23,039 nucleotides of DNA. Origin: a virus. Numbering within the stretch: position 1 is the first letter of the stretch; each line of letters opens with the position of its first letter. The notes beneath the pieces are model-generated. The model saw nothing but the letters and a program-made list of their open reading frames with translations. It was not told the origin of the DNA and ran no database searches. The DNA is taken from IMG/VR virus record IMGVR_UViG_3300030329_003455, positions 1-23,039 of that record, one strand, 5' to 3'. This document shows, piece after piece, positions 1 to 23,039 of this stretch. Made by a program: the position numbers and the translations under genes.

Positions 1-145
1 ATTGAGTAAATTCATGAAGCTCTTCTGGTTTGACATCCGATATACTCCTTTCATCGACCACACCATCGGCAATGTGACCATCCTTGATTAACTTTCGTAA
101 CCATGATGCGGCGTAGGGATCAATCTCGTTGTAGTATGCGCTCAT
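1..145 (-). CDS. DNA cytosine-C5 methyltransferase (Dcm-like), N-terminal fragment
   Basis: A leftward gene starts at ATG 143-145 and is cut by the window edge after 48 codons. It begins MSAYYNEIDPYAASWLRKLI and continues with an acidic DERSISDV stretch. I recognise this as the N-terminal extension typical of phage cytosine-C5 methyltransferases; the catalytic PCQ, ENV and target-recognition segments would lie outside the window. Such enzymes transfer a methyl group from S-adenosylmethionine to C5 of cytosine, and in phages usually protect the genome from host restriction. A G-rich ribosome site (GGGGGT) lies just upstream. It is the last visible gene of the leftward 828-to-1 unit, three bases after the 67-aa gene. 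The assignment rests only on N-terminal resemblance. Confidence 0.6.
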   Translation of the reverse strand, partial: MSAYYNEIDPYAASWLRKLIKDGHIADGVVDERSISDVKPEELHEFTQ

Positions 146-148
146 TGT

Positions 149-352
149 TTACCCCCAATCTTTTCTGTCGCCACGAGACTCTGCTTCATCCCAACCAAAA
201 TCGTAGGCTTGTCGTTCCTCATCTGTCAACGTGTAAACGCAGGGAGAACTATGTGTAGCACCCTCAAAATAATGAGGGTTGTAAGGTCTACCATAATAAA
301 AATCGGCTCCGCCTCGGTCAAAGGGTCCACCGTGTCTTCTATAATCATCCAT
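149..352 (-). CDS. Small hypothetical phage protein (67 aa)
   Basis: The 67-aa protein begins MDDYRRHGGPFDRGGADFYY, has a middle segment LTDEERQAYDFGWDEAE, and ends GDRKDWG. This combination (PFDRG..D.YYGR, a short helix with a Gly-aromatic turn, a terminal DWG) recurs, as I recall, in small proteins of alphaproteobacterial phages and resembles a ribosome-modulation-factor-like fold; no function is established. The start has a good ribosome site (GAGGA). It overlaps the end of the 68-aa gene by 8 bases, suggesting translational coupling, and sits immediately before the cytosine methyltransferase. Soluble, with no membrane segment. Confidence 0.75.
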   Translation of the reverse strand: MDDYRRHGGPFDRGGADFYYGRPYNPHYFEGATHSSPCVYTLTDEERQAYDFGWDEAESRGDRKDWG

Positions 353-551
353 TTTTTTTCCTCGAAATGTCTAAAATAACTTTAATGGTTTTCTTGTAAG
401 GTTTATCTGGATTAACGTCAGAAATGAATTGACGTTCAGCTTCAGCCATAGCCTCAAAATAATCTAATTGACTATTTTCGGGTACAGATATTTTATATGT
501 TCGGGTCACTTTACCTTCGCAAATAAAATTATATGTCGGGAATTTTTTCAT
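345..551 (-). CDS. Hypothetical protein (68 aa)
   Basis: The 68-aa protein starts MKKFPTYNFICEGKVTRTYK and ends in a basic tail, ISRKKNG. The alternating polar/hydrophobic N-terminal half followed by an amphipathic helix (DYFEAMAEAERQFISDV) suggests a small alpha/beta fold, but I do not recognise the family. An AGGA-containing ribosome site precedes the ATG. It is the second gene of the leftward 828-to-1 unit and overlaps the next gene by 8 bases. It is separated from the 55-aa gene upstream by about 110 bases of non-coding repeat sequence. Confidence 0.7.
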   Translation of the reverse strand: MKKFPTYNFICEGKVTRTYKISVPENSQLDYFEAMAEAERQFISDVNPDKPYKKTIKVILDISRKKNG

Positions 552-605
552 TCCTAAAAATCCTCATAACAACAAAAATAATAATAAAAAGAAAATCTCA
601 AAAAA

Positions 606-654
606 AGATTAGCGGAATTAGCAGAATTAGCAGACCCCCTTGCTAAATCTTTTT
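606..654. repeat. Three tandem 9-bp ATTAGCRGA repeats inside a terminator-like hairpin
   Basis: ATTAGCGGA (608-616) is followed directly by ATTAGCAGA (617-625) and ATTAGCAGA (626-634). The outer ends pair: AGATTAGC (606-613) with GCTAAATCT (642-650, one extra A), followed by TTTT on the plus strand. On the minus strand the same hairpin is followed by a T run made from 600-606. It lies between the leftward 55-aa and 68-aa genes, so it could be a partial terminator that lowers expression of the distal genes, or an operator cluster. ATTAGCAGA occurs again at 1403-1411, just before the MT-A70 gene. Confidence 0.45.
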
Positions 655-660
655 AAAAAA

Positions 661-828
661 TTAACTTTCATTAAAACAAAAAATCCCAGCGCGATTGGAA
701 AAAATGTCAATCAAAACATCTACTGGAATCTTGTTGTTCTCAAAAGACATTTCAAAAATATCTTCCTCGTCAGATAACATAGATATATCTGTATGGAAAA
801 AATCGAAATCTGAAATAATGTTTTTCAT
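661..828 (-). CDS. Small acidic hypothetical protein (55 aa)
   Basis: An uninterrupted 55-codon frame runs from ATG 826-828 to TAA 661-663, preceded by an AAGGAA ribosome site. The product begins MKNIISDFDFFHTDISMLSD, is rich in Asp and Glu in its first half, and ends FCFNESX-like with a terminal FNES. There is no recognisable domain. Support for a real gene comes from its ribosome site and from a good leftward promoter (859-887) placed directly upstream; it would be the first gene of that transcript. Small acidic proteins encoded first from a leftward promoter are often early host-takeover proteins, but that is inference only. Confidence 0.6.
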   Translation of the reverse strand: MKNIISDFDFFHTDISMLSDEEDIFEMSFENNKIPVDVLIDIFSNRAGIFCFNES

Positions 829-858
829 AATATGTATTCCTTTTTTATTAGAGTTTGT

Positions 859-887
859 AATTTAACTTACTTTATAATATTTGTCAA
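859..887 (-). promoter_or_regulatory. Leftward sigma70-type promoter for the 828-to-1 unit
   Basis: Read on the minus strand there is a perfect -35 TTGACA (882-887), a 17-base spacer and TAAATT (859-864, four of six consensus -10 bases). The first gene start is about 30 bases downstream. The spacing and location make it convincing as the promoter for the 55-, 68- and 67-aa genes and the cytosine methyltransferase. Confidence 0.6.
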
Positions 888-920
888 ATCCTTTTCGTAA
901 TTTTTTTTACTTGATTTCTG

Positions 921-930
921 GTGGTATATA
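921..930 (+). promoter_or_regulatory. Possible extended -10 promoter for the GGCT/methyltransferase unit
   Basis: TGGTATATA at 922-930 fits an extended -10 element (TGN followed by TATATA), about 40 bases before the gamma-glutamylcyclotransferase-like start. No good -35 is present 17 bases upstream (only a T run). It is divergent from the leftward promoter at 859-887, so the intergenic region could control both units. Confidence 0.3.
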
Positions 931-968
931 GAATAATCTTCGTTAATCTAGAAAAAGGAGATTTTATC

Positions 969-1394
969 ATGTTAAAAGAACGGTCTATGTTATACTTAGG
1001 TTATGGTATGAACATGAATGTTGACTCTATGGCCTCTCGATGTCCCGCTGCTGTAAGCCTAGGGGGTTTTTATCTACCTAATTACAGGCTGGTTTTTCGG
1101 GGCGTTGCTGATGTCGTAGAGGATAAAGATAGTTATGTACCAGTAGCGTTGTGGCTTATAACAAAAAAATGCTTGAAATCCTTAGATCAACTCGAAGGAT
1201 ATCCAAGCCTTTATAATAGAAAAATTATCAATGGACGGTGGTGGATGTATTATATGAATGATAAAAGTTTTTTAGCACCGCCATCAGAACATTATTACAA
1301 AACTATTGAAAACGGTTATGATGCTTTTGATCTAGACTCCAGATCTATTCGGGTCGCAAAAAAAGAAGCGATAAACTCAATTATCGCCGCTTAA
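969..1394 (+). CDS. Gamma-glutamylcyclotransferase-like (AIG2/GGCT fold) protein
   Basis: The 141-aa product starts at ATG 969, which has a strong ribosome site (AAAAAGGAG); an in-frame ATG at 921 lacks one. Near the N-terminus is YLGYGMNMNVDSMASRCP, matching the family's substrate-loop motif (usually YGSN; here YGMN), then LVFRGVADV, and later LDQLEGYPSLY, where the Glu is the expected catalytic acid. The family folds as a small barrel and usually releases 5-oxoproline from gamma-glutamyl amines; phage copies have no proven substrate. It leads a rightward unit with an adenine methyltransferase 31 bases downstream. The family call is solid; the substrate is unknown. Confidence 0.8.
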   Translation: MLKERSMLYLGYGMNMNVDSMASRCPAAVSLGGFYLPNYRLVFRGVADVVEDKDSYVPVALWLITKKCLKSLDQLEGYPSLYNRKIINGRWWMYYMNDKSFLAPPSEHYYKTIENGYDAFDLDSRSIRVAKKEAINSIIAA

Positions 1395-1425
1395 ATAAAA
1401 GGATTAGCAGAATTAAAAGTGTAAA

Positions 1426-1983
1426 ATGAATTTACCAAATAAAAAATACAATATTATTTATGCAGACCCGCCTTGGTTTTTTAAAACAAGATCTAAAAAA
1501 GGCGAAAAGAAATCAGCAGATAATCATTATTCCTGCATGAATATAAATGACATTTACAATCTTCCTGTAAAAAATATTGCAGAAGATAACAGTTTTTTAT
1601 TTTTATGGGTGACTTATCCACTATTAGTTGAGGGAGTTGAGACAATTAAGAGATGGGGATTTACTTATAAAACTTGTGCATTTTCTTGGGTCAAAAAGAA
1701 TAAGGTTGCCGATAGTTTATTTTGGGGGTTAGGTTACTGGACTAGAGCCAACAATGAAATTTGTTTGCTCGGAACAAAAGGAACGCCTAAACGTGTAAGT
1801 AAATCAGTACACCAAGTTGTTGTAGATAGAATAAAAGAACACAGCAAAAAGCCCGATTGTGTTAGGGATCGTATCGTACAGCTTTGTGGAGATCTCCCTC
1901 GAATAGAGTTGTTTGCCCGACAAAAAACAAAAGGTTGGGATTATTGGGGGGACGAAGTAGATGCAAAAAATTTATCCCGATAA
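1426..1983 (+). CDS. MT-A70 family adenine-N6 DNA methyltransferase
   Basis: The 185-aa protein starts MNLPNKKYNIIYADPPWFFK. DPPW at residues 14-17 is the catalytic motif IV of N6-adenine methyltransferases, and its position at the extreme N-terminus, the overall length, FLFLWVTYP and the SAM-side segment NNEICLLGTKGTP fit the MT-A70 group. The C-terminal KPDCVRDRIVQLCGDLPRIELFAR is also characteristic (PxxxRxxI...P..ELFAR). It would methylate adenines in phage DNA, probably against restriction or to time replication and packaging. The ribosome site is weak, so it may depend on readthrough from the upstream gene. It overlaps the next gene by 23 bases. Confidence 0.92.
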   Translation: MNLPNKKYNIIYADPPWFFKTRSKKGEKKSADNHYSCMNINDIYNLPVKNIAEDNSFLFLWVTYPLLVEGVETIKRWGFTYKTCAFSWVKKNKVADSLFWGLGYWTRANNEICLLGTKGTPKRVSKSVHQVVVDRIKEHSKKPDCVRDRIVQLCGDLPRIELFARQKTKGWDYWGDEVDAKNLSR

Positions 1984-2200
1984 TATCCACGGGATGAGAA
2001 TAGCCGCCGCTTTAGAAAGCCGTATTCGTATGGCAGAACATTATAATGGAAATCGAATCCAAGACATGAAAGAAGTAGAAGAAATATTAGAATTCTTACA
2101 AAAATTTAAAAAAAATCAAAAACTGGACGGCTCAAACGTCCTAACACAAAAGCCCTTGGAACGTTGGCGTAATAGAGTAAATTCTGTGAAAAAAAAATAA
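1961..2200 (+). CDS. Small hypothetical protein (79 aa) overlapping the methyltransferase
   Basis: The 79-aa protein starts MQKIYPDNIHGMRIAAALES, is mostly helical in appearance, and ends in a very basic tail (RWRNRVNSVKKK). The start lies within the last 23 bases of the adenine methyltransferase gene in another frame, with GGGGGGACGAAG upstream as a possible ribosome site, so translation is probably coupled. I recognise no family. It is the last gene before the terminator at 2284-2311. It may be an accessory protein of the methyltransferase, but only gene order suggests this. Confidence 0.65.
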   Translation: MQKIYPDNIHGMRIAAALESRIRMAEHYNGNRIQDMKEVEEILEFLQKFKKNQKLDGSNVLTQKPLERWRNRVNSVKKK

Positions 2201-2283
2201 AATTGACTTTTTAACGTAAATGTTTAATCCTAAAAAAACATTATTATTTAAAGTAATACCTGCTCGGTATTGCCTCAAACTAA

Positions 2284-2311
2284 CCCCCCGATAATTCGGG
2301 GGGCTTTTTTT
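2284..2311 (+). terminator. Rho-independent terminator of the methyltransferase unit
   Basis: CCCCCCGA (2284-2291), loop TAAT, TCGGGGGG (2296-2303), then C and seven T. A perfect 8-bp GC-rich stem followed by a T run on the plus strand makes this a textbook intrinsic terminator. It sits between the convergent 79-aa gene and the MORN gene. Confidence 0.92.
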
Positions 2312-2312
2312 A

Positions 2313-2426
2313 CTAACCTTTAAAATTTTTCTTGGTTTCTAACTGACCATCTTCGTCATACTCTTCCCAAAGATTTCGTTCTCCGTCTTTGTAATTTTCT
2401 TTAGATCCTAAATGCAAAATGATCAT
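2313..2426 (-). pseudogene. Out-of-frame last repeat of the MORN gene
   Basis: Just past the stop of the MORN gene the repeat pattern continues in another leftward frame: an ENYKDGERNLWEEYDEDGQL segment ending at TAG 2313-2315. The adjoining in-frame repeats have the same NYKDG...LWE.Y...NGQL pattern. Between the conserved Asn codon and the Leu codon of this NGQL turn there are 13 bases where the other repeats have 6, so about 7 extra bases shift the frame. An ATG at 2424-2426 opens this frame for 37 codons, so independent translation is possible. More likely it is the detached C-terminus of the 122-aa protein, or an assembly error. Confidence 0.7.
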
Positions 2427-2757
2427 TCTTCCAATAGAATTCCCAAAAACCGTCTTGTTTTCCGTCTTTCCAATTTGCTTTGGATTTTAACTGACCATTA
2501 CCCCAATAGGATTCCCAAAGACCGTCTTTTTCTCCGTCTTTGTAATTTCCTTTGGACCATAACTGACCATTTTTATGATACTCTTCCCAAAGACCGTCTT
2601 CTTTATCGTCTTTGTAGTTTCCTCTCATCCATAACTGACCATTTTCATAATACCATTCCCAAAGACCTTCTCTTATTCCGTCTTTGTAATTTCCTTTGTC
2701 CCATAACTGACCATTTTCGTCATAGCCTTTCCAAAGGCCGTTCCGCTTTTCCTTAAT
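2318..2757 (-). repeat. 72-bp tandem repeats encoding MORN units
   Basis: The sequence AACTGACCAT or a close variant recurs on the plus strand at 2489, 2561, 2633 and 2705 with an exact 72-base period, and again at 2341. The interval from 2341 to 2489 is 148 rather than 144 bases, which exposes an indel. Each 72-base unit encodes one 24-residue MORN-type repeat on the minus strand. Near-identical units favour slippage or recombination that changes copy number. Confidence 0.85.
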
Positions 2758-2769
2758 TGCGTTTGCCAT
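2401..2769 (-). CDS. MORN-repeat protein (YwqK-like), probably C-terminally truncated
   Basis: The 122-aa protein is built almost entirely of 24-residue units of the form NGQL..KGNYKDG...GLWE.Y, with about five in frame. This MORN-type beta-hairpin repeat matches proteins often annotated as YwqK-family antitoxins in bacteria; that label is an annotation habit and no toxin partner is seen here. The protein has no signal peptide. The ribosome site AAGGA precedes the ATG, and it follows the 76-aa gene by 3 bases as the last gene of the 4004-to-2313 unit. The C-terminus is abnormal: after FYWKN the frame is lost and it ends FAFRI, whereas the repeat continues in another frame (2313-2426). Confidence 0.85.
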   Translation of the reverse strand: MANAIKEKRNGLWKGYDENGQLWDKGNYKDGIREGLWEWYYENGQLWMRGNYKDDKEDGLWEEYHKNGQLWSKGNYKDGEKDGLWESYWGNGQLKSKANWKDGKQDGFWEFYWKNDHFAFRI

Positions 2770-2772
2770 TTA

Positions 2773-3003
2773 TTATATCCTTCTAAAGCCGCCTTTAAAT
2801 CGTCGATCTGGCTTAAAACCCATTTTTTTTGCAGCTCTTAATATTAAAGAATCTATTTCCTCGTTTTTTAAAGAACCAATAACTTTATGCAACCACACTT
2901 CTGATTTGAGGACGGGATGCCAACATACCAAAACTCCACCCTTTTTTGAGGTAGAACAGCCGAATAGCCAACCCGTGTTTTTTTGCTCAGAAATAGTTTT
3001 CAT
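2773..3003 (-). CDS. Hypothetical protein (76 aa)
   Basis: The 76-aa protein begins MKTISEQKNTGWLFGCSTSK and has a KKGGVLVCWHPVL segment, then a helical, basic C-terminal half (AAKKMGFKPDRRFKGGFRRI). Two Cys and one His are present, but not in a clear metal-binding arrangement. A GGAG/AAGGA ribosome site precedes the start. It is the third gene of the leftward 4004-to-2313 unit. No family recognised. Confidence 0.65.
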   Translation of the reverse strand: MKTISEQKNTGWLFGCSTSKKGGVLVCWHPVLKSEVWLHKVIGSLKNEEIDSLILRAAKKMGFKPDRRFKGGFRRI

Positions 3004-3019
3004 TTCCTTACTCCCCTTT

Positions 3020-3466
3020 TTATGCCGCTTGTTGGTAAAGTTGTTTAGTATGTATACAATATTTTTTGGTAGAGCTTATAACCTCAACGTCAGATAAAAT
3101 TATTTTAATATCTTCCTCGGTTAATTTATTATCCCATTTTTCTTGTAAATAATCACTTTCACAAAGAATTTGCTCTCCGATAATATAAGCTAACATATTA
3201 ACTACTTTCTCTGGTTCGCTAAGATCTGTTGTAACTTCTCCAAAATTATCCTGCTCATATTCTTTTATAACTTCCATTGCTTCAAAAACATATTCACCAA
3301 GAAAATTCTTGGCTTCATATCTTCCAATAATAAAATAATACGTGTTAAATAATTCGTTGTGTAAATCACAACCGTAAACGTTTACACCGTTACCACCTAA
3401 AACACCTGTTTCATCACTTAACCTGTCTTTAATGCTATTTAAGACACCTTGAAAAATATCTGGCAT
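3020..3466 (-). CDS. Conserved hypothetical phage protein (148 aa)
   Basis: The 148-aa protein starts MPDIFQGVLNSIKDRLSDET. The central part, with VYGCDLHNELFNTYYFIIGR, the helix EAMEVIKEYEQDNFGEVTTDLSEPEKV, and VNMLAYIIGEQIL, resembles a widespread but uncharacterised family of phage and plasmid proteins I have seen before, of unknown function. It is acidic and soluble. The ribosome site GGGAGG overlaps the last codons of the upstream 177-aa gene, so the two are probably coupled. Confidence 0.75.
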   Translation of the reverse strand: MPDIFQGVLNSIKDRLSDETGVLGGNGVNVYGCDLHNELFNTYYFIIGRYEAKNFLGEYVFEAMEVIKEYEQDNFGEVTTDLSEPEKVVNMLAYIIGEQILCESDYLQEKWDNKLTEEDIKIILSDVEVISSTKKYCIHTKQLYQQAA

Positions 3467-3470
3467 TTTT

Positions 3471-4004
3471 TCAACCTCCCGTTGCGCCGATGTAAATCTC
3501 TAAGGCTTCTTCGAGAGGTAACTCATTTAAAATTACCGCTTCTGGATATCGCCTCTTGATCTGTTGAGTCTTCATCCTCACAACTTTTGGGGTGTCGTTT
3601 AAGGGATGATAACGACTTTCTCTCAAACCGTCCTTCGTAGTAAAAAGATAAGCCCTCTTCAAATGCCTCTTCAAATCTCTGATAGTCAAATACTTGCCTA
3701 CTTGATCCGCGCACCAGTACTCAAACTTCTGATCAAAACCTTCAGGACACCAATCGTACTTGCCAACATCAGTCTTAGGTAAGGATGCGAAGTACTCCTC
3801 TATCTCTTGGAATTTCTCGCGCCATGCACCTTTGACCTTGATCAATGGTGACTTGTCATGGTGGTTCACACGGTCAGATCCACCGTGCCCATCGTTGCCG
3901 ACATCAGCAAATGGTTTGCCGTCCAGATATACGACTGCCGTGTAGCAGTATGTTTCTTCACTACCAGATGCAAAGTATTTAATTGCTTTCATTTCTAGAT
4001 TCAT
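3471..4004 (-). CDS. Conserved hypothetical phage protein (177 aa)
   Basis: The 177-aa protein starts MNLEMKAIKYFASGSEETYC. It has a beta-rich first half with VVYLDGKPFADVGNDGHGG, reminiscent of phage-encoded proteins of unknown function with a Gly/His-rich turn (NDGHGGSD), and a basic second half (KRHLKRAYLF, TQQIKRRYPEAV). ATG 4002-4004 is chosen because AAAAGGGA lies ten bases upstream; an internal ATG four codons later is possible. It is the first gene of the leftward unit driven by the promoter at 4049-4077. No catalytic motif is identified. Confidence 0.75.
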   Translation of the reverse strand: MNLEMKAIKYFASGSEETYCYTAVVYLDGKPFADVGNDGHGGSDRVNHHDKSPLIKVKGAWREKFQEIEEYFASLPKTDVGKYDWCPEGFDQKFEYWCADQVGKYLTIRDLKRHLKRAYLFTTKDGLRESRYHPLNDTPKVVRMKTQQIKRRYPEAVILNELPLEEALEIYIGATGG

Positions 4005-4048
4005 TTGTTTATATCCCTTTTAATTTCTAGATTATTCCATATGTAGCC

Positions 4049-4077
4049 ATACTATTCTGCAAATTCCTATATGTCAA
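4049..4077 (-). promoter_or_regulatory. Leftward sigma70-type promoter for the 4004-to-2313 unit
   Basis: On the minus strand: perfect TTGACA (4072-4077), a 17-base spacer, then TAGTAT (4049-4054). Two similar words, ACATATAGGAAT and ACATATGGAATA, lie on the minus strand in and downstream of the spacer and might bind a regulator. The 177-aa gene starts about 45 bases downstream. Confidence 0.6.
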
Positions 4078-4079
4078 GC

Positions 4080-4305
4080 TCTGCTTTCAATACATAAAAA
4101 TTACTGGCTGCGTAGGTCGGAAATTGTTAAAACAACATTTTAAAATATGCTTTAAAATTGCAATTTCAAATTAAAATTTAAAACCTTTAAAATTCTAAGT
4201 TGTTGATTTTATTGAATAATCGATTTTAATTTTAACCGTTTCAAAAAGTTGGTTTTGAAATGAAAAACGTAATAAAATCAAAGGATTACAATTTTAAAAA
4301 GGCTA
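4080..4305. other. AT-rich leader with dyads before the terminase small subunit gene
   Basis: No gene is supported here. The stretch is extremely A/T-rich, with repeated TTTAAAA words, a 12-bp perfect palindrome AAATTGCAATTT (4155-4166) and an inverted repeat TTTCAAAA-N6-TTTTGAAA (4239-4260). Such composition suits a bent or easily melted control region or origin, but nothing specific (iterons, DnaA boxes) is evident to the eye. Confidence 0.4.
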
Positions 4306-4347
4306 CCCCCTTTACAAGGGGGAATATATATTAAATTCCCTCTTGTA
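4306..4347 (+). promoter_or_regulatory. Two mutually exclusive hairpins sharing one arm
   Basis: CCCCCTT (4306-4312) pairs perfectly with AAGGGGG (4316-4322) around a 3-base loop. The same AAGGGGG also belongs to a longer stem: TACAAGGGGGAAT (4313-4325) pairs over 13 positions, with one G-U, with ATTCCCTCTTGTA (4335-4347). The two folds cannot coexist. A TATAAT word (4346-4351) overlaps the outer arm. The arrangement looks like a switch or attenuator in the leader of the terminase small-subunit gene, though transcription through it is not shown. Confidence 0.45.
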
Positions 4348-4377
4348 TAATAAAACAGCGCAAAATTAAAATAAATT

Positions 4378-4419
4378 TGCACCATAACGCTTGACCTCAA
4401 AATTTATTCACGATATGGG
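4378..4419 (+). promoter_or_regulatory. Candidate promoter with TGCACCATAA element before terS
   Basis: TGCACCATAA (4378-4387) is followed three bases later by TTGACC (4391-4396), a 17-base spacer and TATGGG (4414-4419, weak -10). The same decamer occurs twice in the consensus promoter at 7434-7462, so the element may be a phage operator common to the rightward structural units. The terminase small subunit starts about 40 bases downstream. Confidence 0.4.
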
Positions 4420-4460
4420 AAGATATGAAAAAATATGGTTGCAGTAGCTCGGAGTAATCA

Positions 4461-5018
4461 ATGCCAAAAATAAAACCAGAAGGATTTGACAAAGATAAAA
4501 ACCCAGCAAAATTCGGTAGAAAAATTACACCACAACAACAACGTTTCATAAATAACTATTTACACAAAGACATGACTCAGACCGCATCAGCTAGAGAGGC
4601 AGGTTATAAAAACCCTAACGTGTCAGCCGTCCAATTACTTAACCACCCTTTCATAAGAGAACGCATTGAAGAACAAAGACAGGAACTGGAAACTAAGTAC
4701 GGAGTAACCATAACGAAATCTGTGCGCGATATGCAGAGACTTAGAGATGAAGCTTGGGCGGCAGGTCGATACTCAGACGCTATTCGAGCCGAAGAATTAA
4801 GATTAAAAGCAACAGGATTGCTTGTAGCAAAATCACACGTTGTACATGAAAACGTAGATGGAATGAATCGGGATGATATCGTAAAAAAATTACAGGAATA
4901 TATGGAACGTGCTAAAGATAGGATGGTTGATGTAACACCAACAGAAAATCCCACAAAATCAGCACAAGTTCCTATAACTGACTGTAGCAAAGAAAAGAAA
5001 AATGTCGGGGATAACTAG
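4461..5018 (+). CDS. Terminase small subunit (TerS)
   Basis: The 185-aa protein starts MPKIKPEGFDKDKNPAKFGR. Residues about 22-75, with ITPQQQRFINNYL, MTQTASAREAGYKN and VQLLNHPFIRERIEE, match the helix-turn-helix DNA-binding N-terminus of the Terminase_2-type small subunit. A helical oligomerisation segment follows, then a disordered charged tail. TerS rings bind the packaging initiation site and hand DNA to the large subunit. The ribosome site before ATG is GGAG. It stands alone as a rightward unit; TerL lies about 6.9 kb away beyond a leftward cassette and a giant gene, which is an unusual separation. Hairpins and TTCGGG repeats immediately follow. Confidence 0.85.
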   Translation: MPKIKPEGFDKDKNPAKFGRKITPQQQRFINNYLHKDMTQTASAREAGYKNPNVSAVQLLNHPFIRERIEEQRQELETKYGVTITKSVRDMQRLRDEAWAAGRYSDAIRAEELRLKATGLLVAKSHVVHENVDGMNRDDIVKKLQEYMERAKDRMVDVTPTENPTKSAQVPITDCSKEKKNVGDN

Positions 5019-5023
5019 GGGAG

Positions 5024-5089
5024 GGGGGGCTATCCCCCCACCCTCCTCTGGCGGTTCTCCTCCCTCTGGAGGGGGTGTTTCTCGCTTTT
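5024..5089 (+). terminator. GC-rich hairpins downstream of terS
   Basis: GGGGGG (5024-5029), loop CTAT, CCCCCC (5034-5039) begins six bases after the terS stop. A second hairpin, CCTCC (5059-5063) with GGAGG (5068-5072), extendable by wobble pairs, is followed by TGTTTCTCGCTTTT. The second fits an imperfect intrinsic terminator. In this AT-rich genome the local GC content is striking. Confidence 0.5.
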
Positions 5090-5114
5090 ATGACCACAGA
5101 CACACAAAAACTTG

Positions 5115-5252
5115 TTCGGGCTATCAGTGAGCCTCTCCTTGGCTCTACGGGCTTTCGGGCTTTTCGGGCTTTTCGGGCTTAAATTAAGATTTATTCGGGC
5201 TTTTCGGGGTCGATCTTCGGGCTTCGGGGCTTCGGGCCTTCGGGCTTCGGGG
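5115..5252. repeat. TTCGGG repeat array A, with G-quadruplex motif
   Basis: I count eleven TTCGGG words: starting at 5115, 5154, 5163, 5172, 5194, 5203, 5216, 5223, 5231, 5239 and 5246. Part is a strict 9-base tandem (TTTTCGGGC). At 5226-5252 four runs of at least three G are separated by loops of 4, 5 and 4 bases, meeting the usual G-quadruplex pattern. It sits between terS and the leftward HTH gene and could be a packaging site, a terminator complex or a roadblock. Confidence 0.75.
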
Positions 5253-5287
5253 TCTAATACTAATACTAATACTAGACCCCTTTATTG
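5249..5287 (+). terminator. Hairpin with TAATAC-repeat loop between convergent genes
   Basis: GGGGTCTA (5249-5256) pairs perfectly with TAGACCCC (5273-5280). The 16-base loop is made of tandem TAATAC-type repeats, and TTTATT follows on the plus strand. It lies three bases past the stop side of the leftward HTH gene, so it may end rightward transcripts from terS and also trim leftward ones. Confidence 0.55.
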
Positions 5288-5289
5288 AT

Positions 5290-5445
5290 TTACTCCAAAT
5301 ATTTCTTGATCCAATTATTAAGAGTCTGATAGTTCTTGAACCCTAACAGCTTTGAGGCTTGAACCTTGTTATTTTTTGAAGCTTTGAGGGCTTCCCTAAT
5401 TCTAGCTCGAATTAGGGTTGCGATTTCCTTTTCTAAAGGGATCAA
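5290..5445 (-). CDS. Orphan Fis-like helix-turn-helix protein (51 aa)
   Basis: A 51-codon leftward frame starts at TTG (5443-5445) with GGAG seven bases upstream and overlaps the stop of the 246-aa gene in a TTGA arrangement, indicating translational coupling. Residues about 14-51 (IREALKASKNNKVQASKLLG, then YQTLNNWIKKYLE) match the Fis/NtrC C-terminal HTH_8 pattern: helix, NN.VQAS.LLG turn and recognition helix TL.NWIKK. In NtrC-type regulators this domain follows an ATPase; here it stands alone, as in Fis itself. It likely dimerises and binds DNA near its own locus. Its non-ATG start and size make it easy to miss. Confidence 0.65.
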   Translation of the reverse strand: MIPLEKEIATLIRARIREALKASKNNKVQASKLLGFKNYQTLNNWIKKYLE

Positions 5446-6182
5446 TACATCACTCCTTCTATCTCTTTACAGTTTGAAAGTATAGCGAACTTTTTAAAGT
5501 CATCATCATTAGCACAGCCCCCATTTTCATTAAACCATTCACCTGACCATGATAGACCAAAAGAGCCGTTGCGTGTAGACCCGTCAAGCAAGTCTTTTGT
5601 TTCAGTATCAACTGACATATCTGCTATTGAAAAATGACAGTAGTCAGTCAGTACAGAATAAGGCTCTTCATAATCATTTATTTTAAAAAGTTTTGCGTCA
5701 GTGTAACCCCCTCGAACGTCAGCGCCACCGTGAATTTGAAGCAATACATAATCCTCGTCATCAGGATTTTTTAAGAATTGACCTTGCAGAACCTGAGAAA
5801 AATTATTGTCCCAGTTATAGGTGTTGAATCCAAGGCCGTCAGCTTCAAACCCCATATCATCAAGTAAATCTGACCCTTCAGAATCAGTCCCGCAATATTG
5901 ACCGTTCCAGTTGTTAACTTCTATTGCGTTAAACCTATGGCAGAACTTATCAAGTTCTAAAATCCCGCTTGTAAGTTTATGAAATAGAGAAACTGTGACT
6001 TCTGGCCATGAGTCTCCAACGTCATAAAATTTTATTGTTGCGGGTGCAGTATTTTTGAAATAGTCAATATTACACCCTTGATTACGTTGCCAATTACGAC
6101 CACCAGCACCCCCGCTATCTAATATGTGGGTGCCAGTATTTTCGGTTAACATTGCAACTATTGTTTCTTCTAAATTTTTCAT
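5442..6182 (-). CDS. Conserved hypothetical phage protein (246 aa)
   Basis: The 246-aa protein starts MKNLEETIVAMLTENTGTHI and continues LDSGGAGGRNWQRNQ. That opening (TENTGTH.LDSGGA.GRNW..N) recurs in uncharacterised phage proteins as I recall; function unknown. It is acidic, rich in Gly, Asp and Asn, and has LQIHGGADVRGGYTDAKLF in the middle and a Trp/Asn-rich segment near the end. It has no transmembrane segment and no clear catalytic motif. Its promoter region (6183-6271) is a near-copy of the one before the membrane-protein gene. It is followed by the coupled Fis-like HTH gene. Confidence 0.75.
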   Translation of the reverse strand: MKNLEETIVAMLTENTGTHILDSGGAGGRNWQRNQGCNIDYFKNTAPATIKFYDVGDSWPEVTVSLFHKLTSGILELDKFCHRFNAIEVNNWNGQYCGTDSEGSDLLDDMGFEADGLGFNTYNWDNNFSQVLQGQFLKNPDDEDYVLLQIHGGADVRGGYTDAKLFKINDYEEPYSVLTDYCHFSIADMSVDTETKDLLDGSTRNGSFGLSWSGEWFNENGGCANDDDFKKFAILSNCKEIEGVMY

Positions 6183-6271
6183 TGTTTTTTTCCAATTCTA
6201 AATTAACAATATAAAAAAAGTATAAAGATATTTATACATAATGCAAGCTTTTTATATAAGAATTTTTATAT
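6183..6271 (-). promoter_or_regulatory. Leftward promoter/operator, copy 1 of a duplicated 89-bp region
   Basis: On the minus strand: TTGCAT (6241-6246), 16-base spacer, TATACT (6219-6224). The spacer and -10 contain a perfect inverted repeat GTATAAA-N4-TTTATAC (6220-6237). Just upstream is an 18-base near-palindrome, ATATAAGAATTTTTATAT (6254-6271, one mismatched pair). The whole 89 bases match 7188-7276 with four differences. Confidence 0.7.
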
Positions 6272-6302
6272 CTAGTCGGGTTGCTGCGGTCTTATTTATT
6301 GG

Positions 6303-6391
6303 TCAGGGTTCGGGGTTCGGGGCTTTATAGTTCGGGTTCGGGGTTCGGGGCTTTATAGTTCGGGTTCGGGGTTCGGGGTTCCCTTTTATAG
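6303..6391. repeat. TTCGGG repeat array B with 28-bp higher-order units
   Basis: Eight TTCGGG words start at 6309, 6316, 6331, 6337, 6344, 6359, 6365 and 6372. They are organised in 28-base units that each end in CTTTATAG: 6303-6330 (degenerate start), 6331-6358 and a longer variant at 6359-6391. The G-runs of three to four bases separated by TTC can stack as a G-quadruplex if one loop is about 11 bases. The region between the 246-aa gene's promoter and the 105-aa gene has no coding potential that I can support. Confidence 0.8.
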
Positions 6392-6455
6392 TGATAACAA
6401 AAACTATTATTACTATATATAAAACTTTTTAATCTGCAGCCGATTTTTGAGCCGA

Positions 6456-6481
6456 AAGAAAAAGGCCTCTTTAAAGGCCTT
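6456..6481 (-). terminator. Leftward intrinsic terminator after the 105-aa gene
   Basis: AAGGCCT (6462-6468) pairs with AGGCCTT (6475-6481) around a 6-base loop. On the minus strand the stem is followed by TTTTTCTTT. It lies about 40 bases downstream of the 105-aa gene and closes the leftward 7187-to-6521 unit before the TTCGGG array. Confidence 0.75.
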
Positions 6482-6520
6482 AATCATTATTTATGTTCTA
6501 TTAGGGTTAAATTAAACCCA

Positions 6521-6838
6521 TTACTGCTCCCCCCCATGATTCATTGCTAATGTTCGGCTAGACAATCTTACTTTTCCATTAGTTAAGTTTTTGTCAACGC
6601 CGCCATCAATAACGTTTACTATAACGTTTTTTTCTTTTAATAACTTGAGCAGCTTTGATGCGTCACAATCTTCTTCTAAATATACAGTGCCAGTCGCCAA
6701 GTCATAATAGGAAAATTCCGAAAATTCTTTAAGACTAATTCCAAAACCCCTAATATCATAGCTGGAAATTTTAATGTAGCCATGGCTTATTGTGTCGATA
6801 TGGGGAATTGAGATTGGTGTATGTGAAAACATATTCAT
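6521..6838 (-). CDS. Hypothetical protein (105 aa)
   Basis: The 105-aa protein starts MNMFSHTPISIPHIDTISHG and is mostly beta-like in its first half (GYIKISSYDIRGFGISLKEF, YYDLATGTVYLEED). A helix, DASKLLKLLKEKN, follows, with a short tail ending HGGEQ. The ribosome site AAAGGAG lies inside the end of the 52-aa gene, whose stop directly abuts this ATG (TAAATG), so the two are coupled. Last gene of the leftward 7187-to-6521 unit. No family recognised. Confidence 0.7.
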   Translation of the reverse strand: MNMFSHTPISIPHIDTISHGYIKISSYDIRGFGISLKEFSEFSYYDLATGTVYLEEDCDASKLLKLLKEKNVIVNVIDGGVDKNLTNGKVRLSSRTLAMNHGGEQ

Positions 6839-6997
6839 TTAAAATTGCTCCTTTAAAATTTTTTTTACTTTCGCATTGTCTTTTGCTTGCAATGCGTTTC
6901 TTAAATCGTCATTTTCTAAAGCAATGTCTGGATCAATGGTGTATCTACTACATAAACATAAAAATTCATTTTGAGTCATTTTATATATCTTTTTCAT
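6839..6997 (-). CDS. Small hypothetical phage protein (52 aa)
   Basis: A 52-codon leftward frame runs from ATG 6995-6997 to TAA 6839-6841, filling the gap between the membrane-protein and 105-aa genes. The product starts MKKIYKMTQNEFLCLCSRYT and continues IDPDIALENDDLRNAL and KVKKILKEQF. The pattern MTQ.EFL.LC..Y.I.P..ALEND..R.AL resembles tiny phage proteins I have seen elsewhere, of unknown role. An alternative start is the ATG at 6977-6979 (46 aa), which begins at MTQNEF and may be preferable. Its fit between neighbours (4 bases from one stop, abutting the next start) supports it being real. Confidence 0.65.
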   Translation of the reverse strand: MKKIYKMTQNEFLCLCSRYTIDPDIALENDDLRNALQAKDNAKVKKILKEQF

Positions 6998-7001
6998 TTT
7001 C

Positions 7002-7187
7002 TTATATTAAAGCAGCTATCAATAAAGAAGCCACATAAATTGAAGCCATAACCATTAGAGTCCAAGCCAATTTATTCCAAAAAACTTTTTTGGCTTCTTC
7101 TTTAGCATAGTATGCATGGATATGTTTGAATCTTTCTGCCTTAGATTCTTTTAACATTTTTTCCCATTCGGTTAATTGTTCTACCAT
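7002..7187 (-). CDS. Small C-terminally anchored membrane protein (61 aa)
   Basis: The 61-aa product starts MVEQLTEWEKMLKESKAERF at ATG 7185-7187, preceded by GGAG at good spacing. The frame is open 19 codons further upstream, but that part only translates the promoter/operator. A charged, helical cytoplasmic-looking half (residues 1-36) is followed by one hydrophobic segment, LAWTLMVMASIYVASLLIAA, to the C-terminus, so it is probably a tail-anchored inner-membrane protein. First gene of the leftward unit under the second copy of the duplicated promoter. It could be an exclusion or membrane-associated early protein, or holin-like, but nothing specific supports either. Confidence 0.65.
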   Translation of the reverse strand: MVEQLTEWEKMLKESKAERFKHIHAYYAKEEAKKVFWNKLAWTLMVMASIYVASLLIAALI

Positions 7188-7276
7188 TGTTTTTCTCCAA
7201 TTCTTAATTAACAATATAAAAAAAGTATAAAGATATTTATACATAGTACAAGCTTTTTATATAAGAATTTTTATAT
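7188..7276 (-). promoter_or_regulatory. Leftward promoter/operator, copy 2 of the duplicated 89-bp region
   Basis: On the minus strand: TTGTAC (7246-7251), 16-base spacer, TATACT (7224-7229). The palindromes are the same as in copy 1: GTATAAA-N4-TTTATAC at 7225-7242 and the 18-base near-palindrome at 7259-7276. Only four bases differ from 6183-6271, and two of them lie in the -35 hexamer. The remaining 7277-7433 holds no gene I can support; a weak inverted repeat, GGGTAT/ATACCC, is at 7347-7369. Confidence 0.7.
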
Positions 7277-7433
7277 TTATCCAGCACCTGTGTTTAATTA
7301 TCTTTTTCCTAGGTACCCTAAGCAATCTAAACAAATGTTCGGATTCGGGTATCTATTAAAGCAATACCCCCTATTTTCAAGCAATGACGGACAGCAACTT
7401 ATACTCTGTTTCCCACGAACAATCGCGGGTCCC

Positions 7434-7476
7434 TTGACAAATGCACCATAACTTCCTATAATGCACCATAAGTTAT
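7434..7476 (+). promoter_or_regulatory. Perfect-consensus sigma70 promoter with twin direct repeats and dyad
   Basis: TTGACA (7434-7439), exactly 17 bases, TATAAT (7457-7462). AATGCACCATAA occurs at 7440-7451 (within the spacer) and again at 7460-7471 (starting inside the -10), 20 bases apart, about two helical turns. An inverted repeat ATAACTT-N15-AAGTTAT (7448-7476) is centred on the end of the -10. A promoter this strong is probably repressed or timed by a protein binding these repeats. It should drive the main rightward structural unit. Confidence 0.85.
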
Positions 7477-7507
7477 AATTAGTTATTTTATGGGGGTTTT
7501 TAGTTTT

Positions 7508-7747
7508 ATGGCTACATACAGGATAAATTACGGTGAAGTTAGGGAGTTTGAGTGTCAGTCACCATCCGAGGTTGTTCCTGAGTTGCAGCGTTATCACATG
7601 ACGGGTAGTTGTGATGATGAGCGTTTATTTATGCGCAGGGTTGCATCTGAGATGTGTGAATGGAACGGGAAGAATTATTATTTTAACAGCCGGGAGGATT
7701 TTGCGGATAGTATGATTAGGAATGGTTTATTGGAATATGTTGATTAA
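7508..7747 (+). CDS. Small hypothetical protein (79 aa), first gene of the structural unit
   Basis: The product starts MATYRINYGEVREFECQSPS at ATG 7508, with a G run 11 bases upstream. An in-frame ATG at 7490 would add six residues (85 aa) but has no ribosome site. The protein is small, acidic and soluble, with a CDDERLFMRRVASEMCEW helix and an aromatic NGKNYYFNSREDF segment. I do not recognise a family. As the first gene after the strong promoter and before the giant virion-type protein, it may be a regulator or accessory of head assembly; position alone suggests this. Confidence 0.7.
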   Translation: MATYRINYGEVREFECQSPSEVVPELQRYHMTGSCDDERLFMRRVASEMCEWNGKNYYFNSREDFADSMIRNGLLEYVD

Positions 7748-7799
7748 CAAGAAAGTATTTGTTAGAGTTAGCCTTATATAATTTTGCAGGAGGTTAATT

Positions 7800-10700
7800 A
7801 TGAGTAGTGGCATAGCTGTTAAGACGGGATTTTCTTCTCCTGCTATGATGGGTGGTATGCGTCCTATGGCGGGTATGGTTTCTCCTTATGGTATGCCGTT
7901 TCCTTCTGGTCCTCCTCCTGTTTCTCCTCCTGTTTCTCAGCAATTTCCTTCACCTATGAGTGTTCCTATGAATGCTTCGCGGGGCAATGTTGCTATTCAG
8001 GACAGGTCTAATGCTCCTCGTCGTCGCAGGTTTGGGGATAGTTTGGAGCGTATGTTATCCAGCACTGCGATGAGTCGTGGTGGTATGGGTAGTTTTCGTT
8101 CATCGGTTTCACGTTCTATGGTTCCACGTTTTATGATGGGTGGTGGTTTAGCATCACCTATGGTTTCTGCGGATGATATGTCTAGTATGGATGTATTTAC
8201 TGGTCAGATTCCTAATAATTATTCACCTATTCAGTATTATCAGGGTGCTGGTGAGGTTATGCCGGCAAATCGTGAGGATATTGGTTATGAGGCTGGTGGT
8301 GCTGGTTTTTCTGTTGTTACGGGTGGTCACAGAGGCTGGGGTGGACCAGAAGCGGGTTATGTTTCTCATGTAGTTTACACTGATGTTGATGGTAATCAGA
8401 GTAAATTGGCGACAATATCTGGTTATAAAGATAGCACTTACAGGAACAGGCATAATGCTCAGAGTTTAGCTAATCAATTAAATACTGCGGCATATTCTGG
8501 TTCTGGTTTGGGTATTGAGGCTGAGTCTGGTCGTGGTATGGGTGCTGGTTTATTAGGTATGGGTGATAGGCAGAGTTATTTGACGTTATCTGACGGGACC
8601 AGGATTGGCACGAGGCAGGGTAGTGGTTCGTCTGGTGAGCTTGAGAATTTGAATACTTGGGCTAGTGCGGCGATGGAATTGAATCAGGATATATATGGTG
8701 ATGGTACTGTTGGCATTGATGATGGTACTGATGATGGTACTGATGACGGCACGGATGGAAGCACTGGAGGCACAGGAGTTACTGGCACTGGTGATTATAG
8801 TAATGTTGTTACTGGCGGTGGTGATGCTACGAACATGATTGACACGAATATTGGCACTAGCACGGATGTTGGTGGTGATATGAATACGATGATTGGTAAT
8901 TATGGTATTTCGAGCAATCCTGCGGAGACTGCATTATTTGGTCCTAATGTTAGCGATGATTTATCTGTTGATTCTCAGTATACAGTTATTGCTGATCCTA
9001 ATTCAGTTAGTGGTTACAGTTATGGTACAACTGGCGGTGATACTATGACGGGTATATCTAACATTGGTGCGATTACGTTACCTGCTGATCCTATTGAGTT
9101 AGATATTTTTAATTATCTTAGTGGTCCTGCTTATGGCACGTTGGGTCAGGATGTTAGTGGTTATTTTCTGGGTGGTTTTGTTAAGGACGATGATGACGAA
9201 GATTACACGCCTACGAGTGATGAGTTACAAGCTGCGATTACTGCTGGAGGTGGAACAGACAAAACTTCTGATACAAGCAAAGTTGATTTTACTAAAACTG
9301 CATCTGGCAAAGATTTTACAACGTCTGCTGAATCTGACACTGATGATTTATTTGGTGGCACTAAGTACATTATAAACGACACGGGTAGGATGATAGACAA
9401 TATCAGCCTGCAGAAGTACACCGATTTGTTAGGTAATGCGTATGACGATTCAAGGTTAGTGGAGCCTGGTAATGTTGCTATTAACTACAAAGGTAATGTA
9501 GATATTAATAAAGCCGATTCACTTCCTTCTTATTTACCTCCAAACGCTCCTGGGTTTGATCAAGTCCCAACTAATCCTACTACATTTCAGTATGGATCAG
9601 GAGAAGTTAATATTCCAAAATATAGTATGCCGTACCTCCCGACTATAGCAGACTGGCCTCAGTTTTTCAATACTCCCCCAGACCCTTTTAATAAGGATCT
9701 TGAAGTTTTTAATGAGGCACAGCGTACACCTTATTCTCTTGCGCTATCTCCTTATCCCAAGGAAGAAGTGATAGGTCTTACTAGAGTAGCCTTGGGGGAG
9801 CATGAGAGTCCCGACCAACGTAGATCTAAGGCTGGATTAGATTCCGTATTTTCACAAGATCCGATAGTGTCCACTGGTTCTCAGCCCAGTACAACCAAAT
9901 TTGTATTTGGGGATGGATCTAAATACGAAGGAGAAATTAAGGATAATAAATTTCATGGGCAGGGTACCTATACTTTTGCCGATGGGACCAAACAGGTGGG
10001 AATCTGGAAGGATGGATATTTTCAGGAAGGGGATTCATTTGGTGAGTTATTCCCTGGCTCTAGGATTTTTGGCTCCCTGGATCAAGCGGACCCAAGTAGC
10101 GAGCTATCTCAAGGAACGGCCCCAACAGGAGATCCTTATTCAGGAGATCCTTATTATAGAGGTGATATAAATTTGTTAGGTACAGATGATGGTAGATTAG
10201 CAGATGCAAGTCCTCAGAATGAAATACAACCAATGACAGCACCATCACAGGCTTCACTACGTCCACCTACATTACCTTTGTCTGAAGGCATAGATGTTAC
10301 TCCTTTCAATAGATGGGCTCCCCCAGATAGAAGTGAAGACATTTTGGACGCACTAAGGGAGGCCATTTATGGTAATGAAATACGTCCTATGCTTCGTCCT
10401 TTTGATTACGAATATTTTCCATATAAGAATGAAAGCATAGATGATATTGTTAATTTTATAAAGAATGAGGAGGGTTTTCTTTCTTCACCTAGAAAGGATG
10501 GAAATGTTTTCAGGGGTGGTTTTGGAAGTGACACGACGACTTTAGCTGATGGCACGGTTGTTAGTGTAACACCTGATATGAAAATAACGGAAGCTGATGC
10601 TGACAGGGATATAGAGCGCAGGTTGTTGACCGAGTTTTTACCTGCGGTTGAAGGTGCTGTAGGTTCGGAGGCTTATTCAAATTTATCTTCTGGCGCGAGG

Positions 10701-11621
10701 GCTGCTTTAGCTAGTATAGCATATAATTATGGTGCGGGGTTTGCTAAAAAGGGTTATATGGCGGATGTCATATCTGCTGCTAGAGATAATGATGAATCTC
10801 GTTTAGCTTCTGCTGTTAGTAATTTAGGCAATCTTACCAGTGGCATTCATAATCCTAATCGTCGAAATCGTGAGGCTGATATTATAAGGAGTGGTTTGGT
10901 TAATGTTCGGCCGTGGGATATGCAAGATTCTTCTAGAACAATTCCTTTTCAAGGTGGCAATCAAGCTGGTAATAATGTTACGAATCTTTTAGATATTTTT
11001 AAAGATTTTGGTAGTAATTTTGGTCAGAATCTGAGGGAATTTACGGGTGCTGACGCATATGAGGGTATGAGTGATAAGGAACGTTTTAGGCGTAATTTAG
11101 AGTTAGCTGCTGGTCGTATTGGTTCTGATGATATGAACAGGGCTGATGAGATTAACCGTTTACTTAGCGGTGGTGGTAGTAAGCTTTTACAGGCGATGAG
11201 TTTTGGTTTATTGAATCCTGCGGCTGATATGAAGCGCAGGGCTACTAAGATGTTAGAATTGCTTGATAGTGGTGCTGAGATTATACGCATGGGGGATGAA
11301 GGTGGTGTATTAGGCATTATGGACCCTGAGACTAACAGGTTTTTGACTTTTGGCGGTACAGAGGGTCGTGATTCTGATATGAATGTTGTTAGGGATATTG
11401 GTGGTGATGATGACAGGCCAGTTGAGGTTTTGGAGAGGAATTACACGATTGGTTCTGATGGTGTAGTTGTTTGTAATGATGAGGGTTATGTTTATGATTC
11501 TGGGAAAAAGATGTGTGTTCCTGTTACTGAAGATCCTGATTTAGGCATGGCTACTGGTGGTTCTGTTGGTTTAAACAAGGTTGCTGATAATTTTTTAAGG
11601 GCTTTGGGAGGTATGCAATAG
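7800..11621 (+). CDS. Giant virion-type protein with MORN and lysozyme domains (1273 aa)
   Basis: The 1273-aa protein has a near-perfect ribosome site (AGGAGG). Residues 1-130 are Gly/Met/Pro/Ser-rich and look disordered. Residues about 301-325 are a DDGT-type acidic repeat. Residues about 700-745 contain a classical MORN unit (YEGEIKDNKFHGQGTYTFAD). Residues about 880-1035 match a phage muramidase-like domain: FIKNEEGF with candidate catalytic E891, then FRGGFGSDTTTLADGTV, ADRDIERRL and ARAALASIAYNYG; this subfamily, as I recall, shows R.GYGSDT in place of the T4 lysozyme TIGYGH. The C-terminus has GYVYDSGKKMCVP. It is likely a virion-carried peptidoglycan-cutting protein for DNA entry. Codon use changes in the middle (about 9520-10440). 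Confidence 0.75.
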   Translation: MSSGIAVKTGFSSPAMMGGMRPMAGMVSPYGMPFPSGPPPVSPPVSQQFPSPMSVPMNASRGNVAIQDRSNAPRRRRFGDSLERMLSSTAMSRGGMGSFRSSVSRSMVPRFMMGGGLASPMVSADDMSSMDVFTGQIPNNYSPIQYYQGAGEVMPANREDIGYEAGGAGFSVVTGGHRGWGGPEAGYVSHVVYTDVDGNQSKLATISGYKDSTYRNRHNAQSLANQLNTAAYSGSGLGIEAESGRGMGAGLLGMGDRQSYLTLSDGTRIGTRQGSGSSGELENLNTWASAAMELNQDIYGDGTVGIDDGTDDGTDDGTDGSTGGTGVTGTGDYSNVVTGGGDATNMIDTNIGTSTDVGGDMNTMIGNYGISSNPAETALFGPNVSDDLSVDSQYTVIADPNSVSGYSYGTTGGDTMTGISNIGAITLPADPIELDIFNYLSGPAYGTLGQDVSGYFLGGFVKDDDDEDYTPTSDELQAAITAGGGTDKTSDTSKVDFTKTASGKDFTTSAESDTDDLFGGTKYIINDTGRMIDNISLQKYTDLLGNAYDDSRLVEPGNVAINYKGNVDINKADSLPSYLPPNAPGFDQVPTNPTTFQYGSGEVNIPKYSMPYLPTIADWPQFFNTPPDPFNKDLEVFNEAQRTPYSLALSPYPKEEVIGLTRVALGEHESPDQRRSKAGLDSVFSQDPIVSTGSQPSTTKFVFGDGSKYEGEIKDNKFHGQGTYTFADGTKQVGIWKDGYFQEGDSFGELFPGSRIFGSLDQADPSSELSQGTAPTGDPYSGDPYYRGDINLLGTDDGRLADASPQNEIQPMTAPSQASLRPPTLPLSEGIDVTPFNRWAPPDRSEDILDALREAIYGNEIRPMLRPFDYEYFPYKNESIDDIVNFIKNEEGFLSSPRKDGNVFRGGFGSDTTTLADGTVVSVTPDMKITEADADRDIERRLLTEFLPAVEGAVGSEAYSNLSSGARAALASIAYNYGAGFAKKGYMADVISAARDNDESRLASAVSNLGNLTSGIHNPNRRNREADIIRSGLVNVRPWDMQDSSRTIPFQGGNQAGNNVTNLLDIFKDFGSNFGQNLREFTGADAYEGMSDKERFRRNLELAAGRIGSDDMNRADEINRLLSGGGSKLLQAMSFGLLNPAADMKRRATKMLELLDSGAEIIRMGDEGGVLGIMDPETNRFLTFGGTEGRDSDMNVVRDIGGDDDRPVEVLERNYTIGSDGVVVCNDEGYVYDSGKKMCVPVTEDPDLGMATGGSVGLNKVADNFLRALGGMQ

Positions 11622-11876
11622 ATGTTTTTTTACATTAGGTTTTTATGGGATAGGTTATTTTGTTTGCCTTTTAATTACGTCAGGTTTTTTTTTGTTAAGA
11701 AGAAAGACGATGAGATTATTATGCGTAAGGGGCCTGATTCTTTTCATATTGACAGGACTTCTTCATCTTCTGTTGTTGAGGGTTCTGTTTTGGAGCCGAA
11801 GCCTGTTAAGCCGAAATCGAAAGCGAAGTATAGGCGGAAGTCTAAATCGAAATCTGTTAGGAAATCTAAGAAATGA
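11622..11876 (+). CDS. Small highly basic protein (84 aa)
   Basis: The ATG directly follows the giant gene's TAG, with GGGAGG about ten bases upstream. The N-terminal 26 residues are aromatic and hydrophobic with scattered Arg/Lys (FLWDRLFCLPFNYVRFFFV), and the last 25 residues are extremely basic (KSKAKYRRKSKSKSVRKSKK). An internal ATG at 11721 (51 aa, MRKGPDSFHIDRT) is an alternative start, and would remove the odd hydrophobic part. The basic tail suggests nucleic-acid binding, perhaps a DNA-associated virion protein. No family recognised. It lies just upstream of TerL. Confidence 0.6.
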   Translation: MFFYIRFLWDRLFCLPFNYVRFFFVKKKDDEIIMRKGPDSFHIDRTSSSSVVEGSVLEPKPVKPKSKAKYRRKSKSKSVRKSKK

Positions 11877-11903
11877 TTACTCCTGTATATGGATGATTTT
11901 TAG

Positions 11904-13382
11904 GTGAATGATTTTGCAAATTTTACTAAATATTTAACGGATGATGAGTTAGCCAAGGTTGCTCCTATGTTGGAGCGATTACAAATTCTGGATGACAGAA
12001 CTGAGAAGAGTGCTAATTTTTTAAGTTTTGTTAAGTATGTTTGGCCTAGTTTTATTGAGGGCCGTCACCATAAAATTTATGCAGAGAAGTTACAAGCGGT
12101 AGCTGATGGTAAGTTAAAGCGTTTGATTATAAATATGCCGCCTCGTCATACTAAGAGTGAATTTGCCAGTTATTTATTTCCTACTTGGTTAATGGGTCGT
12201 AATCCTACTCGTAAGATTATTCAGGCTACGCACACTGCGGAATTAGCTGTTGGTTTTGGTAGGAAGGTTAAGAATTTAATTGACAGTGAAGAGTTTAGGG
12301 ATGTGTTTCCGAATGTAAAGCTTGCTTCTGATGCGAAGGCTAGTGGTCGTTGGAGTACAAATGCTGGTGGTGAATATTATGCTGTTGGTGTGGGCGGTGC
12401 GTTAGCTGGTCGTGGTGCGGATTTAGCTATAATTGATGATCCTGTATCTGAGCAGGATGCATTAAGTGTATCAGCTTTAGACAATATTTATGAGTGGTAT
12501 ACTTCTGGTCCGAGGCAGCGTTTACAGCCTGGGGGTTCTATAATTCTTGTTATGACTCGTTGGAGTATTAGGGATTTGACGGCAAAGGTTTTACAAAAGC
12601 AGAGTGAAGTTGGCGCAGATAAATGGGAGGTTGTGGAATTCCCGGCTATTATGCCTAGTGGTAAATCTTTATGGCCTGAATTTTGGTCATTAAAGGAGTT
12701 GGAGGGTGTTAAGGCTTCGATTCCTATAAGCAAGTGGAATGCTCAATATATGCAGAATCCCACTGCTGAAGAGGGTGCTATTATTAAGCGTGAGTGGTGG
12801 AATTTATGGCAAAAGGATTCTCCTCCTGTTTGCAGTTATGTTATTCAGTCTTATGACACTGCGTTTAGTAAGAGTGATCGTGCGGATTACAGTGCTATTA
12901 CAACGTGGGGTATTTTTTATCACGAGGATACTGGAGAGGATCATATTATTTTGCTTGATGCTACCAGGGGCAGGTGGGAATTTCCTGAATTAAAGGAGCA
13001 AGCGAATAATTTATATCAGGAATTTGATCCTGATATGGTATTGATAGAGCAGAAGGGATCAGGTATGCCTTTAACGCAAGAATTGCGTAGGGCTGGTATT
13101 CCTGTTACGCCATTTACTCCTAGTCGTGGTGCTGATAAATTTACGAGAATGCATTCATGTGCGCCTGTTTTTGAGAGTGGTATGGTTTGGTGTCCTGAGA
13201 CTAGTTTTGCGGAAGAGGTTGTTGAGGAGTGTGCTTCTTTTCCTAATGGTGAATATGATGACTTGGCAGATTCAATGACACAGGCTATACTGCGTTTTAG
13301 GCAGGGTGGTTTTATTACTACTGCGACTGATTATGATGATGAAGATGAATTTTTTTCTCGACGTAAAAGAGAATATTATTAG
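11904..13382 (+). CDS. Terminase large subunit (TerL), ATPase and nuclease
   Basis: The 492-aa protein drives DNA into the prohead and cuts the concatemer. The N-terminal ATPase shows a Walker-A-like segment, NMPPRHTKSE (about 78-86; the deviant form common in terminases), Walker B LAIIDDP (about 174-180) and a coupling motif, VMTRW (about 216-220). The C-terminal RNase H-like nuclease has acidic residues at SYDTA (D318), LIEQKGSG (E382) and YDDLADS (about 451-457). Length is normal for the family. The frame opens at GTG 11904 with only a weak GGAT upstream; the next in-frame ATG (11967) would remove 21 residues but keep all motifs. It is separated from TerS by about 6.9 kb. Confidence 0.95.
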   Translation: MNDFANFTKYLTDDELAKVAPMLERLQILDDRTEKSANFLSFVKYVWPSFIEGRHHKIYAEKLQAVADGKLKRLIINMPPRHTKSEFASYLFPTWLMGRNPTRKIIQATHTAELAVGFGRKVKNLIDSEEFRDVFPNVKLASDAKASGRWSTNAGGEYYAVGVGGALAGRGADLAIIDDPVSEQDALSVSALDNIYEWYTSGPRQRLQPGGSIILVMTRWSIRDLTAKVLQKQSEVGADKWEVVEFPAIMPSGKSLWPEFWSLKELEGVKASIPISKWNAQYMQNPTAEEGAIIKREWWNLWQKDSPPVCSYVIQSYDTAFSKSDRADYSAITTWGIFYHEDTGEDHIILLDATRGRWEFPELKEQANNLYQEFDPDMVLIEQKGSGMPLTQELRRAGIPVTPFTPSRGADKFTRMHSCAPVFESGMVWCPETSFAEEVVEECASFPNGEYDDLADSMTQAILRFRQGGFITTATDYDDEDEFFSRRKREYY

Positions 13383-13391
13383 GAGTTAAAT

Positions 13392-13613
13392 ATGCCAGAT
13401 GTAAAAGGTAAGAAATTTCCCTATACAGCGGAGGGGAAAAAAGCCGCTAAAAAAGCTATGGATTATGGGCATGGTGGTTCAGTAGAAATTGATGGTGTTT
13501 TAAAGGAGAATTATGTTGAGCCTCAAGAAGCTTCTATGAAGGGCGGAACTGGGCGTGGTTATGCTCGTGGCATGGGTGCGGCTTTACGGGGTGGTAAATT
13601 TACTATTACATAA
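13392..13613 (+). CDS. Small Gly/Lys-rich phage protein (73 aa)
   Basis: The 73-aa protein starts MPDVKGKKFPYTAEGKKAAK and ends RGMGAALRGGKFTIT. Both ends recall short proteins and terminal motifs found between terminase and portal genes in marine phages (KKFPYT..GK.AA; RG.GAA.RG..F). The composition, rich in Gly, Lys and Ala, suggests a flexible, nucleic-acid- or virion-associated peptide; function unknown. The ribosome site is AGGAG, with start nine bases after TerL's stop. Confidence 0.75.
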   Translation: MPDVKGKKFPYTAEGKKAAKKAMDYGHGGSVEIDGVLKENYVEPQEASMKGGTGRGYARGMGAALRGGKFTIT

Positions 13614-13618
13614 GATGA

Positions 13619-13692
13619 GGAGCGAAGGTGTGATGAAATCCTCCCTGTTTTATTGCATTAGCATTAAGAGCGTTCTTCGCTCCACTATTTAA
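13619..13692 (+). other. Leader-type hairpin with possible 19-codon peptide before the portal gene
   Basis: GGAGCGAAG (13619-13627) pairs perfectly with CTTCGCTCC (13675-13683). An alternative short hairpin, GAGCG (13669-13673) with CGCTC (13678-13682), uses the same right arm. Within and past the loop a 19-codon frame runs from ATG 13633 to TAA 13690-13692. The ribosome site for the portal gene (AGAGGA) comes directly after. The setup resembles a translation-controlled leader, but the peptide may be chance. Confidence 0.35.
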
Positions 13693-13703
13693 GAGGATTT
13701 GGT

Positions 13704-16139
13704 ATGGCTATTGAGAGATCGGCAGGAGCGGGAGGAATAGAGGAGCAGATTATGCCTGTTGACGGTCAAGCGGCTGTTAATGTTTTAGAGCTTCCTCAAA
13801 ATCCTAATGTTTTTGAATTTGATGATGGTTCAGCTATTGTTGGTGAATACACTGAAATAGAAGAGACTATTTCTATTCCGTTTGATGGTAATTTAGCTGA
13901 AGTTATTGATGAGATGGATCTTGGAAAAATTTCTTCTGAGCTTAGTGGTTCTATTCAGGATGATTTATCTTCTCGTAAGGATTGGGAAGATACTTATAAA
14001 ACTGGGATAGAGTTTTTAGGCATGAAGTACGAAGACAGGGTTGAGCCTTTTGAGGGTTCTTCTGGTGTAATTCATCCTTTACTTGCTGAATCTGTAACAC
14101 AATTTCAAGCACAGGCGTATCGTGAGATGCTTCCTGCTTCTGGTCCAGTTCGGACACAGGTTATTGGCGCACAGAATGAAACGATTGTTAAGCAGGCTGA
14201 ACGTGTAAAAGATTATATGAATTACATGATAACCTATGAGATGGAGGAGTATGATCCTGAGATGGATCAGATGTTATTTTATCTTCCCATTGTTGGTTCT
14301 ACGTTTAAAAAAGTTTATTTTGATCCTTTAAAAGGTCGTGCTGTTAGTCAATTTATTCATGCGGAAGATTTGGTTGTTCCTTATGGAGCTACAGATTTAG
14401 CGTCTTCGCCTAGAATTACGCATATTATAAAGATGGATTCTAATGAAGTTAAGAAGCTTCAAATTGCTGGTTTTTATAAAAACATAAATTTACCTCTTTC
14501 TGTAACTGATGCGGAATCTATAAATGAGGTTCAGGAATCTATTGATGAAATTCAGGGTGTTCATCCCGGTAATGCTTCTACTGAATTGACATTATATGAA
14601 GTTCATACTGTTTTAGACATTCCTAATTTTGAAGATATTGGTCCTGATGGGGAGCCTACAGGTTTAAAACTTCCTTATATTGTTACAATTTTGGAAGATA
14701 CGAGTGAGATTTTATCTATTCGACGTAATTACGAGGAAGTTGATCCTTTTAAAAAACAGAAACATTATTTTATTCATTATAAATTTCTTCCTGGTTTAGG
14801 TTTTTATGGTTTAGGGTTAACGCATATGATTGGTGGTTTAGCGCAAGCTTCTACTTCAATTTTGCGTCAACTTATTGATGCTGGTACTTTATCGAATTTA
14901 CCTGCTGGTTTTAAGGCTAGGGGTGCGCGGATTCGTGACGAAGATAATCCGATTCAGCCGGGTGAGTTTCGTGATATTGATGTTGCGGGAACAGATATTC
15001 GTACTTCTTTGATGCCATTACCATTTAAGGAGCCTTCTGCTACTTTATATAATTTGCTTGGTACGCTTGTTGATGCTGGTAGGCGTTTTGCTGCGATGGC
15101 TGATTTAAAAATTGGTGAGATGGGCGGCGAAACTCCTGTTGGTACAACAATGGCAATTATGGAGCGTGGTACAAAGGTAATGTCTGCGATTCATAAACGA
15201 ATGCATTATTCTCAAAAGCTTGAGTTTAAATTACTTGCTGATGTGTTTTCAAAAACTATTGGAAGTTATCCTTATTTACCTTCTCAAGAATTTGGTCCTG
15301 AGATATTTATGCAGGATTTTGATGCTAGGATAGATGTATTACCTGTTAGTGATCCCAATATTTTTTCGATGGCGCAAAGAATTGCATTAGCACAAACAGA
15401 ATTACAATTAGTTCAATCTAATCCACAAATTCATGGTGGACCTCAAGGTATGTATCAGGCGTATCGTAAGATGTACGAAGCATTGGGGGTAACAAATATT
15501 GATGGTATTTTACCGCCACCTCCTAAACCTATGCCTGTAAATGCTGCTAAAGAGAATCAGAATGCTTTACAAGGGGGTGTTTTGCAGGCTTTTCCGCAAC
15601 AGGATCACAAAGCGCATATGGAAGCTCATTTATCTATTATGTCTACTCCTGTTGTTCAATCTAACATACAGGTTATGGGTATTTTACAAGGTCATATTCA
15701 AGAACACATTGGCCTTTTGGCCGAGCAACAGGCTATGCAGATGATTATGGAAAAAGCAGGTCCTGAAGTTCAACAAAATCCAGAAGCAATGCAGATGTTA
15801 CAACCTGCCATTGAGAATCAAGCTGCTATTTTAATAGCAGATTTAACTGAAGAATACGCTCAAACGGTTGAGCCGCAAGGAGAGGGTCAAGATCCATTAG
15901 TTGCTATTAGACAGCAAGAATTGCAATTAAAAGCGGCTGATATGGAACGCAAATCTACAGAATTTGAATCTAAGCAAAATTTTGAAAGAGAACGTGAATT
16001 TAATGATTCACAAATAGATCAACAAAGAATGGATCTTCAGAGGGAAGCTTTAGATGATAAGACTAGAGTTGCCGAAGAGCGTATACAAACGCAGCGCGAT
16101 ATTGCTGCGTTAAGTGCTAAAATAAAGGGAGCTAAATAA
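13704..16139 (+). CDS. Portal (head-tail connector) protein
   Basis: The 811-aa protein would form the dodecameric ring at one capsid vertex through which DNA passes. After an acidic N-terminal stretch (residues 1-75), the body contains DDLSSRKDWEDTYKTGIEFL, SGVIHPLLAESVTQFQAQAY and REMLPASGPVRTQ, the order expected of large podovirus portals, and a mid-region SIRRNYEEVDPFKKQKHYFI and FLPGLGFYGLGL. The last ~80 residues (IRQQELQLKAADMERKSTEF onward) are a charged coiled coil. The large size with a C-terminal helical barrel/coiled coil suits short-tailed phages. The ribosome site is AGAGGA. It overlaps the next gene by one base (TAATG). Confidence 0.88.
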   Translation: MAIERSAGAGGIEEQIMPVDGQAAVNVLELPQNPNVFEFDDGSAIVGEYTEIEETISIPFDGNLAEVIDEMDLGKISSELSGSIQDDLSSRKDWEDTYKTGIEFLGMKYEDRVEPFEGSSGVIHPLLAESVTQFQAQAYREMLPASGPVRTQVIGAQNETIVKQAERVKDYMNYMITYEMEEYDPEMDQMLFYLPIVGSTFKKVYFDPLKGRAVSQFIHAEDLVVPYGATDLASSPRITHIIKMDSNEVKKLQIAGFYKNINLPLSVTDAESINEVQESIDEIQGVHPGNASTELTLYEVHTVLDIPNFEDIGPDGEPTGLKLPYIVTILEDTSEILSIRRNYEEVDPFKKQKHYFIHYKFLPGLGFYGLGLTHMIGGLAQASTSILRQLIDAGTLSNLPAGFKARGARIRDEDNPIQPGEFRDIDVAGTDIRTSLMPLPFKEPSATLYNLLGTLVDAGRRFAAMADLKIGEMGGETPVGTTMAIMERGTKVMSAIHKRMHYSQKLEFKLLADVFSKTIGSYPYLPSQEFGPEIFMQDFDARIDVLPVSDPNIFSMAQRIALAQTELQLVQSNPQIHGGPQGMYQAYRKMYEALGVTNIDGILPPPPKPMPVNAAKENQNALQGGVLQAFPQQDHKAHMEAHLSIMSTPVVQSNIQVMGILQGHIQEHIGLLAEQQAMQMIMEKAGPEVQQNPEAMQMLQPAIENQAAILIADLTEEYAQTVEPQGEGQDPLVAIRQQELQLKAADMERKSTEFESKQNFEREREFNDSQIDQQRMDLQREALDDKTRVAEERIQTQRDIAALSAKIKGAK

Positions 16140-16435
16140 TGACTAGTAGTGTTCGCGCTAAAATGGCGCAAGTTAATAAGGAGAAGAAACGTGCCATTAG
16201 AGAAAGGGAAGAGCAAGAAAGTAATAAGCAACAACATCAAAAAGCTAATGTCGGAGGGGTATCCGCAAAAGCAAGCGGTGGCGATAGCAATGTCGCAAGC
16301 GAAAAAGAAAAAGTAAGGGCAAGAGATGATAAGGGTCATTTTGTAAAAGATGATCCGAATACTCCAGAAAACGAAGCCTGGGTAGAAAAACCTGTTGCAA
16401 AAAAGAAGAAAACATCTTCTAAAAAGAAAAAATAA
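16139..16435 (+). CDS. Lysine-rich small protein downstream of portal (98 aa)
   Basis: The 98-aa protein starts MTSSVRAKMAQVNKEKKRAI, overlapping the portal stop as TAATG, so translation is coupled. It is highly charged and predicted disordered: a basic/glutamine-rich first third, a Gly/Ser/Ala middle, the segment DDKGHFVKDDPNTPENEAW, and a poly-Lys tail (KKKKTSSKKKK). The KGHFVKDDPNTPENEAW segment resembles linker motifs of other phage proteins. Function unknown; it may assist head assembly by binding DNA or scaffold. Confidence 0.7.
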   Translation: MTSSVRAKMAQVNKEKKRAIREREEQESNKQQHQKANVGGVSAKASGGDSNVASEKEKVRARDDKGHFVKDDPNTPENEAWVEKPVAKKKKTSSKKKK

Positions 16436-16499
16436 TATTATATGGGATAACCTCTTGTATTTCCCTGCGTTTAATATAAGTTCCTAGTTGGAGGGCCTT

Positions 16500-16691
16500 A
16501 TGGACGCAATTACGTTTAGCATTCACCTTGATAAAAAAATATCTCAAAAGCGTGATGATTTGCTTGTTACCCTTGGCACGGGTAATATAGAAAATTTTGA
16601 AGATTATCGTTATATTGTGGGTCAACTTCGAGGTTTAAATTATATTGAGTCTGAAATAAAATCTGTTATGAAAAAGTTAGAGTTTGAGTAA
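16500..16691 (+). CDS. Small helical phage protein (63 aa)
   Basis: The 63-aa protein starts MDAITFSIHLDKKISQKRDD at ATG 16500, five bases after a GGAGG ribosome site; an upstream in-frame ATG (16488) overlaps that site and is rejected. Its segments LVTLGTGNIENFEDYRYIVG and QLRGLNYIESEIKSVMKKLE form a pattern known to me from small proteins next to portal and capsid genes of marine phages, without assigned function. It overlaps the co-chaperonin start by one base (TAATG). Confidence 0.75.
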   Translation: MDAITFSIHLDKKISQKRDDLLVTLGTGNIENFEDYRYIVGQLRGLNYIESEIKSVMKKLEFE

Positions 16692-17167
16692 TGAATAAAA
16701 AATTATATGTACCAGAAAGGTATTCTAAAAAACCTGTTGACATGGAAAATTTACCTCAACCTGTAGAAAATGCCTTTAAAAATAAGGAAAAAAATAAAAA
16801 TGAAAGCGATCCATCTAAAATGGAACCTTCTGCTTTAGAGAGATTGCCACAACCTACGGGGTATCGTATTTTAATTATTCCTTATTACCCTAGTGAAAAA
16901 ACTAAAGGCGGTGTTTATGTTCCTGATCAAGTTAGAGATAGAGAAGCATTTGCTACTGTAGCTGCTTATGTTGTAAAGTTAGGACCTGATGCTTATAAGG
17001 ATGAACAAAAATTTCTAAATGGCCCTTGGTGTTCTGAAAAACAATGGGTACTTATAGGAAGATATGCTGGAAACAGGTTTAAAGTGGAAAATTTAGAAGT
17101 TCGTATTATAAATGACGATAATATTATAGCAACAATCCTTGACCCCGAGGACATTTCTTATGTATAA
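16691..17167 (+). CDS. Phage GroES-like co-chaperonin
   Basis: The 158-aa protein has an extension (residues 1-50, charged and disordered, with LPQPV) followed by a Cpn10-like fold: LPQPTGYRILIIPYYP (52-67), a mobile-loop-like SEKTKGGVYVPD (68-79), ATVAAYVVKLGPDAY (88-102) and VLIGRYAGNRFKVENLEVRI (120-139), ending DDNIIATILDPEDI. GroES caps the GroEL cage; T4 gp31 is the classic phage version and is needed to fold the capsid protein. Its place just before scaffold and capsid genes fits that role. It is longer than a host GroES (about 97 aa). ATG overlaps the previous stop. Confidence 0.85.
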   Translation: MNKKLYVPERYSKKPVDMENLPQPVENAFKNKEKNKNESDPSKMEPSALERLPQPTGYRILIIPYYPSEKTKGGVYVPDQVRDREAFATVAAYVVKLGPDAYKDEQKFLNGPWCSEKQWVLIGRYAGNRFKVENLEVRIINDDNIIATILDPEDISYV

Positions 17168-17187
17168 GAAGAAAAAAAGAGGCTCAT

Positions 17188-18102
17188 ATGCAAATTGAAG
17201 CTGAAATTGAAGAAAAAGAAACTGAGAATATTTCTGTTGAAGTAGATGTAGAAGATGCATCTTCTGAAGTTGTGGAAAATAAATTAAATGACAAATCTCA
17301 AGCAAATGTTCAGGCGGAAGATTCTGAGGAGTTAGAACAATATAGTAAGGGTGTTCAAAAAAGAATACAAAAGCTTACTGCTCAAAGAAGACAAGCTGAA
17401 GAAGAGGCTCATGCCGCAGTTCAGTATATTCAGCAAGTTCAATCTGAAAATGAACAAATGAAAAAACGTCTTCAAACTATGGATACAGGTTATATGTCTG
17501 AGTTTGAGAGTCGAATTGCTAGTCAGGAGATTCAAGCTAAAAAAGCTTTAACAGAAGCGCATGAGGCCGGTGATTATGGTAAAGTTGCTGATGCTCAATC
17601 TGCTATTTCCCAAATAGCTATTGAAAAAGAGCGTTTGAGATTGCAAAAACAAAGAGCAGAACAAGCTCAACAACACTATCAAAATCAAGTTCAGCAACAA
17701 GCTCAACAACCACAAAGACAAGCTCCTCCTCCTAAAGATCCTAAATTAGAGTCTTGGATTTCTAAAAATCCGTGGTTTAATACAGATAATGAAATGACTA
17801 ATGTGGCTCGTGCGATTCATCAGACAATTGTTTTTAAGGGTTATAACCCTGAATCTTCTCCTGATGAGTATTATGCGGAGATTGACAAAAGAATGAGGGA
17901 AGAATTTCCTGATAAGTTTCAGGGTGAAACTCGTAACGTCCAACGGGTTACTCCTGCTAACGGCAATGGCCGTTCTTTAAAGTCTGGACGGAAAAAATCA
18001 GTAGAACTAAACCCCGGACAAGTTGCTTTGGCGCAGAAGTTAAAAATACCTCTGGATAGATACGCTGCTGAAGTTGCAAAACTGGAAAGCGGGAGAAATT
18101 AA
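17188..18102 (+). CDS. Scaffold-like coiled-coil head assembly protein
   Basis: The 304-aa protein starts MQIEAEIEEKETENISVEVD (very acidic, residues 1-50). A long coiled-coil region (about 50-165: KRIQKLTAQRRQAEEEAHAA, EKERLRLQKQRAEQ), a Gln/Pro-rich hinge (about 160-182) and a C-terminal globular part with WISKNPWFNTDNEMT and a basic end follow. Acidic, helical, Gln-rich proteins encoded directly before the capsid gene are usually scaffolds that shape the prohead and leave it. The ribosome site AAGAGG is good. The scaffold role comes from composition and position. Confidence 0.7.
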   Translation: MQIEAEIEEKETENISVEVDVEDASSEVVENKLNDKSQANVQAEDSEELEQYSKGVQKRIQKLTAQRRQAEEEAHAAVQYIQQVQSENEQMKKRLQTMDTGYMSEFESRIASQEIQAKKALTEAHEAGDYGKVADAQSAISQIAIEKERLRLQKQRAEQAQQHYQNQVQQQAQQPQRQAPPPKDPKLESWISKNPWFNTDNEMTNVARAIHQTIVFKGYNPESSPDEYYAEIDKRMREEFPDKFQGETRNVQRVTPANGNGRSLKSGRKKSVELNPGQVALAQKLKIPLDRYAAEVAKLESGRN

Positions 18103-18103
18103 C

Positions 18104-18574
18104 ATGGCTAATCGAACGTCACGCGAAGTAGAAACGCGGGAAAGTCAAGAACGAAATATGGAATGGCGGCCTGGTTCAGCCTTGGAAGCTCCGACCCCTC
18201 CTATCGGATATAAACATCGTTGGATTCGTGAATCTGTGATGGATTTTGATGACAAAACAAACGTGCATAAGAAACGGCAAGAAGGTTGGGACCTCGTTCG
18301 CGCAGAGGAATACCCTGATTATACTGGACCTGTATTGGATGAAGGGCGAAACTCTGGCGTTATAGGCGTTGGTGGACTTGTATTGGCTCGTATTCCTATA
18401 GAGAAAATTAAATCGCGGAAAAAACATTATCAAAATGTAACTCAAAATCAAATGGAAGCAGTGGATCGTGATTGGATGCGTGAAAACAATTCCCTTATGC
18501 CGAAACTTGCTCCCCAACGTAAATCTTCCGTTTCCTTCGGTTCAAGAAGGACGGAAACTTCTGAAGGAGAATAA
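18104..18574 (+). CDS. Conserved head-region structural protein (156 aa)
   Basis: The 156-aa protein starts MANRTSREVETRESQERNME at ATG 18104, just after GGGAGA; an in-frame ATG at 18074 would run inside the scaffold gene and lacks a ribosome site. Its segments WRPGSALEAPTPPIGYKHRW, VHKKRQEGWDLVRAEEYPDY and VGGLVLARIPIEKIKSRKKH, followed by DRDWMRENNSLMP, match a protein family I know from marine phage head modules next to the capsid gene. Its structural role is inferred from position and recurrence. It begins one base after the preceding stop. Confidence 0.75.
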   Translation: MANRTSREVETRESQERNMEWRPGSALEAPTPPIGYKHRWIRESVMDFDDKTNVHKKRQEGWDLVRAEEYPDYTGPVLDEGRNSGVIGVGGLVLARIPIEKIKSRKKHYQNVTQNQMEAVDRDWMRENNSLMPKLAPQRKSSVSFGSRRTETSEGE

Positions 18575-18576
18575 AG

Positions 18577-19155
18577 ATGGCTAATCAAGATGCCTCTTTT
18601 GGTCTTCGTCCGATAAGAACAAGCGAAACTTCGCAAAGACAAAATCGTTATCGTATTGCTTCTGGTTATGGTACTGCAATTTATCAAGGAGACTTGGTAG
18701 CTGCTGTTACTGGTGGTGGTATTGAGCGAATTGCTGCTGGCGGCAGCGGTTTTGTTTTGGGTGTGTTTAATGGTTGTTTTTATACAGATCCTACGACGAA
18801 AAAACCAACATTTTCGAACGACTACCCCGGTAGTATTGCTGCTTCTGACATCATGGCTCATATTATTGATGATCCAGACGCAAATTTTGAAGTCCAGGCA
18901 GACGCTGCATTTCCTGTAGCTGATTTGTTTGGAAATTTTGACATTGTTGATCAATCCCCAGTGGGAGATACTACTTCTGGTACTTCTCGCTTGGAATTGG
19001 ATGTCGGTACTGGTGCTACTACGGCTACTTTGCCGTTAAAAGCTATCGACATTTCTCAAGATCCTGAGAACAGCGATGTTTCATCGGCAAATACTAATGT
19101 AATTGTCAGAATAAATAACCACCTGTTTAGTGCTGGCACTACAGGTCTAGCTTAA
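18577..19155 (+). CDS. Putative capsid decoration/head protein (192 aa)
   Basis: The 192-aa protein starts MANQDASFGLRPIRTSETSQ with a GAAGGAG ribosome site, two bases after the previous stop. It is beta-rich and Gly/Ala/Thr-rich (LVAAVTGGGIERIAAGGSGF, VLGVFNGCFYTDPTTKKPTF), typical of a virion surface or head stabilising protein encoded beside the capsid gene. I recall similar 'ASFGLRP' starts in other phage head modules. It might alternatively be a minor capsid protein. No enzymatic motif. Confidence 0.65.
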   Translation: MANQDASFGLRPIRTSETSQRQNRYRIASGYGTAIYQGDLVAAVTGGGIERIAAGGSGFVLGVFNGCFYTDPTTKKPTFSNDYPGSIAASDIMAHIIDDPDANFEVQADAAFPVADLFGNFDIVDQSPVGDTTSGTSRLELDVGTGATTATLPLKAIDISQDPENSDVSSANTNVIVRINNHLFSAGTTGLA

Positions 19156-19172
19156 AGAAAGGAGACTAAGTT

Positions 19173-20081
19173 ATGGCTATTTCTCGTTCACAACTGGTCA
19201 AAGAGCTTGAGCCGGGCCTTAATGCTTTATTTGGGTTGGAATATGAGCGTTATGAAAATCAACATTCGGATATTTTTGAAACAGAATCATCTGATCGTGC
19301 TTTTGAAGAAGAAGTAATGTTGGTTGGATTTGGCAATGCTCCAACTAAAAGCGAAGGTGCTGGCGTTGAATTTGACAACGCTAATGAAGCATATACTGCT
19401 CGTTATACACACGAAACGGTTGCGCTTGCATTTGCACTAACTGAAGAAGCTGTTGAAGATAATTTGTATGACCGCCTTGGCGCACGTTATACAAAGGCTT
19501 TGGCACGTTCTATGGCTCATACAAAGCAAGTTAAGGCCGCTGCGGTTCTAAACAATGCTTTTGATTCAAATTTTGCTGGCGGCGATGGTAAGGAGCTATG
19601 TGCTACTGATCACCCATTGTCAGGCGGCGGAACATTTCGTAATGAGCCATCTGTTGCTGCTGATCTTAATGAAACATCATTAGAAAATGCTCTAATTGAT
19701 GTTTCTACTTTTGTAGATGAGCGCAACATGATTATCGCTTTACGCGGCATGAAGTTGATTGTTCCACCACAACTGCAATTTGTTGCAGATCGTTTGATGG
19801 ATTCAACTCTTCGTGTTGGTACTGCTGATAATGACGTTAATGCGATTAAGAATATGGGAATGATACCAGAAGGGTATGCAATTAACCATTTCTTAACTGA
19901 TCCAGATGCATTTTTCTTAAAAACAGATGCTCCAAATGGATTTAAGCATTTTGAACGTTCTGCTCTTCGTACTAATATGGAAGCAGATTTTGACACAGGT
20001 AACATGAGATTTAAGGCTCGTGAGCGTTATAGCTTTGGGTTTTCAGATCCACGTTGCGTTTTTGGTTCCCCTGGAGCCTAA
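19173..20081 (+). CDS. Major capsid protein (Mu gpT-like, HK97-type)
   Basis: The 302-aa protein starts MAISRSQLVKELEPGLNALF with AAAGGAG upstream. ALTEEAVEDNLYDRLGARYT and KALARSMAHTKQVKAAAVLN, then a loop with ELCATDHPLSGGGTFRNEPS, IALRGMKLIVPPQLQFVADR, and a C-terminal MRFKARERYSFGFSDPRCVF, follow the layout of Mu-like gpT major head subunits. The length is in range and no N-terminal scaffold domain is fused, consistent with the separate scaffold-like gene upstream. Position after scaffold and co-chaperonin, and a strong terminator right after it, agree with a highly expressed capsid gene. Confidence 0.88.
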   Translation: MAISRSQLVKELEPGLNALFGLEYERYENQHSDIFETESSDRAFEEEVMLVGFGNAPTKSEGAGVEFDNANEAYTARYTHETVALAFALTEEAVEDNLYDRLGARYTKALARSMAHTKQVKAAAVLNNAFDSNFAGGDGKELCATDHPLSGGGTFRNEPSVAADLNETSLENALIDVSTFVDERNMIIALRGMKLIVPPQLQFVADRLMDSTLRVGTADNDVNAIKNMGMIPEGYAINHFLTDPDAFFLKTDAPNGFKHFERSALRTNMEADFDTGNMRFKARERYSFGFSDPRCVFGSPGA

Positions 20082-20141
20082 ACTGTGTTATATTTATAAA
20101 GGATATTTTTTTCCCTCTTATAAATGCTCCATTCTAAAACT

Positions 20142-20170
20142 AAGAGGCGGCGAAAGTCGCCTCTTTCTTT
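20142..20170 (+). terminator. Strong intrinsic terminator after the capsid gene
   Basis: AAGAGGCGGC (20142-20151), GAAA tetraloop (20152-20155), GTCGCCTCTT (20156-20165), then TCTTTTT. A 10-bp stem with one G-T pair and a GNRA loop plus a T run is a near-ideal terminator. It ends or thins the 7.4-to-20.1 kb transcript. Between the capsid stop and this hairpin there is no gene. Confidence 0.93.
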
Positions 20171-20198
20171 TTGTAAAAATATCGTGTAGTCTTAATAT
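20171..20198 (+). promoter_or_regulatory. Candidate promoter for the second structural unit
   Basis: TTGTAA (20171-20176), 16-base spacer, TAATAT (20193-20198), directly after the terminator and about 50 bases before the ATG at 20249. It would allow the connector genes to be transcribed separately from the capsid unit. Confidence 0.45.
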
Positions 20199-20248
20199 AT
20201 CCTGATAGCTGCATGGTGCGGCTAACACAGCCAAGACAGGAGAAACAT

Positions 20249-20725
20249 ATGGCTACTACGACTTTTCAAGGTGTCGTTCGTTCTTATGGTGGGGGCGGCA
20301 AAGGTGTTGTTACACCGGGTGTAATGACTCAATCAGTGCAAGTTTCTTGCGATCCGACAGTTTCTGCTGCTGCATCAGTAAGAATTGGCACTTCAGCTAC
20401 CGCAGGTGAAACATTAACATTACCTGCTGGTGCAATTATTATTTCTGTAATGACAATGAATGCTTCTACAGGTGGAACTAACCCGACAATTGATATTGGG
20501 GGTACTCCTACTGGTGGTGCAAATGACCCAGATGGTATTTTTAATGAAGTTGATTGTGATGGAAAAGGGACCATTAAAGGAGCAGATGGGGCATTGTGTA
20601 TTGCAGGAGGGCTTGCTGCCAATACGTTAGTTACGGCTATGAAAGGTTCATCTGCTGCAACAGGTGGTACTTGGACAGGTATTATTACCTATGCTATGGC
20701 TAATGATGGCGTAGAATCAACATAA
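20249..20725 (+). CDS. Putative virion structural protein (158 aa)
   Basis: The 158-aa protein starts MATTTFQGVVRSYGGGGKGV at ATG 20249, six bases after AGGAG; an in-frame ATG at 20213 would put that site inside the gene and is rejected. The protein is small-residue- and Gly-rich with alternating beta patterns (SVRIGTSATAGETLTLPAGA, IIISVMTMNASTGGTNPTID), like head or tail surface proteins. No specific family is recognised; the first gene after the capsid terminator. Confidence 0.7.
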   Translation: MATTTFQGVVRSYGGGGKGVVTPGVMTQSVQVSCDPTVSAAASVRIGTSATAGETLTLPAGAIIISVMTMNASTGGTNPTIDIGGTPTGGANDPDGIFNEVDCDGKGTIKGADGALCIAGGLAANTLVTAMKGSSAATGGTWTGIITYAMANDGVEST

Positions 20726-20735
20726 GGAGGCTTAC

Positions 20736-21017
20736 ATGGCAGGTCCAGTACAAGCATTTAATTTTGCACAAGGAAGTTCTGCGGCTGTTGTTGGCCCCGC
20801 ACGTTCACGCATTCGTCAGGTTGTAATATTTGCAGACGCGGCAGGAGCTTTTACAATTAAAGATGGAAGCGGTTCAGGTGATACGTTACTTACGCAAACC
20901 TTTCCAACAGGTTTGCATCACTTAAATATTCCAGACGATGGAATACTTGCTACAAGTGGTGCGTTTGTTAGTGCGTTTACAGGATCGAATAATGAATTGA
21001 CAATTTTTCTTTCATAA
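20736..21017 (+). CDS. Small virion-type protein (93 aa)
   Basis: The 93-aa protein starts MAGPVQAFNFAQGSSAAVVG with AAGGAGG upstream. It is beta-rich: RQVVIFADAAGAFTIKDGSG, TQTFPTGLHHLNIPDDGILA, and a final FTGSNNELTIFLS. This profile is similar to the jelly-roll-like small structural proteins encoded near phage capsid genes. It follows the 158-aa gene by 10 bases, and both may be decoration or fibre-base proteins. A perfect hairpin directly follows. Confidence 0.7.
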   Translation: MAGPVQAFNFAQGSSAAVVGPARSRIRQVVIFADAAGAFTIKDGSGSGDTLLTQTFPTGLHHLNIPDDGILATSGAFVSAFTGSNNELTIFLS

Positions 21018-21046
21018 TAATGTAAGGGTTAATCGCCCTTACATTA
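21018..21046 (+). terminator. Perfect 11-bp hairpin after the 93-aa gene
   Basis: TAATGTAAGGG (21018-21028) pairs perfectly with CCCTTACATTA (21036-21046), 7-base loop, followed by ACTTTT. The T run is short, so it may be a partial terminator or an mRNA-stabilising 3' end rather than a full stop. Confidence 0.6.
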
Positions 21047-21065
21047 ACTTTTGAAAAGGTGTTGA

Positions 21066-21299
21066 ATGTTAGATCGAAATGTAATTTTAACAGTGTGTGG
21101 TGCGCTTATAAGCGTAATAATAATTGTTGCGTATACATGGGCTAACTGGGTTACTGGTACACTTATTACAGTAGAAAAACGCACAGAAATTATGTCTGTA
21201 AAAATAGATTATATTTCAGATAGTTTAGATAAATTAAAAGGTGTAGATTATGGCTATCAGTCGAGCGCAGATGGCGAAAGAAATGCTTCCCTCAAATAA
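21066..21299 (+). CDS. Single-span membrane protein (77 aa)
   Basis: The 77-aa protein starts MLDRNVILTVCGALISVIII with AAAAGGTG upstream. One hydrophobic segment (residues about 6-29, ILTVCGALISVIIIVAYTWA) is followed by a helical, heptad-like stretch (VKIDYISDSLDKLKG) and a short polar tail. It could be a small holin, a spanin-like part, or a membrane anchor; size and topology fit a one-span holin, but there is no neighbouring endolysin. The last ~50 bases overlap the next gene in another frame. Confidence 0.65.
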   Translation: MLDRNVILTVCGALISVIIIVAYTWANWVTGTLITVEKRTEIMSVKIDYISDSLDKLKGVDYGYQSSADGERNASLK

Positions 21300-21405
21300 T
21301 TATAAAAAACGTAATGTTCGTAGAAAATTAGAGAAAAATGAAACAATAGCTAATGGATGTGGTAAAATTATGTTAAATCGTCGTAAAATTACCAAAAAAT
21401 CGTAG
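21250..21405 (+). CDS. Small basic phage protein in an overlapping frame (51 aa)
   Basis: A 51-codon frame runs from ATG 21250 to TAG 21405, starting inside the 77-aa membrane-protein gene in a different frame; AAAAGGTG lies upstream. The product starts MAISRAQMAKEMLPSNNYKK and ends NGCGKIMLNRRKITKKS. I recall MAISRAQM starts and GCGK.M..RRK endings in tiny proteins encoded beside phage neck genes, so I regard this as real. It is strongly basic and probably binds nucleic acid or acidic virion protein. It is eight bases before the next gene. Confidence 0.7.
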   Translation: MAISRAQMAKEMLPSNNYKKRNVRRKLEKNETIANGCGKIMLNRRKITKKS

Positions 21406-21413
21406 GGGTTATA

Positions 21414-22082
21414 ATGGCAGTTTCTGGATCAACAGATTTTGAACTTGATGTAGCTGAATATATTGAGGAAGCGTTTGAGCGTTGTGGTTTAGAAGCTAGA
21501 ACAGGTTATGATTTAAAGACAGCAAAAAGGTCTATGAATATTTTATTTGCTGATTGGGCTAATCGTGGTTTAAATCAATGGACAATAAAACAAAGAACTG
21601 TTTCTTTAGTAAAATCTGATGGTGAATATGAATTATTGACTGATGTAATTGATGTTTTAGCTATAGTTGTAAGACGTAGTAATACAGATTATTCGATTAG
21701 TCGTATTAGTCGTGATGAATATTTAGCTATTCCTACTAAAACAACTGAAGGTCGTACAACTCAATTTTTTTTAGATAGGCAAATTACTCCAAATTTAAAA
21801 ATTTGGCCTCTTCCTGAAAATAGTACAGATGTTTTAGTTTATGATTGTTTAACTCGTATTGATGATGCGGATGCTTATGTAAATACAATGGATATGCCAT
21901 TTAGGTTTTATCCTGCATTAGCTGCTGGATTAGCTTATTATATATCTTTAAAACGTGCGCCAGAAAGAACTCAATTACTTAAATCTGTTTATGAAGAAGA
22001 AATGCGTAGAGCTATTGATGAAGATAGGGATCGTGCTTCTGTTCAAATTACACCAAGTTTAAGGAATTATAGAATTGTCTAA
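21414..22082 (+). CDS. Head-tail connector / DNA stabilisation-type protein (222 aa)
   Basis: The 222-aa protein starts MAVSGSTDFELDVAEYIEEA. The pattern FERCGLEARTGYDLKTAKRS, MNILFADWANRGLNQWTIKQ, ELLTDVIDVLAIVVRR and the C-terminal helix PALAAGLAYYISLKRAPERT matches phage adaptor proteins encoded after the capsid gene in podovirus-like genomes (similar to the P22 gp4 group or tail-tube adaptors). Such proteins close the portal after packaging and hold the tail. The AGGGG ribosome site precedes the ATG. The exact sub-family is uncertain. Confidence 0.75.
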   Translation: MAVSGSTDFELDVAEYIEEAFERCGLEARTGYDLKTAKRSMNILFADWANRGLNQWTIKQRTVSLVKSDGEYELLTDVIDVLAIVVRRSNTDYSISRISRDEYLAIPTKTTEGRTTQFFLDRQITPNLKIWPLPENSTDVLVYDCLTRIDDADAYVNTMDMPFRFYPALAAGLAYYISLKRAPERTQLLKSVYEEEMRRAIDEDRDRASVQITPSLRNYRIV

Positions 22083-22404
22083 ATACGCTTCAGCAAAATG
22101 GGCTTATGGAATATCAGATCGTTCTGGATTTAGGTATCGTTTAAGAAATATGCGTAAAGAGTGGAATGGTTTGCTTGTTGGAAAAGATGAATGGGAAGCA
22201 AAACAACCACAACTTGATCCAATAAGAGTTCCCCCCGATCCGCAAGCTATAAAAAATGCTAGACCAGAACAAAACTTAACAGAACAAAGAAATATACAAT
22301 GGGGGTATGATCCTGTAGGTGGGGGTACTGATAATGATTTTAGTCCTCCTAATAATTTAGTAGCTACAGGGTCTGTAGGAACGGTTACGGTGAGTACAAC
22401 ATGA
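22075..22404 (+). CDS. Conserved phage structural protein (109 aa), TTG start
   Basis: The 109-aa protein starts at TTG (22075-22077) with AAGGA upstream and overlaps the previous gene by eight bases. It reads MSKYASAKWAYGISDRSGFR, then YRLRNMRKEWNGLLVGKDEW and PQLDPIRVPPDPQAIKNARP. This YA..K.AY.I.DR.GF.Y.L....EWNG..VG.DE..PK.PQL pattern is a conserved one in phage neck regions, of unknown detail. The C-terminal third is Gly/Thr-rich. It ends in an ATGA overlap with the next gene. Confidence 0.78.
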   Translation: MSKYASAKWAYGISDRSGFRYRLRNMRKEWNGLLVGKDEWEAKQPQLDPIRVPPDPQAIKNARPEQNLTEQRNIQWGYDPVGGGTDNDFSPPNNLVATGSVGTVTVSTT

Positions 22405-23039
22405 GCTTTACATACGCACAGTTAAAAACTGCTTTACAAGATTATACACAAAATACAGAAACGTCTTTTGTAACTAATATTCCTGTATTTATTAGATTAG
22501 CGGAAGAACGTATTTTAAAAAATGTACAACTGAGTTTTTTTAGAAAAAATGTAACAGCGTCAGCCACACAAAATAATAAATATCTTGCTATGCCTTTAGA
22601 TTATTTAGCCCCGTATTCTTTAAGTTTAATGGGTACAGATAATGATAAATTTTTTGTTGAATTTAAAGAAGTAAATTTTATTCAAACTTATACTCCAGAT
22701 TCTTCTACAACTGGTTCTCCAAAGTATTACGCTGTTTTTGATATAAGTAATTTTATTTTAGCTCCTACTCCTAATGCGGCTTTTACAACAGAACTTCATT
22801 ATTTTTATCGACCTACAAGTTTAACCGCAGGCGCAGATGGCGGAACTACCTGGCTAAGTAAAAATGCAGAACTCACTTTGTTGTATGGAGCTTTAGTAGA
22901 AGCGTATGTATACATGAAAGGTGAGCAAGATATGATGGCTATGTATAATACTCGTTTTCAGGAATCTTTGGTTTCTTTAAAAATGTTTGGAGAATCTAAA
23001 GAAAATACTGATCAATATCGTACAGGGCAAGTAATAAGG
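22401..23039 (+). CDS. Neck/tail-tube-type structural protein, right-truncated by window
   Basis: The gene starts at ATG 22401 in an ATGA overlap with the stop of the 109-aa gene and stays open to the last base (213 codons, no stop). The product begins MSFTYAQLKTALQDYTQNTE and continues FIRLAEERILKNVQLSFFRK, YLAMPLDYLAPYSLSLMGTD and NAELTLLYGALVEAYVYMKG. This RLAEERI.K.VQL..FRKN, P.DFLAP pattern resembles gp-type adaptor proteins of marine podovirus-like phages. It probably continues the connector assembly. Confidence 0.75.
   Translation, partial: MSFTYAQLKTALQDYTQNTETSFVTNIPVFIRLAEERILKNVQLSFFRKNVTASATQNNKYLAMPLDYLAPYSLSLMGTDNDKFFVEFKEVNFIQTYTPDSSTTGSPKYYAVFDISNFILAPTPNAAFTTELHYFYRPTSLTAGADGGTTWLSKNAELTLLYGALVEAYVYMKGEQDMMAMYNTRFQESLVSLKMFGESKENTDQYRTGQVIR

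What the first reader, a model, noticed from the sequence alone, without database searches (positions are those of the whole stretch)
5115..6391. Two TTCGGG repeat arrays bracket the 246-aa/HTH cassette next to terS
Nineteen TTCGGG words cluster in two short GC-rich blocks (5115-5252 and 6309-6377) of an otherwise AT-rich genome; the second has a 28-base higher-order unit. At least one stretch (5226-5252) fits a G-quadruplex. Being directly downstream of the terminase small subunit they may be the packaging (pac/cos-region) recognition repeats. Alternatives are recombination boundaries of a mobile cassette, or structured terminators/roadblocks.
Basis: partly seen in the sequence, partly recalled or inferred. 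Interest (0 to 1): 0.7.

Follow-up and report, generated by a model that had tools for sequence, protein, structure and literature searches.

The report
Phage packaging-signal repeat arrays
Two clusters of a short repeated DNA word next to a marine phage's packaging gene recur, always on the same strand, in nearly all relatives with the same kind of packaging protein, while cousin phages with a different version carry a different repeated word, so the clusters are probably the tag the phage uses to pick its own DNA for packaging.

Summary
Confirmed: 19 TTCGGG words lie in two arrays (5115-5251, 11; 6309-6377, 8). All 25 copies in the window are on the + strand, and simulations never exceed 4 per 140 nt against 11 observed. 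The feature is conserved. TTCGGG is the top hexamer of all in the 500 nt after terS in 38 non-redundant loci chosen without the motif. Of 85 such loci with this TerS clade, 84 carry TCGGG clusters on the terS strand and 0 on the other. Records of 55-60 kb carry triple runs only near terS. Homologous TerS of the HTVC027P clade goes with another word, CAAGC, in 7-nt register: 55 of 57 loci, mostly two arrays, 0 with TCGGG. TerS is the only gene family found in all 127 array neighbourhoods, and its DNA-binding domain matches SF6/SPP1 small terminase. Best reading: pac-type recognition arrays read by TerS in headful packaging (about 0.6). No binding or virion-end data exist. RNA structure, a general G-quadruplex role, cos ends and block-swapped cassettes are not supported. 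New variant of a known kind.

The parts
4461..5018 (+). terminase small subunit (TerS), 185 aa, SF6/SPP1-like N-terminal HTH (helices 24-35, 40-47, 52-61)
   Evidence: Pfam PF03592 5e-10; phrog_51; profile match to SF6 TerS 3zqp 9.5e-9; AlphaFold model with best PDB match SF6 DBD 4zc3, TM by target 0.86, Foldseek E 0.11
5115..5251 (+). array 1: 11 TTCGGG direct repeats, 97 nt after the terS stop (proximal array)
   Evidence: conserved position in relatives
5247..5280 (.). hairpin GGGGTCTA...TAGACCCC that closes array 1, with CTAATA repeats in the loop; terminator-like, between convergent genes
   Evidence: read; CTAATA x3.5; paired in the fold
5290..5460 (-). 56-aa ORF, Fis-type HTH (HTH_8), weak match; part of the bracketed block
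   Evidence: 20.9 bits, below cut-off 22
5442..6182 (-). 246-aa protein, phrog_11344, unknown function; bracketed cassette gene
   Evidence: 4e-27; relatives in Erythrobacter, Gordonia and Mycobacterium phages
6309..6377 (+). array 2: 8 TTCGGG direct repeats with an exact 28-nt higher-order unit (distal array)
   Evidence: distal arrays in relatives
11904..13382 (+). terminase large subunit (TerL)
   Evidence: phrog_38, 1.6e-109

Best explanation
The two TTCGGG arrays are the packaging-initiation (pac-type) recognition region of this 55-60 kb podovirus group. TerS, an SPP1/SF6-type small terminase with an N-terminal HTH, oligomerises on the direct repeats of [T/A]TCGGG and recruits TerL. TerL makes the first cut in or near the region, and packaging then runs headful, giving circularly permuted DNA with no fixed ends. 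The proximal array (just after terS) and the smaller distal array would act like pacL and pacR of SPP1, though set wider apart (distal array 0.55-2.7 kb after terS, with small genes between). Related TerS clades read other words (CAAGC in HTVC027P-type phages), so each lineage packages its own DNA. SHOWN by sequence: the arrays, their conservation, strand lock, near-uniqueness in the genome, clade-specific words, 7-nt register, TerS family. INFERRED: TerS binding, the cut, the headful mechanism.
For: (1) In 38 non-redundant loci found by TerS alone (window included), TTCGGG is the commonest hexamer in the 500 nt after terS, 21.6 times background. All 38 have 7-18 TCGGG on the terS strand and 0-3 on the other in 400 nt. 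(2) 84 of 85 clade-A loci fetched by TerS or TerL scans have the cluster, 0 of 85 on the opposite strand. Of 20 TerL-scan loci with 4 kb or more upstream, 13 show TerS, and all 13 have a cluster downstream of it. (3) A word scan of IMG/VR, made without regard to TerS, stopped at 120 stretches; 78 of the 119 new loci encode a homolog of this TerS. (4) Whole records: 17 of 18 have tandem TTCGGG pairs, each record on one strand only; 7 of 7 near-full-length records have triple TCGGG only near terS. (5) The word changes with the TerS clade: CAAGC in 55 of 57 HTVC027P-type loci (the 2 misses have only 509 and 176 nt upstream), 43 of 57 with two or more clusters; 0 of 57 carry TCGGG clusters. (6) TerS is the only family in all 127 neighbourhoods compared (70 A, 16 B, 41 C). 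(7) TerS belongs with SF6 TerS; SPP1 gp1 binds pacL and pacR flanking the cut (PMC6316719, passages) and SPP1 pac has three sets of direct repeats (PMC4737164, passages). (8) Contig ends do not pile up at arrays, and HTVC023P-type genomes were circularised by terminal overlaps (PMC9599517, passages).
Against: No binding, cleavage or virion-end data. The spacing (mostly exactly 7 nt in clade C, 6-8 in A, 6-7 in B) is not the roughly one helical turn per HTH of known TerS rings, and the SF6 domain showed little sequence preference (PMC4737164). In clade C the arrays lie about 0.45-3.7 kb upstream of terS with genes between. The gap between arrays is wider than I recall for any pac. Clades A and B share the word although the TerS tree puts B with C and D rather than with A (long branches, so uncertain). 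Clade-D repeats are weaker (24 of 42). DSL-LC04, with a 29% TerS, has no array downstream of terS. CAAGC clusters also occur inside HTVC027P gp83.
Confidence: 0.6

Rival explanations
1. The arrays are binding sites (iterons) of a replication-initiation or partition-like protein: a multi-site protein such as SPP1 gp38 on oriL/oriR, or an omega-type ribbon-helix-helix protein on heptads, coats the repeats to start replication or sort copies; nearness to terS is incidental.
For: Short contiguous repeats in 7-nt register resemble the heptad sites of omega of pSM19035 (PMC5016525, passages and a reference title). SPP1 origins also hold direct repeats beside an AT-rich stretch (PMC6316719, passages). 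AT-rich DNA follows both arrays. The window's cumulative GC skew is lowest at about 7.5 kb.
Against: No gene family other than TerS is present in all 127 neighbourhoods, though an initiator need not lie there. In HTVC027P the cumulative skew has no extremum at the arrays, only a small local dip at 15-18 kb, and its primase, helicase and polymerase genes lie 8 kb or more away. In the window the skew follows gene orientation. The word changes with the TerS clade.
Confidence: 0.17
2. Transcriptional element: 3' ends or operators between early and late genes; the arrays end or regulate transcription through hairpins with UUCG loops, G-quadruplexes, or a phage regulator that also binds the dyad AACCCGAACAATTGTTCG.
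For: In several of 12 mapped relatives the arrays start right after a + strand gene. Some distal arrays contain terminator-like hairpins with T runs (read). A hairpin closes array 1 in the window. The dyad, whose arm contains CCCGAA, is confined to the same region in clade A: 188 copies in 0-5 kb after terS against 7 elsewhere.
Against: Folding z-scores -0.07 and -0.55. In the window array 2 lies between minus-strand genes yet stays on the terS strand. The dyad is absent from the window and from clade B, which have the arrays. The CAAGC word holds no G-run, so no G-quadruplex there.
Confidence: 0.13
3. Recombination boundaries: the arrays delimit a mobile cassette exchanged as a block.
For: Small variable genes lie between the arrays in the loci drawn; phrog_1392 proteins lie there in L102 and in HTVC027P.
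Against: Of 28 pairs with similar terS and similar downstream DNA, 0 have an unrelated cassette and 27 have a similar one. Strict strand and heptad register are not needed for homologous exchange.
Confidence: 0.04
4. Simple-repeat expansion (slippage) of a neutral GC-rich word.
For: Copy number varies from locus to locus, and some runs are perfect tandem copies.
Against: The core is kept while linkers vary, in loci of 31-54% GC, in the same place and strand across TerS of about 25-75% identity to the window's.
Confidence: 0.03

Closest known systems
SPP1/SF6 pac site (TerS gp1 binds pacL and pacR; boxes A, B, C)
   Same: TerS of the same family by profile and fold; direct repeats next to terS; two regions
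   Different: Array after the 3' end of terS instead of over its promoter and 5' end; 7-18 short words in 6-7-nt register; distal array 0.55-2.7 kb after terS with genes between; word differs between clades
P1 pac (hexanucleotide repeats; recalled, no call)
   Same: short word in direct copies, two groups
   Different: other word, another phage group; methylation control in P1 (recalled) not tested here
HTVC027P and HTVC023P pelagiphages
   Same: same genome group (TerL 60% and 55%); HTVC027P has a homologous TerS (32%) and heptad arrays
   Different: word CAAGC and terS inverted (HTVC027P); CTAGGAAAA and a 33-nt triplet beside terS (HTVC023P); these arrays were not mentioned in the passages I saw
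omega/parS heptads of pSM19035
   Same: contiguous 7-nt units in several blocks
   Different: no omega-like or ParA gene was seen among the conserved neighbours; function differs

Membership tests
pac site of an SPP1/SF6-type headful phage | cognate TerS of that family encoded beside it | tested here: met
   84 of 85 loci
pac site of an SPP1/SF6-type headful phage | repeat elements local to the terS region | tested here: met
   exception: coding CAAGC cluster in HTVC027P gp83
pac site of an SPP1/SF6-type headful phage | TerS binds it specifically | not testable with these tools
   needs EMSA, footprint or SELEX
pac site of an SPP1/SF6-type headful phage | first cut maps there; circularly permuted virion DNA | tested here: inconclusive
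   no contig-end pile-up; G022 ends overlap by about 72 nt with mismatches; published circularisation; no read data
cos site | linear virion ends at the site | tested here: not met
   96 of 144 loci run 2.5 kb or more beyond terS; ends spread; 7 of 7 long records carry the array inside the record; indirect, from contigs
DNA G-quadruplex element | four G-runs with short loops, loop sequence free | tested here: not met
   motif in 65 of 86 loci, but TC before the G-run is kept and the clade-C word has no G-run
structured RNA or intrinsic terminator | stable fold beyond composition | tested here: not met
   (window arrays only); no Rfam match at the arrays
replication origin with iterons | initiator gene near, skew extremum | tested here: inconclusive

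The most novel reading that the evidence does not exclude
A heptad packaging code: in this marine phage group TerS (or a partner) reads 5-nt words in a 7-nt register (three units = 21 bp, about two helical turns), in two strand-locked arrays. Whole arrays switched word between clades (TCGGG, CAAGC, perhaps TAGGAA), which keeps co-infecting relatives from packaging each other's DNA. This would be sequence-specific, multi-site recognition unlike the weak, non-specific binding reported for the SF6 TerS domain.
Probability: 0.35. Interest if true: 0.8.

Novelty: new variant of a known kind. Interest (0 to 1): 0.63.

Why it matters
How small terminases choose phage DNA is poorly defined; the SF6 work found no sequence preference in the isolated domain (PMC4737164, passages). 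Here is a natural swap experiment: homologous TerS proteins paired with different, clearly delimited repeat words, with isolates in culture (HTVC027P, HTVC023P). It also gives a sequence handle for predicting packaging sites and possible mis-packaging in widespread ocean phages.

Tried and rejected
RNA structure: folds at shuffle level; no Rfam match at the arrays. Block-swapped cassette: 0 of 28 comparable pairs unrelated. cos ends: no pile-up of contig ends. G-quadruplex as the conserved trait: rejected. GC-skew origin in HTVC027P: no extremum at the arrays. Homology of the bracketed 246-aa protein with HTVC027P's bracketed 199-aa protein: none. A distant-TerS scan in GTDB genomes gave 1 relative of 57 candidate stretches, an uncultured alphaproteobacterial MAG contig (L515), with array. 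The distant-TerS scan of IMG/VR returned mostly close clade-A members, so clade B outside L515 is motif-ascertained (24 of 25 loci). Foldseek on the whole TerS model gave no match at E below 0.001; the best was the SF6 domain at E 0.11 with TM by target 0.86; mean pLDDT 68.6.

Literature: full-text searches for TTCGGG with phage, HTVC027P/HTVC023P (46), terminase small subunit + pac site + direct repeats (47), pac site/hexanucleotide/PacA/headful packaging (77), pelagiphage + tandem repeats + terminase (78), small terminase + tandem repeats + pac + binding site + phage (80), and heptad repeats/iterons/terminase and others (81) listed no paper whose title or abstract start describes these arrays. 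For PMC9599517, PMC4737164, PMC6316719, PMC5016525 and PMC9238414 I saw passages found by term; PMC12753301 gave no passage for my terms; no paper was read whole. Two hits that carry TTCGGG (the RCA roseophage paper PMC6918029 and the VarioGold paper PMC9658991) were seen only in the listing.

Weak points of method: non-redundancy was by shared 12-mers; rows without a TerS stop or with too little flank were dropped (152 loci, 2 without stop, 86 kept; 401 to 226). The clade-D cluster rule was looser (4 in 130 nt) than for the others (4 in 80). In one search my query for the nuclease-like gene was read in a wrong frame, so that gene was not located there; its family appears instead. The TerS tree's bootstrap had not settled and has long branches.

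Full report
OBSERVATION. The window is an IMG/VR virus record of 23039 nt. It contains 25 TTCGGG, all on the + strand. Eleven lie at 5115-5251 and eight at 6309-6377. Markov models of order 2-4 give at most 4 in any 140 nt, against 11 observed. Array 2 is built of an exact 28-nt unit.

SURROUNDINGS. Array 1 starts 97 nt after the stop of terS (4461-5018; Terminase_2). Between the arrays lie a weak HTH_8 ORF and a 246-aa gene, both on the minus strand. TerL follows at 11904. By TerL the nearest isolates are phage DSL-LC04, Pelagibacter phage HTVC027P, phage 023Pt_psg01 and Pelagibacter phage HTVC023P, at 55-62% identity. This places the window in the HTVC023P/HTVC027P-type group of podoviruses of about 60 kb.

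CONSERVATION WITHOUT MOTIF BIAS. A TerS scan of IMG/VR gave 72 relatives. In 38 non-redundant loci (window included) TTCGGG ranks first of all hexamers in the 500 nt after terS: 197 copies, 21.6 times background, 33 of 38 loci with three or more. The + strand density is 19.3 per kb in the first 250 nt after terS, with a second hump of 4-6 per kb at +1.25 to +2 kb; the minus strand stays near 1 per kb. Counting the core TCGGG, all 38 loci have 7-18 copies on the terS strand and 0-3 on the other in 400 nt. With further scans by TerS and by TerL, 84 of 85 non-redundant clade-A loci have a cluster (four in 80 nt), and 0 of 85 have it on the opposite strand.

NEAR-UNIQUENESS. Of 18 whole records, 17 hold tandem TTCGGG pairs, each record on one strand only and within about 2.7 kb. 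The exception, L022's record, has an array with more ATCGGG (for its kin, 91). In 7 of 7 records of 55-60 kb, triple TCGGG runs occur only near terS (set against terS positions).

ARCHITECTURE. In the 12 loci drawn, the common order is terS, proximal array, small variable genes, distal array, and in many a gene of about 390 aa, then TerL. Of 150 loci 87 show both arrays by a three-word rule, the distal one starting 552-2711 nt after terS (redundant set). The arrays keep the terS strand even where, as in the window, the bracketed genes run the other way.

WORD CHANGES WITH TerS CLADE. HTVC027P has a homologous TerS (32% over 110 aa). Its relatives (57 non-redundant loci, two isolates included) carry no TCGGG cluster, but 55 of 57 carry CAAGC clusters on the terS strand, 0 of 57 on the other by the four-in-80 rule. 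The two without have only 509 and 176 nt of upstream sequence. Again there are two arrays in most (43 of 57 with two or more clusters), a large proximal one and a smaller distal one, and in the four clade-C loci drawn they bracket a 199-aa phrog_1392 gene. Spacing of CAAGC is 7 nt in 536 cases and 14 nt in 97, the two linker positions being free. TCGGG spacing is mostly 6, 7 and 8 nt in clade A and 7 or 6 in clade B. The HTVC023P clade has TAGGAA clusters just before terS in 24 of 42, and the isolate has a 33-nt triplet just after terS; this third case is weaker. DSL-LC04 has no array downstream of terS.

WHICH PROTEIN READS IT. Clustering all ORFs around terS in 127 loci (70 A, 16 B, 41 C), TerS is the only family present in all. 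By profile it matches SF6 TerS structures (3zqp, 9.5e-9). In the AlphaFold model the three-helix N-terminal domain has block-mean pLDDT of about 82-91 within a model of mean 68.6, and the best fold match is the SF6 DNA-binding domain 4zc3 (TM by target 0.86, Foldseek E 0.11). The closest DNA-bound structural relatives of that domain include the telomere-repeat protein hTRF1 (PMC4737164, passages); telomere-like direct repeats are therefore a plausible target, by inference only. Against this, the isolated SF6 domain bound without sequence preference, and known TerS rings space their HTHs by about one helical turn, whereas these words come every 6-8 nt; three heptads make 21 bp, close to two turns.

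PACKAGING MODE. Contig ends around terS are spread out (99 downstream ends), and 8 of 144 loci end within 400 nt of the terS stop. Ends of seven long records lie in different sequences, none at the arrays, and one record (G022) overlaps its own start by about 72 nt. HTVC023P-type genomes were circularised by terminal overlaps (PMC9599517, passages). This fits circularly permuted, headful DNA rather than a cos cut at the arrays. It does not prove a pac site.

RESULTS AGAINST. Clade B (TerS 25-31% identical to the window's in the alignments) shares the word TTCGGG with A, yet the TerS tree groups B with C and D rather than with A (95/87 support, long branches, bootstrap not settled), and B shares the nuclease-like gene with C (16 of 16 and 41 of 41). 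So the word does not simply follow TerS descent; array transfer, convergence or another reader protein remain possible. Twenty-four of 25 clade-B loci were found by the motif itself; only L515 was not. CAAGC also clusters inside HTVC027P gp83.

A SECOND ELEMENT. In clade A only, a dyad GAACA[A/C]TTGTTC, typically AACCCGAACAATTGTTCG, occurs 188 times within 5 kb after terS and 7 times elsewhere in 101 loci (86 of 101 have it), and in 0 of 125 loci of the other clades. Its arm CCCGAA is the reverse complement of the array word, nearly always on one arm only (92 left, 21 right, 1 both, 71 neither, of 185). It looks like an operator (recalled: resembles Gram-positive LexA boxes); its absence from the window and clade B shows the arrays do not depend on it.

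VERDICT. A real, conserved, strand-locked and lineage-specific feature. Best explained as TerS recognition arrays of a pac-type site (0.6). It would work like SPP1 pac; membership is met for TerS family and location, untested for binding and cutting.

Noticed in passing
clade-A relatives, e.g. L022:6829-6840, L041:8451-8462: dyad element AACCCGAACAATTGTTCG(NN)TT: 188 copies within 5 kb after terS against 7 elsewhere in 101 loci, absent in other clades and in the window; asymmetric CCC arm; possible operator
   Followed up: partly
window 6180-6274 and 7185-7279: 95-nt repeat, 95% identical, upstream of and reaching into the start of two minus-strand genes (246 aa and 61/80 aa): duplicated promoter/leader
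   Followed up: no
window 20200-20251 (+): Rfam Mu-gpT-DE RNA, 57.5 bits, shortly after the major capsid gene
   Followed up: no
window 2401-2769 (-) and 7800-11621 (+): 72-nt repeat protein with MORN-like look, and a 1273-aa protein with MORN repeat and phage lysozyme domain
   Followed up: no
window 921-1394; L041:8655-9818: gamma-glutamyl cyclotransferase/AIG2 protein, and an amidoligase-like gene that follows the distal array in many relatives
   Followed up: no
L199:6470-6568 and 5673-5773 (HTVC023P): 33-nt direct repeat x3 just after terS and CTAGGAAAA repeats just before it; TAGGAA clusters in 24 of 42 loci of that clade
   Followed up: partly
HTVC027P record 50612-50892 (locus L517; gp83): CAAGC clusters inside a coding gene, away from the terS region
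   Followed up: no
L197:8754-9350; L102:1842-2567; L172:2693-3472: phrog_1392 proteins in the terS-terL interval, between the arrays in HTVC027P and L102; by ORF clustering the HTVC027P-type family is in 40 of 41 C, 7 of 16 B, 1 of 70 A loci
   Followed up: partly
window 5247-5280: hairpin GGGGTCTA...TAGACCCC with CTAATA repeats closing array 1, between convergent terS and 246-aa genes; terminator-like
   Followed up: no

Follow-up and report, generated by a model that had tools for sequence, protein, structure and literature searches.

A conserved promoter element, probably with a built-in operator array, upstream of the virion genes in an uncultured clade of marine phages

The virion genes of the phage studied here are preceded by a genuine, conserved phage control element, which is new in its detail and of a known kind, a promoter plus operator array. 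Our preferred reading is that a strong sigma70 promoter here contains its own operator array, and that this array probably serves a repressor timing the virion operon (a probability of about 0.6, from comparison of sequences). The element is an intergenic stretch of ~200 bp, detected with an nhmmer profile built from eight relatives in ~75 non-redundant relatives and in the window, i.e. the whole stretch of DNA analysed (Table 1). Each genome has a single copy, which precedes the p79, structural and terL genes and has the promoter as its downstream end. The initial annotation of this DNA had not recognised it, and the literature searched contains no description of it.

Table 1. Features of the window in order of position.
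Feature	Position	Strand	Remarks
Third copy of the decamer	4378..4387	+	immediately 5' of a TTGACC that precedes terS; unmatched in relatives
51-aa Fis-like HTH protein, candidate regulator	5290..5445	-	PF02954, E = 2.3e-4, just under gathering score
Conserved upstream part of the element	7303..7424	+	nhmmer E = 3.7e-13 against the relatives' profile; consensus comparison
Site 1, GGTACCCTA	7312..7320	+	operator-type motif of the clade, at its usual upstream place
Weak hairpin GGGTAT...ATACCC, then TATTTT	7344..7375	+	fold -5.9 kcal/mol
Most conserved block, window version	7399..7424	+	YACACTAAGTTTTCCACCTACAATCACC in relatives
GGGTCCC	7427..7433	+	adjoins the -35 hexamer upstream; relatives' site-2 position
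-35 hexamer, TTGACA	7434..7439	+	TTGAC in 73/75 relatives
Unit 1, TGCACCATAA	7442..7451	+	in spacer; apparent counterpart of relatives' GGTACCCTA/GGGTCCC/NNTCCCNTA, shifted by ~2 bp
Unit 2, CTTCCTATAA	7452..7461	+	overlaps -10; counterpart of TTCCCATA in relatives
-10 hexamer, TATAAT	7457..7462	+	17-bp spacer after -35
Unit 3, TGCACCATAA	7462..7471	+	over start region; position of GTACCA in type-A relatives
p79, 79-aa protein	7508..7747	+	first gene behind the promoter; predicted fold beta-beta-alpha-alpha-alpha-beta
1273-aa protein, lysozyme-like and MORN segments	7800..11621	+	downstream of the promoter, same direction
Terminase large subunit (terL)	11904..13382	+	downstream of the promoter, same direction

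The window is a complete IMG/VR record of 23,039 bases, to which our reading for this phage is confined. It carries the genes for the small and large terminase subunits, portal and capsid. At the DNA level no match to cultured phages was found. Its portal is ~48% identical to those of the pelagiphages HTVC027P and HTVC023P, and phages of the HTVC023P type (HTVC023P, HTVC027P) are its nearest cultured relatives. A TerL query of viral contigs identified 381 related stretches, of which the best 80 (~84–88% identical) were kept. The phage is a member of an uncultured marine clade with genomes of ~55–60 kb. HTVC023P and HTVC027P contain neither GGTACCCTA nor the element at the thresholds used. When HTVC023P, HTVC027P and 023Pt_psg01 were considered as carriers of a homologous element, the profile did not match, and the few GGGTCCC and AGAGGTACC strings near terL were too weak. 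One p79 query against bacterial genomes found no prophage form. The 1273-aa protein encoded between p79 and terL combines a phage lysozyme-like domain with a MORN repeat and varies strongly among relatives.

An exact consensus promoter, TTGACA-N17-TATAAT, had been proposed in the initial annotation and was borne out at 7434–7462 in all 12 positions. As a sequence match it is certain from the window alone; it is the sole 12/12 match in the region scanned (3500–10500), and 200 dinucleotide shuffles of the window produced no such match. The hexamers have the spacing of a sigma70 promoter, and the p79 start codon lies downstream.

Conservation in the relatives extends from the hexamers into the spacer. 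TTGAC occupies the -35 place in 73 of the 75 elements; behind it the spacer holds a conserved unit, in most cases GGTACCCTA, GGGTCCC or NNTCCCNTA, and the bases T, C, C, T and A at +8, +10, +11, +13 and +14 are conserved to 89%, 93%, 95%, 81% and 86% respectively. After removal of promoters with at least 75% identity, 19 dissimilar promoters were left, in which the spacer holds 0.71 bits of information per base compared with 0.20 downstream. This conservation is unlike that of ordinary sigma70 spacers. Further CC-TA units recur at intervals of roughly one helical turn, lying over the -10 box and, less often, over +1: of the promoters in the thinned set, 17 have unit 1, 13 have unit 2 and eight have unit 3, which is not universal among relatives. 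The units start at +8/9, +18–20 and +29–31 from the -35 box, in steps of ~10.5 bp, and therefore share one helical face. The -10 hexamer by itself accounts for part of the likeness of the middle unit. All are direct repeats rather than dyad-symmetric sites; they have the size of a protein site and overlap the core promoter, as expected for an operator array. Near-complete relatives have GGTACCCTA nowhere but in the element and always in one orientation, and in three near-complete genomes close unit pairs in the promoter pattern were confined to the element.

The typical element follows a constant order. Behind the terminator of the upstream genes come site 1 (AGGTACCCTA), ~130–250 bp upstream of -35 in relatives, a palindrome (CCGAACAATTGTTCGG) and a G-run/C-run hairpin. 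These are followed by the block YACACTAAGTTTTCCACCTACAATCACC, often an A-tract, and site 2 (AGGTACCCTA), and finally by TTGACA with GGTACCCTA directly in the spacer, TCCCATAAA and GTACCA. An A-tract upstream of -35, resembling an UP element, is present in 45 of the 75 elements. The hairpin is terminator-like and strong in some relatives (-21.1 kcal/mol in L030, -23.5 kcal/mol in L093), and 27 of the 75 elements passed a strict hairpin-plus-T test at this place. Wherever a p79 gene has enough sequence upstream of it, the element lies within 2.3 kb. L030 and L093 contain the element without a p79 gene, and the TTGAC box, too, is lost in L093. Many relatives (L111, L117, L123, L126, L127, L190 and L043) have an additional long hairpin (GACA..CCCCCATAAAGGGGGG..TGTC) inserted between A-tract and site 2. 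Site 1 and the spacer unit co-vary with a Fisher p of 0.037, a value which ignores relatedness and is not used as evidence. Sequence anatomy, conservation and the single location per genome are demonstrated directly by these comparisons.

Protein binding, a repressive effect, its timing and the identity of the protein (ribbon-helix-helix, RHH, or Fis-like candidate) we infer from this arrangement. Host RNA polymerase with sigma70 would transcribe a rightward operon consisting of p79, the 1273-aa gene, terL, portal and capsid. The direct CC-(N)-TA units, about one helical turn apart, would offer binding sites in the spacer, over -10 and, in many genomes, in the start region, with extra copies just upstream of -35 and ~130–250 bp upstream. 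Cooperative binding of a small phage DNA-binding protein to these units on the same face would block RNA polymerase; a promoter too strong to be left open would in this way fire only in the proper infection window. A consensus promoter, reinforced by an A-tract in many relatives, would be expected to fire immediately on infection; the units in the core would be placed to prevent this or to stop the promoter later. The operon could be held back until late, or an early promoter could be shut down later. Late expression is expected for terL and the capsid genes. In HTVC027P, a distant relative, the expression of some of the genes lying between terS and terL is highest early to middle, and no phage polymerase was reported, which suggests transcription by host RNA polymerase (PMC12753301).

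We consider repression to be the effect with somewhat better than even odds. The repeats could instead bind an activator or a host nucleoid or transcription factor rather than a phage repressor, which we consider unlikely. An activator or a bending protein would be suited by the far-upstream site 1 and the A-tract DNA, and the -10 boxes of relatives (CATAAA, CATACT) are weaker than consensus. However, both hexamers of the window are exact consensus and make an activator unnecessary, overlap with the core promoter is the usual place for repression, and the sites occur only once per phage genome.

The repeats which had been reported to start at 7440 and 7460 were recovered as a pair of 12-mers, AATGCACCATAA. 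The decamer TGCACCATAA occurs in the 23 kb at 4378, 7442 and 7462 only, always on the + strand, in agreement with the earlier statement that there is just one further copy (dinucleotide shuffles give 0.05 exact copies per window, n = 200). The series TGCACCATAA, CTTCCTATAA, TGCACCATAA proceeds in exact 10-bp steps. The two decamers look like divergent copies of the relatives' units, with the common core G-Y-ACC-M-TA, and it is this core together with the spacing from which homology of unit 1 to the relatives' unit is deduced. Relative L205 has an intermediate form, GGCACCCTA. By itself the window repeat is only suggestive, the 12-mer pair being moderately unusual, since some 12-mer direct repeat within 100 bp arises in 18% of shuffles. 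This frequency, and the 2-bp offset of the first copy from the relatives' unit, would fit a good promoter carrying a coincidental 12-mer repeat unrelated to the units of relatives. We regard such a coincidence as improbable: the second copy falls precisely on the place of GTACCA in type-A relatives, there is a match at the middle unit, and the remainder of the element is homologous. What raises the promoter site above chance is the position-specific conservation in relatives. The search for the decamer that had been called for thus gave three copies in the full window; among relatives the literal decamer proved phage-specific, while the arrangement is shared. The literal decamer pair is present in 21 viral contigs, none of which shares the promoter, and these were taken as chance or unrelated. 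The inverted repeat described around the -10 box is present (ATAACTT at 7448–7454, AAGTTAT at 7470–7476), but a comparable 7-bp dyad is obtained in 10% of local shuffles and no counterpart was seen in the promoters of relatives. It looks incidental.

The single copy per genome close to the terminase genes, and the noncoding stretch with repeats, hairpin and conserved blocks, would also be compatible with a cos or pac packaging site, in which the repeats are bound by the terminase small subunit and the promoter is merely adjacent. Repeats and hairpin arranged in this way recall cosB layouts. We nevertheless consider this improbable, as units located exactly within the -35/-10 spacer in 73 of 75 elements are not needed for packaging. 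Furthermore, the ends of six of eight near-complete contigs are 22–34 kb away from the element, although the end of a contig is not necessarily that of the virion DNA. That the element is a replication origin, with repeats like iterons and an A+T-rich stretch for unwinding, is very improbable, since the repeats track the promoter core and no skew turning point was found beyond those accounted for by gene strand changes, despite the direct repeats ~20 bp apart, the A-tracts and the resemblance of TTTTCCACC to a DnaA box.

The window contains several other repeats. A 95-bp sequence is directly duplicated (6180–6274 and 7185–7279, 95% identity), the copies ending where two minus-strand genes have their start codons; read leftward, the copies contain TTGCAT or TTGTAC, N16 and TATACT, which looks like a duplicated leftward promoter plus leader. 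At 6306–6381, a perfect 28-bp tandem repeat (GGGTTCGGGGTTCGGGGCTTTATAGTTC, 2.6 copies) forms a G-rich stretch within AT-rich noncoding sequence, and the TTCGGGC repeats at 5148–5252 are similar to it. A 72-bp tandem repeat at 2439–2741 lies inside a minus-strand ORF of 122 aa that contains repeated GLWExYxxNGQL units.

The initial annotation suggested that the decamers could be sites of a regulator common to terS and the virion operon. On the virion operon promoter a role as regulator sites is probable, related units being found at matching positions in relatives, whereas shared regulation of terS is not supported: a conserved terS upstream region with a promoter (TAGCACTTGACC...) was found in ~45 relatives, with no GGTACC-type sites upstream of terS. 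The copy at 4378 may be in use in the window phage, a use for which the relatives give no comparative support. The central idea of that annotation stands in modified form, but neither the dyad nor the terS regulon does. A second conserved noncoding element (window ~4290–4375) is located upstream of terS in relatives also. It is made up of a CCCCCC-TATA-GGGGGG hairpin with TATATA behind it and, in relatives, ACGTCA repeats, ~100–150 bp upstream of terS.

The regulator may be an RHH protein, a Fis-like protein or a host factor. Of the two proteins suggested previously, the 51-aa Fis-like protein stands as a clade-conserved candidate. The ORF of the window corresponds to the C-terminal domain of a longer clade protein, and the Fis-like protein is encoded by 10 of the 11 relatives that are near-complete or long, with the helix NYQTLxNW nearly unchanged. 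One Fis-like gene (G007:C1:18449-18769, L232) has an internal TAA. The case for p79 is weakened: its predicted model (pLDDT 90) shows two strands, three helices and a strand, with no HTH or RHH, and its structural matches are solely uncharacterised small phage proteins. As a DNA-binding regulator p79 was rejected, sequence and fold searches having given no such relative. A second candidate, 67–91 aa long, has its gene on the opposite strand, close to the replication genes, in all 11 near-complete or long relatives; its gene is expected outside the window, the record being a fragment. It is modelled with modest confidence (mean pLDDT 65) as an extended segment followed by two helices. The top structural matches of this model are all RHH proteins (Arc, PutA, CopG, omega), but with Z of ~5, and there is no Pfam RHH match. 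In the genomes compared, the subtype of this candidate follows the operator type (GGTACCC with the RRNIS type, the others mostly with the EDRAIG type). Both may simply track the phage tree, and the association is not used as proof.

Among known systems, the operators of the RHH proteins Arc (P22), CopG (pMV158) and omega (pSM19035) resemble the element in their short tandem sites on one face over the promoter core, and the clade has a candidate binder in its conserved phage protein of predicted RHH topology. To our knowledge, the unit sequence and the ~10.5-bp spacing match no named system. The stoperators of cluster A mycobacteriophages are short asymmetric sites with one orientation relative to transcription (PMC9283540, PMC6550527). 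The sites of the clade are likewise short and in a single orientation, but stoperators are many and dispersed over the genome, whereas GGTACCCTA is found at one locus per genome in the clade, and the decamer at two loci in the window. With the lambda OR/OL regions, on which CI and Cro act, the element shares several operators over the -35 and -10 boxes of a strong sigma70 promoter; its units are direct while those of lambda are palindromic. No CI/Cro-like gene was identified adjoining the units.

We tentatively extend the reading as promoter plus operator array to the whole 200-bp once-per-genome element, with a model that is rather doubtful in its full form. A regulator, perhaps the RHH protein, might array on one face through the core promoter and loop to the far upstream site; the operator sequence would diverge (GGTACCC, GGGTCCC, GCACCATAA) while the layout stays fixed, as in immunity-type specificity. 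The element supplies a defined promoter, candidate sites and two named candidate proteins, all of them open to tests in a laboratory bacterium, with no need to culture the phage.
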